Shown: piece after piece, positions 1 through 64,000 of the stretch
Position numbering within the stretch: the stretch's first letter is position 1
Layout of the letters: the number at the start of each line of letters is the position of its first letter
Assembly: GCA_004293915.1 (NCBI GenBank)
Contig: RDZG01000069.1
Span: forward strand, 1 to 64,000
Direction: 5' to 3'
Source of the DNA: Bacteroidota bacterium
GTDB taxonomy: Bacteria; Bacteroidota; Bacteroidia; Cytophagales; UBA9547
Length of the DNA stretch: 64,000 nucleotides
Notes under the pieces: model-generated
What the model saw: only the letters and a program-made list of their open reading frames with translations
The model's database searches: none
What the model was told of the DNA's origin: nothing
Translations under genes and position numbers: made by a program

Positions 1-18
1 CAATGTCGTTTAGTTAAG
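1..18. repeat. IS terminal inverted repeat, left
   Basis: Eighteen bases match the reverse complement of 1400-1417 without mismatch. The next bases differ, so 18 bp is the full perfect length visible here. Confidence 0.85.
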
Positions 19-71
19 CAAAGTTAGGAAAAAAGATATAAAAATAATGGATTTTTATATCTATATTGTGA

Positions 72-1398
72 GGGTATTTAGGGGGAGTTCTAAATATTAA
101 CCTAGAGGAAGATTATAGAATAGACATTTTACAACATATTGACAATGAGCTTATTAGCGAAAAGGAACGAGGCAGTTGCAGAAACGACAGCCTTGAAAGG
201 GTATACAGAAATAGAAAATTAACTTTTAAGAATTTATTTTTTATCATCTTGAACTTTAGGGCTACGATTCAAAAAGAGCTAGATACATTTTTCAAACTGG
301 TAGATGGAGATGAATATTCGATACGAAAAGTAACCAAAAGTGCTTTTACACAGGCACGTTCTCATTTAGATTTCTTAATCTTTAAGCGGCTCAATAAAAT
401 AGCCGCTGATGTGTTTTACAAGCGTAATACGTACCACAAGTGGCATAATTTCAGACTACTTGCAGTAGATGGGAGCCGTGTTCAACTGCCTAATCATAAG
501 ACTGTTAAGGAGGAATTTGGGGTTCATCAAATGGGTCCAAAAGCAGATTCAACCCAGTCATTAGCATTGATTTCAATGCTTTATGATGTTTTAAATTTAA
601 TTACATTAGATTAGATTCCTCGATTGGCAAATATACAGATAGCGAAAGAGACCACTTGGTTGAACATTTGGAAAGAACAGAGAAAGGTGATTTGCTGCTA
701 TTAGACAGAGGTTATCCCTGTTTTTGGCTCTTGTTTTTGATGCAAGCCAAAAAGGTGATTGGTGGAATGTAGTCAATACATTCATAAAAGAGCCAGAAAT
801 GGAGAAAATTGTAACACTAAAATTGCCCCAAAAAGATCAAGATAAACTAAATCAATATCCTGATTATAAGGATAAAACAATAGAAGTTCGACTCATCAAA
901 GTGCTGTTATCGACAGGCGAAACTGAAATATTATGCACCTCGCTTTTGGATAAACAACAGTATAAAATAGAGGAATTCAAGGATTTATATGCCAAAAGAT
1001 GGGTAATAGAAGAAGATGGTTATAAAATGCTAAAATGCAGGTGTGAATTAGAAAATTGGTCGGGCAAAACAGCCCTATCTGTGAAACAAGATTTCTATGC
1101 TAAAGTGTTTTCACTTACGCTATTAGCAGCATATAAGCACCCAATTGAAGAAAAAGTAAAAGAAGAATTTAAAAAAGATAAAGACAGAAAATATGATCAA
1201 AAAATAAACAGTACATTTGCATTATCCATACTGAAAGAAGGAATGATAGGCATATTTATCAACAATCAAATGGAAAAAGCGATGAAGTATATGGATGAAA
1301 TCATCTTCAAAACAAGAGAAATCATCAGACCCAAAAGGTCAAATGTGCGAAAGAAAAAGCCTAAACCTATGCCTAGTAGCTCATATAAGCATTATTAA
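72..1398 (+). pseudogene. IS4-family DDE transposase, frameshifted
   Basis: Three stretches in different frames together read as an IS4-type transposase. The first (about 72-614) carries the helical N-terminus and the first catalytic Asp in LLAVDGSRVQLP. A middle piece in another frame (about 614-760) holds the second Asp in LLLLDRGYP. The last (724-1398) has the Y..RW.IEE..YK.LK region with the catalytic Glu. The first break is explained by a 5-bp tandem duplication TTAGA at 606-615. The second, near 745, joins MQAKK directly to GDWWNVV and looks like a short deletion. No in-frame ATG is seen before TTG at 249, so the true start is uncertain. The protein should be non-functional. Confidence 0.85.
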
Positions 1399-1399
1399 C

Positions 1400-1417
1400 C
1401 TTAACTAAACGACATTG
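1400..1417. repeat. IS terminal inverted repeat, right
   Basis: This is the inverted partner of 1-18 and lies just after the transposase stop codon at 1396-1398. Confidence 0.85.
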
Positions 1418-1460
1418 CCTACAAAAACGATACCAAAACAAAACGATACCCATAAAAAAA

Positions 1461-1485
1461 GCCGTTGATTGCTCAACGGCTTTTT
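1461..1485 (+). terminator. Rho-independent terminator in copy A
   Basis: Eight-base stem GCCGTTGA/TCAACGGC with a TTGC loop and a following T-run. No gene now ends just before it; the IS lies there instead. Confidence 0.8.
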
Positions 1486-1494
1486 GTTTTTGTA

Positions 1495-1502
1495 TATATT
1501 TG
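1495..1502 (+). promoter_or_regulatory. TAnnTTTG promoter of the TIR-PIN operon
   Basis: TATATTTG matches the Bacteroidota -7 consensus, and TTTTTG stretches lie about 20 bp upstream. The first ATG (1521) follows 18 bases later. Confidence 0.65.
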
Positions 1503-1520
1503 CAAAAACAAAAAAGTAAA

Positions 1521-2018
1521 ATGAAAACGATTTTCATAACATATAATCCAAAATCAAAACAAGAACAAACACTTGCTATGCGTTTGCATACGATTGGAGC
1601 GGTTAATGATTTTACTATGTTTTTGCCAGATAGAACCGAAAATGAAAATGAAATTAGTGAATCATCAAAATCAAGAATTGCTAGATGTGATTACTTTATT
1701 ATTTTTTCGACCAATCAACTTTCAACCGTTGTAAAACAAGAAATTGAATTAGCGTTTAAGTACTTAAACGACAAATCTAAAATATTGGTAATTTATGACA
1801 AACAAAATGGTAAAAATTTAACTGGAGATATTGTTGAACATTTTACACCTTTTTACTTCGACCAGAGTGAAAACAAACAAGATTTATTGCTTCAAAAAAT
1901 TATTGGAACGATAAAAGAAAAAGAAGTTAAAAGAACGAATAGCAATGCTTTGGCTGCCATTTTAGGCATTGGATTAGGGTTGTTAATTTTAGGTTCACTA
2001 AGTGAAAATAAAAAATGA
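1521..2018 (+). CDS. TIR-like domain protein with C-terminal membrane helix
   Basis: 165 residues from ATG 1521; the upstream TTG at 1500 overlaps the promoter and is unlikely. The N-terminal 100 residues have the TIR strand/helix order: IFITYN as strand A, a helix, FTMFLPDR, a helix ending RIARC, DYFIIFS as the central strand, then STVVKQEIELAF, where E74 or E76 sits where TIR NADases keep their catalytic Glu, and KILVIYD. Residues about 142-160 (ALAAILGIGLGLLILG) form one membrane helix at the very C-terminus. The stop overlaps the next start by four bases (ATGA), so it is translationally coupled to the PIN gene. TIR proteins act as NAD-consuming or signalling enzymes in bacterial defence; the family call is from pattern and the immune role is inferred. 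Confidence 0.68.
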   Translation: MKTIFITYNPKSKQEQTLAMRLHTIGAVNDFTMFLPDRTENENEISESSKSRIARCDYFIIFSTNQLSTVVKQEIELAFKYLNDKSKILVIYDKQNGKNLTGDIVEHFTPFYFDQSENKQDLLLQKIIGTIKEKEVKRTNSNALAAILGIGLGLLILGSLSENKK

Positions 2019-2665
2019 TATTAGAATCGTGTATATTCGATAATACTGTTTTTAATTATTTTTTAAAAATTGAAAGTCTTGATTTTGAAATAATATGTAA
2101 AAATATAATCACAAAAAAAGTACTTGTTCCTTCAAAAATTGTAGCTGAATTAGAGAAATTTAATAGCCCTTTCAATAACAATCAAAACCTAAGAGTAGCT
2201 AAATGGATTTTTGATATTCCATTAAATAATTTTTATCATTTTTGCGATTCTTTTGATATTTTAGTTTTAGAAGAAGTTAAAAAGTGTTTGGATTTAGGAG
2301 AATCAGAGGCAATAGCACAATCCCAGCAAACAGGTGTAATATGGTTTTTTAGTGATGATATAAAAAACAAACCTTTTATTAATAAGAATTTTCCAAACAT
2401 AAAGCAACATAGTTTTATTTTTTTAATTGCTTTATCAGATATTCTTGGGTTGTTACCAAATTATGAAATTATTATAAATGAAGTTTTAGCTATTCGTAAG
2501 TACAACAAACTAAAAGAAACCAAAAAAAAGAAGCTTCAAAAACTTATTTATGAAGAATATGAAAGTGCAATGAAATTAATGGGGGTGGCAAAATCAGAAG
2601 AAATATTACAAAAAAAGTCTCAAATTGATGAAATAAACAAAAAACTAAATCCAGAAATAGCGTAA
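2015..2665 (+). CDS. PIN-domain putative ribonuclease, partner of TIR-like protein
   Basis: 216 residues. An acidic residue early in the chain (ESCIFDNTVFNYF), a central LDLGESEAIAQ with acidic residues, and FFSDDIK near residue 110 match the spacing of PIN-fold metal-dependent nucleases. The last 60 residues are lysine-rich and helical, an extension beyond a normal VapC. It overlaps the stop of the TIR-like gene, and an identical terminator follows two bases after its stop, so the two genes form a closed operon. No small antitoxin gene is present beside it, so an ordinary VapBC pair is unlikely. RNA cleavage as effector is inferred from the fold. Confidence 0.65.
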   Translation: MILESCIFDNTVFNYFLKIESLDFEIICKNIITKKVLVPSKIVAELEKFNSPFNNNQNLRVAKWIFDIPLNNFYHFCDSFDILVLEEVKKCLDLGESEAIAQSQQTGVIWFFSDDIKNKPFINKNFPNIKQHSFIFLIALSDILGLLPNYEIIINEVLAIRKYNKLKETKKKKLQKLIYEEYESAMKLMGVAKSEEILQKKSQIDEINKKLNPEIA

Positions 2666-2673
2666 CAAAAAAA

Positions 2674-2698
2674 GCCGTTGATTGCTCAACGGCTTTTT
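2674..2698 (+). terminator. Terminator of the TIR-PIN operon
   Basis: Same GCCGTTGA/TCAACGGC hairpin and T-run as at 1461, starting nine bases after the PIN stop codon. Confidence 0.85.
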
Positions 2699-2707
2699 GT
2701 TTTTGTA

Positions 2708-2715
2708 TATATTTG
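2708..2715 (+). promoter_or_regulatory. TAnnTTTG promoter of the small membrane-protein operon
   Basis: TATATTTG identical in sequence and context to the promoter at 1495, so both operons probably have equal basal expression. ATG 2743 follows 27 bases later. Confidence 0.65.
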
Positions 2716-2742
2716 CATCACCACAAATTAAACACATACATT

Positions 2743-2820
2743 ATGGATAGCAAATATATAAAATTTATCATACTTGCAATAGAAATTATTTTTGCAGCTA
2801 TTGTAACTAAATTCTTTTAA
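2743..2820 (+). CDS. 25-residue single-helix membrane peptide
   Basis: An ATG at 2743 opens a 25-codon frame ending in TAA at 2820. After a short charged start (MDSKYIK) nearly all residues are hydrophobic (FIILAIEIIFAAIV) and the tail is TKFF, which reads as a single membrane helix. It is the first start codon after the promoter in block B, and the next gene begins three bases after its stop. Size and shape resemble small membrane-acting toxins or regulatory subunits, but no family is recognised. Translation is inferred from position only. Confidence 0.5.
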   Translation: MDSKYIKFIILAIEIIFAAIVTKFF

Positions 2821-2823
2821 AAC

Positions 2824-3087
2824 ATGGTTTATACTGATATTATACTAATGATACTTACACTTGGAATATCATTTTATATTGCACTGCATTATGAATATGA
2901 AATTAAACAAGAAAAAAAATGGGTAGAATTTGAAAAGAAAATTTTTGAAATGCTTGAATCTGAAAAAATAAGAGAAGAGCAAAAAGAAGCCTACAATCAA
3001 ATTTATTTGGATATGAAAAAAAATAGAGAAGAAACCGAAACTTGGATTAAAAACTTATTCAAAATAAATAATTTGAAAATTGACTAA
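2824..3087 (+). CDS. Small membrane-anchored coiled-coil protein
   Basis: 87 residues. Residues 3-21 (YTDIILMILTLGISFYIAL) form an N-terminal membrane helix, followed by a highly charged Lys/Glu-rich helix (about 27-80) with coiled-coil character. It sits three bases downstream of the 25-residue membrane peptide and shares its promoter. Its stop overlaps the convergent recombinase gene by four bases. No family is recognised; the pairing suggests the two small proteins work together at the membrane. Confidence 0.6.
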   Translation: MVYTDIILMILTLGISFYIALHYEYEIKQEKKWVEFEKKIFEMLESEKIREEQKEAYNQIYLDMKKNREETETWIKNLFKINNLKID

Positions 3088-4199
3088 CCCATTTTTTTCA
3101 AAATACCATCTATCTGAATATCAGAATAATGTTTGAGTGTGATGTCTATTTTTTGATGCCCTAGCATATCGGCAATAGTTCGCCTATCGAGACCTTTCGA
3201 TTCCCAAAAGTTGGCAAATGTTTTTCTGCCACTATGTGTAGTGATGTTTTTTGAGATACCTACCATTTCGATAACGTTTTTGAGATAGGTATTGTATTTT
3301 TGAAGCGAAATCAACGGCAGCGAATTGCCATATTTTTGCCATATCGTTTGAGCCTTATCAAAAAGTGGCAATACATAGCGTGAGCCTGTTTTTTCTCGAA
3401 AGCCCTCGATGTAAAGTGTGGTTTGATGCGATTTTATAAACTCAGCCTTAAACTCTTTCATGGTGCTGTAATCCATGCCGGTATAACATTGCCACAAAAA
3501 CAAATCTTTGACACGCTGCAAACTGGGTTGAACCACATTAAAATTTTCTAAATCCGCAAGCTCTGTTAGTGTAAGGTATATTTTGGGTTTGGCTTTTGTA
3601 GGTAAATACTCTACATACAACAGCGGATTGTCTTTTATATGCCCTAATCTATGAGCGTGTTTGATAACCGAACCAAGGGCTTGTATGTTTTTGTTGATAT
3701 AAACCGATGCGTATTTTTGAGTAATTAGATAATCTTTGAACCGCTCAGTAAAAGCCATATCTACATCGTTTATTGCTATTTTCTCATTTTTGAGAAACTT
3801 TAGATATTCCTGCATGTTGTTTTTTCGTGTGATATAGGTTTGAACCGTTCTAAATTCTTTTTCCTGCTTTCTTTTGTGTTCAATAAGTTGTTCGTAAACA
3901 TGAAATAAAAGTACTGGAGGTTTGGCAGAATTGAGATACATATCTTTGAGCGATTCTGGCGAATAATTTTGCTCAGCCAAATCCATACCATTTTTGATTT
4001 CAAATATTTTATTTTTTATTTTTTCGATTTCTCTTTGCAAATAAAATGTAGTAGAAAGCTGCAAATCTTGATTCCATTCTGTGGGGTTGCACTTAATACC
4101 CGTGCTAAAATCCACACATTTTTGTTTTCCAATTGTGAAATAGCAATATATTGTACGTTTTCTAAGCCAAAAATAAATATTAAAATGTTGGTTTTGCAT
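3084..4199 (-). CDS. Tyrosine recombinase / integrase of a genomic island
   Basis: 371 residues with the Bacteroidota integrase layout: N-terminal arm domain, SAM-like core-binding domain (about 90-190) and C-terminal catalytic domain. Catalytic residues seen are THSGR (His and second Arg, about residue 320), LGHQKI (His) and HYSDI (nucleophile Tyr near 358). The position that normally holds the first Arg reads TGMDYSTMKEF, so Arg is replaced by Asp; the Bacteroides integrase IntDOT is known also to lack this Arg. The gene starts 184 bp from the 3' end of tRNA-Pro, the usual arrangement for an element integrated into a tRNA gene. It is probably the enzyme that inserted the 1-4380 island. Confidence 0.9.
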   Translation of the reverse strand: MQNQHFNIYFWLRKRTIYCYFTIGKQKCVDFSTGIKCNPTEWNQDLQLSTTFYLQREIEKIKNKIFEIKNGMDLAEQNYSPESLKDMYLNSAKPPVLLFHVYEQLIEHKRKQEKEFRTVQTYITRKNNMQEYLKFLKNEKIAINDVDMAFTERFKDYLITQKYASVYINKNIQALGSVIKHAHRLGHIKDNPLLYVEYLPTKAKPKIYLTLTELADLENFNVVQPSLQRVKDLFLWQCYTGMDYSTMKEFKAEFIKSHQTTLYIEGFREKTGSRYVLPLFDKAQTIWQKYGNSLPLISLQKYNTYLKNVIEMVGISKNITTHSGRKTFANFWESKGLDRRTIADMLGHQKIDITLKHYSDIQIDGILKKMG

Positions 4200-4212
4200 T
4201 GTAGTAAAATTT

Positions 4213-4228
4213 AAAAAGGTGTAGTAAA
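4213..4228 (+). repeat. Direct repeat next to integrase start, copy 1
   Basis: AAAAAGGTGTAGTAAA recurs at 4314-4329, within the left arm of the palindrome at 4316. Repeats of this type near an int gene are often arm-type binding sites; that role is inferred. Confidence 0.5.
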
Positions 4229-4315
4229 TGTGTAAAATTCTAGTTATCGTATTTATATTACTAATTGATAATCAGATAGTTATGTATAGCATCTATATAT
4301 ATGTAATAAAACAAA

Positions 4316-4352
4316 AAAGGTGTAGTAAAAACACTGTTTTTACTACACCTTT
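4316..4352. repeat. Perfect inverted repeat between integrase and tRNA-Pro
   Basis: 17-bp arms (AAAGGTGTAGTAAAAAC and its complement) separated by ACT. It lies between the integrase promoter region and the tRNA 3' end, so it may be part of the attachment region or block read-through in both directions. Confidence 0.8.
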
Positions 4353-4382
4353 AGGCTTAAAACGCTGATAATCAGTTAATAG

Positions 4383-4456
4383 TCGGGGTGGCAGGATTCG
4401 AACCTACGACCTCTTGGTCCCAAACCAAGCGCGATACCGGGCTACGCTACACCCCG
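4383..4456 (-). tRNA. tRNA-Pro (anticodon UGG)
   Basis: Full cloverleaf on the minus strand: acceptor stem CGGGGTG/CACCCCG, anticodon arm CTTGG-TTTGGGA-CCAAG giving UGG, and a GGTTCGAATCC T-arm. No CCA is encoded; the discriminator is A at 4383. Its 3' end faces the integrase and is the likely attachment site of the island. Confidence 0.95.
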
Positions 4457-4470
4457 AATTTTTCGGATTG

Positions 4471-4478
4471 CAAAGGTA
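4471..4478 (-). promoter_or_regulatory. Promoter of tRNA-Pro
   Basis: On the minus strand TACCTTTG followed by CAATCCG matches TAnnTTTG and lies 14 bp before the mature tRNA 5' end. Confidence 0.6.
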
Positions 4479-4521
4479 ATGAAGTTTTTTGATTTATCAT
4501 TAACTTTGTGAAAAAATTAAG

Positions 4522-4610
4522 TGGAGAGAGAGGGATTCGAACCCTCGATACAGTTTAACCCGTACGGCAGTTTAGCAAACTACTGGTTTCAGCCACTCAC
4601 CCATCTCTCC
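4522..4610 (-). tRNA. tRNA-Ser (anticodon GCU)
   Basis: Minus-strand type II tRNA with acceptor stem GGAGAGA/TCTCTCC, anticodon arm GTAGT-TTGCTAA-ACTGC giving GCU, a long variable arm and GGTTCGAATCC. Length 89 nt without an encoded CCA. Confidence 0.93.
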
Positions 4611-4628
4611 TTCAATTTTTTCGGACTG

Positions 4629-4636
4629 CAAATATA
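4629..4636 (-). promoter_or_regulatory. Promoter of tRNA-Ser
   Basis: Minus-strand TATATTTG followed by CAGTCCG, the same layout as before tRNA-Pro, 18 bp from the mature 5' end. Confidence 0.6.
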
Positions 4637-4700
4637 GAAGTGGCTTTTTGATAATCAAATTTTATATTGATTTATTTCTATATTTTTTTAATCATCTTTT

Positions 4701-7700
4701 TTATAAAAATGAACTACACCAATGGCATTTCTCATCGTTGCAACCCGTGTAAAAATCGTGATTCATTATTTTTATATAAGTATCTTTAATTTGATTTTTT
4801 ACAATTTCTTCATCTTCGGGTGTAACCACAATTTTATGTTTAACAAAGTTGTTGTCTTTATCGGGTTGCAATAAATCTATTTCACCCGAAACCATGTGCC
4901 AATCTTGGTTTTTATTGTTATCTATCAATAATTTATAAAATACAATTTGACGCCAATAATCTCCACCATGTAATTTTTCAAAAGTTGATGTTTCATCTGC
5001 ATCAGCATTTGGACGTATTAATTTCTTTTTCGCATTTTCTGGTTTTCCCGTTTTATAGTCAATTACATTTACTTCGTTTCCTCTCTTTTCTATTTTGTCA
5101 ATTTTGCCTGTGATTGGAACTTCATCTAATAACACAATAGAAAAATCGTATTCTGTTTCCACATTTTTTTCCCATGTATTAATATAATTTTCATAATAAA
5201 GCGGCAATATTTGTTCGGCATATTCTTTTTTGAGCAAATATTCTTCTTCGGTAAAATGCGAAGCATAGCGTGTTAGACCCAAATTAAAAAAGTACTCAAA
5301 ACGTTCCAAAGTTGGAAATTGTTTGTTCCAATCTGCTAACATGGCTTTAAAAAACTGGTCGATAGCATAGTGGTAAGCATTTCCAAACGCAGCATCGGCT
5401 GTTCGAGCAGTTGGTATTTTGAGTATATTTTCAAAATAAAATGTAAGTGGGCAACTTAAATATTTGCTCAAATGCGTAACACTTAATTTATAATTTCTCA
5501 AAACTTGATTGATATGCGATTTTTCGTATGCTTCAATCACTGGTTTAGGACTTTCAGCAAGTAGCATAATCAAAAATTCTGCCATTTCTTGATTTTTAAC
5601 TGTTTTACTAACAGGCAAAATACCTGCTTTATCTATCAATTCTTGAATAAATTGTGATTTTTCTAAAGTGCCTTCTTTTATATCTTTATCGCTGGTTTTC
5701 ATCACTGGATACGATAAAAATATTTGCTCCTTTGCACGAGTCATTGCCACATAAAACAACCTGCGTTCTTCTTCAATATCTTTTTTAGAAATATCAAACT
5801 CGTCAATTGGTGGGAATTTAATTTGTTCTCCTTTTGTACTTTTTTTCTCCCACGATTTGCTTTCGCAATTAATTAAATAAACTGTTTTAAACTCCAATCC
5901 TTTGGAAGAATGTGCAGTTATAAAATGTACTCCAGCCTCTTGCGAAACAATTTGTTCTATTGCAAGTTCAACTCCATTTTCATTCATTTTTGAAATCATA
6001 CTCAAAAACTGCGTAAGTGTAATTTCAGGATTTTTGACCGATTCTTCTTTTAAAAAATCAAAAAAACTTGTTAATGTTTGTAGCAAAAGTATTTTTTCGG
6101 AAGATTTTAATATATAGTTAATCAACTTTAAATCAGTTAATAACTTTTCGAAAACAACTTGTAAAGTATGATTATGAACATTTTTAATTCCATTTTCGAT
6201 TGCAAAACTCAATGCCAAAATTTCTTTTTCAGACGAAATAGAAAGCTTTTGCATTTCGGCTTCGTTTGCTAAAAACGTACGCCATTTGAGTTTATTGGCT
6301 GCAATATGAAGGGCAATTTTTGAAATATCATTTGTATTAATATTGAAAAAGTCAAAAAATAAGGCTTTAGAAATAATGAAATTACCACTTTCAAAAGCTT
6401 GATTTTCGGCATCGATATAACTCAAAATAGCTGTTAATTTCTTAATAAAAGGCGTTTTGAGTATATTTAGTCTTTTTCGAATGTTATATGGAATTTGTTT
6501 TTGGTCGAAAACTTTTATAATTTTTTCAACATCTTTTTTATTGCGGTATAAAATGGCAATTTCGTTCAAATCCTCCCCATTATTTTTTTTGTTTTCGATT
6601 TCAAAAGCAATATCAGCAGCTTCGTGAAAGGCATTATTATAGGCTCTAATTTCGATTTCGTTGGTTTGAATTTGTTTTTTTGAAACTAAATTTTTTGCTA
6701 ATTTTTGTCCTTGTTTTTCAAAATTATCAATCAAATTAGTATCAAGAACTAAGCGAGTAATATTATGTTCAATAGAAGCTTTGCTTGCATCCAAAATTGC
6801 TTGTGTGGAGCGATAGTTTTGTGTTAAAACTATTGCTTTTAAATTTTCATTATATTGAGCTACAAATTGTTTAATACGCTCGTTTTCAGCACCTTGAAAA
6901 CTATAAATGGACTGGTCGTCATCGCCTACGACAAATAAATTTGGGTTATCTTCCCAAAAAGATACCAACAAACTCAAAATTTTATTTTGGGAGCCATTTG
7001 TATCTTGAAACTCATCTACTAAAATATACTGAAATTGTTCTTGATAACGAGCCAAAAGATTTTCATGTATTTCAAAAGCATTGATTACCCAGTGAATCAT
7101 ATCGTTAAAATCATATCTTTCGGCTTTTTTCATTTTTTGTTGAAAAACAGGAAAAAGCAAAACCGCATCTATAAACTTTTCTATTTTTTTGGTTTCCTCT
7201 AAAACAAGGCGTGGATTTGCATCTCCTTTTTGATATTCTTTTGTATTTCGTTTATATTGGTATTCAGGAATATCAGGCAACGATTTTATGTATTCTTCGG
7301 CTTGATAAATCAAATCTTCGGGTACATAATTTTCTTTTTTAATGGTTTCAAATAATTTTTTTAATGCGATATAAGCAGAATAAATATTACCCGTATATTT
7401 TTTAAAACGATTGCCAGCAGGTAGATTGTTTATTAAATCATAATAAACATCTATGGTTTCGAGTTCTGAAATAGGCTGCAAATCCTGACTATCGCCAAAA
7501 TACTGCCTATTATCTTGAATAATGGTGTTACAAAACGAGTGAAAGGTATAAATATGTACTTTGTATGCCTCAGCACCAATAAATTCTGACAAACGTTTTC
7601 GCATTGCAACAGCACCAGCATCGGTATAAGTTAGGCATAAAATATTGTGTGGAAAAATGTCTGGAATTTGTAATATTTTACCAATTCGGAGCGAAAGAAT

Positions 7701-7823
7701 TTGTGTTTTTCCTGTTCCAGGTCCTGCCAATACTAAAACTGGACCTTCTGTAGTTTCAATAGCCACACGTTGCTCAGCATTTGCTTTTGCAATTGCCGCT
7801 TCAAAAATCGGATTTGTAATCAT
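4701..7823 (-). CDS. UvrD-like DNA helicase fused to PD-(D/E)XK nuclease
   Basis: 1040 residues. Superfamily 1 helicase with Walker A AGPGTGKT (33-40), Walker B and downstream DDQSIYSFQGA (about 298), and the C-terminal motifs HSSKGLEF and VAMTRAKEQ. The last 250 residues are a PD-(D/E)XK nuclease: GKIDKIEK with catalytic Asp and VIDYKTGKP with Asp-x-Lys near 924. Four cysteines (LSCPLTFYF, then GCNDEKCHWC at the end) match the iron-sulfur frame of AddB/Cas4-type nucleases. Probable role is DNA end processing and recombination repair, as a single-chain counterpart of AddAB. It lies 12 bp after the type IX protein gene on the same strand. The nuclease and Fe-S calls come from motifs. Confidence 0.88.
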   Translation of the reverse strand: MITNPIFEAAIAKANAEQRVAIETTEGPVLVLAGPGTGKTQILSLRIGKILQIPDIFPHNILCLTYTDAGAVAMRKRLSEFIGAEAYKVHIYTFHSFCNTIIQDNRQYFGDSQDLQPISELETIDVYYDLINNLPAGNRFKKYTGNIYSAYIALKKLFETIKKENYVPEDLIYQAEEYIKSLPDIPEYQYKRNTKEYQKGDANPRLVLEETKKIEKFIDAVLLFPVFQQKMKKAERYDFNDMIHWVINAFEIHENLLARYQEQFQYILVDEFQDTNGSQNKILSLLVSFWEDNPNLFVVGDDDQSIYSFQGAENERIKQFVAQYNENLKAIVLTQNYRSTQAILDASKASIEHNITRLVLDTNLIDNFEKQGQKLAKNLVSKKQIQTNEIEIRAYNNAFHEAADIAFEIENKKNNGEDLNEIAILYRNKKDVEKIIKVFDQKQIPYNIRKRLNILKTPFIKKLTAILSYIDAENQAFESGNFIISKALFFDFFNINTNDISKIALHIAANKLKWRTFLANEAEMQKLSISSEKEILALSFAIENGIKNVHNHTLQVVFEKLLTDLKLINYILKSSEKILLLQTLTSFFDFLKEESVKNPEITLTQFLSMISKMNENGVELAIEQIVSQEAGVHFITAHSSKGLEFKTVYLINCESKSWEKKSTKGEQIKFPPIDEFDISKKDIEEERRLFYVAMTRAKEQIFLSYPVMKTSDKDIKEGTLEKSQFIQELIDKAGILPVSKTVKNQEMAEFLIMLLAESPKPVIEAYEKSHINQVLRNYKLSVTHLSKYLSCPLTFYFENILKIPTARTADAAFGNAYHYAIDQFFKAMLADWNKQFPTLERFEYFFNLGLTRYASHFTEEEYLLKKEYAEQILPLYYENYINTWEKNVETEYDFSIVLLDEVPITGKIDKIEKRGNEVNVIDYKTGKPENAKKKLIRPNADADETSTFEKLHGGDYWRQIVFYKLLIDNNKNQDWHMVSGEIDLLQPDKDNNFVKHKIVVTPEDEEIVKNQIKDTYIKIMNHDFYTGCNDEKCHWCSSFL

Positions 7824-7835
7824 GTTTTAAAATTG

Positions 7836-10565
7836 TTATCGAATAATCTGTACCCAACCTTTTCGGGTTTGTTTTTGTTTTGCCGGATTTAAAACATCAA
7901 ATTCTACAATTACTGAAAAATAATAAATTCCATCGGGCTGTCCAGCTCCATCCCAATTGATGTTGATGTCGTTTCCTGAAAAAACTTTTGTTCCCCAACG
8001 ATTGTAAATGGTACTAACAACAGATTTTACCAATCGAGTTGGCTTTTTGGGTTCAAAAACATCGTTTATGCCATCTTTTGGATCGGGTGTAAACACATTT
8101 GGAAGTTCAAAATATTCAAACGATTCGCAAGCAGAAACATCAATACAAGCTTGATTACTAAAAACACTTTCGATTAAATTTCCATTTTCTAAAAAACGAT
8201 AGGTTTTGACTTTATAACAGCCAAAAAACCGACTATTACCATCTGTAAAAACCGAATCAGGAGCTTTTACATCTGCAATTTGTACATAATCTGCTTCGTT
8301 GGACAATTGGGAATAAAATAATTTTGTACCTACAACTGTATTTTCGCAATCTAAATTTAGAAGAATTTTCCATTTCAATTCTACTTTACTTTTTTCAATA
8401 TCACAATCTATAGGACTTAATTTCAACTCGGGTGGACAAGGTGGCAACGAATCTTTTGGAATAGCATCTACCACAAGTTGCGAATTGTTTAGTAAGGAAT
8501 CTAAAATAATTCCTGTATTGGTTAAATTTGGGCATCCAAATTCATATTTTCCATTCGTTTTTACATAATAAGTATATTTATTTCCGTTGATTAGTGGTTC
8601 GGTATTTTGACCAATATCATCAAAATTAGTGCTAGTTGTTGTTCCAATTAACACAAAACCAGCTGATGTAGTAAGTTTATATATTGAAGTTGGGTAACTA
8701 TTTTTCCAAGATGTTTGCGTTTTTCGCCATGTCAAAGTTATTTTTTTGTTTTTAGAAATGGCTTCTAAAAATACTGACGAAGACTCTTCTGTTGTATATT
8801 TTATCGTATTTGCAGTTCCAAACCGATAGCCGATTTTATAAAAATATTGCTTTTGGGTTGTATTTAAACCAAAATCAGTAAAAACAGTATCGTTTAAAGC
8901 TGATATTGTGGTAATAACTTCATAAGTACCAGCATTTTCTTTTCGGAATACTTGGTACGAATAGGGTGGGGGATTTAAAATCGGGTCTATATCTTTTGGT
9001 TTTTTCCAACGCACAAAAATTTGTCCATTATTGAGCGAAGTTGATGTAACCGAAACATTTATCAAAAACGGAATATCGTTGCGCAATTGAGAACATGACA
9101 TCAAAGACGGTTTGCTTTCTCCGCCTCCCAAATCGGTATGCCGGGCAAATACATAATAGCAATATTTTTTCCCGTACGTAACATTTGTGTCTATAAAAGT
9201 ACTCGCTCCACTTTGTGTTACAATACCAATTTCTTCAAATCCATTAATACTTTTATTTCCTTTTGCACATGAGTCAATTGTAAAAGGAGTTTCATCACAG
9301 GTTTTTCGCATAATATGATATTCTGGACTTCTGCTGTTTCTGCATAAATACCTATTCCAAGATAATTTTATAGAATCATTTGATGGCAAAGCAACAAAAC
9401 CTGTGATGGCAGGCCCGTTTACCTGAATCGACCACGATTTTATATCAACTAATGGTACAAGAGCATCTTTATCATCTACCTTAAAAACAGGAATATAAGG
9501 TTGATCTCTAATGTGTTCGCAAGTGGTTTGCCAATTAAAAATTAGTTTTGCAGGGTTTGATAATAATAAAGGGTTTCCTATGGGAGAAATTGTAGCTTTA
9601 TTTGTTGCTAATTCAAACGGACCACTAAAATATGACATTTCTATTTGATTACTTTCCAAATCGGTACCAATTATAGTACCAACCAGTAGTTTTGTAGCCG
9701 AAATACAGGTATCTTTAGGTACAGTTAGCTCAGGTTTTGTATTGTTAGATTTTACAATTTCGACTTGCATATCACGAGTCAAATACCCAATCTGAATACC
9801 ATTTCTAAATTCTTTAACAATAAAAGCAATATTATATTCACCTTCTATACAAGGTTTATTCCAAGTAATTGTGCCTGAAATGGCATCAATTGAAATTTGC
9901 GAACTACATGCACCAGAACTAAAAGATGGGTCATTAACAGGTTTAAAACCTAAAATATCTCTGCCTGAAGTTGAACCATCTGGAAAATCTTTACTTGGAA
10001 TTAATTGATATACTAACGAATCGCCATCAGCATCAAACGAACCTGGGTTGTGTATAAAAACCTGTCCAACAGCACCTTTATCGATTGGCGGAACTTTTAA
10101 TGCTGGTGTGCTATTTGAACCTAAGAACGGATCAATCAAAAGTTGCGTTTCGATATAAAAACTAGTATTCCCAGAACTAGGAATGTTTTGTATGCCCACA
10201 TTTCTATATTTAATATATGTAAAAACAGTATATTTTCCTGAATTAGTATAGGTATGTGTAAATTCAAATTTAAGTTGTTGGGTATTAGGTGTTAATTGTG
10301 TTCGTAAAATCAAATTGGAAGTAACTGTATTGCCATCTCCTAAATACAAAACTGCAGAAGTTTCATCAGCTACAACATTGCTGTTTCTATATATAAATAA
10401 TGTAAATTTATAAGTATTGCTGCTCGAATTGCCAATTTTTGTGGCAATAATTTCTCCAGCACGAATGTGTGTAGCAAAGGTTTTTAAAGTGGATATAAAA
10501 AATAAAAAACAAAATATAAATACGATTTTTGAAATCTGATTCATCAAACTTTTGAGTAAATTCAT
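7836..10565 (-). CDS. Secreted multidomain protein with CHU_C type IX sorting domain
   Basis: 909 residues. A signal peptide (hydrophobic core about 14-26, Ala-Thr-His near 32) leads into beta-rich repeats, including stretches resembling fibronectin type III (residues about 390-600) and many Asn/Thr/Ser. The last 80 residues read PNVFTPDPKDGINDVF, IYNRWGTKVF and WDGAGQPDGIYYF, the gliding-motility-associated C-terminal domain used as a type B signal for the type IX system. Expected location is the cell surface or medium, possibly an adhesin. The helicase gene follows after 12 bp but need not share function. Confidence 0.85.
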   Translation of the reverse strand: MNLLKSLMNQISKIVFIFCFLFFISTLKTFATHIRAGEIIATKIGNSSSNTYKFTLFIYRNSNVVADETSAVLYLGDGNTVTSNLILRTQLTPNTQQLKFEFTHTYTNSGKYTVFTYIKYRNVGIQNIPSSGNTSFYIETQLLIDPFLGSNSTPALKVPPIDKGAVGQVFIHNPGSFDADGDSLVYQLIPSKDFPDGSTSGRDILGFKPVNDPSFSSGACSSQISIDAISGTITWNKPCIEGEYNIAFIVKEFRNGIQIGYLTRDMQVEIVKSNNTKPELTVPKDTCISATKLLVGTIIGTDLESNQIEMSYFSGPFELATNKATISPIGNPLLLSNPAKLIFNWQTTCEHIRDQPYIPVFKVDDKDALVPLVDIKSWSIQVNGPAITGFVALPSNDSIKLSWNRYLCRNSRSPEYHIMRKTCDETPFTIDSCAKGNKSINGFEEIGIVTQSGASTFIDTNVTYGKKYCYYVFARHTDLGGGESKPSLMSCSQLRNDIPFLINVSVTSTSLNNGQIFVRWKKPKDIDPILNPPPYSYQVFRKENAGTYEVITTISALNDTVFTDFGLNTTQKQYFYKIGYRFGTANTIKYTTEESSSVFLEAISKNKKITLTWRKTQTSWKNSYPTSIYKLTTSAGFVLIGTTTSTNFDDIGQNTEPLINGNKYTYYVKTNGKYEFGCPNLTNTGIILDSLLNNSQLVVDAIPKDSLPPCPPELKLSPIDCDIEKSKVELKWKILLNLDCENTVVGTKLFYSQLSNEADYVQIADVKAPDSVFTDGNSRFFGCYKVKTYRFLENGNLIESVFSNQACIDVSACESFEYFELPNVFTPDPKDGINDVFEPKKPTRLVKSVVSTIYNRWGTKVFSGNDININWDGAGQPDGIYYFSVIVEFDVLNPAKQKQTRKGWVQIIR

Positions 10566-10649
10566 AATGTAAAAGTAATGTATAACAGATAAAGTTATAC
10601 ACTTAATGAATATTTTCTATAATATTTTTTGTTTACTACAAAAAATCGC

Positions 10650-10657
10650 TATTTTTG
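10650..10657 (+). promoter_or_regulatory. Promoter of rplS
   Basis: TATTTTTG followed by CAGTCC, 40 bp before the rplS ATG. Confidence 0.6.
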
Positions 10658-10697
10658 CAGTCCTTTTTAGAGAAGATATACAAATAACAACATAGAG

Positions 10698-11057
10698 ATG
10701 AGCAAAATATTAGATTTTGTAAATGCAGAAATTGCTGGAGAAATTAAAAAATCGCAACCTGATTTCAAAGCAGGTGATACCGTGAATGTACACGTAAAAA
10801 TTAAAGAAGGAGCAAAAGAGCGAGTTCAACAATATCAAGGTGTTGTGCTTCAACGCAGAAACAGTGGACATCCTGGCGAAACTTTTACAGTTCGTAAAAT
10901 TTCAAATGGTATAGCTGTAGAGCGTATTTTTCCAATTCTTTCACCATCAATCGAAAAGCTTGAATTGGTTCGTAGAGGTAAAGTTCGCAGAGCTCGTTTG
11001 TTTTACTTACGCGATGCAAAAGGAAAAAGTGCTCGTATCAAAGAGAAAAAAATGTAG
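10698..11057 (+). CDS. rplS: 50S ribosomal protein L19
   Basis: 119 residues, normal length. Diagnostic L19 sequences are seen: [44 protein letters not shown] and the basic tail [21 protein letters not shown]19 sits at the 30S-50S interface. It is monocistronic here, with its own promoter and terminator. Confidence 0.97.
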
Positions 11058-11081
11058 TTTGTTTTCAAACCTATATTTAGA

Positions 11082-11114
11082 AAAAGCTCCAATCAGAAAA
11101 TTGGAGCTTTTTTT
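11082..11114 (+). terminator. Terminator of rplS
   Basis: 12-bp perfect stem AAAAGCTCCAAT/ATTGGAGCTTTT with loop CAGAAA and a T-run, 24 nt after the rplS stop. Confidence 0.88.
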
Positions 11115-11149
11115 ATATGAAAATAAATTTTAAAGACATAAAAAATGAC

Positions 11150-11157
11150 TATTTTTG
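11150..11157 (+). promoter_or_regulatory. Promoter of the Rpn-like nuclease gene
   Basis: TATTTTTG, 21 bp before ATG 11179. Confidence 0.55.
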
Positions 11158-11178
11158 TATTGTTATTTTTACAACTAA

Positions 11179-12039
11179 ATGAATGCAAAATATATAAATC
11201 CGTTTACTGACTTTGGATTTAAAAAAATATTTGGAGAAGAAGCAAGTAAGTTGTTGCTTATCGACTTCTTAAATGCTTTATTGCCTCAAACCAATAAAAT
11301 AGTTGATCTTACATTTAAAAATACCGAACATTTAGGACAAACAGAAATAGATAGAAAAGCTGTTTATGATATATTTTGCGAAAATGAAACAGGAGAAAAA
11401 TTTATTGTAGAACTTCAAAAAGCCAAACAAAATTATTTTAAAGAACGAACCATTTATTACTCCACATTTCCAATTAGAGAACAAGCCGAAAAAGGAGAAT
11501 GGAATTATAATTTAAAAATGGTTTATTGTATTGGTATTTTGGATTTTACCTTTGACGATTACAAAGATGAACCTGAAAAAAACGAGGTAGTACATACCAT
11601 AAAATTGAAAAACCAAAATGGAAAAACATTTTATGACAAACTAACTTATATTTATATCGAAATGCCTAACTTTAAACAAAGCGAGGCAAATCTAAAAACC
11701 AGATTGGATAAATGGTTGTATTTCATTAAACATTTAGAAGATTTTCAGACCATACCAACCATTTTTAAAGACGAAGTATTTACCATTGCATTTGAAAAAG
11801 CAGAAATTTCTAAATTTGGGCAAGCCGAATTGAAGAGTTATGAAATGAATTTAAAAATGTATAGAGATTATAAAAATACGGTTGATACAGCTTTTGATGA
11901 AGGGAAATTAGAGGGAAAATCAGAAGGAATAATAGAAGGGAAAATACAAACAGCTAAACAACTGAAAAAATTGGGAATTGAAATTTCTATTATAGAAAAA
12001 TCAACTGGTCTAACAAATGAAATAATAGAAAAACTATAA
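11179..12039 (+). CDS. Rpn/PDDEXK-family nuclease (transposase-like)
   Basis: 286 residues. The start NPFTDFGFKKIFGEE..K.LLIDFLNALL and the middle DRKAVYDIFCENETGEKFIVELQKAK are the signature of the Rpn / PD-(D/E)XK 'transposase' family; the catalytic series reads Asp...Glu-Leu-Gln, with Gln where other PD-(D/E)XK enzymes have Lys, as is usual in this family. A low-complexity stretch (EGKLEGKSEGIIEGK, about 242-256) and the ending STGLTNEIIEKL are also typical. Such proteins are common, multicopy and linked to recombination or phage defence, rather than to real transposons. It has its own promoter between rplS and smpB. Confidence 0.88.
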   Translation: MNAKYINPFTDFGFKKIFGEEASKLLLIDFLNALLPQTNKIVDLTFKNTEHLGQTEIDRKAVYDIFCENETGEKFIVELQKAKQNYFKERTIYYSTFPIREQAEKGEWNYNLKMVYCIGILDFTFDDYKDEPEKNEVVHTIKLKNQNGKTFYDKLTYIYIEMPNFKQSEANLKTRLDKWLYFIKHLEDFQTIPTIFKDEVFTIAFEKAEISKFGQAELKSYEMNLKMYRDYKNTVDTAFDEGKLEGKSEGIIEGKIQTAKQLKKLGIEISIIEKSTGLTNEIIEKL

Positions 12040-12087
12040 GTTTGAATTACATAAGTTTATATTTTTTAAAAAAATGATTCAAAAATA

Positions 12088-12546
12088 ATGAAAGATAAAA
12101 TCGAGAAATCGGTAAATATTAGAAACAAAAAAGCAAGTTTTGAATATCATTTCTTGGAAACATACACGGCTGGAATTGTGTTGAGAGGCACCGAGATAAA
12201 ATCTATACGTCAGCAAAAGGTAAATATGCAAGATGCCTATTGCTATGTACAAGATAATAGTTTACGGATTAAAAATTTTCATATCTCATCTTACGAATCG
12301 GGTTCTTGGCTAAACCATGATCCATTGCGAGAACGTATATTATTATTAAAGAAAAAAGAAATAAGAAAAATCACTTCAAGTCTTGAAGACCAAGGTGTTA
12401 CAGTTATTCCAACTCGCATTTATATTTCGGATAGAGGTTTTGCAAAAATGGAAATTGCAGTAGCAAAAGGTAAAAAACTTTACGACAAACGAGAAGACCT
12501 AAAAGAAAAAGATTCTAAACGAGAAATGAAATCTATTGAATTTTAA
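12088..12546 (+). CDS. smpB: SsrA-binding protein SmpB
   Basis: 152 residues. Family marks are RNKKASFEYHFLETYTAGIVL.GTEIKSIR, the central LRIKNFHIS and the C-terminal AKGKKLYDKRE..KEKD. SmpB binds tmRNA and brings it to stalled ribosomes during trans-translation. The tmRNA gene itself is not seen in the window. Confidence 0.96.
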   Translation: MKDKIEKSVNIRNKKASFEYHFLETYTAGIVLRGTEIKSIRQQKVNMQDAYCYVQDNSLRIKNFHISSYESGSWLNHDPLRERILLLKKKEIRKITSSLEDQGVTVIPTRIYISDRGFAKMEIAVAKGKKLYDKREDLKEKDSKREMKSIEF

Positions 12547-12569
12547 TTAAAACATTCAGGTTAATTTTA

Positions 12570-12577
12570 TAATTTTG
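12570..12577 (+). promoter_or_regulatory. Promoter of the fatty acid hydroxylase gene
   Basis: TAATTTTG, 25 bp before ATG 12602. Confidence 0.5.
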
Positions 12578-12601
12578 TATAAAAATATTATTAAATAAAA
12601 A

Positions 12602-13252
12602 ATGGCAAAGAATTTTGTATCAAACAAAGACGAATCTGTAAGAATGTTTAAGGCAGACTGGATAGATATGGTTTCGAGAGTGCATTTCAGTATTCCCCTT
12701 TATTTATATGTTCCAGTAGCATTGATTTGCTTATATCGCAGTTTTTTTATTTTTGAAAATAGTTTTTTAGCTATTTTGGGTTTGATTGTGGTTGGCATTG
12801 CAGTTTGGACTTTTGCCGAATATCTTTTACATCGATTTATATTTCATTACCATCCAACAACAGAATGGGGCAAACGTATGTCGTTTATTATGCACGGTGT
12901 GCATCACGATTATCCAAACGACAGCAAACGTTTGGTTATGGTTCCTTCGATAAGTATCCCTTTGTGTGTATTATTTTATTCTATGTTTTATTACACTTTT
13001 GGAGCAACAAATGTTGATGCTTTTTTTGTTGGATACGTAATTGGTTATTTGTTTTATGATATGACACATTATGCTTTGCATCATGCCAATTTTAAATCTA
13101 AATTTTGGTTGATGTTGAAACAAAACCACATGCGTCACCATTATATGGAACCTGATAGAGGTTTTGGTGTTTCAACCACATTTTGGGATTTGGTTTTTAA
13201 ATCTACTTTTACAGGCGTAGCTGATAAAAAAGAAGTTGAAGTTATACATTAA
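12602..13252 (+). CDS. Fatty acid hydroxylase / sterol desaturase superfamily membrane enzyme
   Basis: 216 residues with about four membrane helices. Histidine clusters for a di-iron centre occur in the usual order: HRFIFHYH (about 77), HGVHHDYP (about 99), HYALHH and HMRHHY (about 160-180). The layout matches the fatty acid 2-hydroxylase branch (lipid 2-hydroxylation, for example of sphingolipid or lipid A acyl chains). Substrate cannot be read from sequence. It has its own promoter after smpB. Confidence 0.87.
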   Translation: MAKNFVSNKDESVRMFKADWIDMVSRVHFSIPLYLYVPVALICLYRSFFIFENSFLAILGLIVVGIAVWTFAEYLLHRFIFHYHPTTEWGKRMSFIMHGVHHDYPNDSKRLVMVPSISIPLCVLFYSMFYYTFGATNVDAFFVGYVIGYLFYDMTHYALHHANFKSKFWLMLKQNHMRHHYMEPDRGFGVSTTFWDLVFKSTFTGVADKKEVEVIH

Positions 13253-13490
13253 TCTAGTTTTAAAATACTTAATCAATATATTTTTTACAATTTAGATGCT
13301 TTAGTGGTATTTTAATTATTATTGAGTTTTTGTTTGCAATTAATCTTTTAAGTATTTACGATTAAAATCGGTAATTATTTATGATTATTGTTGTACTATG
13401 TTTAAATGCATATTAGCTCAAAAATTCCTTTACAATTTTATATTTTTTCTGTTTTCATTCTCTACATTTACAAAAATTATTAAATCATAA

Positions 13491-13928
13491 ATGGGTTCAA
13501 CAGTAAATCTGAAAAACAGAATAAAAGAAGTTAGTTTACAAAAAGCTGAAGCAAAAGCAGCTGTTAAAAATTATGTTACTTGGTTTGAAATTCCTGCCTA
13601 TAATCATTACAGAGCTATTGCCTTTTTTAATTTTATTTTTGGAATTGAAATGACAACTGTTGAACTCAATGGATATTATATGGGGTTTTTTCCAGCCGAA
13701 AATGGCATAGGAGGGGCTGTAGTAACAGGGCAGGGGTGTGTGCCAAGCGAAACTGGAGCTTTGATTTATTTGAATGCAGGACCTGATTTAGAAATTCCAT
13801 TGAGCAAAATAAACGAAGCAGGTGGACGTGTTGTAATGGGCAAAACCTATTTGGGTGAATCTGCAGGATATTTTGCATTATTTATTGATACAGAAGGAAA
13901 TAGATTGGCTTTACATTCTAAAAATTAA
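13491..13928 (+). CDS. VOC-family (glyoxalase-like) protein
   Basis: 145 residues. VTWFEIPAYNHYRAIAFFNFIFGIEM and the C-terminal GYFALFIDTEGNRLALHS form the paired beta-alpha-beta-beta-beta units of the vicinal oxygen chelate fold, in the short YdcJ/DUF-like subgroup often annotated as VOC protein. Reaction unknown. 238 bp without a recognisable gene precede it. Confidence 0.8.
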   Translation: MGSTVNLKNRIKEVSLQKAEAKAAVKNYVTWFEIPAYNHYRAIAFFNFIFGIEMTTVELNGYYMGFFPAENGIGGAVVTGQGCVPSETGALIYLNAGPDLEIPLSKINEAGGRVVMGKTYLGESAGYFALFIDTEGNRLALHSKN

Positions 13929-13972
13929 GAATATTATTTTTCAAATGATGATTTATAAAATAATACTATTAC

Positions 13973-14890
13973 ATGAAATTCATTGCTAGCTCGTATTCAG
14001 ATTTAGTTAATTCTATTTCTGAAACATATTCTTTTGGAAGGGTCAATGCTTTTAAACAAGTTAATAAATTACTTGTTGATACATATTGGAGGATTGGCAA
14101 AAATATTGTCGAATTTGAGCAAGGTGGAAATGTAAAATCTCAATACGGTTCACAGTTATTAGAACGTTTATCAAAGGATCTATCTTTACAATTTGGGAAA
14201 GGTTTTAGTTTAAGCAACCTTCAAAGATTTCGTCAGTTTTATATTTTATATCCAAATTATGCGATATCATCGCATAATTTACAAAAGTCTGACAATCAGT
14301 TTGTTAAAAATCATGCGACAGCATCGCATGATTTAAGTTGGAGTCATTATGTTGAACTTATAAAAATTGAAAATGATTTAGAAAGAAGCTTTTATGAACA
14401 ACAAATACGAATAGAAAAATGGAGTATAAATGAGTTAATAAGACAAAAAAACACCTCACTATTTTTAAGATTAGCATCAGGAAAAAATAAAGACGAAATA
14501 TTGAAGTTGGCAAATCAGGGTATTATAATTGAAAAACCTGAAGATATTTTAAAAGATACTTATGTTTTTGAATTTTTAAAAATTCCTGAACCATTTCATC
14601 TAACAGAAAATGATTTAGAAACCAGACTTATTTCACAGTTGCAAGATTTTTTACTTGAATTAGGAAAAGGATTTGCATTTATTGGAAGACGATATATTGA
14701 AGCAGAGCAAAATGTAGAAGGAGATAATCCACCTATTGGTTTAATACTTGCAAGAGAAAAAGATGAGTTACAAATAAAATATGCTATGAGCCACACAGAT
14801 AGTAGGTTATTTGTTCAAAAATACCAACTTTTTTTACCAAATGAAGATGAACTTAGAAGAAAAATACAATCAGTTTATGAAGAACAATAA
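13973..14890 (+). CDS. YhcG/DUF1016 family protein lacking its nuclease core
   Basis: 305 residues. The N-terminal YhcG domain is complete (YSDLVNSI, TYWRIGKNIVEFEQ, GKGFSLSNLQRFRQFY, LSWSHYVELIKIEN, WSINELIRQKN). The C-terminal part normally contains a PD-(D/E)XK core after a LGKGFAF.GRQ motif. Here LGKGFAFIGRR (to residue 240) runs straight into YIEAEQNVEGDNPPIGLIL, which is the segment normally about 45-50 residues further on. The strands with the catalytic Asp and Glu-x-Lys are therefore absent while the reading frame is kept. Family members are restriction-associated or DNA-repair nucleases; this one should be catalytically dead. A second gene cannot be invoked because no missing piece lies nearby. 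Confidence 0.83.
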   Translation: MKFIASSYSDLVNSISETYSFGRVNAFKQVNKLLVDTYWRIGKNIVEFEQGGNVKSQYGSQLLERLSKDLSLQFGKGFSLSNLQRFRQFYILYPNYAISSHNLQKSDNQFVKNHATASHDLSWSHYVELIKIENDLERSFYEQQIRIEKWSINELIRQKNTSLFLRLASGKNKDEILKLANQGIIIEKPEDILKDTYVFEFLKIPEPFHLTENDLETRLISQLQDFLLELGKGFAFIGRRYIEAEQNVEGDNPPIGLILAREKDELQIKYAMSHTDSRLFVQKYQLFLPNEDELRRKIQSVYEEQ

Positions 14891-14949
14891 AATCTTAAAA
14901 ATATATTATTAGCTAGAAGCCCTTATAAGTTTTAAAAATACACTTTGAA

Positions 14950-17670
14950 ATGAACTCAAAACACTACAATATCAACCAATTGCGAATTGATTTATGGAAT
15001 GAGCTTAAAGAAAAAAGCAACATTGCAAATCGAAATTTAGCATCGGATAAAAAACTTATTGAAATCAATGATGTATTACAAAATCTTGTTTCAATAGAAC
15101 AATATTTCTCATTTCCAGGTGTTTATCTTGTAAATACGTTAATCGAATCGGTAAAAAGAGGCGAAATAAAATCTATTTCTACACAAGTAAATGAGATTGT
15201 ACATTTGCTGGTGAGCGAAAGTTACAAAACCAATCCAGATGTTTTGGATGATACTTTTGGAGATGGATTTCAAGGAAAATCGAAAAGAAATGCAACCTCA
15301 AACACAACAAAGAAAAACTATTTTGAGGTTTTATATGTCGAAGATATATCTCAAAACGAAGAGGTTAGCATTAAAAATAAAATCAAAGATTTATTAGATT
15401 CAAGAGATAATCTTACCTACGATTTGGTGGTGCAACGCTCTTTTCAAGATGCATTAATTTGTCTTTTTTTTAATTATAACATTCAAGCTGCGGTAATCAG
15501 ATATGCACCGTTGCATCTTTCTACAAACATTACCGAATTGATAAAACCTTTTATACAAAATGTATTAAAAGTTGATATTTCAGAAATAAAAGATGCAGAA
15601 CTGGGTCCGCTTTTAGGAAAATATATTCATCAATTCAGACCAGAATTAGATATTTATTATATCACAGATACTTCGCTTACGCATTTAGAAGATACAACAT
15701 TAAAAGCATTTAGACGAATATTTTATCGCATGGAAGATATTCAAGAATTGCATTTGAGCATTATTAGTGGCATAAACGAACGATTTGAAACACCATTTTT
15801 TACCGCCTTGTGCGAATATAGCAAGCGACCAACAACTGTTTTTCATGCCTTACCAATTTCTCGTGGAAATTCAGTTTTTAAATCACGTTGGCTTTCCGAT
15901 TTTGGCGATTTTTATGGTAGAAATGTATTTTTAGCCGAAACCTCAGCTACAAATGGTGGATTGGATTCATTACTTCAGCCGAAAGGTCCGCTTAAAAAAG
16001 CTCAACAAAAAGCTGCAAATGCTTATGGTGCAGAACAAACTTTTTTTGTAACCAATGGCACATCAACAGCAAATAAAATTGTACAACAAGCATTGATTCA
16101 ACCTGGAGATGTGGTTTTAGTTGATAGGGATTGCCACAAATCGCATCATTATGGATTAGTACTTGCTGGTGCATTTCCAGTTTATTTAGATTCTTATCCG
16201 ATAGAAGAATATTCGATGTATGGGGCTGTACCGCTGCGTGTTATCAAAGAAAAATTATTGACTTTAAAAGCTGCGGGCAGGTTAGATAAAGTTAAAATGT
16301 TGCTACTAACCAATTGTACGTTTGATGGATTGGTCTATAATGTTGAAAAAGTGATGGAAGAGGTTTTGGCAATAAAACCTGATATGGTTTTTCTTTGGGA
16401 CGAAGCTTGGTTTGCTTTTGCAAGTTTTACTTATACGTTTAAGCAACGTACAGGCATGTATGTGGCTCAAAAATTGTTTCAAAAATATAGAACAGAAGAA
16501 TATTTAAACACCTATAAAAACCATATTGCTACGCTAAAACCGAATGAAACGCCACTTTTACCTAATCCAGAAAAAGTTAAAATCCGTGTGTATGCTACTC
16601 AAAGCACACACAAAACACTTTCGAGTTTTAGGCAAGGTTCAATGATTCATGTATGGGATGAGGAACATAATCTAAAAGTTGCTGACAGCTTCCGAGAAGC
16701 ATACATGACACACACCACAACTTCACCAAATTATCAAATTTTGGCATCAATGGATGTTGGTCGGAGGCAAGTAGAACTCGAAGGCTATGAATTGGTTGAA
16801 AATAGCATAGAAATGGCAATGGTTTTGCGTTCAAAAGTGCAAAATCATCCCAAACTCAACAAGTATTTTGACATACTTTCTGTAAAAGATATTATTGGAA
16901 AAGAATACAGAACTTATGGTCTTGACGATTATTACGATGCCAACACTGGTTGGGAACGCATGGAAGATGCTTGGGAAAAAGATGAATTTGTTTTAGATCC
17001 AACCAAAATTACACTTTCTGTTGGCAAAGCTGGAATCACTGGCGATGATTTCAAAAACAAATATTTGATGGATAGTTTTAATATTCAAGTAAATAAAACG
17101 TCTAGAAATACAGTTTTGCTAATGACAAACATTGGTACAACCCGAAGCAGTGTTACTTTTCTTATCAATGCTTTGTTGCAAATGGCTAGTCAACTAGATG
17201 AAAGCAATCGTTCACTAAATAAGCGTGAAGCAGAAATTTCTCAAAAACACATCACTTCGTTAATAAAAGATGTACCACCTTTACCCGATTTTAGTCATTT
17301 TCATACTTCATTTTTGGCTTCTCCTAGTGTGCCAGGTGGCAATATCAGAGAAGCCTATTTTTTGGCTTACAACGAAGATATGTGTCAGTATATTCCGATT
17401 AATGAATGTTTGGAAGCATTGCAAAAAAACAAAAATTTGGTATCAACTTCATTTGTAATTCCATATCCACCCGGATTTCCAATTTTAGTTCCCGGGCAAG
17501 TTGTAAGCGAAGGCATCATTCGTTTTATGATTGCCTTAGATGTAAAAGAAATTCATGGATACAGAGCAGATTTGGGCTTGAAAATATTTAACGAAGAAGC
17601 ATTAAATCGTAAAAATACCATTTCGGCTATGGGTGCCATGGCAATGATGAACAATAAAAGTAAAAAATAA
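14950..17670 (+). CDS. Orn/Lys/Arg decarboxylase-like PLP enzyme
   Basis: 906 residues. The central region is a fold-type I decarboxylase of the Orn/Lys/Arg group: FFVTNGTSTANKIV, GDVVLVDRDCHKSHHYGL, LWDEAWFAF (Asp contacting the PLP ring nitrogen) and TQSTHKTLSSFRQGS with the PLP-binding Lys (about residue 552). An N-terminal region of about 300 residues includes a receiver-like wing, and the C-terminal domain ends VIPYPPGFPILVPGQ. Substrate is likely arginine, lysine or ornithine, leading to polyamines. The ATP-grasp gene follows 16 bp later, so the two probably act in one short pathway. Confidence 0.85.
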   Translation: MNSKHYNINQLRIDLWNELKEKSNIANRNLASDKKLIEINDVLQNLVSIEQYFSFPGVYLVNTLIESVKRGEIKSISTQVNEIVHLLVSESYKTNPDVLDDTFGDGFQGKSKRNATSNTTKKNYFEVLYVEDISQNEEVSIKNKIKDLLDSRDNLTYDLVVQRSFQDALICLFFNYNIQAAVIRYAPLHLSTNITELIKPFIQNVLKVDISEIKDAELGPLLGKYIHQFRPELDIYYITDTSLTHLEDTTLKAFRRIFYRMEDIQELHLSIISGINERFETPFFTALCEYSKRPTTVFHALPISRGNSVFKSRWLSDFGDFYGRNVFLAETSATNGGLDSLLQPKGPLKKAQQKAANAYGAEQTFFVTNGTSTANKIVQQALIQPGDVVLVDRDCHKSHHYGLVLAGAFPVYLDSYPIEEYSMYGAVPLRVIKEKLLTLKAAGRLDKVKMLLLTNCTFDGLVYNVEKVMEEVLAIKPDMVFLWDEAWFAFASFTYTFKQRTGMYVAQKLFQKYRTEEYLNTYKNHIATLKPNETPLLPNPEKVKIRVYATQSTHKTLSSFRQGSMIHVWDEEHNLKVADSFREAYMTHTTTSPNYQILASMDVGRRQVELEGYELVENSIEMAMVLRSKVQNHPKLNKYFDILSVKDIIGKEYRTYGLDDYYDANTGWERMEDAWEKDEFVLDPTKITLSVGKAGITGDDFKNKYLMDSFNIQVNKTSRNTVLLMTNIGTTRSSVTFLINALLQMASQLDESNRSLNKREAEISQKHITSLIKDVPPLPDFSHFHTSFLASPSVPGGNIREAYFLAYNEDMCQYIPINECLEALQKNKNLVSTSFVIPYPPGFPILVPGQVVSEGIIRFMIALDVKEIHGYRADLGLKIFNEEALNRKNTISAMGAMAMMNNKSKK

Positions 17671-17686
17671 TAAACCAATCTCAAAA

Positions 17687-19156
17687 ATGAACAACACTCC
17701 AATTGAAAAAGAAATAACAAACATTAGACAAATTTTTGAAAATAACACTACACCAATTTATTTCATCAGTGCTACCAATTTTAATCTTTTAGGCATGGAC
17801 GAATGGATAAAAAACTTCACGTTTATTAGTCATATCGATTGTTTTGAAGGAAAACATCCCAATGTTTTTTCTCCAAAAACCGAAATTGAACACGAAGAAT
17901 TTCAAAGTATTGAAGAAATTAATAATTATTTGCTACAACATCCTGAAGTTATCCAATTTATAAAATCGAGGAGTGTAAATGAAAAAATAGGCAAAGCAAT
18001 TTTTTTGATGTTTGACGAAACCACTGAAAAACTTGCTCAAAATATTGGACTAGAAGTGTGTATGCCTTCGGCACAGTTGAGAAATTTTCTGGATAATAAA
18101 GTAAATACTAATAGAGTTGCCCAAAAAGCCGGTGTAGCCTGTGTGCCTTATGTGCTTTCGCCAGTAAAAAATTATGTGCATTTGAGAGAAGTTTCAAAAG
18201 ATTTGGGAGAGCATTTAGTAGTGCAAACGCCTTATGGCGACTCAGGACATACAACTTTTTTTATTTCAACAGAAGCTGAATTTAATACCTATTCAGAAGA
18301 GATTTTGGCAGAAAAAGAGTGCAAAATAATGAAAAGAATCAATTGTTTTGGTTCGGCAATCGAAGGTTGTGTTACTTCAAAAGGTACTTTAGTGGCTCCA
18401 CTCATGACCGAATTAGTTGGGTTTAAAGCGCTCACACCCTACAAAGGTGGATGGTGTGGAAACGAATTATTTGCAAATGCTTTTAATGCTGATATTCGAG
18501 CAAAAGCACAAAAGTATACCCAGCTTTTTGGCGATCAATTACTTAAAGAAGGTTATAAAGGATATTTTGAGTTAGATTTTTTAATTGATAAAGACAATGG
18601 CGAAATTTATTTGGGTGAACTAAATCCACGTTTTACTGGCGTAAGTTCTTTAACTAATCATGGATTATTTGCAATGAACGATGTGCCATTGTTTCTTTTT
18701 CATCTTTTGCAATGGATGGATGTAAACTTCGATATTTCTATAATCGAACTCAATCAAAGATGGAATAATCAATCAAATATTGACAGCTGGAGCCAATTGG
18801 TTGTAAAACATACTAAAAAATCGCTTGAATATGTTACTCATGCTCCTTCTTCTGGAATTTGGGAAATACAAAGAAATGGAAGAATTGAATTTAAAAATGC
18901 AGATGCCCATCGCCAATCGGTAAAAAACGATAACGAAGCTTTTTTCTTACAAATCACACAAAAAGAAGGATATATGTACGAAGGTGCAGACTTAGGGATT
19001 TTAGTAATGCGGGGCAGATTAATGACCGATGATTTTGAACTTACCGAACGAGCAAAACGTTGGATTTCAGCTATTCGTAGTCATTATAAAACCGAAATTA
19101 TTGATGCTGAAATCCTTGAAGAAAGTGGAATTGGTGGCGATTTTAAGATATTATAG
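17687..19156 (+). CDS. ATP-grasp ligase (biotin carboxylase-like)
   Basis: 489 residues. HLVVQTPYGDSGHTTFFI (about 180-197) is the ATP-binding glycine-rich loop and GYFELDFLIDKDNGEIYLGELNPRFTGVSSLT (about 290-320) holds the metal-binding Glu/Asn residues of ATP-grasp enzymes. There is no biotin carboxylase C-terminal domain or biotin-carrier domain, so a carboxylate-amine ligase is more probable. Position directly after the decarboxylase gene suggests it joins the decarboxylation product, or its precursor, to another carboxylate; this is inference. Confidence 0.78.
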   Translation: MNNTPIEKEITNIRQIFENNTTPIYFISATNFNLLGMDEWIKNFTFISHIDCFEGKHPNVFSPKTEIEHEEFQSIEEINNYLLQHPEVIQFIKSRSVNEKIGKAIFLMFDETTEKLAQNIGLEVCMPSAQLRNFLDNKVNTNRVAQKAGVACVPYVLSPVKNYVHLREVSKDLGEHLVVQTPYGDSGHTTFFISTEAEFNTYSEEILAEKECKIMKRINCFGSAIEGCVTSKGTLVAPLMTELVGFKALTPYKGGWCGNELFANAFNADIRAKAQKYTQLFGDQLLKEGYKGYFELDFLIDKDNGEIYLGELNPRFTGVSSLTNHGLFAMNDVPLFLFHLLQWMDVNFDISIIELNQRWNNQSNIDSWSQLVVKHTKKSLEYVTHAPSSGIWEIQRNGRIEFKNADAHRQSVKNDNEAFFLQITQKEGYMYEGADLGILVMRGRLMTDDFELTERAKRWISAIRSHYKTEIIDAEILEESGIGGDFKIL

Positions 19157-19184
19157 TTTTTTTACTATGATATCTTATATCAAC

Positions 19185-19676
19185 TTATTCTTTTGGGAAA
19201 TCAAAAGATACTAATTTACCAAGTCCTTGCGAGGTTTCTGCCCAAGTTTCTACTTGTAAATCAATAGTAAGTATAGCACATGTTGGAATATCTCCAATCA
19301 ATTCTTTGGTAAGATATTCGGCTAAATAACTCATTCCTGGATTATGTCCAAATACGATTATATTGTTAAATTTATCATCAAAAGCACAAATTTCGTTCAT
19401 TAACACACGCGTTGAGGCTTCATAAATATTTTCGTTATAGATAATTTTATCAAAATCAACTTTTAGTTGTTCGCAAAAATATTGAGCTGTTAGTTTGGCT
19501 CTTTCGGCAGGACTAGAAACAATAGCATCGAATGTTATATTTTTCTCTGCTAATAGATTTCCCATTCGAGGAGCATCTAAATGTCCTTTTGCACTCAACG
19601 AACGGTCAAAATCTTTTTGCCCAGCTATGCTTCTATCTGATTTTGCATGACGAACAAGCACTAATTGTTTTGACAT
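19185..19676 (-). CDS. SixA-like histidine phosphatase
   Basis: 163 residues. LVLVRHAKSDRS is the RHG catalytic motif and NIIVFGHNPGMS contains the second catalytic His. The short length and the final LVSFDFPKE fit the SixA / phosphohistidine phosphatase group. It is convergent with the ATP-grasp gene (28 bp apart). The physiological phosphoprotein is unknown. Confidence 0.87.
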   Translation of the reverse strand: MSKQLVLVRHAKSDRSIAGQKDFDRSLSAKGHLDAPRMGNLLAEKNITFDAIVSSPAERAKLTAQYFCEQLKVDFDKIIYNENIYEASTRVLMNEICAFDDKFNNIIVFGHNPGMSYLAEYLTKELIGDIPTCAILTIDLQVETWAETSQGLGKLVSFDFPKE

Positions 19677-19838
19677 AAATTATACTATGGTTACTTATAT
19701 ATTTAATAAAAGAATAAACAGCGAAAACAAATCCTAGCACAAATGTTTGTAAATATTAGAATTTATTAACAAGATTTGTGCAAAATTTTTACATTTTGCA
19801 GTTCGCAAATATACAATAAAATTTGTAAGTCGATAATA

Positions 19839-22136
19839 ATGAAGAATTTAGTAATCGTAGAGTCCCCTGCAAAAGCAAAAACTATCGAAGGATATTTGGG
19901 AGATGATTTTGTAGTAAAATCAAGTTATGGTCACATAAGAGATTTACCTGATAAAGGTTTGGGTATTGATATTTTAAATAAGTTCAAACCAAAATACGAA
20001 GTTTCAAGCGATAAAGTAGATACTGTAAAATCGTTAAGAAAATTAGCAGACGAAGCCGAAATAGTTTGGTTAGCATCCGATGATGACCGTGAGGGAGAAG
20101 CCATTTCTTGGCATTTGAAAGAATCGTTAGAATTGAATGATGCAAAAACACGCAGAATTGTTTTTAGGGAAATCACTAAAAAAGCAATTCTAAATTCGAT
20201 TCAAAATCCACGCCAAATTGATATTGATTTAGTAAATGCTCAACAAGCACGCAGAATTTTAGATCGTTTGGTGGGTTATGAACTTTCGCCAGTATTGTGG
20301 AAAAAAATCAAAACAGGACTTTCTGCTGGTCGTGTACAATCTGTTGCTGTGCGTTTAGTCGTGGAAAGAGAGCGAGAAGTAGATAGTTTCAAATCGGTAT
20401 ATCAATTTATTGTAAAAGCCTATTTTGAATTAGATAAAGGCAAAAAATTAGTTGCCGAATTGCCAACTCGATTCGATTCTGAAGAAAAAGCAATGGCATT
20501 TTTAGAATCGTGTAAAAAAGCAAAATACACGGTTGCAAATGTCGAAAAAAAATTAGCAAATAAATATCCAGCTGCTCCGTTTACAACCTCTACTTTGCAA
20601 CAAGAAGCAAGTAGAAAATTATATTTTTCGGTTTCGCAAACCATGACAGTGGCTCAAAAGCTTTACGAAAGTGGAAAAATAACCTATATGCGTACCGATA
20701 GTACCAATCTTTCGGAAGATGCTATTGCAAATGCAAAACAAGCCATAGAAGCCGAATTTGGTGCTAAATACTCGAAAACTCGTAGGTTTAAAACCAAAAA
20801 CGAAGGCGCTCAAGAAGCCCATGAGGCAATTAGACCTACTAATTTTGCCACTATGGCTGCTGGTGCTGATGCTAACGAAAAAAAATTGTACGATTTGATT
20901 TGGAAACGTGCCATTGCTTCGCAAATGGCTGATGCTGAGGTAGAAAGAACAACTTTAACGATTAATATCAGTACCAATAATCAAAATTTAGGTGCAACGG
21001 GTGAGGTCATAAAATTTGATGGTTTTTTAAAAGTTTATTTAGAATCAACGGATGATGAAAACGAAGAAGAGGAGGGGAGTGCAGTGCTTCCGCCATTGAA
21101 AGTAGGCGAAGAACTAAAATTTGCAGAAATGCTTGCTACCCAGCGTTATTCTCGTCCTTCTGCTCGCTATACAGAGGCAAGTTTGGTAAAAAAACTCGAA
21201 GAATTGGGTATTGGCAGACCTTCTACTTATGCTCCGACCATTACTACAGTGCAAAAACGTGGATATGTTGTAAAAGAAAATAGAGAAGGAAAAGAACGTA
21301 AATTTAATGTTTTAACGCTAAAATCTGATGCCATATCGGCTGTTACAAAAACTGAAATTTTTGGTGCAGAAAAAGCTAAACTTTTTCCTACGAGTTTAGC
21401 AATGGTTGTAAACGATTTTTTGGTTCAAAATTTTGATAATGTTGTCGATTATAAATTTACAGCCAAAGTCGAAAAAGAATTTGACGAAATTGCTGATGGC
21501 AAAGTAGATTGGGTAAATATGCTTGGTAATTTTTATGATGATTTTCATAAAACAGTAGAAAATTCAGAAACTATTTCTCGAAAAGATGTTTCTGCAACCC
21601 GACTTTTGGGTGCTCATCCCGAATCGGGAAAAAATATGTATATCAAATTAGGTAAATTTGGTGCATATATCCAAATGGGTGAAAATGAGGAAGATGCAGG
21701 TGTAAAACCACAATATGCAAATCTCAAAAAAGGAATGTTAATGGAAAGTGTTTCGGTTGAAGATGCGTTAGAGCTTTTCAAATTGCCACGTATTTCTGGC
21801 GAATTTGAAGGCAAACCGATGAAAGTAGCCGTTGGGCAATTTGGACCTTATGTGCAACACGATGCAAAATATTATTCACTAGCCAAAACCGATGATCCAT
21901 TATTGGTTGATGATCAACGTTGTATCGAAATTATAGAAGCAAAACGCAAAGCTGATATTGAAAAAATCATCAAAGTATTTCCAGAAAATGCGGATGTAAA
22001 AGTTTTAAATGGCAGATATGGTGCTTATATTGCTGTTGGTAAAAAAAATGTAAAAATCCCAAAAGATATAGAAGCCAAAGATTTAACCTTAGAAAAATGC
22101 TTAGAATTAGCCGAAGCCACACCAGATAATAAATAA
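19839..22136 (+). CDS. topA: DNA topoisomerase I
   Basis: 765 residues from ATG 19839; an open frame extends upstream to 19776 but the family start is MKNLVIVESPAKAKTI. The Toprim domain (1-140) shows ESPAKAKT and ASDDDREGEAISWH. The active-site Tyr is in YMRTDSTNLS (about residue 285). The C-terminal third carries repeats such as KNMYIKLGKFGAYIQMG and LNGRYGAYIAVG instead of cysteine zinc ribbons, as is usual in Bacteroidota. The enzyme relaxes negative supercoils. Confidence 0.96.
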   Translation: MKNLVIVESPAKAKTIEGYLGDDFVVKSSYGHIRDLPDKGLGIDILNKFKPKYEVSSDKVDTVKSLRKLADEAEIVWLASDDDREGEAISWHLKESLELNDAKTRRIVFREITKKAILNSIQNPRQIDIDLVNAQQARRILDRLVGYELSPVLWKKIKTGLSAGRVQSVAVRLVVEREREVDSFKSVYQFIVKAYFELDKGKKLVAELPTRFDSEEKAMAFLESCKKAKYTVANVEKKLANKYPAAPFTTSTLQQEASRKLYFSVSQTMTVAQKLYESGKITYMRTDSTNLSEDAIANAKQAIEAEFGAKYSKTRRFKTKNEGAQEAHEAIRPTNFATMAAGADANEKKLYDLIWKRAIASQMADAEVERTTLTINISTNNQNLGATGEVIKFDGFLKVYLESTDDENEEEEGSAVLPPLKVGEELKFAEMLATQRYSRPSARYTEASLVKKLEELGIGRPSTYAPTITTVQKRGYVVKENREGKERKFNVLTLKSDAISAVTKTEIFGAEKAKLFPTSLAMVVNDFLVQNFDNVVDYKFTAKVEKEFDEIADGKVDWVNMLGNFYDDFHKTVENSETISRKDVSATRLLGAHPESGKNMYIKLGKFGAYIQMGENEEDAGVKPQYANLKKGMLMESVSVEDALELFKLPRISGEFEGKPMKVAVGQFGPYVQHDAKYYSLAKTDDPLLVDDQRCIEIIEAKRKADIEKIIKVFPENADVKVLNGRYGAYIAVGKKNVKIPKDIEAKDLTLEKCLELAEATPDNK

Positions 22137-22158
22137 TTTATTAAATTTCATATTAATT

Positions 22159-22200
22159 GGATGCGATTTTAGCTTGAATATTTTAGCTATATTCGCATCC
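22159..22200 (+). terminator. Hairpin after topA
   Basis: GGATGCGA (22159-22166) pairs with TCGCATCC (22193-22200) around an AT-rich loop; there is no T-run directly after, so it may be a weak terminator or a processing site before the rhomboid genes. Confidence 0.4.
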
Positions 22201-22219
22201 AAAATCGTTTTTAACAAAC

Positions 22220-23014
22220 ATGCTAAATCTTATACTCACTCCCGTAGTTAAAGCCTTATTAATAATAAATTTTGCTGCTTTTATCATTTCGAGCATGGTA
22301 TTTAGCGATTTAAACACCTATTTTAGCTTAAAATATATTTTTGCTAGCAATTTTTATCCCTACCAATTTTTTACTTATATGTTTTTACATGAATATTTTG
22401 GGAATGTTTTTTTCAATATGCTAAGTCTATTTTTTATTGGACCCATTTTGGAAATGTACTGGGGAAGCAAAAAATTCATGTATTTTTATTTTATTATCGG
22501 AATTGGAGCTGGAGTAATTTATAGCATCATTATGTATGCTCAAATGTATGGCTTGAATTTAGAAATTGAAGCATATATTAACAATCCAACCTTTGAGAAT
22601 TTTTTAAATTTTCAAAATAAACATCTGAGCGAACTTACTGATTTGAACAAAAATTTCTTGCACGAATTTCAACAAAATCCAACAAATCGAGAAGCAATTG
22701 AACAATCTATCAGATTTGCGTATATGTTGTTTGATGTAAAATCAAAAAGTTCACTTATGGGTGCATCTGGAGCTACATATGGACTTTTAATGGCATTTGG
22801 GCTTATTTTTCCACAACGAGAGATGATGATTTTCCCATTTCCTGTACCCATAAAAGCCTGGAAATTTATACTTGGAATTGGTGCTTTTCAATTGTTTTTA
22901 GGTTTCATTAGTCGAAGTGAAAATGTAGCCGTTCATTTTGCAAATGTAAGCGGAATGCTTTTTGCTTTCATCATGATAAAACTTTGGAAAGAAAAATCTC
23001 AAGAAGACTATTGA
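22220..23014 (+). CDS. Rhomboid-family intramembrane serine protease, first of two
   Basis: 264 residues with six or more membrane helices. The catalytic Ser is in LMGASGATYGLL (about 185) and the partner His in VAVHFANVSG (about 240). The second helix HEYFGNVFFNMLSLFFIG matches the rhomboid HxxxNxxxN-like motif in a weaker form. A soluble insertion (about 115-170) between helices is unusual but seen in Bacteroidota homologues. It is followed 55 bp later by a second rhomboid. Confidence 0.88.
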   Translation: MLNLILTPVVKALLIINFAAFIISSMVFSDLNTYFSLKYIFASNFYPYQFFTYMFLHEYFGNVFFNMLSLFFIGPILEMYWGSKKFMYFYFIIGIGAGVIYSIIMYAQMYGLNLEIEAYINNPTFENFLNFQNKHLSELTDLNKNFLHEFQQNPTNREAIEQSIRFAYMLFDVKSKSSLMGASGATYGLLMAFGLIFPQREMMIFPFPVPIKAWKFILGIGAFQLFLGFISRSENVAVHFANVSGMLFAFIMIKLWKEKSQEDY

Positions 23015-23069
23015 TTTTGTAAAACTATTTCACTATCTTGTGAGTTAATTAGTAGAATTTAGACTTGTA

Positions 23070-23915
23070 ATGAGCAATATAATCGAAGATTTGAAAAATT
23101 CATTTAACCGTACAGGCAACGGTTCTGGCAACGAAGTTATATATGCTCAAATCACATCATTTCTTTTTTTGCCCGCTTCGTTTCAAGAATTTATTTACAA
23201 ACCTTGGACTATTTTAACTTATGCTATTTCGCACGAAGGTTTTTTTCATATTCTTTTTAATATGATTTTTATGTATTGGTTTGGGATGATTATTACTGAA
23301 TTTATAGGTTCAAAACGATTTATTAGTTTATATATTTTAGGTGCTTTAGCTGGAGGAGTTACATTTTTACTAATGTTTAACACAATTCCTTTTTTTATGA
23401 ATATGCCAAATGTTCCACTTTTAGGTGCTTCTGGTGGGGTATATGCAGTAGTTGTAGGTGCTGCCGTTTTATTGCCTGATTATACATTTTATTTGCTTTT
23501 TCTTGGACCTGTTCGTATAAAATACATAGCTGCTTTTTATGTTTTTCTATCTTTTGCCGAAAGTATTGGACAAAATGCTGGTGGCAATTTAGCTCATTTG
23601 GGAGGTGCTTTAATGGGTTTTGTATTTATTTGGCAATTGCGAAAAGGCAACGATTTAGGGAAACCTTTTTCGTGGATGGCAACTGGAGTTGCAAACTTGT
23701 TTAAACCCAGTTCAAAAATTAAAATTACGTATCGCAATCCAAATCCAAAATCAAGTTCGGTAACAAATAATTCATACTCAAATTCGTCTGACAAAGAAAT
23801 TTCGCAAGACGAACTTGATGCTATTTTAGATAAAATTTCTAAATACGGCTACGAAAAACTAACCAAAGAAGAAAAACAAAAACTTTTTAAAGCCAGCCAA
23901 AGTGCTGATATATAG
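23070..23915 (+). CDS. Rhomboid-family intramembrane serine protease, second of two
   Basis: 281 residues. Motifs are HEGFFHILFNMIFMYWFG, LLGASGGVYAVV with the catalytic Ser, and NLAHLGGALMGF with the catalytic His. A cytoplasmic tail of about 70 residues follows the last helix and ends QDELDAILDKISKYGYEKLTK, a helical motif common to Bacteroidota rhomboids. The last 47 bases of the gene are duplicated at 24548-24594. Confidence 0.92.
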   Translation: MSNIIEDLKNSFNRTGNGSGNEVIYAQITSFLFLPASFQEFIYKPWTILTYAISHEGFFHILFNMIFMYWFGMIITEFIGSKRFISLYILGALAGGVTFLLMFNTIPFFMNMPNVPLLGASGGVYAVVVGAAVLLPDYTFYLLFLGPVRIKYIAAFYVFLSFAESIGQNAGGNLAHLGGALMGFVFIWQLRKGNDLGKPFSWMATGVANLFKPSSKIKITYRNPNPKSSSVTNNSYSNSSDKEISQDELDAILDKISKYGYEKLTKEEKQKLFKASQSADI

Positions 23916-23988
23916 AATAATAAAAATACTTTTTTATTTTCTCAAACCTTTGGCAATCAGCATTTTACGTATTTTATTTACAAAAAAA
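23869..23988. repeat. 120-bp direct repeat flanking the PBECR gene, copy 1
   Basis: Starts inside the end of the second rhomboid gene and runs into a copy, on the minus strand, of the last codons of the MTHFR-like gene (reading IRKMLIAKGLRK then stop). It is about 94% identical to 24548-24667: a few substitutions and two single-base indels. The true MTHFR-like gene end lies in copy 2. Confidence 0.9.
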
Positions 23989-24005
23989 TGTATCCATCTT
24001 TGAAA

Positions 24006-24013
24006 TATATTTG
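24006..24013 (+). promoter_or_regulatory. Promoter of the PBECR-like gene
   Basis: TATATTTG within the inserted unit, eight bases before ATG 24022, so the insertion brought its own promoter and the message has a very short leader. Confidence 0.6.
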
Positions 24014-24021
24014 TAATTAAA

Positions 24022-24450
24022 ATGATTGAAAAAATAAAAGCATTAGTCGAATTTGCTAAAAACAGCAAAAACGCTATAAATTCAAAATTACAAATTAGCA
24101 TAATTGAACAAAAAGAAGCAGAATTTTTAGAATTAAAAACTGGAATTAAATTGTTGGGTTATAAAAGAGTTATTGATAAATTTGGTATTAATCATACATT
24201 AAAAAATCATGGAAATGCTAAAACCGAGGCTTTACGCGGTCAAATAGCAATAACTGATATCGATTTTGAACTTATTCCATTAATAGTGCTTTCTAAAAAT
24301 GTTATTCATACAAGTAAAAATAATATGGGAAATGATTTGATACTTTATGAAGCTATAATTGAAAATACATTTTATTATGTGGAGGAAGTAAGAAAAGGAA
24401 AAAAAGAATTATGTATGACTACAATGTACAAAAGAAAACCAACCATTTAA
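24022..24450 (+). CDS. Standalone PBECR-like nuclease domain protein
   Basis: 142 residues. GINHTLKNHGN, ALRGQIAITDIDFELIP and YYVEEVRKGKKELCMTTMYKRKP match the phage-Barnase/EndoU/ColicinE5-D/RelE-like (PBECR) nuclease domains known from the polyvalent proteins of phages and conjugative elements. There the domain is one module of a huge protein; here it is alone, with its own promoter and terminator and no phage genes nearby. The unit (23989-24547) lies between 120-bp direct repeats and is clearly inserted. A toxin or defence role is possible but unproven, and no antitoxin gene is visible beside it. Confidence 0.65.
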   Translation: MIEKIKALVEFAKNSKNAINSKLQISIIEQKEAEFLELKTGIKLLGYKRVIDKFGINHTLKNHGNAKTEALRGQIAITDIDFELIPLIVLSKNVIHTSKNNMGNDLILYEAIIENTFYYVEEVRKGKKELCMTTMYKRKPTI

Positions 24451-24466
24451 TTAAAATAGTTGGTTT
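24436..24466 (+). terminator. Hairpin overlapping the PBECR stop codon
   Basis: AAACCAAC (24436-24443) pairs with GTTGGTTT (24459-24466) and spans the stop codon at 24448-24450. Confidence 0.55.
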
Positions 24467-24547
24467 AAAATCAACGAGTTATGCTCAATTTCACCTACTC
24501 CTTACGTCCAAAACGTATTTTGATTACACAAATATACAATATCTTAT

Positions 24548-24667
24548 AAGAAAAACAAAAACTTTTTAAAGCCAGCCAAAGTGCTGATATATAGAATTGA
24601 AAAATACTTTTTTATTTTCTCAAACCTTTGGCAATCAGCATTTCACGTATTTTGTTCACTAAAAAAA
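24548..24667. repeat. 120-bp direct repeat flanking the PBECR gene, copy 2
   Basis: Begins with a copy of the last 47 bases of the second rhomboid gene and continues into the real 3' end of the MTHFR-like gene. Together with copy 1 it shows the original junction was about 120 bp and has been doubled around the insertion. Confidence 0.9.
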
Positions 24668-25544
24668 TTGAAGCTTCAATTTCTTCTTTTCTTATAGCTA
24701 CCGATTCGATATTAAACCCAAAAGGGATTGATTTTGAATGGCAATAATTAATTAATTCATCGGCTATTTCGATACAAATATCCAGCGATTGAGCCAAAAT
24801 ATTTTCTGATTGTAGTAGTTTTTGCTTTTGTGTTTCAGGGATATGTATGCCCAACCATTCCATAAATTCCAATGTTTTTGCCGAACCACATGCAGTAAGT
24901 GTAAAAATTAGCGTAGGAATTTCTCTGTTTTTAGTTGTACACGTTTTTTGTAAATCTTCTAATACTTTTTTTGCATAATCGACATTGAAAATACATTGAG
25001 ATATGAAATAACTCACACCAGAATTCATTTTATCTAAAATTCGCACATCTTCGTCTTTCAAAACTGCATGGCGTTCGGGAATCATAACTGCACCAATGGC
25101 AGTTGTGTTTTTGTGTTTGCTCCAAAGTGCATAAGCCTCTGGCAATGTGGTTTTTACCTTAAAATCAGGCGAAGGCAGACCAACAAAAACAGGATGAAAA
25201 TTATTTTTTTCTATTTTTTCGAGCCATTCGGTAAGTTCTTCTTTCGAGAATTTTCCGGCAGGTCTGTATATTATTTTTTCTAATTTTAGTGGGTTTAAAT
25301 GAGAGCTGGCAAAATCCAAAGGATCGAGCGCACTCATAAACGGGAAAGGTCTTTCTTCGCTTGTTCGTGCCGATTCGTCTTGCACATCGTACACAACCAA
25401 GGCATCTAAATCTAAATTATATAATCTTGTTAGGGTTTTTTCGGCAATTTCAACTACTTTTTCGGGCAATGTTTGCGATTTTGGAGGAGTAATACCATAA
25501 ATCAATATACCAGACTCTCTTTGTTTTATTTTAGATAAGAACAT
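24612..25544 (-). CDS. Methylenetetrahydrofolate reductase-like protein
   Basis: 310 residues. ILIYGITPPK at the start, LDALVVYDVQDESAR, GAVMIPERH and SGVSYFISQCIFNVDYAKKVLEDL follow the MetF (beta/alpha)8 barrel order with FAD-type phosphate contacts, but similarity to E. coli MetF looks distant. It probably belongs to the divergent MTHFR-like group seen in Bacteroidota. The reaction, reduction of methylene-tetrahydrofolate, is inferred. The 3' end lies in the duplicated 120-bp repeat but the gene is intact. Confidence 0.75.
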   Translation of the reverse strand: MFLSKIKQRESGILIYGITPPKSQTLPEKVVEIAEKTLTRLYNLDLDALVVYDVQDESARTSEERPFPFMSALDPLDFASSHLNPLKLEKIIYRPAGKFSKEELTEWLEKIEKNNFHPVFVGLPSPDFKVKTTLPEAYALWSKHKNTTAIGAVMIPERHAVLKDEDVRILDKMNSGVSYFISQCIFNVDYAKKVLEDLQKTCTTKNREIPTLIFTLTACGSAKTLEFMEWLGIHIPETQKQKLLQSENILAQSLDICIEIADELINYCHSKSIPFGFNIESVAIRKEEIEASIFLVNKIREMLIAKGLRK

Positions 25545-25568
25545 TTTTATACTATTGTTTCAAAAGCA

Positions 25569-25576
25569 CAAAGCTA
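25569..25576 (-). promoter_or_regulatory. Promoter of the MTHFR-like gene
   Basis: Minus-strand TAGCTTTG, 24 bp before the start codon. Confidence 0.5.
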
Positions 25577-25669
25577 ATAAATAAATGTATTTTTTAGATA
25601 TTGTTTGGTATAAATTGCTGTTGATTTTTAATAATTACGCAAAAAAACATTTTTGGCATTTGTTTTTTG

Positions 25670-25677
25670 TATTTTTG
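25670..25677 (+). promoter_or_regulatory. Promoter of the DEAD-box-like gene
   Basis: TATTTTTG followed by CATTCC. Its position rules out an upstream start at 25653 and supports GTG 25698. Confidence 0.6.
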
Positions 25678-25697
25678 CATTCCAAAAATCAATAGCT

Positions 25698-27014
25698 GTG
25701 ACTTTCGAATCATTAAAGTTTAATAAAAATCTACTCAAATCGCTTTCCGAAAATGGATTTGAAGAGCCAAACGAACTCCAATTAAAAACGGTTTCACGTG
25801 TTTTTAGTGGTCAAGATATGTTTGTGATTAGTCCAGAAGGTTCGGGCAAAACAACTACCATTGTTTTGACCATGTTGGCAAGTTTGGGCTATGGCAAAGA
25901 AGAACCGCCTAGAGCCTTGATTTTGGTCGATACCAAAGAAAAAGTTTTGGAATTGGTCGAAAAATTTGAGAAAATTGGACGCTATTCTGGCTTAAAAATT
26001 GCAGGTTTGATTTCGGGTGCATCGCTCGAAAACCAAAAAGATATGCTTTCGCAAGGTGCTGATATTATTGTCGGAACTCCAGATCGTATCCACACTTTGT
26101 ATTGGAAAACAGGTATTAATGTAAATAAACTTAAATATTTTATTGTAGATGATTTAGATTTAATCATCAAATTGGGTTTGCAAAGTCCTGTTCGATTGAT
26201 GTCGGAAAGTGTGCCAAAATGCCAAAGATTGGTTTTTTCGGAAATCAAGCACGAAAAAATCGAATTGGTATTGAAAAATCCGTTGCATATCGAAATAGAA
26301 GCGGTTATTGAGCCTCAATTAGACACCATCGATTTGGGAGTTTATAATGTTCCAAATTTTAAAACAAAATTAAATTTATTAAATAGATTATTAAGAGACG
26401 AAGTAATTTACCATCAAGCAGTTGTGTTTGTAAATACTGCGTTTTCAGCCGAAAATATACAGCATAATTTAGAACACATTTTTCCAAATCAAACTTATAT
26501 TGTGCCAAGTATTCAATCTACAATTAATTGTGAAAACGAGTTTTTTGCTGATGAAAATATTCGTGTCCTAATTATTGCAAATGAATTTAAACAAACTGTT
26601 GATTTAAAAGAAGTTGAGCATATTTTTCATATCGATTTGCCATCTGATAACGATGTTTTTATTGAAAGAATCAAACCCATTGCTGAAAACAAAACAGTTG
26701 CCTTATCAAAAGTATTTGCTACGGATATTGAGCTAACACAAGTGAGGTCAATAGAAAAAATAATTGGTAAATTTATGGCTAAGTTGCCTTTGCCTTTTGA
26801 TTTGGTAATAGACGAAACCAAAACCAAAGGAATATATAAAGTGGAAAATACAGAAGATGGCGATGGCAGCAGCATCCATTCTAAAAGCAAAGACCCAAAT
26901 GTTGGTGCTTTCCATGCAAAAAAAGAAGAAAACAGCAAAGATTACAACTGGGGTTGGAAAGAAAAAAACAAAATTTTTGGCAAAAAATATACTGATAAAA
27001 AGAACAGAATTTAG
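25698..27014 (+). CDS. DEAD/DEAH-box helicase-like protein with degenerate motifs
   Basis: 438 residues from GTG 25698, placed 20 bp after the promoter. FNKNLLKSLSENGFEEPNELQLKTV is the Q-motif region, SPEGSGKTTTIV is motif I, and VGTPDRIHTLY follows. The DEAD box itself reads VDDLDLI, and the C-terminal RecA-like domain lacks a clear HRxGRxxR motif (IFHIDLPSDNDVFIERI instead). It may therefore bind RNA with weak or no unwinding. The basic tail is typical of Bacteroidota RNA helicase relatives. Confidence 0.82.
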   Translation: MTFESLKFNKNLLKSLSENGFEEPNELQLKTVSRVFSGQDMFVISPEGSGKTTTIVLTMLASLGYGKEEPPRALILVDTKEKVLELVEKFEKIGRYSGLKIAGLISGASLENQKDMLSQGADIIVGTPDRIHTLYWKTGINVNKLKYFIVDDLDLIIKLGLQSPVRLMSESVPKCQRLVFSEIKHEKIELVLKNPLHIEIEAVIEPQLDTIDLGVYNVPNFKTKLNLLNRLLRDEVIYHQAVVFVNTAFSAENIQHNLEHIFPNQTYIVPSIQSTINCENEFFADENIRVLIIANEFKQTVDLKEVEHIFHIDLPSDNDVFIERIKPIAENKTVALSKVFATDIELTQVRSIEKIIGKFMAKLPLPFDLVIDETKTKGIYKVENTEDGDGSSIHSKSKDPNVGAFHAKKEENSKDYNWGWKEKNKIFGKKYTDKKNRI

Positions 27015-27062
27015 TGTTTTAAAATAACCATTTATACAAATTTTAATTCAATTAATTATTTT

Positions 27063-27106
27063 GCCACGAATTCACTAAGTTTTAGTTTTTTTCATGCATT
27101 CGTGGC
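27063..27106. repeat. GCCACGAAT inverted repeat, copy 1
   Basis: 9-bp arms GCCACGAAT (27063-27071) and ATTCGTGGC (27098-27106) in the 197-bp gap between convergent genes. The same arms recur at 45322-45369, so this is a dispersed REP-like or bidirectional terminator element. Confidence 0.65.
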
Positions 27107-27211
27107 TAAAATATTATTTTGAATAATTTCTATCTTCAAAATACTATTCTTTTTACACTTTGGTTATCAAATTTTGTTGTAATTTATTACATTGTTAAGA
27201 TTATTTAAAAC

Positions 27212-28364
27212 TTATTCTACATGTAACAAAAAGCCTTTTAAATATTCGCTTTCGGGGTGGAAAATATTGATAGGATGGTCATACGGTTGTCCTAAATGTT
27301 GCAAAATGCGAACATTTCGTTTGGCATCAGCGGCAGCACTGAAAACTACTTTTTGAAACAAATCTCTCGAAATATTTTGAGAACACGAATAAGTCATCAC
27401 TAAACCATTGGCTTTCACAGCTTTAAATCCAGAAATATTCAATTCTTTATAACCTCTACACGCATTTGGAACCGACTTAGCATTTTTTGCAAAAGCGGGT
27501 GGGTCTAAAATTACAATGTCATATTTTTGTTCGTTTTTTTTCAGAAAATCAAAGCAATCTTCGGCTATCGAAGTGTGTTTGCTCTTAAATCCATTGAATA
27601 AAACGGTTTCATCGCACATTCTGATGGCATCTTTTGATACATCAACAGAATCTGTAAATGCTAAAACCGCCTGTGTAACAAAACGTATTTAAGACCGACT
27701 TGCCTTTACTTATCGATTTTAACAAAGCACGATTATCTCTTTGGTCGATAAAAAAGCCTGTTTTTTGACCTTTTTCTATATCAATTTTAAATTTAACACC
27801 ATTTTCTATTACTTCTATTTCGGTTTTGCCTGTTTTTCCAAACCAGCCTGATGGCAACGAAATATTTTCTATTTCTTGCGAACTAATTTTGGTTTTGATG
27901 TACAAATATTCAATGCCAAGTTTTTGCAAACAAGCTGCAAAAATCTCAACTAAATTTTCGGTGCCTTTTGTAAGCACTTGCATCACAGCTACATCTGCAT
28001 ATACATCAACAATAATGCCAGGCAAAAAATCTCCTTCGGCATGTATAAGCCTGTAACAATTTGTGGTGCTTTTGTCAATAAAATTGGTGCGAAGTTTATA
28101 CGCATTTTCAAACTTTTTGTACCAATAATCAATTGATTTAAAGTCGATTACGATTTTTGAAAAATCAAATAAACGACATACGATTTGGCTATTTGCCGAA
28201 TAAAATCCAGCTCCCAAAACAGTACCTTTGTTATCAATTACTTCTATAATCTCTCCGTTTTTGGCTTTTGGAAAAGTTTTTACTCCACCCGAAAAAATCC
28301 AAGGATGAAAATTTAATACTGGTTTTTCTCTTCCTGATTTTAGTTCTAATTTTTGATATTCCAT
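27212..28364 (-). pseudogene. RlmI-like 23S rRNA cytosine methyltransferase, frameshifted
   Basis: Two fragments read as one class I rRNA methyltransferase of the RlmI family. The first (28364 down to about 27642) has the PUA-like start MEYQKLELKSGREKPVLNFHPWIFSGGV and the SAM motif LNTFCYTGGFSIY. It then hits a stop. The second (to 27212) restarts in another frame with TDSVDVSKDAIR, the catalytic-site YDIVILDPPAFAK, and SCSQNISRDLF. Compared with the family, about nine residues between GGFSIY and DSVDV are missing, so a deletion of roughly 26 nt near 27655 removed part of the SAM fold and shifted the frame. A loss this size is less likely to be a simple sequencing slip. Confidence 0.85.
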
Positions 28365-28408
28365 GATGCAAATTACAGACATTTCTGACTATTTTATCAT
28401 TATATTAA

Positions 28409-28440
28409 AAAAGCCTCAACTATTGCTAGTTAAGGCTTTT
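28409..28440 (-). terminator. Terminator of metK
   Basis: 13-bp stem with one mismatch (AAAAGCCT...AGGCTTTT and AACTA/TAGTT, TTGC loop), 20 bp after the metK stop and before the RlmI-like gene. Confidence 0.75.
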
Positions 28441-28460
28441 TATAATTATAAATTTAATAT

Positions 28461-29780
28461 TTAAGCTATTGAAAACGCTTTTTTAATTTCAACTTGGTGA
28501 TCAAGTTTTTCCCAAGCAAAGAAATCTACTTTTTTCTTAGCAGCAGTTCTTATTTCGGTTACTTTTCCTTTATCTTCTGATTTAGAAACATAAAAAGTAT
28601 CTACTTCTTTCGAGTATGGCACACGACCAACGTGTCCATAAGCAGCAGTTTCTGAGAAAATTGGGTTTTTAAGTCCGAACCTATCAATGATAGATTTTGG
28701 TTTTAATTTTTCTTTGAAAAGTTTTTCTACGATGGTTGTTATTTCGCCATCTTTTAATTTTACTTTTCCAGTACCATACGTATTCACGTTAATAGAAACT
28801 GGTTCTGCAACTCCAATTGCATAAGAAACTTGCACCAATGCTTTTTCTGAAACGCCAGCAGCAACTAAGTTTTTAGCAATATGACGAGCAGCATAAGCCG
28901 CACTTCTATCTACTTTTGAAGGATCTTTTCCTGAAAATGCGCCTCCACCATGAGCACCAGCTCCGCCATAAGTATCTACAATGATTTTACGACCAGTCAA
29001 ACCTGTGTCGCCATGCGGTCCGCCAATGATAAATTTGCCTGTAGGGTTAATAAAGTATTTGATTTGAGCATTAAACATACGTTGAACACGAATTGGTAAT
29101 TGTTTTTTTACCAATGGTATCAATATATTTTTAACATCTTTTTCGATTTGTTCTTGCATAGCTTTTTCAGCTTTTGCATCGCCACCTTTCACAAACTCAT
29201 CGTGTTGAGTAGAAACTACAATGGCATCTATTCTTTTAGGACGACCTTTGTCATCGTACTCCATCGTTACTTGCGATTTTGCATCAGGACGAAGGTATTT
29301 CATTGTTTTACCTTCTCTGCGAATATCTTGTAAAATTTTCACTAATAAATGTGAAATTTCAAGTGTCAATGGCATAAAGTTATCTGATTCGTTGGTTGCA
29401 TAACCAAACATCATACCTTGGTCGCCAGCACCTTGTTCTTTAAACAAACCTTCGCCTTCGGTTACACCTTGCGAAATGTCTGGTGATTGAGCATGTAAAG
29501 CATTTATAACTCCACAAGAAAGATAATCAAATTGATATTCAGATTTTGTATATCCAATTTTTTTGATGGCAGCACGAACTACTTCTTGCACATCAACATA
29601 GGCATTTGTAGTGATTTCACCTGCAACAACAGCCAATCCTGTAGTTACTAAAGTTTCGCATGCAACACGCGATTGAGGATCTTGAGCCAACATGGCATCA
29701 AGAATGGCATCGGAAATTTGGTCAGATACTTTGTCCGGATGGCCTTCAGAAACAGATTCTGATGTAAATAAATAAGGCAT
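28461..29780 (-). CDS. metK: S-adenosylmethionine synthase
   Basis: 439 residues, slightly longer than E. coli MetK. Signature motifs are [18 protein letters not shown] (His and Asp contacting methionine/ATP), the loop [25 protein letters not shown] and GGGAFSGKD. The C-terminus adds about 35 residues ([20 protein letters not shown]) usual in Bacteroidota. It makes SAM from methionine and ATP. I see no SAM riboswitch in the 155-bp leader. Confidence 0.97.
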
Positions 29781-29828
29781 TTGTTATGAAATTTGATTTA
29801 TAATGGATAAAAGATTGATTTCTTGTGG

Positions 29829-29836
29829 CAAAATTA
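29829..29836 (-). promoter_or_regulatory. Promoter of metK
   Basis: Minus-strand TAATTTTG, 48 bp before the metK start. Confidence 0.5.
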
Positions 29837-29934
29837 GATGAATATTGATATAAAACAGTATTTGAATCAATAATTTTTTCAACCAACAAAATTTGTAATT
29901 AAAATACAATCTTATCTAATTAACATTTTGATTA

Positions 29935-30441
29935 TTATTCTGTTTTTTCAAAACCATCAACTTGCTTTTTTGCGTTTTTATAAGCTGCATCTAATAAAAT
30001 CCGTTCTAAAAACCCTTCTAATGGTTTCAACCCAAGTGCAATTGCACCTTTTGCACCTAAACTAAACCAAACATTACCTCCAGAATAATTATCAATTAAT
30101 TTTTCTATAAATATTTCTTCTAATAAAAAAAGTATAACTGCCAACGCCAAAATGATAGTTGCTGCTTTTCTTCCTGCTTTTGCTTTCGTTAGTGCATCTA
30201 ATGTTTCTTGAAGTTCTTTATTTTTGTTATCAAGTGCTGAATTGGTTTTATCAAGCTTATTCTGCAATTTATCACTAACTTTTGTGATAAGCTTTAATTC
30301 GCCAATAGTTTCTTCAAAATTATCAACTAATCGGTTGTATTCTGCTTTGATTTTTTGTTGATCAACAGATTCAGTTTCTAAAAACGCCTTTGCTCTACCT
30401 AGTTCTTCTGCTTGCCTTTCGTATAAGTTATTGCTAGCCAT
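29935..30441 (-). CDS. Coiled-coil membrane protein, last gene of SiaABC-like operon
   Basis: 168 residues. Residues about 5-90 form a long charged coiled coil, and one hydrophobic stretch (AATIILALAVILFLLEEIF, about 94-112) is a membrane helix; a second weak one may follow near 130. Its start overlaps the stop of the SiaB-SiaC gene by eight bases, so it belongs to the same operon. No known family. It could anchor the signalling complex to the membrane. Confidence 0.65.
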   Translation of the reverse strand: MASNNLYERQAEELGRAKAFLETESVDQQKIKAEYNRLVDNFEETIGELKLITKVSDKLQNKLDKTNSALDNKNKELQETLDALTKAKAGRKAATIILALAVILFLLEEIFIEKLIDNYSGGNVWFSLGAKGAIALGLKPLEGFLERILLDAAYKNAKKQVDGFEKTE

Positions 30442-31402
30442 TGATTACACGAATATTAAATGGAATGCCTAGTACATCTTGATAATCTTCGCCTGTTTCT
30501 TTCATATCTTCATCATCTTCTTCGTACCACCAATTAAATTCTACAGCATTTCCAGCTTTGTGTATGGCAGAAAGTTTTTTCATTACATCTAATAAGCATT
30601 TAGAAGAGCTTGTATTAAAATATTCTAATTGAACATGAAACACAGTTTTTGGTTTTGGACTAACACTATATTTTTCTAACCAATCTACAATTGGCTTATA
30701 GTATTCTACAGGATTTTCGGGAGTAGAGCGACCTTTAAATTCTAGTATTCCTGTTTCTGAATCGAATTTTACTAGAGGTGTTTGTTTTGTTGCTTCAAGC
30801 CTTAATGATTCCATACTATGGTTTAAATTTGAATGTACTTCTGTAATATTTGATGTATTTTTTGATTCTTCGCTTTTCCAAACGACTACTTTGAGTGTAA
30901 AGAACGATATTTCTTCTTTATAAGCATAAAATTTGTAGAAGATTTTTTCTCCTGATTTTCTTGCTATATCTATAAATCCCAGACCCGCAGTACCTTTATC
31001 TGAAAACTCATTATTATCTAAAGTTGTTTTATATATTGCTTTAAGTTCTTCTTTTGAGGCGGCATTTACCATCTCAATTTTATCTTTTATCTTGTCTATT
31101 TTATCATTATAGATATAATTCCCTGTTACGATTACATAATGATCAGGATATGATTCTATACATGCCAAAGCGGTGTGGTTAAATGGATTAGATTCGTTGT
31201 CTAAATGATGTCCTAAGTTTTGCAAACATTCAACAGCTACATTATAGACTTTTTTCCTGACTTTAGTATCAGGTTCGATTTCTAATCTATCTTCGAGCAT
31301 TTTGAGCAAATTATTGACTTGTTCAAAATTGACTTCTCCTTTAAAAGACAACATTAAGTTGTTGTCTGTCATTTCTTCGTATAAACTATAATAGTTTTTC
31401 AT
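30434..31402 (-). CDS. SiaB-like kinase fused to SiaC-like regulatory phosphoprotein
   Basis: 322 residues made of two domains. Residues 1-190 match SiaB-type GHKL kinases: N-box VECLQNLGHH (about 55) and G-box GTAGLGFIDIARKSG (about 137). Residues 205-322 match SiaC (DUF1987): LVKFDSETGILEFKGRSTPENPVEYY and HVQLEYFNTSSSKCLLD, whose Thr in FNTSS is the position phosphorylated by SiaB in Pseudomonas SiaC. Normally the two are separate proteins; here kinase and substrate are one chain. The SiaA-like phosphatase lies just upstream in the operon. Partner-switching output is likely, but no SiaD diguanylate cyclase is present nearby. Confidence 0.85.
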   Translation of the reverse strand: MKNYYSLYEEMTDNNLMLSFKGEVNFEQVNNLLKMLEDRLEIEPDTKVRKKVYNVAVECLQNLGHHLDNESNPFNHTALACIESYPDHYVIVTGNYIYNDKIDKIKDKIEMVNAASKEELKAIYKTTLDNNEFSDKGTAGLGFIDIARKSGEKIFYKFYAYKEEISFFTLKVVVWKSEESKNTSNITEVHSNLNHSMESLRLEATKQTPLVKFDSETGILEFKGRSTPENPVEYYKPIVDWLEKYSVSPKPKTVFHVQLEYFNTSSSKCLLDVMKKLSAIHKAGNAVEFNWWYEEDDEDMKETGEDYQDVLGIPFNIRVING

Positions 31403-31421
31403 TCTAAGTTAAATTTGTGTT

Positions 31422-34400
31422 TTATACAGTTGCACCAAAAACAATCATATCATCAACCTGAGGATTATCATTTCCCATCCAATTATTCATCGTATCAAAA
31501 ATTTCTTGTTTTTGAGTATTAATGGGTTGAGCAGAAATGGCATGCAATTTTTCTTTTAAACGTTTAACCATAAATTTACGTTTGTCGGGTCCTCCAAATT
31601 GGTCTTGAAATCCATCAGTACATAAATAAAATGTTGTTGGCGTTGAAATATCAATTTCGTGTTTAGTAAAGCTTACTTTGTCGTTTTCGTCAGTTCGTCC
31701 TCCAATTGGTCTTTTGTCTGCTTTAATCTCAAAAAACTCCCCATTTTGAACATAATACAATGGATTCATAGCACCTGCATAAGCCATTTTTTTAGCTTTC
31801 GCATCAATTACAACAATGCCGACATCCATACCATCTCTAATGTCGTTTTCGTTTTGTTTTAATGTTTGTGCAACTCCAAAGTGCAAAACTGAAAGTATCA
31901 ATTCAGGAGATGTAATTTTCTTTTCACGAACAATTTGATCAAGTTGATTATCTCCAATCATTGTCATAAATGCACCTGGAACACCGTGTCCAGTGCAATC
32001 GGCAATAACAATTATAATTTTATCACTCACATAATCAATCCAATAAAAATCGCCACTAATAATATCTTTGGGTTTGTAATATAAAAAGTGGTTCGGAATC
32101 AATGATTTTACATACTCATCTGCTGGTAATAATGCTGATTGTATGCGTTTTGCATAGTTTATCGAAGCTATAATATCTTTGTTTTTTTCTTCTATTATAT
32201 GTGATTGTTCTTGTATTTGAACTTCGGCTTCTTTTCTTTGTAGCGATTTGTAAGCAATTGTTAAAATATCTGCTATCGATTTTGTAAAGTTAAAATCTAT
32301 TACATCAAATTTTTTCACTACATTTTTATGTTCACAACAAATTACACCACGAACTAATCCATCCACATAATATGGAATATCTAGCATCGATTTTATATTA
32401 TTTGGCTTTAAATAATTTTCATTGAATTCTATAGTATTCAAATCACTTTCTGCATTTGGTGCATTGATAGGTTCTCCACTTGTAATAGCTTGAAAATAAA
32501 TTGGATAATCTTTTTGAGAAATAGATATAGATGGCAAATATTTCATTTCATCTTTATTATACATTGCAAGGCTAGTGAGGGTTTCATTGTCTTGGCTCAA
32601 TTCCCAAACGCCAACTTGTGTAATATCTAAAGAAAGTGAAGTTTTTTGCGCAATTTCTTTGATAGATGTTTCAAAGTTTCCTTGTTGGATATTTTTGCTT
32701 TTTGCCAAATTCATCAATACTTTGCTATTGGCTTCAAACTCACGATTTTGATTTTCTATAAATCTTTTTTCTTCATCTAATTGTTTTACAAGCGATTGCG
32801 TTTCTTCATACGATTGATTGATTTTAATTGCTTGACGCTCCATTTCTGTTTTTTGAGCATTTACAGTAGAAATTACACCTTCCAATTCTCTGTTTTTAGC
32901 TTCTACTTGTATTTTTTGGATTTCGGCTTCTTGATTTGATTTAGAAAGTGCCAAAGTTTGTTCTTCTAGCTCAGATTTACCTTTTTCTAATTCTCCCAAA
33001 ACAGATTGAAGTGCCATTTTTTCGCCTTTCACATCCTTTACCATTTTGTTGAATACATTTGAGAGGTTTTCTATTTCGTCACCTGTATTCACATCGGCAT
33101 GCACATCGAGATTTCCTTTAGAAACCTCATCGGCTGCAGCTGAAAGCGTAAAAAGTGGCCTAGAAATACCGCCAGACACAAAATTAGACACGATGGCAAT
33201 GAGCAAGAATACCAAAATAGAAGCTATAATTACTCGTGAACGCACTTGATTGATAGGCTCAAAAACCTCAGCCTCATCTATTTCTGAAAGCAATGCCCAT
33301 TTTAAATCTGGATCACTAATTAATGAATACGAACTTAATACAGGAATATTTCTATAATCATTAATAATTTTGGTTTCCACCAATTTGTTGTGTGCATTTT
33401 TTGAAGCATCAGTTTTTACATCGGCATAAAGTATAGAAGTTTTATAAGCTTTCATAAACTCTAATGTAGTATCAGGAACGTTGTATGTTTTCATGGCTTC
33501 AAAAAATCCTTTCGGATCTTCGAGAATAAAACGAGAGTTGGTCCGCATTTTATAATCAGGTCCTACAATATATGTTTCTCCTGAAGCTCCCAATCCATCT
33601 GATTTCCAGTTTTGATTTCCTGTCATGATATTATCAATCTCATCAATGGAAAGTTGCAAAACCAGTGTCCCAATTTTTTTGTCGTTTCTAAACATGTTAG
33701 TTGCACAAAAAATTGATGGTTCATAAGCTGAAGGCAAATAAAACTGATAATCATAAATTTTTACAGTATTTGTACTTTGTACTTTTTTAAACTCATTGTA
33801 AATTTTATAAATATTAGTTTCTTTTATCATTGGATCGTTTACATTGGCAGCAAAATCGAGCTCTTTTGCCACTGTATAAACTATATTTCCATCGTTATCA
33901 ATCAAGAAAATATCATAATACTTAAATTTTTCGAGCGCATCTTTTAAAAGTAAATCGTATTTTTCATGCACATTAAAATAGGGTTTATCTTTGGTTACTC
34001 TTTCGCCTCTATTTGCAATATAGTGATATTGGTAGAGCAAAGTTTTGGCATTTTTGAGTGGAATGTAATCATAAATAGGTGTATTTTTTTTATCAGATTC
34101 TGCTAACTTATTGTAAAAAATATTTTCATAATAGTTTATAATTTCGGGTTTTACTGTACTCATTTCAGAGCTATCAACTTCAAAATTATTATATGCATTA
34201 CTCATATCTTCTAAGGCATCCAAAAAGAAACTATTTGAAGAAAAATAAACTGCTTCCTGCCTAACTTTTTGAATATAGCCTTCAACTTGTCTTTTTCGAA
34301 GCTCACGTACAGAAGTTAATCGATCAAAAGATTGTTTGGTAATGGTTTCTTTTGTAGTATAATAATTATAAAAACCGAAAATCGCCATTGGAATTAAACC

Positions 34401-34448
34401 TATCAATTGGAAATAAATCTGAAGACGGTTTTTTATATTTTTAAACAT
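31422..34448 (-). CDS. SiaA-like membrane PP2C/SpoIIE phosphatase with sensor, HAMP and GAF
   Basis: 1008 residues. Membrane helix near 14-30, a large periplasmic Cache-like sensor to about 400, second helix (about 406-424), HAMP (about 425-475), long coiled coil, GAF domain (about 600-735) and a C-terminal SpoIIE-type PP2C domain (about 790-1008) with SGDFYWIDYV, IADCTGHGVPGAFMTMIG and DGFQDQFGG carrying the metal-binding Asp residues. It would dephosphorylate the SiaC domain encoded by the next gene in response to an outside signal. SiaA in Pseudomonas has the same sensor-HAMP-PP2C design but lacks GAF, as far as I recall. Confidence 0.87.
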   Translation of the reverse strand: MFKNIKNRLQIYFQLIGLIPMAIFGFYNYYTTKETITKQSFDRLTSVRELRKRQVEGYIQKVRQEAVYFSSNSFFLDALEDMSNAYNNFEVDSSEMSTVKPEIINYYENIFYNKLAESDKKNTPIYDYIPLKNAKTLLYQYHYIANRGERVTKDKPYFNVHEKYDLLLKDALEKFKYYDIFLIDNDGNIVYTVAKELDFAANVNDPMIKETNIYKIYNEFKKVQSTNTVKIYDYQFYLPSAYEPSIFCATNMFRNDKKIGTLVLQLSIDEIDNIMTGNQNWKSDGLGASGETYIVGPDYKMRTNSRFILEDPKGFFEAMKTYNVPDTTLEFMKAYKTSILYADVKTDASKNAHNKLVETKIINDYRNIPVLSSYSLISDPDLKWALLSEIDEAEVFEPINQVRSRVIIASILVFLLIAIVSNFVSGGISRPLFTLSAAADEVSKGNLDVHADVNTGDEIENLSNVFNKMVKDVKGEKMALQSVLGELEKGKSELEEQTLALSKSNQEAEIQKIQVEAKNRELEGVISTVNAQKTEMERQAIKINQSYEETQSLVKQLDEEKRFIENQNREFEANSKVLMNLAKSKNIQQGNFETSIKEIAQKTSLSLDITQVGVWELSQDNETLTSLAMYNKDEMKYLPSISISQKDYPIYFQAITSGEPINAPNAESDLNTIEFNENYLKPNNIKSMLDIPYYVDGLVRGVICCEHKNVVKKFDVIDFNFTKSIADILTIAYKSLQRKEAEVQIQEQSHIIEEKNKDIIASINYAKRIQSALLPADEYVKSLIPNHFLYYKPKDIISGDFYWIDYVSDKIIIVIADCTGHGVPGAFMTMIGDNQLDQIVREKKITSPELILSVLHFGVAQTLKQNENDIRDGMDVGIVVIDAKAKKMAYAGAMNPLYYVQNGEFFEIKADKRPIGGRTDENDKVSFTKHEIDISTPTTFYLCTDGFQDQFGGPDKRKFMVKRLKEKLHAISAQPINTQKQEIFDTMNNWMGNDNPQVDDMIVFGATV

Positions 34449-34469
34449 AATTTAATAATTTTTTAAAAG

Positions 34470-34994
34470 TTAAAGCATTTCTTTATAGAAGAAATACGAC
34501 TGAATATACTTATTGAATAAACTAAAAAGACTATACATACAAAACATACTCATTATAAAACAGAAAATAAATACACCTTTTTCGTGTCCATTTGAATTGA
34601 TAATATGGTCTGGAATATTAAGATAAGCAGTGCCAATTTCCATGAGTAAGCCATTTATAAGAAAACCAACGCCATAGTTTATACTTAATTTATTTAATTT
34701 ATGTTCTAAAGCTTCTTGTGTACTTCCTAAATGCTTGTTTACAATATTAAACAATGTCTCTCTCGATTCTAAAAACACACCCAACATCACAAAAATGGTT
34801 GCAATTCCATCAGTTGTTTCTTGCAATTCAATTATTTTATTTTGTGGTGGATCTGCTCCCCAATACAAAGTAAGAAAATCAATTATAGAAAGCATTATGG
34901 GAACTGATACAAACATTACAACCGTGAGCATGATCATCAATGCAGGTCGCGAACTTATATTTTTGTAAACCCAAGCAAAAAACTTTTTATCCAT
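34470..34994 (-). CDS. Integral membrane protein of the SiaABC-like operon
   Basis: 174 residues with four likely membrane helices (about 17-38, 62-80, 105-125 and 135-160). It is 21 bp upstream of the SiaA-like gene and 17 bp downstream of another small membrane protein. No family recognised. Position suggests a sensor or accessory part of the same pathway. Confidence 0.65.
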   Translation of the reverse strand: MDKKFFAWVYKNISSRPALMIMLTVVMFVSVPIMLSIIDFLTLYWGADPPQNKIIELQETTDGIATIFVMLGVFLESRETLFNIVNKHLGSTQEALEHKLNKLSINYGVGFLINGLLMEIGTAYLNIPDHIINSNGHEKGVFIFCFIMSMFCMYSLFSLFNKYIQSYFFYKEML

Positions 34995-35011
34995 TTATTT
35001 TTTTGTACAAT

Positions 35012-35389
35012 TTAGGACTCAAATTTTAGAAATCTTATACGACTTACAAAATTTATTTTAAAGATGTTACAAATTACAACATAATAATAAATCATAGATG
35101 CAATTCCTAGTGCAAATAAACCTAAAGTTAGCCATTCTATATTCAAAACAAAAAACTCATCAGCCATCCAAGTAGAATCAGCCACCATCCAACATAATAT
35201 GGCAAAATTAGAATAGAAACCTTGTTTTTGGCGTATGCTTTGTATCGTTAGTATCATTGCTACACCAACTGTAGGCATAATCATTAATACTCCCCAAAAT
35301 TGCTCTTCTCTTACCCAAAATATATCTTTCATTAACCAAAGCACAATGTGGAAATTGTCTAATTGTTTTGGAGAGAACTTATTTATCAT
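35012..35389 (-). CDS. Small membrane protein, first gene of SiaABC-like operon
   Basis: 125 residues with three membrane helices (about 35-52, 63-78 and 85-108). Tightly spaced with the downstream 174-residue membrane protein. No family recognised. It is the first gene after the promoter at 35484-35491. Confidence 0.6.
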   Translation of the reverse strand: MINKFSPKQLDNFHIVLWLMKDIFWVREEQFWGVLMIMPTVGVAMILTIQSIRQKQGFYSNFAILCWMVADSTWMADEFFVLNIEWLTLGLFALGIASMIYYYVVICNIFKINFVSRIRFLKFES

Positions 35390-35483
35390 GAATCTTTTTA
35401 TTGTTTTATTTTATACTCGTATTTATAAAACTTCAAATATTTAGCCTTTTTTAAGTATCTTAAATTTTTGAGTAGTTTTACTA

Positions 35484-35491
35484 CAAATATA
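35484..35491 (-). promoter_or_regulatory. Promoter of the SiaABC-like operon
   Basis: Minus-strand TATATTTG, 95 bp before the first gene. Confidence 0.5.
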
Positions 35492-35723
35492 CTCTTATAG
35501 TTTTCTGTTTACTAAAAATGTATTTAATATAAATGTAATATATTTATCAATATTGGTTATATTGGGCATAACACTAAAAATTAGTGTATAAATTTTCTTA
35601 ATTCATCTCCATAAAATAACGCTTAGTCTAAATAGTAAATTTTACTTATATGTATGTATTTTTATATTTAGTGAAGTTTAAGTAAATAATTTCTTTCAAA
35701 CTTTCTTTTTATAGTATAATTTG

Positions 35724-35731
35724 TATTTTTG
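35724..35731 (+). promoter_or_regulatory. Promoter of leuC
   Basis: TATTTTTG followed by CAATCCG, 30 bp before ATG 35761; same extended form as the tRNA-Pro promoter. Confidence 0.6.
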
Positions 35732-35760
35732 CAATCCGAAATTAAGGAACGGCAATAAAA

Positions 35761-37158
35761 ATGGCAAAAACATTATTTGATAAAATTTGGGATTCGCATA
35801 TAGTAAAAAGCCAAGCTGGACATCCAGATGCACTTTTTATAGATATGCATTTTATTCATGAAGTAACCAGCCCACAAGCGTTTGATGGACTTCGTAAAAG
35901 AAATATTCCAGTTTTTATGCCACATCGTACAAGAGCAACTGCTGATCACAATGTGCCTACAAAAGACCAACATTTGCCAATAAAAGATGCTATTTCAAAA
36001 TTTCAAGTAGATAAATTAACAGAAAATACAACTGCATTTGGAGTAGAACTTTTTGGTTTAGGGCATCCATTTCAAGGTATTGTACATGTAATTGGACCCG
36101 AATTAGGAATTACTCAGCCAGGCATGACAATTGTTTGTGGAGATAGTCATACATCTACACATGGCGCTTTTGGAACTATAGCTTTTGGCATTGGAACTTC
36201 GGAAGTAGAGATGGTTTTGGCTACACAATGTGTGCTTCAATATAGACCTAAAACTATGCGTATTACTATTGATGGCAAATTGAGTAGGGGAGTGCTGTCT
36301 AAAGACATTATATTATATGTAATTGCTCAAATTTCTGCAGCTGGTGGAACAGGCTATTTTGTAGAATTTGCTGGTTCTGCCATTCGTGATTTATCTATGG
36401 AAGCTCGCATGACTGTTTGCAATATGGCAATCGAAATGGGAGCCAGAGGTGGATTGATTGCACCTGATGAAAAAACATTTGAATATGTAAAAAATAGAGA
36501 ATTTTCGCCAAAAGCAGGGGAGTGGGATAAAAAACTTGCTGCTTGGAAAAATTTGTATTCTGATGCTGATGCAAAATTTGATAAAGAATATACTTTTGAT
36601 GCTGCGGCTATTCAACCTATGATAACTTATGGTACAAATCCGGGTATGGGAGTTGGAGTTTCGGATAGATTGCCACTAGAAAACGAAATAAATCCAACCG
36701 AACTTTTATCTTTTAAAAAATCGTTAGAATATATGGGCTTACAATCTGGTCAACAAATGATTGGAAAAGCCATAGATTATGTTTTTATTGGTTCGTGTAC
36801 CAATTCGAGAATTGAAGATTTGAGATTGGTTGCCGAATTTGTGAAAGGAAAGAAAAAAGCAGATGGAGTAGAGGTTTGGATTGTACCAGGTTCCAAACAA
36901 GTAGAAAAACAAGCCCAAAAAGAGGGAATTGACAAAATTTTGAAAGAAGCAGGAATGGAACTGAGAGAACCAGGCTGTTCGGCTTGTTTGGGAATGAACG
37001 AAGATAAAGTTCCAGCTGGCAAATATTCTGTTTCGACCTCAAATCGTAATTTTGAGGGCAGACAAGGACCGGGTGCAAGAACATTTTTGGTTTCGCCACT
37101 TACTGCAGCATTGGCAGCCGTTACAGGTAAAGTACAAGACATAAGAAAATTTATTTAA
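35761..37158 (+). CDS. leuC: 3-isopropylmalate dehydratase, large subunit
   Basis: 465 residues, normal length. Aconitase-fold marks are [40 protein letters not shown], and the 4Fe-4S cysteines in FIGSCTNSR and [10 protein letters not shown]. With LeuD it isomerises 2- to 3-isopropylmalate in leucine synthesis. leuA and leuB are not in the window. Confidence 0.97.
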
Positions 37159-37208
37159 ATCGTATTAATCAATCATTTATAAATCATAAAACTTAAATTT
37201 AAAACAAA

Positions 37209-37316
37209 ATGGGATCATTAATTAGCTTAGTATTTAATTCATTATTTTCAAAAGCAGGTGCAATTGTAGTTGGTGTAATTGTTGCAATTGTGTTAGTAGT
37301 AAAATTTGTATTCTAA
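37209..37316 (+). CDS. 35-residue membrane peptide between leuC and leuD
   Basis: ATG 37209 opens 35 codons ending TAA at 37316; the leuD ATG is the very next base. Residues about 17-32 (GAIVVGVIVAIVLVVK) form one membrane helix after a short amphipathic start (SLISLVFNSLFSK). The tight stop-start junction with leuD and placement inside the leuCD operon argue for real translation. No family recognised; without expression data this is a proposal. Confidence 0.55.
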   Translation: MGSLISLVFNSLFSKAGAIVVGVIVAIVLVVKFVF

Positions 37317-37901
37317 ATGTCAGACAAAAAATTTGTTAAATTAGTTTCTACTGCCGTTCCATTACCAATCGAAAACATAGATACAGACCAAATCATACCT
37401 GCACGTTTCTTAAAAGCAACTACAAGGGAAGGTTTTGGTAATAATTTATTTGCGGATTGGCGTAAGAATGCAGACGGAACGCCAAAAGAGGATTTTGTTT
37501 TAAATAACAATACTTATTCGGGTCAAATACTGGTTGCAGGCAAAAACTTTGGGTGTGGAAGTAGCAGAGAACATGCAGCTTGGGCTTTGGCAGATTATGG
37601 GTTTAAGGTTGTAGTTTCAAGTTTTTTTGCTGATATATTTAAAAATAATGCACTCAATAATTTTATTTTGCCGATTCAAGTTTCAGATTCGTTTTTGAAT
37701 AAAATTTTTGAAGCAATTAATTCTAATCATGCAATAAATCTTACTATTGATTTAGAAAATCAAAAAATTATTTTTGATACATTTTCAGAAAATTTTGATA
37801 TTAATCCATACAAAAAAACCTGCTTAATTAATGGTTTTGATGATATTGACTACTTATTAAATCTGAAATCTGACATATTACAGTTCGAGAAATCTATATA
37901 A
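37317..37901 (+). CDS. leuD: 3-isopropylmalate dehydratase, small subunit
   Basis: 194 residues. [23 protein letters not shown], the substrate loop [17 protein letters not shown] and [15 protein letters not shown] identify the swivelling LeuD domain that completes the LeuC active site. Start ATG directly follows the stop of the 35-residue peptide. Confidence 0.97.
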
Positions 37902-37959
37902 AATACAAATTTTTCACTAAAAAATATTACTTAATTTAAACTTATTCTTGTAGTATTCG

Positions 37960-37967
37960 TATATTTG
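37960..37967 (+). promoter_or_regulatory. Promoter of a short transcript after leuD
   Basis: TATATTTG followed by CGA. A start site near 37972 is predicted from the -7 spacing. Confidence 0.55.
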
Positions 37968-37971
37968 CGAA

Positions 37972-38065
37972 ATGGTTACATTATTTAACCAAAAGATATT
38001 TAAGATTAGGTTTAGGTTTGGTTAATTTATGAAAGCCCTTTTAATTTTTAAAAGGGTTTTTATTT
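37972..38065 (+). ncRNA. Candidate small RNA or orphan leader
   Basis: About 94 nt lie between a TAnnTTTG promoter and a hairpin terminator, with no gene on the plus strand after it. A 5' hairpin GGTTA/TAACC is visible near 37975-37990. The segment could also encode a 17-residue peptide (37972-38025, MVTLFNQKIFKIRFRFG), but the predicted transcript start coincides with its ATG, so a non-coding RNA or leaderless leader peptide are both possible. No match to a known RNA family is claimed. Confidence 0.4.
38032..38061 (+). terminator. Terminator of the short transcript
   Basis: Stem 38032-38042 with 38050-38060 (core CCCTTTT/AAAAGGG) followed by T-rich sequence. Confidence 0.75.
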
Positions 38066-38123
38066 TTAGGTGGAGACAGATTATTTAAATTGAACTTGTC
38101 AAATTAAAAATCTTTTCAGCTAA

Positions 38124-38159
38124 TTTTATAATCATGATAATTTTATCATGATTATAAAA
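38124..38159. terminator. Perfect 17-bp palindrome after the HTH gene
   Basis: Arms TTTTATAATCATGATAA and its exact complement, separated by TT. It lies 20 bp past the stop of the minus-strand regulator and could end it, or be a protein-binding site given the very high symmetry. Confidence 0.6.
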
Positions 38160-38179
38160 CTACTTCTAAAAAATGTATT

Positions 38180-38620
38180 TCACTTTGAATTTTGCATTAG
38201 TTTATTAATTAATTCTTTTTGCCAATTAATTAAATCCCAAGCACGATTCAACTCTGTTCTTAAATTTTCAGTTTGTAACTTTAATTCCTCAAGTATTTTT
38301 TCTGAAATAGTTGAATCGCTATTTGCTTTTGCGTGTTCTTCTAGTAACTGCTGCTGTTGTGTTTGCAACAATAATAATCTACCTTCGCCATAGAGTAACC
38401 AATCCATGTTTAGATTATTGAAACAATTTCTTATTTCGTAAATCATTTGTGCAGTTATTGGATTTCTACAAGATTCAACAAGTGAAATATACTGTTGAGT
38501 AATTTTTAATTTGGAAGCCATTTCTGCTTGATTTAGTCCAATATATTTTCTGAATTCTCTTAATCTCATGCATTGAGCCCGCTCAGTGTCATGCAAATGT
38601 TTAATGTTTTCTGATTCCAT
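38180..38620 (-). CDS. XRE-family transcriptional regulator with coiled-coil tail
   Basis: 146 residues. A Cro/CI-type helix-turn-helix covers about 18-75 (LREFRKYIGLNQAEMASKLKITQQYISLVES), and the C-terminal half is a Gln- and Leu-rich coiled coil (about 85-140), probably for multimerisation. It is divergent from the cytochrome biogenesis gene. Targets unknown; the dyad at 38657-38687 may be an autoregulatory site. Confidence 0.8.
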   Translation of the reverse strand: MESENIKHLHDTERAQCMRLREFRKYIGLNQAEMASKLKITQQYISLVESCRNPITAQMIYEIRNCFNNLNMDWLLYGEGRLLLLQTQQQQLLEEHAKANSDSTISEKILEELKLQTENLRTELNRAWDLINWQKELINKLMQNSK

Positions 38621-38633
38621 TTTTATTTTTTTT

Positions 38634-38641
38634 CAAATATA
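38634..38641 (-). promoter_or_regulatory. Promoter of the XRE regulator
   Basis: Minus-strand TATATTTG, 13 bp before the start codon, giving a very short leader. Confidence 0.55.
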
Positions 38642-38656
38642 CTATTCAATAATTTA

Positions 38657-38687
38657 TATACAAATGAAATATGTATTTATTTGTATA
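38657..38687. promoter_or_regulatory. Candidate operator upstream of the XRE regulator
   Basis: Imperfect dyad TATACAAATGAAATA...TATTTATTTGTATA just upstream of the -7 element. Position and symmetry suit autoregulation; this is inference. Confidence 0.4.
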
Positions 38688-38867
38688 TTATTTTTTATTA
38701 GTTATTGAAAAAGTATTAAATCTATATGACCTCAATAATAGTTTGAAAAGAAATAAATTTATAAGTATAAAAAACTGGTCAAATTATTTAACATAATGTA
38801 TATTATGCAACAAATATAATAATGTAAATAATTAAAAATTCGTTTAAGATAAACACAATAAATAAAC

Positions 38868-38875
38868 TAATTTTG
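38868..38875 (+). promoter_or_regulatory. Promoter of the CcmF-like gene
   Basis: TAATTTTG followed by CTGCA, 20 bp before ATG 38895. Confidence 0.55.
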
Positions 38876-38894
38876 CTGCATTAATAGACAAAAA

Positions 38895-41402
38895 ATGTTT
38901 CATGCAGCCATTGGCAATTTAGGTCATCTTTCAATCATAATTTCTTTTGTAACAGCATTATTATCTGCCTTTGGATATTTTGTTTCAGCTTTATCGCCAG
39001 ATGATTCTTTAGAACATAATTCTTGGAAAAAGTTTTCAAAATTTACTTTTTACATCCATTCATTTGCTGTTTTAGGAATTATAACTTGCTTATTTACAAT
39101 CATTTACAATCATTATTACGAATATTATTATGCTTGGAGCCATTCGAGCAATAGTTTGCCTGTGCATTTTATGATTTCGTGCTTTTGGGAAGGTCAAGAA
39201 GGTAGTTTTTTGCTTTGGATGTTTTGGCATTGTGTGTTAGGCATTGTTTTGTTGAATACGCAAAAAAAATGGGAAGCACCTATGATGGCTGTTTTTGCAT
39301 TTGTGCAAGCATTTTTGGCTTCAATGATTTTGGGAATTGCTTTGGGAGAACTAAAAATTGGCAGTTCACCTTTTATACTTTTAAGAGATTTTATGGTTGA
39401 TGCACCTATTTTTCAGATGCAACCCGAATTTGTACCAAAAGATGGAACAGGTTTAAATCCACTTTTACAAAATTATTGGATGGTTATTCATCCACCTACC
39501 TTGTTTTTGGGCTTTGCCACTACCTTAGTTCCTTTTAGTTTTTGTATTGCTGGCTTAGCAAAAAAAGATTTTACAAATTGGATAAAACCTGCCTTGCCTT
39601 GGGCTCATTTTTCTGCTTTAGTTTTGGGAGTTGGTATTTTGATGGGTGCATATTGGGCTTACGAAACCTTAAATTTTGGAGGATATTGGAACTGGGATCC
39701 AGTAGAAAATGCCGTTTATGTGCCTTGGTTGGTTTTGGTTGCTGCTATACATTCGATGTTGATTGCTGTAAAAAATGGGAACGGATTAAAAACTGCTATT
39801 ATATTGGTAATCAGTACATTTATATTGATTTTATATTCAACATTTTTGACACGAAGTGGCATTTTAGGAAATGCTTCGGTACATTCTTTTACCGATTTAG
39901 GGCTTTCTGGACAGCTTTTGATTTATCTTTTGTCGTTTATTATTTTAGCCATTATATTATGTGTTAAAATTTGGAAATTATTACCAAAAAACGAAAAAGA
40001 AACTTCGGTTTGGAATAGCGATTTTTGGATTTTTATGGGAATTTTATCTTTGTGTTTGGCTGCGTTTCAAGTTGTTTCTACAACTTCAATTCCTGTTTAT
40101 AATGCCATTTTAGGAGCATTTGGCATAAAATCAAATTTGGCTCTTCCTGCAGACCAAATTGAGCATTACAGCAAGTTTCAACTTTGGATTTCGGCTTCAA
40201 TTGCTATTTTATCAGGCATTGGGAATTATTTTTATTGGAAAAAAATAGATAAGCAATCGATTCAAAATCAATTTTATACTCCCCTATTGCTAACTATTTT
40301 ATTTACAGCAGGTTGCGTCTTGTTTTTTGAAGTTAATAAACCACAATATATTGCTTTGTTATTTGCTTCTGTATTTTCAATAGCAAGTAATGGCATTATT
40401 TTAATCCATATTTTCAAAAATAAACCTGAACTTTCGGGTGGAGCTGTTGCTCATTTAGGAATAGCTTTTATGTTGATTGGAGTTTTGTTTTCGGCTGGGT
40501 ATTCCAAAGTGGTTTCGCAAAATACTACTGGATTGCTTTATTCAAAAGAATTTACAACTCAAATGAATCAAGAAAATACACTTTTATTTCGTAATGAAAA
40601 AACTAAAATGGGTGATTATCAAGCACTTTATAAAGGAGTACGGATTGAAGCAAATGGTTTTAAAAATTATATAGATAAAGAAATCACACGCCAAACTTCA
40701 AATATAAACAAAGCTGTTTTGATTCAAGATTTGATTCAAAATAATGTAACAATAGCAAAATCTGGCGATACAATAAATTATATGCCCGAAAATACCTTTT
40801 ATGAAATTGAATTGACAAAAGATAGCTCAAATACGTTTACGATTTTTCCTAGAGCACAAGTGAACAAAGAAATGGGTTTATTGGCTTCGCCAGATGTGAA
40901 AAAATTTGGTACAAAAGATTTGTATGCACATGTCTCGTCCATACCCGACCCTGCCGAAGACCGAGAATGGAGTGAGTTGGAAACCAAACAATTAGCTATT
41001 GGCGATACATTTTTGGTAAACGATTATTATGCAATTTTGGAAAAAGTGCAACGAGTTTATAAAGTTGATGAGTTTGAACTAGGCGAAAATGATGCTGCAG
41101 TAAGAGCTTTTATAAAAGTTTTGGCTAAAGACAATGAATATTATGTTAATCCAACGTATGTAATTCATCGTCAGATGGTTGGAAGGATTTCAGAAGATAA
41201 TTTAGGCTTAGGAATCAGACTGACCATTATGGATATTGATCCTAAAATTGGAAAATTCACAATTGGAATGAATACAACACAAAAAGATTGGGTAATTTTA
41301 AAAGCAATGGAAAAACCTGGAATAGATTTCCTTTGGGGAGGTGCTATAATTGTTGTTGTAGGTTTTGGAATGGCAATTAGAAGAAGAAATAAAATAGCTT
41401 AA
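38895..41402 (+). CDS. CcmF/NrfE-type cytochrome c biogenesis protein
   Basis: 835 residues with about 14 membrane helices. The WWD-type heme-handling motif reads GGYWNWDPVENAVYVPWLVL, preceded by WMVIHPPTLFLGF and WEGQEGSFLLWMFWH, all typical of CcmF-class heme lyases. A soluble region of about 280 residues (about 530-810) precedes the last helix. It attaches heme to c-type cytochromes at the periplasmic face. Other ccm genes are not in the window; a small c-type cytochrome lies 1 kb away. Confidence 0.9.
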   Translation: MFHAAIGNLGHLSIIISFVTALLSAFGYFVSALSPDDSLEHNSWKKFSKFTFYIHSFAVLGIITCLFTIIYNHYYEYYYAWSHSSNSLPVHFMISCFWEGQEGSFLLWMFWHCVLGIVLLNTQKKWEAPMMAVFAFVQAFLASMILGIALGELKIGSSPFILLRDFMVDAPIFQMQPEFVPKDGTGLNPLLQNYWMVIHPPTLFLGFATTLVPFSFCIAGLAKKDFTNWIKPALPWAHFSALVLGVGILMGAYWAYETLNFGGYWNWDPVENAVYVPWLVLVAAIHSMLIAVKNGNGLKTAIILVISTFILILYSTFLTRSGILGNASVHSFTDLGLSGQLLIYLLSFIILAIILCVKIWKLLPKNEKETSVWNSDFWIFMGILSLCLAAFQVVSTTSIPVYNAILGAFGIKSNLALPADQIEHYSKFQLWISASIAILSGIGNYFYWKKIDKQSIQNQFYTPLLLTILFTAGCVLFFEVNKPQYIALLFASVFSIASNGIILIHIFKNKPELSGGAVAHLGIAFMLIGVLFSAGYSKVVSQNTTGLLYSKEFTTQMNQENTLLFRNEKTKMGDYQALYKGVRIEANGFKNYIDKEITRQTSNINKAVLIQDLIQNNVTIAKSGDTINYMPENTFYEIELTKDSSNTFTIFPRAQVNKEMGLLASPDVKKFGTKDLYAHVSSIPDPAEDREWSELETKQLAIGDTFLVNDYYAILEKVQRVYKVDEFELGENDAAVRAFIKVLAKDNEYYVNPTYVIHRQMVGRISEDNLGLGIRLTIMDIDPKIGKFTIGMNTTQKDWVILKAMEKPGIDFLWGGAIIVVVGFGMAIRRRNKIA

Positions 41403-41405
41403 AAC

Positions 41406-42377
41406 TTACTTTTTAAGCATTTGTCCAAATTGCTTTGCAAAATAAGTTAAAATGATATTAGCACCAGCACGTTTGATGGCTAAAAGGCTCTCTATCATAC
41501 ATTTATCATGGTCTAACCAACCGTTTTTACTGGCTGCTTTTATCATGGCATATTCGCCACTGACTTGATAAGCAGAAATGGGCAAATGCGAATTATCTTT
41601 TAATAATTTTATTATATCCAAATATGCACCTGCTGGTTTAACCATCAAAAAATCTGCACCTTCTTGTGCATCTAATTGGGCTTCAATCAACGCTTCCCTA
41701 CTGTTTGCAGGATTCATTTGATACGTTTTTTTATCGCCAGATTTTGGAGCCGAATCCAACGCATCTCTAAAAGGTCCATAAAATGCAGAAGCATATTTTG
41801 CAGTGTAACTCATAATAGAAACATCTGTAAAACCTTGTATATCAAGCTCTTTGCGAATATACCCTACCCTACCATCCATCATATCAGAGGGACCTAAAAT
41901 ATCTGCACCAGATTTGGCTTGTGCAATAGCCATTTTGCCTAGAATTTCGAGTGTTTCATCGTTCAAAATTTTTCCGTTTTCGACAAAACCATCGTGTCCA
42001 TCAGAACTGTAAGGATCCATTGCCACATCAGTCATCAAAACTAAATCAGGAAATTGCGATTTTATTGCTCGCAATGCCGAACAATACAAACCATCTTCGT
42101 TCCAACTTTCAGAAGCTATTTTATCTTTTTTAGATTCTTCATAATGTGGGAAAAGTGCAATACTTTTAATACCAAGTTCTTGACATTCAGCCATTTCTGT
42201 TAATAAATTATCTAACGAGAATCTGAAAATTTCTGGCATAGATGCTATTGGAGTTTTGATATTTTTTCCAGCTGTTAAAAACATTGGAAAAATAAAATCA
42301 TTCATAGAAAGCGAAGTTTCTTGAACTAAGTCTCTAATTCCAGCCGATTTTCGGTTTCTTCTTGGTCTAATCAACAT
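41406..42377 (-). CDS. hemB: Delta-aminolevulinic acid dehydratase (porphobilinogen synthase)
   Basis: 323 residues. RPRRNRKSAGIRDLVQETSLSMNDFIFPMF at the start, MSYTAKYASAFYGPFRDA and DFLMVKPAGAYLDII with the two active-site Lys identify HemB. It condenses two 5-aminolevulinate molecules in heme synthesis. It follows the cytochrome gene after four bases on the same strand, so both share the promoter at 42787. Confidence 0.97.
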   Translation of the reverse strand: MLIRPRRNRKSAGIRDLVQETSLSMNDFIFPMFLTAGKNIKTPIASMPEIFRFSLDNLLTEMAECQELGIKSIALFPHYEESKKDKIASESWNEDGLYCSALRAIKSQFPDLVLMTDVAMDPYSSDGHDGFVENGKILNDETLEILGKMAIAQAKSGADILGPSDMMDGRVGYIRKELDIQGFTDVSIMSYTAKYASAFYGPFRDALDSAPKSGDKKTYQMNPANSREALIEAQLDAQEGADFLMVKPAGAYLDIIKLLKDNSHLPISAYQVSGEYAMIKAASKNGWLDHDKCMIESLLAIKRAGANIILTYFAKQFGQMLKK

Positions 42378-42381
42378 AAAA

Positions 42382-42762
42382 TTAATTATTTAAAGCACCG
42401 TTTTTTATCCATTTTTCTATGGCTGTGATATCACAGTCTGAAAGTTTAGGACTATTTTTTGGCATTGCACTTGCACCAGCTTGGTGTTTTATTGATTTTA
42501 AAAATAAACTGTTAGTTGCTAATGCAGCAGTTTGAAGTTTTGAAAAAGGTTTCAAAGGAAAATTTACATCAGATGCACCATGGCAACCATAACATTGACT
42601 TTCTAAAATCACATTTATTCTTGTGCTAAAAGCAAAACTTGTATCACAAATTGTGTTATTTGTACTTGGATTAATTGTTTGTTTGTCGCTGGTACATGAA
42701 ACAAAATATAAGATTGAAAATATCAATATTGAGATAAATCGAATTAAAAGGTTATTTTTCAT
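42382..42762 (-). CDS. Lipoprotein with c-type heme motif
   Basis: 126 residues. A lipoprotein signal ends at YFVSC (about residue 23). LESQCYGCHG is one CXXCH heme-binding site and AMPKNSPKLSDCDI supplies a Met ligand, giving a small cytochrome-like domain of the type found in Bacteroidota periplasmic lipoproteins. It is the first gene of a unit with hemB. Electron partner unknown. Confidence 0.82.
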   Translation of the reverse strand: MKNNLLIRFISILIFSILYFVSCTSDKQTINPSTNNTICDTSFAFSTRINVILESQCYGCHGASDVNFPLKPFSKLQTAALATNSLFLKSIKHQAGASAMPKNSPKLSDCDITAIEKWIKNGALNN

Positions 42763-42786
42763 TTTATATGGTATGATTTACGTTTA

Positions 42787-42794
42787 CAAATCTA
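42787..42794 (-). promoter_or_regulatory. Promoter of cytochrome lipoprotein and hemB
   Basis: Minus-strand TAGATTTG, 25 bp before the lipoprotein start, back to back with the plus-strand promoter at 42801. Confidence 0.5.
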
Positions 42795-42800
42795 TAACTC

Positions 42801-42808
42801 TATTTTTG
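42801..42808 (+). promoter_or_regulatory. Promoter of the THUMP-like methyltransferase gene
   Basis: TATTTTTG, 38 bp before ATG 42847. Confidence 0.5.
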
Positions 42809-42846
42809 TAAAAACGTTTTAATAATTTAAACTTATAAATAATAAA

Positions 42847-44043
42847 ATGTCATTTCAATATTTGTTTGAAAGCAAAACAAGTCAATTAATTGCTGACTTA
42901 CAAACTATTCCACTAGAAAAAGCCATATTAAAACTACAAAACAATCCTGATAAATTACAGATAATCAATCAATTAGATGGAATAAAACGCACAAAAACTA
43001 AACTTCCAACTTGGTTTGATATGCCAAAAATAGTTTATCCACCAAAAATAAATTTAGAACAATGTTCATCAGAAATTGCAGCTAAATACAAATCTGTAAT
43101 TTGTGAAGGAAAACATTTAATTGATTTAACTGGTGGATTTGGTGTAGATAGTTTTTATTTTTCAAAGTATTATGAATCAGTTACTTACATTGAAAAAAAC
43201 AACAATCTGTTTGAAATTGCTAATTGGAATTTCTTACAATTAAAAATAAAAAACATTGAAACACTAAACACAGATTGTGAGCAGTATTTAGAAAATTTTA
43301 AACGAAAATATAAAAAAGAAGAAATTGTATTTTTTATCGACCCAGCACGAAGAAGCGAATCAAATAAAAAACTAGTACAATTTGCTGATTGTGAACCAAA
43401 TATTATTGCATTAATTCCTAAGCTTTTTGAATTTTCAGAAACAATTATTGTAAAAGCTTCGCCAATGCATGATATAAATTTAGCTTTGAATGAGTTAAAA
43501 TTTGTGGATAAAGTACATGTTTTGTCTGTAAAAAACGAGTGCAAAGAATTGTTATTTATATTAAAAAATAGCATAAATAAAAATCCTGAAATTTGTACAA
43601 TTAATATTGACTACATAATACAAAAGTATAACTTCAATTATATTGATATAAATTATTATAATACAGAATATTATGATGTTAAAAAATATATTCTTGAGAC
43701 AAATAGTTCAGTTATGAAATCTGGAGCATTTAAAGTAATACTTCAATCATTTTCAATCCAAAAAATAGCACCAAACACACATTTATATACTTCAGATGAA
43801 ATAATAAAAAACTTTCCTGGAAAGATTTTTGAAATAGAATCTGAAATAAAATTAACTTCAAAAGAAATTGCTGTATATATTCCTGATAATCAAATAAATA
43901 TAATTTCAAGAAACTATATTTTAACTGCTGATGAAATAAAACAAAAATTGAAGTTAAAAGATGGCGGAAAAAAGTTTTTGATTTGTTTTAAAGATCAATT
44001 TAATATTCCTAAATCATATATCTGTTCTAAAATTATTATATAA
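42847..44043 (+). CDS. THUMP-like class I SAM methyltransferase
   Basis: 398 residues. DLTGGFGVDSFYFS (about 95-108) is SAM motif I and FIDPARRSESNKK (about 162) resembles the DPPR-type catalytic motif of base methyltransferases. The C-terminal 100 residues match the THUMP-like domain of this Bacteroidota family, related to guanine-N2 RNA methyltransferases. Substrate unknown, probably tRNA or rRNA. Confidence 0.8.
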   Translation: MSFQYLFESKTSQLIADLQTIPLEKAILKLQNNPDKLQIINQLDGIKRTKTKLPTWFDMPKIVYPPKINLEQCSSEIAAKYKSVICEGKHLIDLTGGFGVDSFYFSKYYESVTYIEKNNNLFEIANWNFLQLKIKNIETLNTDCEQYLENFKRKYKKEEIVFFIDPARRSESNKKLVQFADCEPNIIALIPKLFEFSETIIVKASPMHDINLALNELKFVDKVHVLSVKNECKELLFILKNSINKNPEICTINIDYIIQKYNFNYIDINYYNTEYYDVKKYILETNSSVMKSGAFKVILQSFSIQKIAPNTHLYTSDEIIKNFPGKIFEIESEIKLTSKEIAVYIPDNQINIISRNYILTADEIKQKLKLKDGGKKFLICFKDQFNIPKSYICSKIII

Positions 44044-44102
44044 ATATTTGATTTATAGCATCTTAATAATAATTATAAAAGTAATAGTTTAATATTGTTT
44101 TG

Positions 44103-44110
44103 TACATTTG
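44103..44110 (+). promoter_or_regulatory. Promoter of ilvE
   Basis: TACATTTG, 120 bp before ATG 44231, leaving a long AT-rich leader with no clear attenuator. Confidence 0.45.
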
Positions 44111-44230
44111 TATTAAATTATAATATGAAATATTACATAAGTATTTATACTCATTAAAAAACAAATAAAGATTTTTGTATATTATTAATAAAAAAATAAT
44201 GATATTACACTCCTTTTTTAGTAAAACAGC

Positions 44231-45304
44231 ATGATAACTGCAGATTTAACAAACATACGAATAGAAAAAAATAATTTTTCGAGCATTAAAAGCGTTGATT
44301 TTAACCAATTAGATTTTGGAAAATATCATACCGATCACATGTATATTGTAGATTATGGAGATGAAAAATGGTTTGATGCTCGCGTAATTCCGTTTCAAAA
44401 TATTTCTTTGAGCCCAGCAACAGCTAGTTTTCATTATGGACAAACAGTTTTTGAAGGTTTTAAAGCACATCGCTCAAAAACGAGTAACGAAATTATACTT
44501 TTTAGACCTGAAAAACATTGGGAAAGAATGAATAAATCGATGGAACGTATTTGTATGCCAACGTTGCCTAAAGATATTTTTATGGATGGCGTAATAGAAA
44601 TGGCAAAAATGGAACGAGATTGGGTGCCAACGCAAGATGGTTGTTCGCTCTATTTCAGACCATTTGTTTTTGCAACAGACGCATTTATACGTGTAAAACC
44701 ATCGGATAATTACTATTTTATCGTGTTTTGTTCGCCTGTTGGTGCTTATTTTTCTGGTGAATTAAAAGTAAAAATAGAAACTGACTACGTGCGTTCGTCT
44801 GAAGGTGGAATTGGTTTTGCCAAATCGGGTGGAAACTATGCAGCTTCGCTTTTGCCTGCAAAAAAAGCTGCTAAAAATGGCTACCAACAAATCATGTGGA
44901 CTGATGCAAAAGAACATAAATATATTGAAGAAACAGGTGCTTCAAATGTGATGTTTTTGATTGATAATGTGTTGATTACGCCAAGTTTAAGTAGTTCTAT
45001 TTTAGATGGTGTAACCAGAGATAGCATCATAACCATTGCAAAAGATATGGGCTATAAAGTTGAAGAACGAAAAGTTACTGTTGATGAAGTAATAAATGCC
45101 ATAAAAAACAAAACGCTTCAAGAAGCATTTGGAACTGGTACGGCAGCCGTTATTTCACCAATTAGCGTGATAAATTATTTGAATGTAGATTATAAAATAG
45201 ATGCTCCAAAAGAAAATGGATTTTCTAGAAAAGTTTATAAAACATTGAATGATATAAAATATGGAATAATTCCAGATCCATATAATTGGACAATTAGAGT
45301 TTAA
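44231..45304 (+). CDS. ilvE: Branched-chain amino acid aminotransferase
   Basis: 357 residues, the longer type II BCAT form. FHYGQTVFEGFKAH, the PLP-lysine segment GFAKSGGNYAASLLPAKKA and EETGASNVMFLID are diagnostic. It performs the last step of Leu/Ile/Val synthesis, in line with leuCD 7 kb away. Monocistronic. Confidence 0.95.
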   Translation: MITADLTNIRIEKNNFSSIKSVDFNQLDFGKYHTDHMYIVDYGDEKWFDARVIPFQNISLSPATASFHYGQTVFEGFKAHRSKTSNEIILFRPEKHWERMNKSMERICMPTLPKDIFMDGVIEMAKMERDWVPTQDGCSLYFRPFVFATDAFIRVKPSDNYYFIVFCSPVGAYFSGELKVKIETDYVRSSEGGIGFAKSGGNYAASLLPAKKAAKNGYQQIMWTDAKEHKYIEETGASNVMFLIDNVLITPSLSSSILDGVTRDSIITIAKDMGYKVEERKVTVDEVINAIKNKTLQEAFGTGTAAVISPISVINYLNVDYKIDAPKENGFSRKVYKTLNDIKYGIIPDPYNWTIRV

Positions 45305-45321
45305 TCTCTACCAATTAATAT

Positions 45322-45369
45322 TTGCCACGAATGGAAGAAAAAATACTAAAAATTGTAAATTCGTGGCAA
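45322..45369. repeat. GCCACGAAT inverted repeat, copy 2
   Basis: 11-bp arms TTGCCACGAAT and ATTCGTGGCAA between the convergent ilvE and pseudouridine synthase genes. Same arm core as at 27063-27106. Confidence 0.7.
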
Positions 45370-45373
45370 AAAA

Positions 45374-45952
45374 TTAAACTAATAATTTCAAATGTACTTT
45401 CCTGATTTCTCCGCTTTTAAAATCTTTAATTGTCAGATTTTCAATAGAATAGCGAACCAATCGCAATGTAGGAAAACCTAAAGCAGCTGTCATTTTTCTT
45501 ACTTGTCGGTTTTTTCCTTCTATTAAAGTTAAACTAAGCCAAGAAGTTTGAATATTTGCTCTAAATCGAATTGGTGGATTGCGTTCGGGCAAAAAAACGG
45601 GTTCAGAAATGATTTCTGCTTTTGCGGGCAAAGTAAAATGTATTTTATCTTTAATTTTTATTGCAATATTCCCCTTCTCTAATTTTGAAATTGCTTCTTG
45701 ATTTATAGTTCCTTCGACTTGAACAAAATAGGTGCGTTTATGGCTATTTTTTGGATTTAAAATCCTGTCTGTAAGCGATTTATCGTTAGTTAAAATCAAT
45801 AAACCTTCGCTATCTTCGTCTAGTCTGCCAACGGGATAAATGTCATTTTTTAATCCTAAATTCAAATCTGATAATGTTTTTTTGCTTTCGATTGGCGAAA
45901 ACTGACACATTACCATATAGGGCTTATAAACTACATAATATTCATACAACAT
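45374..45952 (-). CDS. RluE/RsuA-type pseudouridine synthase
   Basis: 192 residues. YPVGRLDEDSEGLLILTND holds the catalytic Asp and IEGKNRQVRKMTAALGFPTLRLVR the substrate-binding end. There is no N-terminal S4 domain, so it fits the short RluE type (23S rRNA). It is four bases downstream of the ABC ATPase gene on the minus strand. Confidence 0.9.
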   Translation of the reverse strand: MLYEYYVVYKPYMVMCQFSPIESKKTLSDLNLGLKNDIYPVGRLDEDSEGLLILTNDKSLTDRILNPKNSHKRTYFVQVEGTINQEAISKLEKGNIAIKIKDKIHFTLPAKAEIISEPVFLPERNPPIRFRANIQTSWLSLTLIEGKNRQVRKMTAALGFPTLRLVRYSIENLTIKDFKSGEIRKVHLKLLV

Positions 45953-45956
45953 ATTA

Positions 45957-47795
45957 CTAAAAATTATCTCTTAAATGTTTTTTCTTAAGGATATCAATTT
46001 TTACATTTTCGATTTCTCCCTTAGGAATTGCAGCTATAAGTGCTTGTGTATAAGCTTTTTGTGGATGATTATAAATATCATTTGCAAAACCTTGTTCTTC
46101 GATTTTGCCTTTATTCATCACAATAATTCTATCCGACATAAATCTAACAACCGACAAATCGTGTGAAATAAAAATACAGGTAAATTTGAATTGCTCTTTT
46201 AGTGAATTTAATAAGTTAAGTACCTGAGCCTGAACTGACACATCCAAAGCAGAGACCGATTCGTCACAAATTATAAATTTGGGATTGAGTGCCAATGCAC
46301 GAGCAATACAAATGCGTTGGCGTTGCCCACCCGAAAATTCGTGAGGATAGCGATTAAAATGTTGATGTTTTAAACCCACAATTTCTAATAGTTCAAATAA
46401 ATGTTTTTTACGTAAAAAATCAGAATCATATAAATTATGCACACGCATAGGTTCCATAATGGCTGCACCTATTGGTATTCGTGGATTGAGCGAAGAATAA
46501 GGGTCCTGAAAGATAATTTGCATATCTTTTCTTTGTTTCCTAAGTTCTGATTCTGAGATATTTACAATATTTTTTCCTTCAAAAATAATTTCTCCTGCAG
46601 TTGGTTTTACGAGTTGCAAAATAGTTCTTCCTAAAGTAGTTTTACCGCACCCAGACTCCCCTACCAAACCCAAAGTTTCACCCGCATAAACATCAAAACT
46701 TACATCATCCACAGCTTTTACAAATTCCGTAGGTTTTTTAAACCAACCTTTTTGGATTGGAAAATATGTTTTTAAATTTTTGACTTGTAAAATAGGTAAT
46801 GTGCCTTCGTATTTTTGGTTTGAAGTAGGTTTTTTGTTTTCAATATTTTTTAAAATAGCATCTTCGACAGAAGTAAACTTTCCATTAACTTTTTCAGTAA
46901 TATTACCAAATTCGTCAAAATCCATAAAATCAGAAACGGTTGGCAAACGTTTTAGATTTACATTTACTTTTGGACGACAAGCCAAAAGACCTTTTGTGTA
47001 AGGATGCTTTGGATTTGAAAAAATATTCCAAACCGTGCCTTGTTCAACTATTTTTCCTTGATACATGACCAAAATACGGTCAGCAATTTCGGCTATTACA
47101 CCCAAATCGTGGGTTATAAAAATTATAGAAGTATCTTGTTCTTCTTTTAATTTTCGCATTAAATCCAAAATAGTTGCCTGTACCGTAACGTCCAAAGCAG
47201 TTGTTGGTTCGTCAGCAATCATTATGGCAGGATTGCAACACATTGCCATAGCAATCATAACCCTCTGTTTTTGTCCACCCGAAAGCTGATGTGGATACGA
47301 ATCATAAATTTGTGCTGGTCGAGGCAATTTTACTTTTTCAAAAAGCTCAATGGTTTTAATTTTTGCCTCTTTACTACTCAATTTTTGATGCAAAATGATA
47401 GATTCTGCCACTTGGTTTCCACAAGTAAAAACAGGATTGAGAGATGTCATTGGTTCTTGAAAAATCATGGAAATTTCGTTTCCTCTAAATTTTCGCATTT
47501 CAGCTTCTGTACAATTAACTAAATCTACAATTCCTTGTGTTTTTGAATTAAAAATGATTTCGCCATTTGCTATTTTTCCATTTGAGGCAATTAATTTTAA
47601 AATAGACAAAGATGTTACCGATTTACCCGAACCACTCTCTCCTACTATACCAATGGTTTCACCTTTTCTGAGCCTAAAACTAACATTATTTACAGCCTTA
47701 ACCGCACCATGTTCGCTCGAAAAATGAGTTTCGAGGTTTCTAACTTCTAAAATAGAATCTAAAAATTTGGGTTGTGGAAACGAATTTATCGGCAT
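45957..47795 (-). CDS. Double-ATPase peptide ABC transporter protein
   Basis: 612 residues: two complete ABC domains in one chain. Walker A GESGSGKS and LSGGQKQR belong to the first, GESGCGKT and FSGGQRQR to the second, each with DEP/DES Walker B sequences. The layout equals DppD-DppF fused (GsiA/YejF type), powering oligopeptide import. Permease genes are not beside it. Confidence 0.92.
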
Positions 47796-47813
47796 TCAAT
47801 CAAAACAAGATTT

Positions 47814-47821
47814 CAAATATA
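47814..47821 (-). promoter_or_regulatory. Promoter of the peptide ABC ATPase gene
   Basis: Minus-strand TATATTTG, 18 bp before the start. Confidence 0.5.
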
Positions 47822-47894
47822 GATTATGTAGCTATATTTTAAATACACAACTATAAATATTAACGAATAATTTTTGATTTTTAATTTAATTTTA

Positions 47895-47902
47895 TAGATT
47901 TG
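47895..47902 (+). promoter_or_regulatory. Promoter of the polysaccharide locus
   Basis: TAGATTTG, 70 bp before the first gene (GTG 47972). The leader includes GGCGGAGCC at 47949-47957, loosely like an ops element; that resemblance is weak. Confidence 0.5.
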
Positions 47903-47971
47903 TTGAGTAGTTTTTTTACTCGATAAAAAAATCAAATGTGATTTTCGTGGCGGAGCCATACCCAAAACACT

Positions 47972-48508
47972 GTGTTAGAAACACTTATTACATCCAAAAC
48001 TAGGATAAAACTTTTATTAAAATTTTTTTTAAATACGCATACAACTGCTTATTTGCGAGGTTTAGAAACCGAAACTGGTGATTCTACAAATGCCATTAGG
48101 CTAGAACTCAATAGATTAGAAGCGGCTGGAATGTTAAAATCTTTTGAGGTTGGGAACAAAAAAAAATACCAGGCAAATCATGCTCATCCGCTTTTTAGCG
48201 AAATAAAATCATTAATTAAAAAATATGTTGGTATAGATGTTGTAATCGAAAATATAATAAACAGATTAGGAAAACTCGATGCTGTTTATCTAACAGGTTC
48301 GTTTGCAAAAGGCATTGATAATGAAGTAATTGACTTAGTTTTTATAGGAAATATCGATCACATATTTTTGGCAGAACTAACTCATAAAGCCGAAAAATTA
48401 TTACTCAAAAAAATAAAATACATTATATACAATGTAGATGAAGGAAAAATTGAAGTATTGAATTTTTCAGAAGAAAATTTTTTACTCCTTTGGAATAATG
48501 AAAACTGA
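47972..48508 (+). CDS. Winged-helix regulator with degenerate nucleotidyltransferase domain
   Basis: 178 residues from GTG. The N-terminal 75 residues (TRIKLLLKFFLNTHTTAYLRGLE, AIRLELNRLEAAGML) form an ArsR-like winged helix. The C-terminal part contains TGSFAKGIDNEVIDLVFIG, like the GS...D.D motif of minimal nucleotidyltransferases but with only one clear Asp. Proteins of this design commonly begin Bacteroidota capsule and LPS loci. Stop overlaps the next start. Confidence 0.75.
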   Translation: MLETLITSKTRIKLLLKFFLNTHTTAYLRGLETETGDSTNAIRLELNRLEAAGMLKSFEVGNKKKYQANHAHPLFSEIKSLIKKYVGIDVVIENIINRLGKLDAVYLTGSFAKGIDNEVIDLVFIGNIDHIFLAELTHKAEKLLLKKIKYIIYNVDEGKIEVLNFSEENFLLLWNNEN

Positions 48509-49010
48509 GCCTATAAAACATTGGATGGCAATATATACTAAGCCAAAAAACGAGCGAAAAGTATTTGATAAACTCCAAAAGTTTGGTTTCGAAGTATATC
48601 TTCCGCTTCATAAAGTTGTGAGACAATGGAGTGATAGGAAAAAAAAAATATTAGTACCACTCATTTCTTCGTATGTCTTTGTGAAAACAGATGAAGCCAA
48701 TCGTTTGGCAGTTTTAAAAACAATTGGAGTCCTTAATTTTGTATTTTGGCTTGGCAAGCCAGCAATTATTCAAGATATTGAAATAGAGCGAATTAAATAT
48801 TTTTTAAAAGAAGCTATAAATCATGAAATTATTATTGAAAACATGGCAGTTGGAGATATGGCTATGGTTTCTTCTGGTCATTTCAAAGGACAAAAAGTAG
48901 AAATTGTTGATGCAGATAATAAAGAATATTTTGTAAATTTGGTTTCATTAGGAATGAGATTACGCCTTAGTAAATTGGATGTCCAAAAAATTACGCATGC
49001 GCATATCTGA
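48498..49010 (+). CDS. UpxY-like transcription antiterminator (NusG family)
   Basis: 170 residues. HWMAIYTKPKNERKVFDKLQKFGFEVYLP is the NGN domain and MAVGDMAMVSSGHFKGQKVEIVD is the KOW region. UpxY proteins let RNA polymerase read through long capsule operons. It overlaps the regulator gene by 11 bases and sits at the head of the polysaccharide cluster, as expected. Confidence 0.88.
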   Translation: MKTEPIKHWMAIYTKPKNERKVFDKLQKFGFEVYLPLHKVVRQWSDRKKKILVPLISSYVFVKTDEANRLAVLKTIGVLNFVFWLGKPAIIQDIEIERIKYFLKEAINHEIIIENMAVGDMAMVSSGHFKGQKVEIVDADNKEYFVNLVSLGMRLRLSKLDVQKITHAHI

Positions 49011-49281
49011 ATTTGAAAAACGTGTTTTTATCGAAACAGTAAAAGAAATAGATTCTGAGGCAAATATTTTTCTTTTTGGTTCTAGAACTGATGATAATAA
49101 ACGAGGTGGAGATATTGATTTATTAGTACATTCTCAGAAAATAGATCTACGAAAAGAAATGCAAATTCAAAAAGATTTTTTTTTAAGATTAGAAGAGCAA
49201 AAAATAGACTTAGTAGTTACAAAAGATTTCTCTGAACCATTTGTACAATATATTAAGCCAACATTAATTCCTCTAATATGA
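48997..49281 (+). CDS. MNT-type minimal nucleotidyltransferase, module 1
   Basis: 94 residues from ATG 48997, chosen because the counterpart at 53694 also begins MRIS; an in-frame ATG at 48979 would overlap UpxY more. IFLFGSRTDDNKRGGDIDLLV is the catalytic GSx...DxD motif. MNT proteins AMPylate or otherwise counteract HEPN toxins. Its end overlaps the HEPN gene by four bases. Confidence 0.85.
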   Translation: MRISEFEKRVFIETVKEIDSEANIFLFGSRTDDNKRGGDIDLLVHSQKIDLRKEMQIQKDFFLRLEEQKIDLVVTKDFSEPFVQYIKPTLIPLI

Positions 49282-49718
49282 CTGACAAAGAGTATTTATT
49301 TAAGGAATTAAAAGATTTATTAAGTGCTTGTGAAGTTTTAAAGTATTCGTTTGAAAAAACAAAGCCACTACTCAAAAAAGAAGATTATTCTCCTGATGAG
49401 GCAAATGACATTGAATCATTTACTAGCAGATTTGCTAGAATAAGTGATATGTTAGTTCAAAAAACATTAAGAATGATTTATGAAATAGAGCTCGACAAAG
49501 TAGATTCTGTGCGTGATAGGATAATGAAAGCGGAGAAAATGGATTTGAATAAATCTGCTTCTGATTTAATAGAAATAAGAAAGTTAAGGAATGAAATAGC
49601 TCATGATTATGCAGGCAAAAGGTTTGAAGAACTTTTTAAATTAGCCTCAGTCTATTGTGAAACCATTTTTGATATTGTAGAAAGAATAGAAAATTATATT
49701 TTGAAAAAATACTTATAA
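49278..49718 (+). CDS. HEPN-domain protein, module 1
   Basis: 146 residues, all helical. IRKLRNEIAHDYAG contains the HEPN catalytic R-x4-H motif, typical of metal-independent RNases. The neighbouring MNT gene overlaps its start and would be its antitoxin. The third gene of the module starts on its stop codon. Confidence 0.85.
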   Translation: MTDKEYLFKELKDLLSACEVLKYSFEKTKPLLKKEDYSPDEANDIESFTSRFARISDMLVQKTLRMIYEIELDKVDSVRDRIMKAEKMDLNKSASDLIEIRKLRNEIAHDYAGKRFEELFKLASVYCETIFDIVERIENYILKKYL

Positions 49719-50002
49719 TGGAAAATTCACCAGAAATAAAGGCTTTTATCAGAGAAAATAGTTCTCTTTTTTGGTATACCCCAGAAGCAGAAAAAGAAAA
49801 TATCGACCATGAGTTTTTGGTGGAACATATTTTAAACTATGGAGATTTGGATGCGGTGGTAAAGCTTATAAAAATATTGGGGGTAGAAACAGTTGGAAAA
49901 ATTTTTAGATATACAACAGGTTTTAGTGAAAGAAGAAAAAATAATTACTTTGAACTCACTTACAATTATTTCGATTTGATATTCAAAAAACATGCATTTT
50001 AA
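49718..50002 (+). CDS. Small protein of the AbiEii-linked family, module 1
   Basis: 94 residues, helical. LVEHILNYGDLDAVVKLIKILG and the C-terminal SERRKNNYFELTYNYF resemble the small Bacteroidota proteins (DUF6922-like) often encoded before AbiEii-type nucleotidyltransferases. Overlaps the next gene by 11 bases. It may be the antitoxin of that enzyme. Confidence 0.6.
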   Translation: MENSPEIKAFIRENSSLFWYTPEAEKENIDHEFLVEHILNYGDLDAVVKLIKILGVETVGKIFRYTTGFSERRKNNYFELTYNYFDLIFKKHAF

Positions 50003-50609
50003 TATACTTTCTGAAAATCAAACAAAAATTTTACCTTACCTAAAACATTATAAAAAAAGTTATTATTTGGTTGAAGGTACAGCAATTGCACTTCAAATAG
50101 GGCACAGAAAATCCATAGATTTTGATTTGTTTTCTGCAAAAAAACTCGTTTTTAAAAAAATTCATGAAGGGCTATCTAAAATACCATTTGAAAAAAAGAT
50201 AAGATTTCAAGATACTGATCAAATACATTTAGATGTTTTAGATGTTAAACTAACATTTTTTGAATATACTTATTCTATTATTCACGAAGTAAAAATTAAT
50301 GATGTATTAACTATGCCAAACCTATTGACATTGGCTGCAATGAAAGGTTTTGCTTTAGGAAGAAGGTCTAAATGGAAGGATTATGTTGATTTATACTTTT
50401 TAATTAAAAATCATTTTACTATAGAAGAAATCGCAAACGAAGTTGAAAGAATATTTCCAAACCAGTCTTCTCAAAAGTTGATAAGACAACAATTAGCTTA
50501 TCATAAAGATATAGACTTTAAAGAGCAAGTAGAATATCTTATTCCAAACCCTCCAAAGGAGCAAGAAGTAAAAGATTTTTTAATAGAAAAAGCAATAGAT
50601 ATTTTATAA
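49992..50609 (+). CDS. AbiEii/AbiGii-type nucleotidyltransferase, module 1
   Basis: 205 residues. YYLVEGTAIALQIGHRKSIDFDLF is the family motif with the two catalytic Asp residues. Such enzymes are toxins of type IV toxin-antitoxin and abortive infection systems. Its stop directly precedes the exporter permease start. Confidence 0.85.
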   Translation: MHFNILSENQTKILPYLKHYKKSYYLVEGTAIALQIGHRKSIDFDLFSAKKLVFKKIHEGLSKIPFEKKIRFQDTDQIHLDVLDVKLTFFEYTYSIIHEVKINDVLTMPNLLTLAAMKGFALGRRSKWKDYVDLYFLIKNHFTIEEIANEVERIFPNQSSQKLIRQQLAYHKDIDFKEQVEYLIPNPPKEQEVKDFLIEKAIDIL

Positions 50610-51467
50610 ATGAACCAACAAAATAACCAGCAAAACTGGGATACCATCATAAAGCCCCAAAGTTCGCTCTTTGAATTGCCACTAAAAGACCTTTGGCATT
50701 ATAGGGATTTATTGGTTTTGTTTGTTCGAAGAGATTTTGTGAGTTTTTATAAACAAACTGTTTTAGGTCCGATTTGGTTTTTTGTACAACCTATTTTTAC
50801 TACCTTAATTTATACTTTTGTGTTTGGTAATTTGGCTGCAATTTCTACAGATGGACTTCCAAAACCGCTATTTTATTTGGCTGGAATCACTTGTTGGAAC
50901 TATTTTTCGGAATGTTTAAGTAAAACTTCTACTGTTTTTAAAGACAATGCCAATATTTTTGGTAAAGTTTACTTTCCACGTTTAATCATGCCTTTGAGTA
51001 TTGTGGCTTCAAATCTTATCAAATTTGGTGTACAATTTGCCTTGTTTTTAGTTGCTATTGTCTATTTCAAATGTACTGGTTCGAGTTTTAATCCAAATAT
51101 GTATATCTTACTTTTTCCATTTTTAGTACTTTTAATGGCATTGCAAGGTTTGGGATTAGGTATGATAATATCGGCATTAACTACAAAATATAGAGATTTG
51201 AGTTTTTTAGTAACTTTTGGTGTACAATTATTAATGTATGCCACTACGGTAATTTATCCACTTTCGACAGCACCCGAAAAATATAAATTTATAATAGCAC
51301 TCAACCCAATGACTGCAATTATAGAAACATTTCGCTACGGGTTTTTAGGTCAGGGTTCGTTTTCGTGGTTTTATCTTGGTTTATGCACAAGTTTTACTTT
51401 TGTGATTACCATTTTGGGTGTTTTGATATTTAATAAAGTTGAAAAAACGTTTATTGATACGGTTTAA
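50610..51467 (+). CDS. ABC-2 polysaccharide exporter permease (Wzm-like)
   Basis: 285 residues with six membrane helices. LWHYRDLLVLFVRRDFVSFYKQTVLGPIWFFVQPI at the start and LNPMTAIIETFRYGFLG near the end match O-antigen/capsule ABC-2 permeases. Its ATPase partner is probably the gene at 56064, separated by about 4.6 kb of toxin-like genes. Confidence 0.93.
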   Translation: MNQQNNQQNWDTIIKPQSSLFELPLKDLWHYRDLLVLFVRRDFVSFYKQTVLGPIWFFVQPIFTTLIYTFVFGNLAAISTDGLPKPLFYLAGITCWNYFSECLSKTSTVFKDNANIFGKVYFPRLIMPLSIVASNLIKFGVQFALFLVAIVYFKCTGSSFNPNMYILLFPFLVLLMALQGLGLGMIISALTTKYRDLSFLVTFGVQLLMYATTVIYPLSTAPEKYKFIIALNPMTAIIETFRYGFLGQGSFSWFYLGLCTSFTFVITILGVLIFNKVEKTFIDTV

Positions 51468-51512
51468 ATTAATAATAAATAGTATATTGCTTCATAAAAA
51501 TGTGGAATTAAC

Positions 51513-52109
51513 ATGAATATGCTCGATGAATTAGGTTCGATAGTTTTAGATACACATCGTTTGGGTAGTTTTTCTGATGATGAATTTTATCATTTTTGTT
51601 TAGATAACAGAAATTTAAAATTTGAGAGAGATGCACAATCTAACATTATTCTAATTCCTAATTCAGGAGGAATTATTGGGAATTACAATGCTGAAATATT
51701 AGCAGAAATAGGAATCTGGAGTAGAATATCAAAAACAGGAATTTGTTTTGATTCATCTACTGCTTTCAAACTTCCAAATTCAGCAGTTCGTTCACCTGAT
51801 GCTGCTTGGATTCAAAGCGAAAGATGGAATACTTTATCAAATAAAGAAAAGGAACAATTCCCTCCATTATGCCCTGATTTTGTAATAGAAATAAAATCTT
51901 CATCAGATTCTTTGCTCAATTTGAAAGATAAAATGAAGGAATGGATGGCTAATGGTTGTAAATTAGCTTGGCTTATCAATCCTGAAGAAAGTTTAACATA
52001 TTGTTATTATGATAATCAAGAATATGCTATTTCTTTTGAAGAAATATTGAGTGGACAATCGATTTTAAAAGGCTTTGAAATTCAATTAAAAGATATTTTT
52101 AGTAAATGA
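51513..52109 (+). CDS. Uma2-family (DUF820) putative endonuclease
   Basis: 198 residues. SAVRSPDAAWIQSERW and CPDFVIEIKSSSDSLLNLKDKM supply the PD-(D/E)XK residues (Asp, then Glu-x-Lys), and WMANGCKLAWLINPEE is typical of Uma2. Real targets of this family are unknown; it is often multicopy in mobile regions. Confidence 0.88.
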   Translation: MNMLDELGSIVLDTHRLGSFSDDEFYHFCLDNRNLKFERDAQSNIILIPNSGGIIGNYNAEILAEIGIWSRISKTGICFDSSTAFKLPNSAVRSPDAAWIQSERWNTLSNKEKEQFPPLCPDFVIEIKSSSDSLLNLKDKMKEWMANGCKLAWLINPEESLTYCYYDNQEYAISFEEILSGQSILKGFEIQLKDIFSK

Positions 52110-52162
52110 TACATTTCCTTCTTTAGTTTAACCAAGTTTAAATTACAAAAACATTTACATAC

Positions 52163-52399
52163 ATGACAACAGCTGCTATTCAACATCAAATTATCAATAT
52201 TTTACCCAGAGTTGAGAATAAAAAAATATTGAAAGCCATACACGCCATTTTAGAACAAGAAGCCAAGCCTATCAACCTTTCGCAAGCCCAAATGGACGAA
52301 CTTGATAGACGTGAAGCTGACTATTTGAGCGGCAAAGGAAAAAGTTATTCATGGGAAGAAGTTGAAGATATGATTTTGAATGGCAAAAAAATAAAATGA
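52163..52399 (+). CDS. Antitoxin-like protein of a RelE/ParE pair
   Basis: 78 residues, helical, ending LSGKGKSYSWEEVEDMILNGK, a pattern frequent in addiction-module antitoxins. It overlaps the RelE/ParE-like gene by four bases. Confidence 0.75.
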   Translation: MTTAAIQHQIINILPRVENKKILKAIHAILEQEAKPINLSQAQMDELDRREADYLSGKGKSYSWEEVEDMILNGKKIK

Positions 52400-52692
52400 T
52401 TAGTTATGAATTAGAAATTAGGGAAGAAGCACAGCAAGAGTTGAATGATGGCTATATTTGGTATGAATTTCAACAAGATGGAATTGGGAAAAAATTTATT
52501 TCGCTAGTCAAGGAGTATATCAATAATCTTAAAATAGCACCATTTCAAAACCCTTTAATTTATAAAAAGAAAAGAGCTGTATTCATTCAAGACTTTCCAT
52601 ATCAAATTATATATGCTGTATATGAAACTAAAATTGTAATATATTCTGTATTTCATACCAAACGTAATCCTAAAATTTGGAAGAAAAGATGA
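52396..52692 (+). CDS. RelE/ParE-family toxin
   Basis: 98 residues. YELEIREEAQQELNDGYIWYEFQQDGIGKKF, KKKRAVFIQDFPYQIIYAV and the final IVIYSVFHTKRNPKIW form the RelE/ParE fold. Acts on ribosomal mRNA or gyrase; which one cannot be told. Confidence 0.87.
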   Translation: MISYELEIREEAQQELNDGYIWYEFQQDGIGKKFISLVKEYINNLKIAPFQNPLIYKKKRAVFIQDFPYQIIYAVYETKIVIYSVFHTKRNPKIWKKR

Positions 52693-52818
52693 AAGAATCG
52701 TTGCAAATAAGCCCTACTTACCATTTACTATTATAATAATCAAGCCTAAATTATTCATTTTCTTGATTAATTTAATTTTGAAAAGTTTTTAAAATTAGTT
52801 TTTAAATATTTCATATAA

Positions 52819-53598
52819 ATGATAAATTTCCTTCTATTTATAGCCAAACTTTTGCCTCTCAAACTCAGGAGTACGTACTATTATAGAGTATTTAGAAAAA
52901 TTAAAGCCCTAGAAAATCAAGATTTTGAATCTATTTCATTGGTTTTTACAAAAGATGTAAAAATTACAGGTTTGAAAAGCGATTTAATTTCTCAGCATAT
53001 TTTATGTACTGGTTACTATGAATTAAATCTTTCCAAATTAGTCCTAAGAATTGCTTAAGAAGGGGGTAATATGCTCGATGTAGGTGCTAATATTGGATAT
53101 TTTAGTACTTTGTTTGCTTCACAAAAAGCTACAAATAAAGTATATGCCTTTGAACCATCGCCTAGGAATATTGCATTTTTAAATAAAAATATTCAAAAAA
53201 ATAGTCTCAAAAACATTGAAATTGTTCCTCATGCGGTTGCAAATAAAAACGGAACTACTTATTTTGAAATAGGACCAGCAGAGCAAACAGGTTGGGGTGG
53301 TATAGCCGAAACTAAATCAAGTACTACTCAAGAAGTAAAAGTTATGACGCTAGACTCTTTTCTGGAAAATAAAAATATCATTATTGATTTACTCAAAATA
53401 GATATTGAAGGACATGATTTAGAAGCCATTGAAGGAGCAATGAATTCAATTTTAACCAAAAAAATTAAACGAATTGTGTTTGAATATTATTCAGAGAAGA
53501 ATGTGATGAACGAAGAAATTATAAAACAAATCTTGTCAAACCCAGATTTCAAAATAAGTGAATTGGAGAACGGGAATTATTTATTAGAATGTCAATAG
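52819..53598 (+). pseudogene. FkbM-family methyltransferase with premature stop
   Basis: One reading frame of 260 codons interrupted by a single TAA at 53056-53058. Before it lies the usual FkbM lead-in, after it MLDVGANIGYFSTLF (SAM motif I), YAFEPSPRNIAFL and LLKIDIEGHDLEAIEGA. Both parts are in the same frame, so one base change (for example AAA to TAA) explains the break. FkbM enzymes O-methylate sugars. The downstream part could still be translated from ATG 53071, but it would lack the first 80 residues. Confidence 0.85.
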
Positions 53599-53693
53599 TA
53601 TTTTAGGATGGGCTAATTGTAATGGACATTAATAAAAATGCGACTACTTTTATTCGTTTTATTATTAATTAAATATCACAGTCAATAATTAAA

Positions 53694-53981
53694 ATGAGAA
53701 TTTCGAGAAATCAACAAGATTTTTTATCTACATATTGGAATAAAATAGACAATTCTTGTTTAGTATATTTATTTGGTTCTCGAGCTGATGATACTAAAAA
53801 AGGTGGCGACATAGATATACTGTTATTAACTGACAAAAAACTACATCACAGCCAAATATTTAAAATGAAACAATCTTTTTATTTACTTTTTGGTGAGCAA
53901 AAAATAGATATTATTAATTTTGAAAAAAATGAAGAAAATGCCTTTAAAAATTATATTTTAAGCTACGCAAAAATCTTATAG
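53694..53981 (+). CDS. MNT-type minimal nucleotidyltransferase, module 2
   Basis: 95 residues. VYLFGSRADDTKKGGDIDILL holds the GSx...DxD motif, in the same position as in the protein at 48997, but most other residues differ. The HEPN gene follows after seven bases. Confidence 0.85.
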   Translation: MRISRNQQDFLSTYWNKIDNSCLVYLFGSRADDTKKGGDIDILLLTDKKLHHSQIFKMKQSFYLLFGEQKIDIINFEKNEENAFKNYILSYAKIL

Positions 53982-53988
53982 AATAGAT

Positions 53989-54438
53989 ATGAATAATTTA
54001 TTTTTAATAGCTTATAAAGAATCGTACAAAAAATTTGAAATTGCAATGTTAGGGCTTCAAACATCATTTGAGCATTGTCAAAAAATAGGAATAAAACCAA
54101 ACTATACTTTTGAAGAAACAGAAGCTTTTGATGCACTAATCATAAAATTGACAAGAAATTCGGATATTTTTTTTCAACAAATTATTAAAGGATATTTTAA
54201 ACTTAAAGGCGAAGATCGACTTTTGTTTATTGATAGATTAAATTTGCTTGAAAAAATGGAGGTCATCACAAATACCGATGAACTTTTAAGTCTTAAAAGT
54301 TTTAGAAATCAAGCTGTACATGAATATTCTTATGTCGATTTTCAATCGTTGTATGAAGAAGCACTTGTTTTGACTCCAGTTTTAAAAAAATCAGCACATC
54401 TTTTTTTTGAACATTTAAAAAAAGATAATGTATTATAA
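53989..54438 (+). CDS. HEPN-domain protein, module 2
   Basis: 149 residues, helical. LKSFRNQAVHEYSY contains R-x4-H. Length and place match the HEPN protein of module 1, yet sequence similarity is low. Three bases separate it from the next gene. Confidence 0.83.
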   Translation: MNNLFLIAYKESYKKFEIAMLGLQTSFEHCQKIGIKPNYTFEETEAFDALIIKLTRNSDIFFQQIIKGYFKLKGEDRLLFIDRLNLLEKMEVITNTDELLSLKSFRNQAVHEYSYVDFQSLYEEALVLTPVLKKSAHLFFEHLKKDNVL

Positions 54439-54441
54439 TTA

Positions 54442-54729
54442 ATGGAAATCGAAGAAAAAAAGAAATATCTTAAAAAAGCATTTTGGGATAGACAAATCTC
54501 TGGCGATGAATTATTGGCTATTTTAGAAAAAAGAATGGAAGCAAGCCATGATGTAACTTTACCCAAATTGTACGTGCGTTTGTTGGAAACATATAATTGG
54601 TACACAATTTTAAATTTAATTTCATATGACCAAAGAATAGAAATTGTTTCTGAAAAATTCACAAATAAAATATGGAACAAACCAATAAGGACTAGATTTG
54701 AATATGCAAGAAGATTATTATCAAAGTAA
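54442..54729 (+). CDS. Small protein of the AbiEii-linked family, module 2
   Basis: 95 residues, helical. YVRLLETYNWYTILNLISYDQ and KPIRTRFEYARRLL resemble in outline the module 1 protein at 49718. It overlaps the nucleotidyltransferase gene by 26 bases. Role inferred from position. Confidence 0.6.
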   Translation: MEIEEKKKYLKKAFWDRQISGDELLAILEKRMEASHDVTLPKLYVRLLETYNWYTILNLISYDQRIEIVSEKFTNKIWNKPIRTRFEYARRLLSK

Positions 54730-55378
54730 ATTATATCCTCTTCAGGATAAAGTTTTAAAAATAATTGAACATAATGGTACTGATTTTTATCTTACTGGTG
54801 GCACTGCAATTAGTAGAGCTTATTTCAATCACAGATTTTCAGATGATTTAGATTTTTTTGTAAATCATAATCCAGATTTTTTGAATGAATTTAAGAGTAT
54901 CTATAGCTTGTTTAAAGATTTTGACATAAAAACATCAACTTTATCTGAATCATTTGCTAGGGTATTTATTACAGAAGGTGATTGTGTATTGAAAATGGAT
55001 TTTGTAAACGATGTTAAGTTTAGAAAAGGAGAAGTAATTCCAACACCACTATTTTATAGGACAGACACTGTTTTAAATATCTTAAGCAATAAAATATCCG
55101 CACTTACTAGAGATGAACCTAAAGACATTTCAGATATTCTGGTTATTTCTAGCAATACTAATTTTAATTGGATAGAAATTATAGATGATGCCAAAAATAA
55201 AGACATGAGTGTGGATGAGCTTGAAATTGTAAAAACGTTGACAAATTTTGATATAAATCGCTTGAAATCTATACATTGGTTATATGATATTGATATATTT
55301 AAAATGGAAAATCAACTTAATATTATCATCCAAGATATACTTATGGGTAGTCAAAACTCCCTTTGTTTAACATATTAA
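54704..55378 (+). CDS. AbiEii/AbiGii-type nucleotidyltransferase, module 2
   Basis: 224 residues from ATG 54704. FYLTGGTAISRAYFNHRFSD and DLDFF form the family's active-site motif. LARV..TEGDCVLKMDFVND-like and NILSNKISALTRDEPKD are also family features. Second copy of this type within 5 kb, only distantly similar to the first. Confidence 0.85.
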   Translation: MQEDYYQSKLYPLQDKVLKIIEHNGTDFYLTGGTAISRAYFNHRFSDDLDFFVNHNPDFLNEFKSIYSLFKDFDIKTSTLSESFARVFITEGDCVLKMDFVNDVKFRKGEVIPTPLFYRTDTVLNILSNKISALTRDEPKDISDILVISSNTNFNWIEIIDDAKNKDMSVDELEIVKTLTNFDINRLKSIHWLYDIDIFKMENQLNIIIQDILMGSQNSLCLTY

Positions 55379-55390
55379 TACGAAATTCAC

Positions 55391-55398
55391 TATTTTTG
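55391..55398 (+). promoter_or_regulatory. Promoter of the PIN toxin-antitoxin pair
   Basis: TATTTTTG, 15 bp before ATG 55413, so this pair can be expressed independently of the polysaccharide operon. Confidence 0.55.
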
Positions 55399-55412
55399 TA
55401 AAAAACTAAAAA

Positions 55413-55625
55413 ATGAATATTCAAAGGCATAATTTGACGCAGCCACAAATAGAATTTGTGAAATTTTTAGGAAATAGAAACATCTCAGATCAAGAAATTG
55501 GAGATATAAAGCGATTAATTTCTCATTATTATATCATAAAAGCAGATTTGTTGATGGATAATATTTGGCAAGAAAAAGGACTTTCCGAACAAAAAATTAT
55601 TGAAATATTAAATGCTGTTTTGTAA
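55413..55625 (+). CDS. Antitoxin-like protein of a PIN pair
   Basis: 70 residues, helical, ending IWQEKGLSEQKIIEILNAVL. Size, place and own promoter fit an antitoxin for the PIN gene six bases downstream. Family not firmly recognised. Confidence 0.7.
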   Translation: MNIQRHNLTQPQIEFVKFLGNRNISDQEIGDIKRLISHYYIIKADLLMDNIWQEKGLSEQKIIEILNAVL

Positions 55626-55631
55626 ACTATT

Positions 55632-56051
55632 GTGAGAATTGTATTAGATACTAACTGTTTGCTAGTAATTGTTCCTAAGCAATCACAATTTAGAGCATTA
55701 TTTGATTATATTTTATCAGGAAAACTTGAAATGGTTATTACTACAGAAATACTATTTGAGTATGAAGAGCAACTTTCATTGTTTTATTCGCCAGAATATG
55801 CAAAACTAGTTGTTAACGCTATTTGCAATTTGCCAAATACAAAAGAAGTGAATCCCATCTATTTCAATTGGCTTTTAATACAAAATGATAATGATGATAA
55901 TAAATTTGTGGATGCTTACATTGCAGGACAAGCGGAATACATAATCACAAATGATAAACATTTTCAAGAACTTTCAAAAATTGAATTCCCAAAAGTATCT
56001 TGCATTAAGCTTAAAGATTTTATGAATTTAAAAATAACACATAACTTATAA
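55632..56051 (+). CDS. PIN-family toxin
   Basis: 139 residues from GTG. RIVLDTNCLLV opens the PIN fold, TTEILFEYEEQL and DNKFVDAYIAGQAEYIITNDKHF give the remaining acidic residues. Matches the 'putative toxin component, PIN family' group; probably an RNase. Confidence 0.88.
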   Translation: MRIVLDTNCLLVIVPKQSQFRALFDYILSGKLEMVITTEILFEYEEQLSLFYSPEYAKLVVNAICNLPNTKEVNPIYFNWLLIQNDNDDNKFVDAYIAGQAEYIITNDKHFQELSKIEFPKVSCIKLKDFMNLKITHNL

Positions 56052-56063
56052 TTCATAATTATT

Positions 56064-57317
56064 TTGTCAAACATAGCCATACAAGTAGAAAATTTAAGTA
56101 AAGCCTATCAGTTAGGAGAAATTGGAACTGGAACTATTTCTCGTGATATCGAGCGGTGGTGGGCAAAAATGCGTGGCAAAGAAGATCCTTTTCTAAAAAT
56201 TGGACAAACTAATGATCGCACCCTTAAAGCAGGAGAAAGCGATGTGGTTTGGAGTTTGAAAGACATCAATTTCGAAATAGAGCAAGGACAAGCCGTTGGC
56301 ATCATTGGTAGAAATGGGGCAGGGAAAAGTACATTACTAAAAATATTGAGTAGAGTGACTTCTCCTACAACAGGGAGCATAAAACTGAAAGGAAGAGTAG
56401 CATCGTTGCTAGAAGTGGGTACTGGTTTTCATCCTGAACTCACTGGCAGAGAAAATATTTTTCTCAATGGTGCAATTTTAGGAATGCGAAAAGCTGAAAT
56501 TATACGAAAATTTGATGAAATTGTGGCTTTTGCAGGCGTAGAACGCTATATTGATACTCCTGTAAAACGCTATAGTTCAGGGATGTATGTACGTTTGGCT
56601 TTTGCAGTAGCTGCTCATTTGGAAAGTGAAATATTAATTGTAGATGAAGTACTTGCCGTAGGCGATGCCGAGTTTCAAAAAAAATGCCTGGGCAAAATGG
56701 GCGATGTAAGCAAGAACGAGGGGAGGACGGTGCTTTTTGTGAGTCATAATATGGATGCAATAAAAGGAACTTGTACTAATTGTATTTTATTAAATAAAGG
56801 TAAATTGACCAAATATAGTAATACTGCAGATACAATAAATGAATATCTATTTAGTAAAAATTCTACTCTAATTTCAAATAGCAATTCATCAATAAAGCTT
56901 AATGAATTAGTAGAAATAGAATATTTTTATCTTTCAAGTCATTCTATAGAAAGTTTTGAAGAATTGAGGTATGATTTTAAACTAGCAAACAAAGAAGCCA
57001 ATAAATTTCAATCAATTGTAATATTAATTTCCGATGAATTTAATCACAGAATCGCAATAGCAGACTTACGACATCAAGAATTATTCAAAGATTTCAAGCA
57101 TGGAGAATCATTAAGTATATCAGGCACGATTAATCAAATCCCATTAATTGCTGGTACATATTCAATAGGTATCTATATTGAATCACTCTTATTTTCTGGA
57201 AATATTTTTGGAATAGTACAGTTTGAATTACAAGAAAAACTAAATGATATTGTTCTATATGATAAAAGTGTAAGAGGAAAAATTAACTTAAAACATCATT
57301 TTAAATTTGCAAGATGA
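56064..57317 (+). CDS. ABC exporter ATPase (Wzt-like) with C-terminal extension
   Basis: 417 residues from TTG. Walker A GIIGRNGAGKSTLLKILS, YSSGMYVRLAFAVAA signature and LIVDEVLAVGD Walker B belong to the polysaccharide exporter ATPase branch. About 160 residues after the ATPase resemble the Wzt C-terminal sugar-recognition domain, which selects finished chains. Partner permease at 50610. Confidence 0.92.
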   Translation: MSNIAIQVENLSKAYQLGEIGTGTISRDIERWWAKMRGKEDPFLKIGQTNDRTLKAGESDVVWSLKDINFEIEQGQAVGIIGRNGAGKSTLLKILSRVTSPTTGSIKLKGRVASLLEVGTGFHPELTGRENIFLNGAILGMRKAEIIRKFDEIVAFAGVERYIDTPVKRYSSGMYVRLAFAVAAHLESEILIVDEVLAVGDAEFQKKCLGKMGDVSKNEGRTVLFVSHNMDAIKGTCTNCILLNKGKLTKYSNTADTINEYLFSKNSTLISNSNSSIKLNELVEIEYFYLSSHSIESFEELRYDFKLANKEANKFQSIVILISDEFNHRIAIADLRHQELFKDFKHGESLSISGTINQIPLIAGTYSIGIYIESLLFSGNIFGIVQFELQEKLNDIVLYDKSVRGKINLKHHFKFAR

Positions 57318-58081
57318 AAAAAATAATCAAATACTATATTTTCAATTTATTAGGTTACTTTAAATATTTTAATTGTAAAGTTTTTTTTCCAAGAAATTCA
57401 TTGATTTTTAAAATTTGTATTGAACAAGGAATTTATGAAAAAAGAATCTTAGATATTATTGCAATTTATAGTAATAAAGGAATTGTTTTAGATGTTGGAG
57501 CAAATATTGGATTGATTTCTGTTGCTATTTTAAGAATGTTACCTGAAATAAAAGTTTACTCTTTCGAACCTTCTAAGCATACTCTTCAATTTTTGTTAAA
57601 AACAAGGGGGGATAGCATCTATAAGACAAGATGGGAAATAGTTGGTAAAGCAGTTGGAAATAAACTAGATGATTTGTATGTCATAAATGGGATTGATACA
57701 GATTCGGCATTTAATAAAATGACAACTCAAGTTAATTCGGAAAATGAGGGCAATAAAGTAAGTCAAATAACTATTGACTCATTTTGGAATGAATTAGGTA
57801 GACCAAAGGTTGATGCAATAAAGATAGATATAGAGGGTTATGATTTTTTTGCATTAAAGAGTGCTTTTAATTGTATAATTAGCTGTAAACCAGCCATAAT
57901 CATCGAATGGACAACTGAATTAATAAGTGCAAATCAAGTGACAGATGAAATGTTAATAGATTTTTGTAAAGAAATAAATTATAATTTATACACTTTGAAT
58001 TCCTTTAATAAGGTAGGAAATATTAATGAATTTAAACTGGCAAAATTATTAGATATTAATTTTTTATTAATTGCCAATTAA
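57314..58081 (+). CDS. FkbM-family methyltransferase
   Basis: 255 residues. GIVLDVGANIGLISVAIL (SAM motif I), YSFEPSKHTLQFL and VDAIKIDIEGYDFFALKSA identify FkbM. Likely methylates a sugar hydroxyl of the polysaccharide. Overlaps the ATPase stop by four bases. Confidence 0.88.
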   Translation: MKKIIKYYIFNLLGYFKYFNCKVFFPRNSLIFKICIEQGIYEKRILDIIAIYSNKGIVLDVGANIGLISVAILRMLPEIKVYSFEPSKHTLQFLLKTRGDSIYKTRWEIVGKAVGNKLDDLYVINGIDTDSAFNKMTTQVNSENEGNKVSQITIDSFWNELGRPKVDAIKIDIEGYDFFALKSAFNCIISCKPAIIIEWTTELISANQVTDEMLIDFCKEINYNLYTLNSFNKVGNINEFKLAKLLDINFLLIAN

Positions 58082-58084
58082 TTA

Positions 58085-59008
58085 TTGAAATACTCAATCT
58101 CGTATATAATTTCTACCAGGAATCGTTTATCTTTTCTTAAAATCACTCTTGGACAATTAATTTCTGAATTGCAAGAGGATGAAGAAGTTGTAGTAGTAGA
58201 TAGTAACAGCACAGATGGGGCAAAAGAATATTTAGAAAATCTTTACAATGACAATAAAATTCACCAGTTTATTTCAGAATCTGATAGAAACCAAGCCCAT
58301 GGCTGGAATAAAGCCATGTTGATGGCAAAAGGTGAAATTATTAAGAAAGTCATAGATGATGATTTGATTTGCTTATCTGCAGTGAGATTGTGTAAAGATT
58401 TTATGTTCAACAATCCAGAAATAGATATTTGCATATCAAATGATATGAGTGTAACTCTTGGCAATAAGGTGGAAGATATTGGTTTTCATTCTAGATTGAA
58501 CCAATTTAAAGACTGGAAAGCAGGTAAAAGCAAGTCGTTTTCGTTTGGTGATGTTCACATGCTAATAAGAAAAACAAGTTTACCTTATATTGGACTTTAT
58601 GATACAAGTTTTACAATGATGGACTGGGAATATTCGTTAAGAATTTCATATTTGAGAGCAAATATAGCCTACTACACTGGTTTTAATGCACTGAGTATAA
58701 GTCACGGAGCTTCTATTAGTTCTAATACCTCTCAAAAAAAATTAAAACTTGAATCCAAAAGAGCATGTCCCATGTATGAGTATGCTGGAGATGCATCCCA
58801 AATTAGTTTTTGGTCTAAAATTAAAATTTTTATCGGAAAGTATATTTTATTTAGATTTAAAAAAAATAAAACAATAGTTAGTGAGGAAATTTTATCTATT
58901 CAAGATATTAATAATTTTTATGGCAATTATCAGAACTTTCTAATTGAATATAATAAGGACAATGTTAATATTTTTTCATTTGAAAAATCACAATTGAATA
59001 TCTCTTGA
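58085..59008 (+). CDS. Glycosyltransferase family 2
   Basis: 307 residues from TTG. SYIISTRNRLSFLKITL, VVVVDSNSTDGAKEYL and KKVIDDDLIC (DxD-like) form a GT-A fold. Donor and acceptor unknown. Confidence 0.87.
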   Translation: MKYSISYIISTRNRLSFLKITLGQLISELQEDEEVVVVDSNSTDGAKEYLENLYNDNKIHQFISESDRNQAHGWNKAMLMAKGEIIKKVIDDDLICLSAVRLCKDFMFNNPEIDICISNDMSVTLGNKVEDIGFHSRLNQFKDWKAGKSKSFSFGDVHMLIRKTSLPYIGLYDTSFTMMDWEYSLRISYLRANIAYYTGFNALSISHGASISSNTSQKKLKLESKRACPMYEYAGDASQISFWSKIKIFIGKYILFRFKKNKTIVSEEILSIQDINNFYGNYQNFLIEYNKDNVNIFSFEKSQLNIS

Positions 59009-60012
59009 AAAAGAACATTAAACTTCAATTCCGAAATGGATTAAATCTAGAAACTTTCAAAAAAGAAGTTTTTGATGTTAATAAAATATCTGAATCATAT
59101 CAATTCGAAGAATCCAATCAACCTGATTTTATTATTTTTGGACCTTATGGAAACCATATTCCATCCAAATCATATAAATATAAACGTATAGGTTATTTTT
59201 GTGAAAACATAGTTCCTGATATGAATACTTGTGAATTTGGATTTGGCATGATGAGGGAAGAAAGCATTAAAAATCCAAACTATTTCCACATTCAATGGCA
59301 TGGTTTCAATCCAGAAAAGCTTATTAAAAGCACTGATGTTGATTATGACAAGATAATCGATTCAAAAACCAAATTTTGTAACTTTATTTATTCTCACAAA
59401 GTCTCATATAGAGAACGTTTTTTTGTCCAACTATCTAGATACAAAAAGGTAGATGCTCCTGGTAAGTCAATGAATAATATTTCGTCTATTGATGCTTTAT
59501 ACCCTGAAAATAGATGGAGAGCTAAACGACTTTTTCAATTAGATTATAAATTTACTCTGGCTTTGGAAAACTATTCATACCCTGGTTATCAAACAGAAAA
59601 ATTATATGATAGTATGCTATCTGATACAATACCTATTTATGTTGGTGATCCTTTAGTTGGTGAATTATTTAATACTCAAAGTTTTGTATCTTTATATAAT
59701 CATGAGGAATCATCTTTCATAATCAAAAAAATAGAAGATTTTGCTCAGTTTAGTTTTACTGATATACTTCCTACATTCCATAAGCTACCCCAACATCGTA
59801 TAAGTAGAAAACTTAAATCTGTTTTAAGAGATTATAAAATGAAATTGTTAATGGATAAGTATATGGATAGTATTATCGATACAATTATAGACATAGATAA
59901 AAATGATGAGAAGTATTTGAAAATGTTCACTGAGCCATGGTTGAAAAACAACAATGTTCCTGAAAATAGCTATTCTGATAATCATTGGAAGAAAATCTTT
60001 GAAGGATCATGA
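59005..60012 (+). CDS. GT10-family alpha-1,3-fucosyltransferase-like enzyme
   Basis: 335 residues from TTG 59005. KRLFQLDYKFTLALENYSYPGYQTEKLYDSMLSDTIPIYVGDP is, in pieces, the GT10 signature (ALEN, GY.TEK, PIYVG) that binds GDP-fucose. An N-terminal half with PDFIIFGPYG and RIGYFCENIVPD is also usual. Suggests a fucose-branched, perhaps Lewis-like, surface glycan; the sugar is inferred from family. Confidence 0.85.
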   Translation: MKKNIKLQFRNGLNLETFKKEVFDVNKISESYQFEESNQPDFIIFGPYGNHIPSKSYKYKRIGYFCENIVPDMNTCEFGFGMMREESIKNPNYFHIQWHGFNPEKLIKSTDVDYDKIIDSKTKFCNFIYSHKVSYRERFFVQLSRYKKVDAPGKSMNNISSIDALYPENRWRAKRLFQLDYKFTLALENYSYPGYQTEKLYDSMLSDTIPIYVGDPLVGELFNTQSFVSLYNHEESSFIIKKIEDFAQFSFTDILPTFHKLPQHRISRKLKSVLRDYKMKLLMDKYMDSIIDTIIDIDKNDEKYLKMFTEPWLKNNNVPENSYSDNHWKKIFEGS

Positions 60013-61019
60013 ATCAAAAACCTTTAGTTTCAATAATTATACCATTGTATAATGCCGATAAATATTTGTCCGAAACAATTAAAAGCGTCATCAACCAAAC
60101 CTATACTCATTGGGAACTTTTAATCATAAATGATGGAAGTACTGATCAGAGCCTTGAAGTAGCTAGGAAATTTGTATCTGCTAAGATAAAAGTATTTGAT
60201 CAAGAGAACAAAGGAGCAGGCGCAGCCCGAAATTTTGGGTTAAAGGAAGCAAAAGGTGAGTACATACAATTTTTAGATGCCGATGATTTACTGAGTTCAA
60301 ATAAAATTGAGGTTCAAGTAAGACTGTTAGAAAATACATCTGAAAAAGTTGCAGTTTGTCCTACTGTTCATTTTTTTGATGGACAAGATCTTAGTTCAAT
60401 TCATCCATCTGCTTATGAAAACTCATTTCTTTTTTCTACTGGCAATACTTTTGAATTTTTGATTAACCTATATGGTGGCTCTAACAATAAAGGTTCAATG
60501 ATTCAAACTAATGCTTGGTTAGTACCAGCAAATCTAATAAAGAAGGCTGGAAATTGGGAAGAATTTTATTCACCTGATGATGATGGAGAGTTTTTTTGTA
60601 GGGTTCTATTGAGTGCAAAAGGCGTAGTTTATACACCTAATTGCAGCAATTATTATAGAAAATTCAAAAATGGGTCTTCATTAGCATCTACAAAAGAAAA
60701 AAGAGCACTTGAAGGAATTTTTAAATCATTGATGCTAAAAAAAAAGCATTTGACTCTGAAATCAAATGATTCAAGAATTAATAAAGTAATAGCTAGGGCA
60801 GCCATTGAAATAGCCTATTTATCTTATCCAAAGTACAAAGAATTAACAAATATTATCTTAAATGAAATAGAAGCTTTAGGAGGGACTAATTATATTCCAG
60901 TATTAGGTGGGAAAGTAGCCGAAACTTTAAAGAAAGTATTTGGATGGAAAGTAGCAAAATACTTAATTGAGTTTAATATAAGTATAGGCACGAATTTTTT
61001 CGGCAAGTATGGAAAATGA
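60009..61019 (+). CDS. Glycosyltransferase family 2
   Basis: 336 residues. VSIIIPLYNADKYLSETI, LLIINDGSTDQSLEVA and IQFLDADDLLS (DxD) are classic GT2 motifs. Overlaps its neighbours by four and eleven bases. Confidence 0.92.
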   Translation: MNQKPLVSIIIPLYNADKYLSETIKSVINQTYTHWELLIINDGSTDQSLEVARKFVSAKIKVFDQENKGAGAARNFGLKEAKGEYIQFLDADDLLSSNKIEVQVRLLENTSEKVAVCPTVHFFDGQDLSSIHPSAYENSFLFSTGNTFEFLINLYGGSNNKGSMIQTNAWLVPANLIKKAGNWEEFYSPDDDGEFFCRVLLSAKGVVYTPNCSNYYRKFKNGSSLASTKEKRALEGIFKSLMLKKKHLTLKSNDSRINKVIARAAIEIAYLSYPKYKELTNIILNEIEALGGTNYIPVLGGKVAETLKKVFGWKVAKYLIEFNISIGTNFFGKYGK

Positions 61020-61968
61020 ATCTAAAAGCATAATTACAATTGCAACTGGTAAAGATATTTACATTCAAATGGCATGTAATTTGGCTATGTCTTTTTTATT
61101 ATGGAATGTAAACAACAATATTTCTTTCTACTTAGTAACAGATAATAGCGAATCAGTTCCTGAATGTTTGAAAAATAAAATAAATATCATTCTAATAAAT
61201 TCTGTGGACTACCCTACAGGATTTTCCATTAAACTATATTTAGATAAATTTATTCAAACCGATAAAAATCTCTTTATTGATTGTGATTGTCTTATTTACG
61301 GTAATTTATCTTACGTATTTGATTTATTTGAAGGCAAAACAATGTCAGCAATTGGTGAAGAGTGGAATAAAGGTGAATTCTTTTGTTCAGTGGAAAAAAT
61401 GATTAAAGTAATGAATATTCCCCATATGCCAGTCTTTGTAGGTGCTTTATATTATGTTCAAAAGTCTAATATCACTAGTCAAATATTTGAATTTGCACGC
61501 AAAACTCAAAAAAAATATGATGAACTCGGATTTGTTAGATTAAGAGGAAAAGAAAATGAAGAACCGCTTTTATCTGTTGCAATGGCTAAGTTTAATCAAA
61601 CTGTGATAAAAGATAATTTTCAGATTAAAGCTGATATGATGTCTTTTACAGAGATTCAGTCAAATATAATAAATGGAAAAGCTCATTTATCAAATAATAA
61701 TGGTAAATACCCGACTTGGCAAAAATGTGATGAATCATTTCCTTTAATTGTTCATTTTAATTCATCTTTTACAGAAGGGTTTCAATACAAGACAGAAATA
61801 TTCAGACTTAAATTATACAGGAAAATTAATTTAAAATTAATTACTAACGTGTTAGCAGGTGTGTTTTTGTATTTTCCAGGGAAATCAAAGCAAATATTAA
61901 AATCAAAGTTTAGACCTTTTTATCATAAGTTGTTAGGTATTAGAACTTTACAGAACACAAACAGATAG
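61009..61968 (+). CDS. GT-A type glycosyltransferase (GT8-like)
   Basis: 319 residues. ITIATGKDIYIQMACNLAMS and NLFIDCDCLIYGNLS with a DxD motif resemble the GT8 layout, but sequence is divergent from known members. Product unknown. Confidence 0.65.
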   Translation: MENESKSIITIATGKDIYIQMACNLAMSFLLWNVNNNISFYLVTDNSESVPECLKNKINIILINSVDYPTGFSIKLYLDKFIQTDKNLFIDCDCLIYGNLSYVFDLFEGKTMSAIGEEWNKGEFFCSVEKMIKVMNIPHMPVFVGALYYVQKSNITSQIFEFARKTQKKYDELGFVRLRGKENEEPLLSVAMAKFNQTVIKDNFQIKADMMSFTEIQSNIINGKAHLSNNNGKYPTWQKCDESFPLIVHFNSSFTEGFQYKTEIFRLKLYRKINLKLITNVLAGVFLYFPGKSKQILKSKFRPFYHKLLGIRTLQNTNR

Positions 61969-61977
61969 CTTTATTAT

Positions 61978-62092
61978 ATGGTTTTATACCTATCATTTTT
62001 ACAATCCGAAATTCCGCACCCTTTCCCAGCATATTCTTTTTGGGAATACTATATAAAAAAGAATTAAGGAGTCCAGGCATGAATGGGTGTCA
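61978..62092 (+). pseudogene. 5' fragment of a glycosyltransferase gene
   Basis: MVLYLSFLQSEIPHPFPAYS then WEYYIKK match the start of the intact gene at 62907, with a frame change near codon 28 and homology fading after EWV. DNA identity is high in the middle (49 of 51 bases over 62011-62061). The rest of the gene is missing here; an FkbM gene lies between the fragment and the intact copy. Confidence 0.8.
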
Positions 62093-62145
62093 TTTTTAAA
62101 GAATTATTATAAAGCAGGTTAATCTCTACTTAAAATAAGTCCCAA

Positions 62146-62910
62146 ATGAACATATTAGCAAAAATTATAAATTCAATAGAGTTTAGGCTTAAATACTATT
62201 TTAAGCATAAAGGAAGAAGAAATGAATTAAAAAATACGATAGCAGCTAAGCTTTCGATCGCAGAAATTGACTCATTAGAACTTCTTCAAATTTGCAAAGC
62301 CGAAAGCATTGATGTCAAATGTATATATGATATTGGTGCGAATATTGGTACATGGGCAATGCTTGCAAAAGCAGTATTTCCGAGTGCAAGTTTTGAATGT
62401 TTTGAGCCATTAAATTTACACTTTTCTGATTTTGAAAAAAACACAAAACTTCTTCAATATATTCATTTACATAAAGTTGCATTAGGAAACACGAACGCAT
62501 TTCTTAATTTAAACATAACTTCACAATCCGATTCATCAAGCATTTTACAACTAACAAAATTACAAACTGATGTATTCGGTATTAATAAAATAAAGGAATC
62601 GCGAGTCGAAGTAGTGATTTTAGATGATTATATACTTAAACATAATATTGCATATCCCGATTTAATGAAACTTGATGTTCAAGGCTTCGAACTTGAAACA
62701 CTCAAAGGAGCAAAAAAATGTATGGCGTATTGCAAATTTATAATATTAGAAGTAAGTTTTGTTGAGTTTTATGTAGGACAGCCATTGTTTGAAGAAGTAA
62801 TTAATTTCATGTTTGAAAACAATTTTAAAGTAGTTTCTTTTGGATTTAATACAGCTACCGGCATTAAAATTTCTCAAACAGATATATTATTTAGAAACAA
62901 AAATATATGA
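62146..62910 (+). CDS. FkbM-family methyltransferase
   Basis: 254 residues. YDIGANIGTWAMLAKAVFP (SAM motif I), FECFEPLNLHF and LMKLDVQGFELETLKGA. Third FkbM-type gene of the locus. It lies in a segment bounded by the truncated and the intact copy of the same glycosyltransferase start, so it was probably placed there secondarily. Confidence 0.88.
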   Translation: MNILAKIINSIEFRLKYYFKHKGRRNELKNTIAAKLSIAEIDSLELLQICKAESIDVKCIYDIGANIGTWAMLAKAVFPSASFECFEPLNLHFSDFEKNTKLLQYIHLHKVALGNTNAFLNLNITSQSDSSSILQLTKLQTDVFGINKIKESRVEVVILDDYILKHNIAYPDLMKLDVQGFELETLKGAKKCMAYCKFIILEVSFVEFYVGQPLFEEVINFMFENNFKVVSFGFNTATGIKISQTDILFRNKNI

Positions 62911-64000
62911 TAGTATATCTCTCTTTTTTTCAATCTAAAATTCCGCACCCTATCCCAGCATATTCCTTTTGGGAATACTATATAAAAAATGGCATCAAAG
63001 AGGCTGGATATGAATGGGTAGAAGGCGCAGTAGATTGGGCAGAAGGATTAATGTACAGTTTTGATAAGGCAAAGCTAAATACTTGGAAAGCAGAAACCTG
63101 GACAAAAACTTTGGAAGATATAAAGGAAAAACATACGAAATCTCCAGTTTCTTTATTTCTAAGTTATCTATATCCACATCAGGTAGATGAACTAGCAATA
63201 AAAGAAATACAAAAATTAGGTATTCCTTGCGTAAATTTCTTCTGCGATAATGTGAGAGAGTTTACTAAAGCACCTAAAGAATTTAAACCTTTTGATCTGA
63301 ATTGGGTGCCAGAATTCAAGGCACTAGAAATGTACAAAAAAGTAAATTATAACTTTATTCATTTACCTATGCCAATGTGGGTCGCTCCTCAATACCGTAA
63401 AATTTCGACTTTAGAAACAAATAATGTTTCATTTATTGGGTCGAAAGATATACAAAGGTGGATGCTTTTTGAAAATTTAGCTAATAATCACAAATTTGAA
63501 ATCCAAATAATGGGTTCTGGTTGGCAAGATAAATCTGAAAGTAAAGAATCAATAAAAATTCAAAACACTCGTTTACAAACTATCAAAAATCAATTTGATT
63601 TTATTACAAAATTTGGATTATCGGCTTATTCACGAAAATTACAACAAAGAAATATTTCGTTACAAAATTCAAATCAACTGCAGAAACTCATTCAACAGAA
63701 ACCTGATTTTGAGAAATATATTCAAGTAACTAAAGAAAGTATGGTTACACTCGGAGTAAACAGATATCCAAGTTATTTGTATCCGTTGGAACAAGCCAGT
63801 ACCTACTCCAGGTTACGTGACATTGAGGCTCCAATGTTAGGGGCATGTTACTTAACGGAATATACCGAAGGTTTAGAAAGTTTGTATGATATAGGAAATG
63901 AAATAGAAGTTTATAAAAATGGCAATGAGTTGATAGAAAAGATCAAATACCTTGCTTCAAATTCTTCAAAAAGGAAAGACTTTAGAAGAAATGGACAGGC
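62907..64000 (+). CDS. CgeB-like glycosyltransferase, cut by window end
   Basis: Open from ATG 62907 (overlapping the FkbM stop) to the last base, 364 codons without a stop. IPHPIPAYSFWEYYIKNGIK, DNVREFTKAPKEFKPFDLNW and the C-terminal YPSYLYPLEQASTYSRLRDIEAPMLGACYLTEYTEGLESLY match GT-B glycosyltransferases of the CgeB/Glyco_trans_1_2 type. The 3' end lies beyond the window. Confidence 0.8.
   Translation, partial: MIVYLSFFQSKIPHPIPAYSFWEYYIKNGIKEAGYEWVEGAVDWAEGLMYSFDKAKLNTWKAETWTKTLEDIKEKHTKSPVSLFLSYLYPHQVDELAIKEIQKLGIPCVNFFCDNVREFTKAPKEFKPFDLNWVPEFKALEMYKKVNYNFIHLPMPMWVAPQYRKISTLETNNVSFIGSKDIQRWMLFENLANNHKFEIQIMGSGWQDKSESKESIKIQNTRLQTIKNQFDFITKFGLSAYSRKLQQRNISLQNSNQLQKLIQQKPDFEKYIQVTKESMVTLGVNRYPSYLYPLEQASTYSRLRDIEAPMLGACYLTEYTEGLESLYDIGNEIEVYKNGNELIEKIKYLASNSSKRKDFRRNGQ

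What the first reader, a model, noticed from the sequence alone, without database searches (positions are those of the whole stretch)
1521..2665. Two-gene TIR-like/PIN operon, candidate defence system
A short TIR-like protein with a C-terminal membrane helix overlaps (ATGA) a PIN nuclease with a helical extension. No antitoxin gene is present. The operon lies in a tRNA-integrated island beside an IS and an integrase. TIR domains act as NAD-consuming or signal-making enzymes in defence; pairing one with a PIN RNase in a closed operon is not a system I know.
Basis: partly seen in the sequence, partly recalled or inferred. Interest (0 to 1): 0.75.

Follow-up and report, generated by a model that had tools for sequence, protein, structure and literature searches.

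The report
Membrane TIR protein paired with PIN nuclease
Two overlapping genes make an immune-type TIR protein with a membrane tail and an RNA-cutting PIN enzyme; the pair is inherited as a unit across scattered Bacteroidota, matches no described system that I could find, and looks like a toxin–controller or anti-phage module in which a TIR protein replaces the usual antitoxin.

Summary
ORF1 (1521-2018) has a TIR fold and a C-terminal hydrophobic helix. ORF2 (2015-2665) is a VapC-like PIN fold with a helical extension. They overlap by ATGA. The TIR and PIN trees agree (r = 0.72; 0 of 20,000 permutations as high). The two exceptions are one Flavobacterium lineage in which the PIN is replaced by a DUF2971 protein. 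The TIR catalytic Glu (E74) is invariant in 15/15 distinct sequences; PIN acidic residues D9, E96 and D114 are invariant in 13/13, E45 in 12/13. The PINs derive from the DUF3368/PDC-S70 PIN family, whose other members sit behind UPF0175 or XRE-ImmA partners, so the TIR occupies the antitoxin slot. I therefore read it as a membrane-tethered TIR that controls a PIN RNase. That control is inferred, and so is defence: most homologous loci lie among housekeeping genes. I found no description of the pair in PADLOC, NCBIfam, PHROGs or the papers searched. Verdict: new variant of a known kind.

The parts
1521..2018 (+). tir gene: 165-aa protein, TIR fold (residues 1-135) + variable helical linker + C-terminal hydrophobic helix (144-160) ending SENKK; catalytic-type Glu E74
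2015..2665 (+). pin gene: 216-aa PIN-fold RNase-like protein (acidic site D9, E45, E96, D114) with C-terminal helical extension (about 146-211); ATGA overlap with tir
1456..1485 (+). intrinsic-terminator-like hairpin upstream of the operon (left copy of the 51-nt repeat)
1454..1504 (+). left copy of an exact 51-nt direct repeat (hairpin, T-tract, TATATATTTGCA promoter-like end); likely supplies the operon's promoter
2667..2717 (+). right copy of the 51-nt direct repeat: terminator of the operon and promoter-like region of the next small genes
3084..4199 (-). tyrosine recombinase (Phage_integrase + SAM-like), next to tRNA-Pro
4382..4456 (-). tRNA-Pro(tgg), possible attachment site (unproven)
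1..1417 (.). insertion sequence with 18-bp perfect terminal inverted repeats; DDE-like transposase split over two frames; its end is the contig end

Best explanation
A two-gene toxin/controller module. SHOWN by sequence and model: a membrane-tailed TIR-fold protein with an invariant catalytic-type Glu and a PIN-fold protein with a conserved acidic metal site form one co-inherited, closely packed or overlapping two-gene unit. The PIN belongs to a branch of the DUF3368/PDC-S70 PIN family in which the TIR gene stands where relatives carry an antitoxin. INFERRED: the PIN cleaves RNA (tRNA, rRNA or mRNA) and is toxic when free. The TIR protein, anchored in the inner membrane by its C-terminal helix, binds the PIN and keeps it inactive or tethered. 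A trigger (phage infection, membrane damage, or an NAD-related change processed by the TIR active site) makes the TIR domains reassemble, so that the PIN is released or switched on, stopping translation and aborting infection or arresting growth. Control is most likely by direct contact, because the short PIN versions (172-178 aa) have no room for a separate signal-binding domain.
For: 14 of 16 TIR loci have the PIN next, same order and strand, gap -8 to +9. TIR and PIN trees are congruent, patristic r = 0.72, 0 of 20,000 permutations as high. PIN-first search: all 3 PIN-positive genomes of 395 also have the TIR. E74 invariant 15/15; PIN D9, E96, D114 13/13 and E45 12/13. Folds: TIR, VapC PIN. 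Two relatives pass the curated TIR_2 cut-off (31.9 and 34.6 vs 28). All 11 PINs scanned match PDC-S70, whose members in the same phylum have a UPF0175-like gene (23 of 23 resolved loci) or XRE-ImmA immediately upstream. TIR-paired PINs form one clade (93/99). The hydrophobic tail is conserved, including G151 and L154 in 14/15.
Against: No toxicity, binding or phage data exist. Unlike a classical antitoxin, the TIR is more conserved than the PIN (mean 36% vs 27% identity, 66 of 78 pairs) and has no DNA-binding domain. In Flavobacterium the same TIR is paired with DUF2971, so it is not PIN-specific. Most relatives are not in defence islands.
Confidence: 0.45

Rival explanations
1. Thoeris-like signalling: the TIR senses infection, makes an ADP-ribose-type signal from NAD, and the PIN is the effector that this signal activates.
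For: Best profile match in the PDB is ThsB (9uv0, E 0.0058), aligned over the helix with the conserved Glu; weak ThsB models in Pfam and PADLOC. TIR-plus-exchangeable-partner architecture (PIN or DUF2971) fits a signal maker with swappable effectors. The TIR is the more conserved half.
Against: Thoeris effectors carry a ligand-binding domain (SLOG or macro; PMC12948488); the short PIN partners have none and match only PIN-type models. ThsB has no membrane tail (own knowledge).
Confidence: 0.2
2. Two independent toxic effectors in one operon: the TIR depletes NAD (or its tail permeabilises the membrane) and the PIN cuts RNA, both under some outside control.
For: Both active sites are intact. 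The tail sequence is conserved and glycine-rich, more than a plain anchor needs.
Against: The residue four before the Glu is not the Trp of SARM1-type NADases (motif from own knowledge; sequences). No sensor gene accompanies the pair. Strict pairing and congruent trees suggest mutual dependence.
Confidence: 0.12
3. A plain toxin-antitoxin / stabilisation module of a mobile element with no role against phage, the TIR domain serving only as a structural antitoxin.
For: Gene order, overlap and PIN ancestry are those of PIN toxin-antitoxin modules. Solitary placement among housekeeping genes in most relatives. Mobile-element setting here.
Against: The catalytic-type Glu is invariant in 15/15, which a purely structural partner would not need; the membrane tail is kept throughout.
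Confidence: 0.18

Closest known systems
UPF0175-DUF3368 (COG2886-PIN) predicted type II toxin-antitoxin modules; PADLOC candidate PDC-S70
   Same: Homologous PIN protein as second gene, small partner gene first, overlapping or nearly touching (PMC2701414).
   Different: First gene is a membrane-tailed TIR protein, not a small HTH-type antitoxin; the PINs form a separate clade; in the window's own subgroup the PIN has a helical extension.
XRE-ImmA/IrrE-PIN modules (COG2856)
   Same: Another controller placed directly upstream of a related PIN; one lies in this same genome (L065).
   Different: Controller is an HTH plus Zn-protease, cytosolic; no TIR.
Thoeris (ThsB TIR + ThsA)
   Same: Two-gene module with a small TIR protein and a second, exchangeable effector gene; ThsB is the best PDB profile match.
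   Different: No SIR2-SLOG or membrane-macro effector; the TIR, not the effector, carries the membrane helix; no signal-binding domain found on the PIN.
SPARTA TIR-APAZ, SARM1, TIR-STING
   Same: TIR fold (Z 14-15 for the first two).
   Different: No Ago/APAZ, STING or SAM partner; no such domain in the module.
TPR-GreA/B-C-PIN conflict systems
   Same: PF20698 PIN matches some members weakly; that system can carry TIR as one of 13 interchangeable effectors (PMC8195603).
   Different: There TPR, GreA/B-C and PIN form one polypeptide; neither TPR nor GreA/B-C is present here.

Membership tests
TIR domain family (Pfam TIR/TIR_2) | TIR fold | tested here: met
   AF2 pLDDT 87; TIR chains rank first, Z 15.3-13 over residues 1-135. 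DNPH1/deoxyribosyltransferase folds are nearly as close (Z 13.5).
TIR domain family (Pfam TIR/TIR_2) | Significant match to a curated TIR model | tested here: inconclusive
   Not for the window protein itself; met by two relatives, G610 31.9 and G1031 34.6 vs cut-off 28.
TIR domain family (Pfam TIR/TIR_2) | Catalytic Glu in helix C | tested here: met
   E74 15/15; aligns with the ThsB Glu.
SARM1-type NADase TIR | Trp four residues before the catalytic Glu (WxxxE) | tested here: not met
   No Trp at that position in any of the 15 sequences; ThsB also lacks it.
PIN domain family | PIN fold with conserved acidic tetrad | tested here: met
   VapC Z 10.5; D9, E96, D114 13/13 and E45 12/13.
PADLOC PDC-S70 | Match to the PDC-S70 models | tested here: met
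   11 of 11 members, window E 4.6e-5, best 6.1e-26.
UPF0175-DUF3368 toxin-antitoxin | Small HTH-type (UPF0175) antitoxin upstream | tested here: not met
   Upstream gene is the TIR-tail protein in all 14 paired loci.
Type II toxin-antitoxin (functional) | PIN toxic alone, neutralised by partner | not testable with these tools
   Needs expression experiment.
Thoeris | ThsB-like TIR | tested here: inconclusive
   Best PDB profile hit ThsB E 0.0058; PADLOC ThsB at best E 0.0028.
Thoeris | Effector with SIR2-SLOG, TM-macro or other signal-binding domain | tested here: not met
   Partners match only PIN-type models or DUF2971.
SPARTA | Short pAgo and APAZ | tested here: not met
   No Ago or APAZ domain in the two ORFs or in the two neighbouring ORFs scanned.
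Anti-phage defence system | Protection from phage | not testable with these tools
   Context only: beside hsdM in G412/G416, otherwise mostly housekeeping neighbours.

The most novel reading that the evidence does not exclude
A TIR enzyme acting as a membrane-bound, NAD-dependent antitoxin or switch for an RNase: TIR catalysis or assembly at the inner membrane directly gates a PIN ribonuclease, with the nuclease exchangeable for other effectors (DUF2971). That would be a new TIR-to-RNase immune circuit and a new class of antitoxin.
Probability: 0.3. Interest if true: 0.8.

Novelty: new variant of a known kind. Interest (0 to 1): 0.6.

Why it matters
TIR domains in bacteria are known as NAD consumers or signal makers whose partners are mostly NADases, membrane proteins or Argonautes (PMC12948488; own knowledge). 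A conserved pairing with a PIN RNase, in the slot where related PINs carry their antitoxins, would link two large conflict repertoires and make it directly testable whether a TIR protein can gate an RNase. The swap to DUF2971 in one lineage suggests a general membrane-TIR platform with exchangeable effectors. The module is small (1.2 kb) and easy to clone.

Tried and rejected
Hits G395 (L014), G000:C83 (L015) and G996 (L086) to the TIR query were read and rejected: the first two lie in unrelated long ORFs, the third is an ordinary TIR protein of another kind. Viral contigs gave no relative of either window protein, and phages and plasmids none of the PIN; a distant TIR relative found nothing on plasmids. 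Two scans with wider alignments could not be run. Plasmid hits to a distant PIN are DUF3368 proteins, three of the six with a UPF0175 gene under the match. A cassette-mobility reading of the 51-nt repeats was tested and not supported: no other TIR-PIN locus checked has flanking repeats over 13 nt, and the hairpin occurs only twice in the genome. The tRNA attachment duplicate was sought and not found; three family members gave no comparable tRNA site or empty site. Literature searches for TIR plus PIN pairs, PDC-S70, DUF3368/UPF0175 and DUF2971 found no description of this pair; the relevant 2015 NAR paper on nucleotide-centric systems is not held, so an earlier mention there cannot be excluded. 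NCBIfam (both protein families) and PHROGs (TIR family) gave nothing usable. Phmmer of either protein against the PDB gave only chance hits.

Full report
OBSERVATION. Terminator-like hairpins stand before (1456-1485) and after (2669-2698) the operon. They are part of an exact 51-nt direct repeat (1454-1504, 2667-2717). To the left is an IS with 18-bp perfect inverted repeats (1-1417) whose left end is the end of the contig. To the right are two small ORFs, a tyrosine recombinase (3084-4199, minus) and tRNA-Pro. Integration into the tRNA is plausible, but no second copy of the tRNA end was found.

WHAT THE PROTEINS ARE. By single-sequence HMM scans the window proteins look anonymous: TIR and PIN models do not reach significance in Pfam or NCBIfam, and only PADLOC gives ORF2 a weak PDC-S70 match. 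Relatives resolve them. The ORF1 model matches SPARTA TIR-APAZ (Z 15.3), SARM1 TIR (13.8) and, nearly as well, DNPH1 (13.5), over residues 1-135. The ORF1 family profile's best PDB hit is the Thoeris protein ThsB (E 0.0058), aligned over the helix that holds the conserved Glu. Two relatives (G610, G1031) exceed the curated TIR_2 cut-off. The Glu at position 74 is identical in 15 of 15 sequences; P36, R38, I53 and A78 are too. After the TIR domain comes a helical linker of variable length and a glycine-rich hydrophobic helix near the C-terminus (KD17 2.0-3.2 in all 13 members scanned), in which G151 and L154 are kept in 14 of 15. The ORF2 model matches VapC toxins (Z 10.5, residues 4-134). Its acidic residues D9, E96 and D114 are invariant (13/13) and E45 is kept in 12/13, with Gln in G1031. 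The extension beyond about residue 146 is present in most of the window's closer relatives and short or absent in the more distant ones.

IS THE PAIR REAL? Yes. Searching for ORF1 in samples of the class (395 genomes), the phylum (395), the family of G203 (249) and the class of G610 (129), and in GTDB genome contigs, gave 16 loci of this TIR family. In 14 of them the next gene on the same strand is the PIN, gap -8 to +9 nt. Searching from the PIN side, all three of 395 class genomes with a close PIN also have the TIR. TIR and PIN trees agree (r = 0.72, 0 of 20,000 permutations as high). The two exceptions, G203 and Flavobacterium sasangense, are near-identical copies of one lineage in which the TIR is followed by a DUF2971 protein. 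On the TIR tree they sit beside the seven-member PIN-paired group, with other PIN-paired rows outside (93/99), so PIN pairing is probably ancestral and was swapped once.

WHERE THE PIN COMES FROM. All 11 PINs scanned match PADLOC's candidate PDC-S70 (window 4.6e-5, best 6.1e-26), which corresponds to DUF3368-type PIN proteins. PDC-S70 is a guilt-by-association candidate without reported experimental validation in the passages I read (PMC12988326). In 23 of 23 phylum loci where my script resolved the operon, ordinary PDC-S70 genes follow a small UPF0175-like gene (identity of the small gene judged by eye). UPF0175/COG2886 is a predicted HTH antitoxin of PIN toxins (PMC2701414). Weaker PDC-S70 matches follow XRE/ImmA-type controllers, one of them in this same genome. 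TIR-paired PINs form their own clade (93/99). So the TIR gene stands in the controller slot of a PIN toxin module.

HOW IT PROBABLY WORKS. The TIR protein is a membrane-tethered controller of a PIN RNase, and loss or change of control releases RNA cleavage. This is inference from position, co-inheritance and intact active sites. Direct contact is favoured over a diffusible signal because the short PIN forms (172-178 aa) leave no room for a ligand-binding domain. The invariant Glu speaks against a purely structural TIR, while the absence of Trp four residues before it differs from SARM1-type NADases and resembles ThsB. Against a simple antitoxin reading, the TIR is more conserved than the PIN (36% vs 27% mean identity) and also pairs with DUF2971. 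Whether the trigger is phage is open: the neighbours of most relatives are housekeeping genes.

NOVELTY. I found no PADLOC, NCBIfam or PHROGs entry and no paper describing the pair. The paper library is incomplete and one relevant paper could not be read. Both domains and both general schemes (TIR two-gene systems, PIN toxin modules) are known; the combination and the membrane tail on the TIR are the new variant.

Noticed in passing
window 1454-1504 and 2667-2717: Exact 51-nt direct repeat (terminator hairpin plus promoter-like end) brackets the operon; only two copies in the genome and not seen at other TIR-PIN loci checked, so probably a trace of how the operon was inserted here.
   Followed up: partly
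window 1-1417: IS with perfect 18-bp ends whose transposase reading frame is split (ORFs 249-614 and 724-1398 in different frames), either degenerate or frameshifted; its end is the contig end.
   Followed up: partly
window 2743-3087: Small membrane-peptide ORF and an 87-aa coiled-coil-like ORF share the operon's repeat-borne promoter-like region; the 87-aa protein has a weak match to SNaCT7 (E 0.008).
   Followed up: no
L065 1410-3037 (G000:C112): Second PIN module in the same genome: XRE-type HTH, ImmA/IrrE protease (PF06114, E 1e-13), PIN in one operon.
   Followed up: partly
L011 1495-3021 and L030 7367-8892: Same TIR family followed by a DUF2971 protein instead of PIN, preceded by DUF6943, in two Flavobacterium genomes; in L030 a weak Mrr-like gene follows.
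   Followed up: partly
window 2243-2245 (ORF2 residue C77): A cysteine outside the usual PIN acidic site is identical in all 13 TIR-paired PINs; its role is unknown.
   Followed up: no

Follow-up and report, generated by a model that had tools for sequence, protein, structure and literature searches.

A predicted RNase gene and a convergent structured RNA between two copies of a host junction suggest a tiny module that moves without a transposase

In type III toxin-antitoxin systems the RNA antitoxin is made of tandem repeats encoded upstream of the toxin in one transcript, and integron gene cassettes consist of a single gene followed by a folded element, form arrays and carry toxin-antitoxin cargo. 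Insertion with long target duplication was reportedly described by Nobusato et al. in 2000. The process is already in print for restriction-modification units, in Helicobacter pylori, and has had its name since 2000, and the passages of these papers that deal with it name no enzyme (PMC3874152, PMC1643837, PMC3154945). The PBECR domains, which occur both within phage polyvalent proteins and solo in phages, are predicted to be metal-independent RNases and have a first-helix histidine and a C-terminal Thr or Ser in five of the six families; the parts of that paper that present these domains describe no partner RNA (PMC5512222).

The window, by which we mean the whole stretch of 64,000 nucleotides that was analyzed (positions 1 to 64,000 of contig RDZG01000069.1 of a Bacteroidota genome, assembly GCA_004293915.1), contains a direct repeat at 23869-23988 and 24548-24666 (120 alignment columns, 94.2% identity, spacing 679, E ~1e-45 within the window). 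We consider it somewhat probable (about 0.6) that the DNA between the two copies is a self-contained RNase and RNA module, placed between a rhomboid gene and an MTHFR-like gene by long target duplication. The occurrence of the same pair between other doubled pieces of host DNA in related bacteria points to a very small toxin-and-RNA module, mobile without a transposase. The features of the locus are as follows.

23070-23915, plus strand: rhomboid gene, left flank (Rhomboid and DUF6576)
23869-23988, no strand: direct repeat, copy 1 (left), with the native rhomboid 3' end and a remnant of the MTHFR-like 3' end
23989-24547, no strand: insert of 559 bp between the repeat copies
24006-24013, plus strand: promoter-like TATATTTG upstream of the RNase gene (from sequence)
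24022-24450, plus strand: solitary PBECR3 (PF18812) gene, predicted BECR-fold RNase of 142 aa (Pfam E=8.2e-19, 68.1 bits, cut-off 30)
24436-24468, no strand: hairpin with T runs on both strands (RNA fold), taken as the terminator common to both convergent genes
24468-24526 (about), minus strand: structured small RNA, found with model R1, which was built without this sequence
24529-24536, minus strand: promoter-like TATATTTG of the RNA, 21 nt upstream of its core motif
24548-24666, no strand: direct repeat, copy 2 (right), with a remnant of the rhomboid 3' end and the native MTHFR-like 3' end
24612-25544, minus strand: MTHFR-like gene, right flank (Pfam 23.7 bits, just below the cut-off of 24, and relatives)

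A sequence-only reading had proposed that a 559 bp unit sits in a doubled 120 bp junction, with the rhomboid end and an MTHFR-like remnant in the first copy and the reverse in the second, and both the alignment of the repeat and a check of the two native ends in relatives agree with this. The true rhomboid stop, at 23915, lies inside the left copy, and the rhomboid C-terminus aligns to its end in two genomes of the same genus (G001 and G002), where the loci were read and this end occurs once. The MTHFR-like C-terminus can be aligned to residue 303-309 of 310 in the genomes of four relatives. Because both ends are native, the repeat represents doubled host DNA. The initial 50 bp of the two copies are identical, and every mismatch falls in their middle or right part. 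No relative among the 59 genomes searched (this genome included) shows a second copy of the junction, nor did tandem junctions lacking the gene, the alternative named in the sequence-only reading, turn up there. The MTHFR-like gene is absent from G001 and G002, and an exact empty site, with a single junction, both neighbours and no insert, was therefore not found in the relatives searched. Neither a transposase-sized ORF nor a terminal inverted repeat is present in the insert, as had been claimed, and a transposon or insertion sequence was rejected on these grounds. The claim that the duplication far exceeds those of ordinary transposons also stands, at 120 bp here and likewise around other members of the PBECR3 family. 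A prophage remnant was rejected in view of the single PBECR3 ORF and of the phage and plasmid collections, in which PBECR3 has distant matches only (two phage records and one plasmid record). No close relatives were found in viral and genome contigs.

The insert comprises two convergent genes, the PBECR3 RNase gene and an RNA on the opposite strand with its own promoter-like box, which have a common terminator; the earlier description of a unit with one gene, promoter and terminator stands as regards a gene unit between host junction copies and is wrong as regards the number of genes, the second being the convergent RNA gene. The TATATTTG box upstream of the RNase gene is presumably a Bacteroidetes -7 type promoter motif. 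In an alignment of 19 sequences inspected by eye, the protein has both the histidine and the C-terminal Thr, and the active-site histidine and the C-terminal Thr or Ser are mostly kept in it and in related solitary PBECR3 proteins. A single-sequence structure model is poor (pLDDT 42), and a search of a defence-system library gave no match to the RNase. There is no second PBECR3 copy to be found in the genome. PBECR3 has matches at E 1e-3 in 19 of 291 genomes of the order, and matches in 4 of 395 genomes of a class sample (this one included) and in 6 of 13 genomes of the family to which genome G085 belongs. We examined 21 loci with a solitary PBECR3, one of which (L046) is a near-identical copy of another (L030).

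A conserved element is present 3' of the solitary PBECR3 genes on the opposite strand, and consists of a TAnnTTTG box, which we take to be a Bacteroidetes-type promoter-like box, a gap of 16-31 nt, a core like CGTTTnGGACGT, hairpins and a terminator. At this locus the RNA has a P1 helix (24520-24526 with 24468-24474), the core CGTTTTGGACGT, a P2 and a short P3. A core expression, loose and composed after the sequences had been seen, matches 20 of the 21 solitary loci, 18 of them with the box at the right distance. Among 300-nt windows downstream of control ORFs the core alone matches 6 of 298 in a sample from the own genome and 12 of 279 in a G085 sample (18/577 in total), and core plus box matches 1/298 and 0/279, the single match being this locus. 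The box is present at 19 of 20 loci, against 0.27 expected from shuffling (with the L034 position set by hand and L046 excluded). An RNA model from six sequences excluding this locus (R1), with a structure that we drew from the same sequences, detects the RNA here with a score of 25.7 bits (E=1.1e-4 when 90 kb are searched, 9.9e-4 when 806 kb are). Across 20 solitary loci it places the RNA correctly at its six training loci and at L048, L055, L029, L054 and the own locus (E ≤0.03), and reaches L031 with E 1.3, while the remaining eight go undetected; at eight further loci, whose PBECR3 domain belongs to a longer protein, R1 finds no RNA.

A second model (R2), built from ten sequences including this one and run with search filters stricter than a full search, detects the RNA, at E 0.05, in 16 of the 291 genomes. 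Covariation was evaluated on 23 distinct matches, 21 from R2 together with L034 and L037, which are outside both training sets. Paired cells amount to 88.6%, compared with 60.3% after shuffling and a maximum of 51.5% when the structure is slid, with none of 500 shuffles as good, and there are 82 double-change cells compared with 25.1 in shuffled alignments, counts that lean towards the model because the alignment was fitted to it. All 13 pairs change on both sides, and P1 is paired in 94.7% of cells. Five RNAs (at L028, L029, L031, L047 and one in L059) have a different inner part in common and form a second subtype; a pattern search for this subtype was discarded, with as many matches in the control as among the real sequences. 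No Rfam family scored over its gathering cut-off at the 15 loci searched, and the element is, from its predicted fold and conservation, a previously uncatalogued structured RNA. We note that the RNA 5' region and promoter (24513-24535) resemble the right end of the repeat (23967-23989 and 24645-24667). The resemblance has p=0.002 at the own locus, p=0.002 at L052 and p=0.03 at L140; it is not significant in six of nine units, and we do not count it as evidence.

Direct repeats recur around members of this family. Comparison of 600-nt flanks, with a line drawn at 50 bits, gave a direct repeat of at least 50 bits at eight of the 20 testable solitary PBECR3 loci (own, L027, L029, L030, L046, L047, L048 and L051) and none of that strength at the other 12; L052 has a weaker one (27 bp, 36.5 bits), and L028 is too close to a contig end for the test. 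Small genes in the same genomes provide a control. In the own-genome sample nine of 161 are repeat-bounded at 50 bits, including the own locus and altogether three units of this window, and some are plain gene duplications, and in the G085 sample the number is four of 128, three of them from one duplicated-gene cluster. Leaving the own locus and L046 out of the PBECR3 set and keeping the own locus in the control, 6 of 18 PBECR3 loci are repeat-bounded compared with 13 of 289 small genes (p=2.9e-4). Since ordinary genes in these genomes are also repeat-bounded (13/289), the insertion process is not specific to the module. We measured eight units (own, L027, L029, L030, L047, L048, L051 and L052, the last included despite scoring below 50 bits, and L046 omitted as a copy). 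All eight, which were picked for having repeats, enclose precisely PBECR3 and the RNA with 30-219 nt to spare; the inserts are 529-773 bp, the gene-plus-RNA pairs 499-562 nt and the repeats 27-181 bp. The L027 repeat holds the 3' end of the upstream gene, and that at L029 is located at the start of a gene that we take to be thiL by its sequence. At the loci where they are readable the repeats are, judging from their sequence, target (host) DNA, and the gene and RNA pair is therefore the apparent moving unit.

In two instances the units are clustered. At L057 (G085:C34:222000-236000) two PBECR3 genes lie in an array of units split by related direct repeats of 40-110 bp, the other units including a type ISP restriction enzyme, two nucleotidyltransferase-HEPN pairs, two PIN genes, a ParE-like gene and a DUF433 with a DUF5615. 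A PBECR3 unit at L058 (G147:C36) is in a similar array, in which one long repeat is present several times. Such arrays would be the outcome of repeated insertion at a single place.

The window contains two further repeat-bounded units. At 1454-2717 a perfect 51-bp direct repeat, consisting of a terminator and a promoter, surrounds ORFs 1500-2018 and 2015-2665, the second with a weak likeness to the PADLOC candidate PDC-S70; the flanking genes appear by eye to be split-transposase-like (249-1398) and tyrosine-recombinase-like (3084-4199). At 61975-63019 a 116-bp direct repeat of 82% identity surrounds an FkbM-type methyltransferase gene (62146-62910), and its second copy is the 5' end of the next gene. 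Elsewhere in the genome, on contig C2, a 67-bp, 85% direct repeat surrounds a Zeta-toxin-like gene and a second ORF (L071:268-1914).

The best explanation for the locus is that the 559-bp two-gene module would have inserted without a transposase of its own, doubling 120 bp of target, and that every such insertion would add the unit and one copy of a 27-181 bp target. The repeat would arise together with the insertion, for example through fill-in of a double-strand break with widely staggered ends or through template switching in repair. We infer this order of events, rather than duplication first, from the recurrence of the arrangement. Doubling of the junction before the module entered the spacer, or a chance duplication followed by decay, is improbable: repeat-bounded genes are not rare in this genome (9/161 of the small genes at the 50-bit line, plain duplications among them), but the PBECR3 enrichment (6/18 vs 13/289), the tight fit of the unit in 8/8 cases and the lack of tandem junctions in relatives all argue for a repeat made with the insertion. 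We also regard it as rather unlikely that the repeat was made by homologous (Campbell-type) integration of a circle carrying the module and one junction, excised elsewhere between its own repeats. Such an exchange is easy once a repeat-bounded unit exists, and it would accommodate copies that differ by 6% with all the differences in one part; a divergent donor is nevertheless expected to spread differences across the whole repeat, and the proposal only shifts the question, as the first insertion still had to create a repeat. Nothing was found in favour of an assembly artefact, which is scarcely credible for copies that differ by 6%, at a locus well inside a 77-kb contig and with a pattern that recurs in other genomes.

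The succession of a gene and a folded element, and arrays with repeats between units, also bring to mind a dedicated cassette system like integrons or RNA-guided transposons, with cassettes inserted by an enzyme acting in trans and the folded RNA gene, or its DNA, serving for recombination or as a guide, and the likeness of the RNA 5' region to the repeat (p=0.002 for the own locus, 0.002 for L052 and 0.03 for L140) would fit. We think this very improbable, as six of nine units have no such resemblance, the repeats are host DNA where read and unlike from locus to locus, one nucleotidyltransferase-HEPN unit of the array is too tight to hold the RNA, and the conserved core is internal rather than at the element ends. 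Insertion of the RNase and RNA pair with long target duplication is thus the explanation that we prefer.

As to what the pair does, the RNase would be toxic and the RNA would restrain it by binding, as RNA antitoxins do, so that the pair would persist and spread like a toxin-antitoxin module. Restraint through binding is the most likely role by analogy with ToxIN and with AbiF and its RNA. The RNA also occurs apart from PBECR3. Ten of 21 strong R2 matches (E 1e-3 or better) are convergent to PBECR3 and 11 are not, and a six-frame search at E 0.5 found no PBECR3 near those 11, with PBECR3 remnants seen only beside two weaker RNA matches (L154 and L158). At L140 the RNA is convergent to a DUF416 gene and the pair lies within a 62-bp, 97% direct repeat; at L157 a HEPN gene ends 121 nt from the RNA, and at L151 an ORF without a Pfam match ends 70 nt from it. 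A convergent ORF of 70 aa is lacking inside 200 nt at eight of the 11, and flanking repeats of more than 50 bits are present at two (L140, and L147, where genes are duplicated). In L059 an RNA of the second subtype (5307-5396) is convergent to an operon of two proteins of 175 and 138 aa without Pfam matches, and its promoter region coincides with the left repeat copy that bounds the adjoining PBECR3 unit.

These lone RNAs could be antitoxins on their own, remnants or products of an independent RNA gene. It is possible, if on the unlikely side, that the RNA serves the RNase as substrate, sensor or regulator, or that it comes from an independent, selfish gene which merely travels with several genes, as its 11 of 21 strong matches without PBECR3, its pairing with DUF416 in the 62-bp repeat at L140 and its position convergent to another operon in L059 might indicate. 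Arguing for the antitoxin role instead are its near-universal presence at solitary PBECR3 genes, the failure of R1 to find it at the eight long-protein PBECR3 loci and the fact that lone antitoxins are common in known systems. We put forward only as a long shot a class of tiny cassettes, mobile without an enzyme of their own, with the RNA as the fixed component and the protein gene (PBECR3, DUF416 and others) as the exchangeable one, in which the RNA might both keep the cell dependent and aid insertion, leaving long target duplications and then arrays.

An RNase with a convergent RNA was not found as cargo in the literature searched, and solitary BECR-type RNases with a conserved, covarying RNA opposite them would make up a new RNase module under RNA control. 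Modules of ~0.5 kb that recur between target duplications also offer many natural replicates with defined boundaries. As for known systems, the PBECR RNases are presented in the sections on them by Iyer et al. 2017 (PMC5512222) mostly as parts of phage polyvalent proteins and solo in phages, whereas those described here are solitary chromosomal genes with a convergent structured RNA. Type III systems such as ToxIN and CptIN, as their published outlines have it, share a predicted RNase with an adjacent structured RNA; here a single RNA domain, convergent at the 3' end and behind a separate promoter-like box, takes the place of tandem repeats in one transcript. AbiF and the RCd22 RNA of C. difficile are likewise a toxic protein and an associated structured RNA, there neutralizing by direct binding, but according to the account of the protein (PMC12373285) AbiF is a phage-borne Abi_2 protein related to Cas13 ancestors and not a BECR protein. 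Integron cassettes share the gene and folded element, the arrays and the toxin-antitoxin cargo; here, in contrast, the repeats vary by locus and are host target DNA where read, rather than a cassette-owned recombination site that is the same at all insertions, and the folded element comes with a promoter-like box of its own and has its conserved core inside. The closest correspondence is with insertion with long target duplication. The 120 bp repeat consists of the ends of two native host genes, repeat lengths vary from 27 to 181 bp in the eight PBECR3 units, and the unit contains no transposase and no terminal inverted repeats; the cargo is PBECR3 and an RNA and not a restriction-modification system, and we treat cargo as descriptive rather than defining. 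In the published descriptions of that process the shared elements are a transposase-free unit and variable direct target duplications of ~100 bp, and the locus described here differs in its RNase and RNA cargo, in its mostly AT-rich genomes, and in being one recurring family found partly in arrays.
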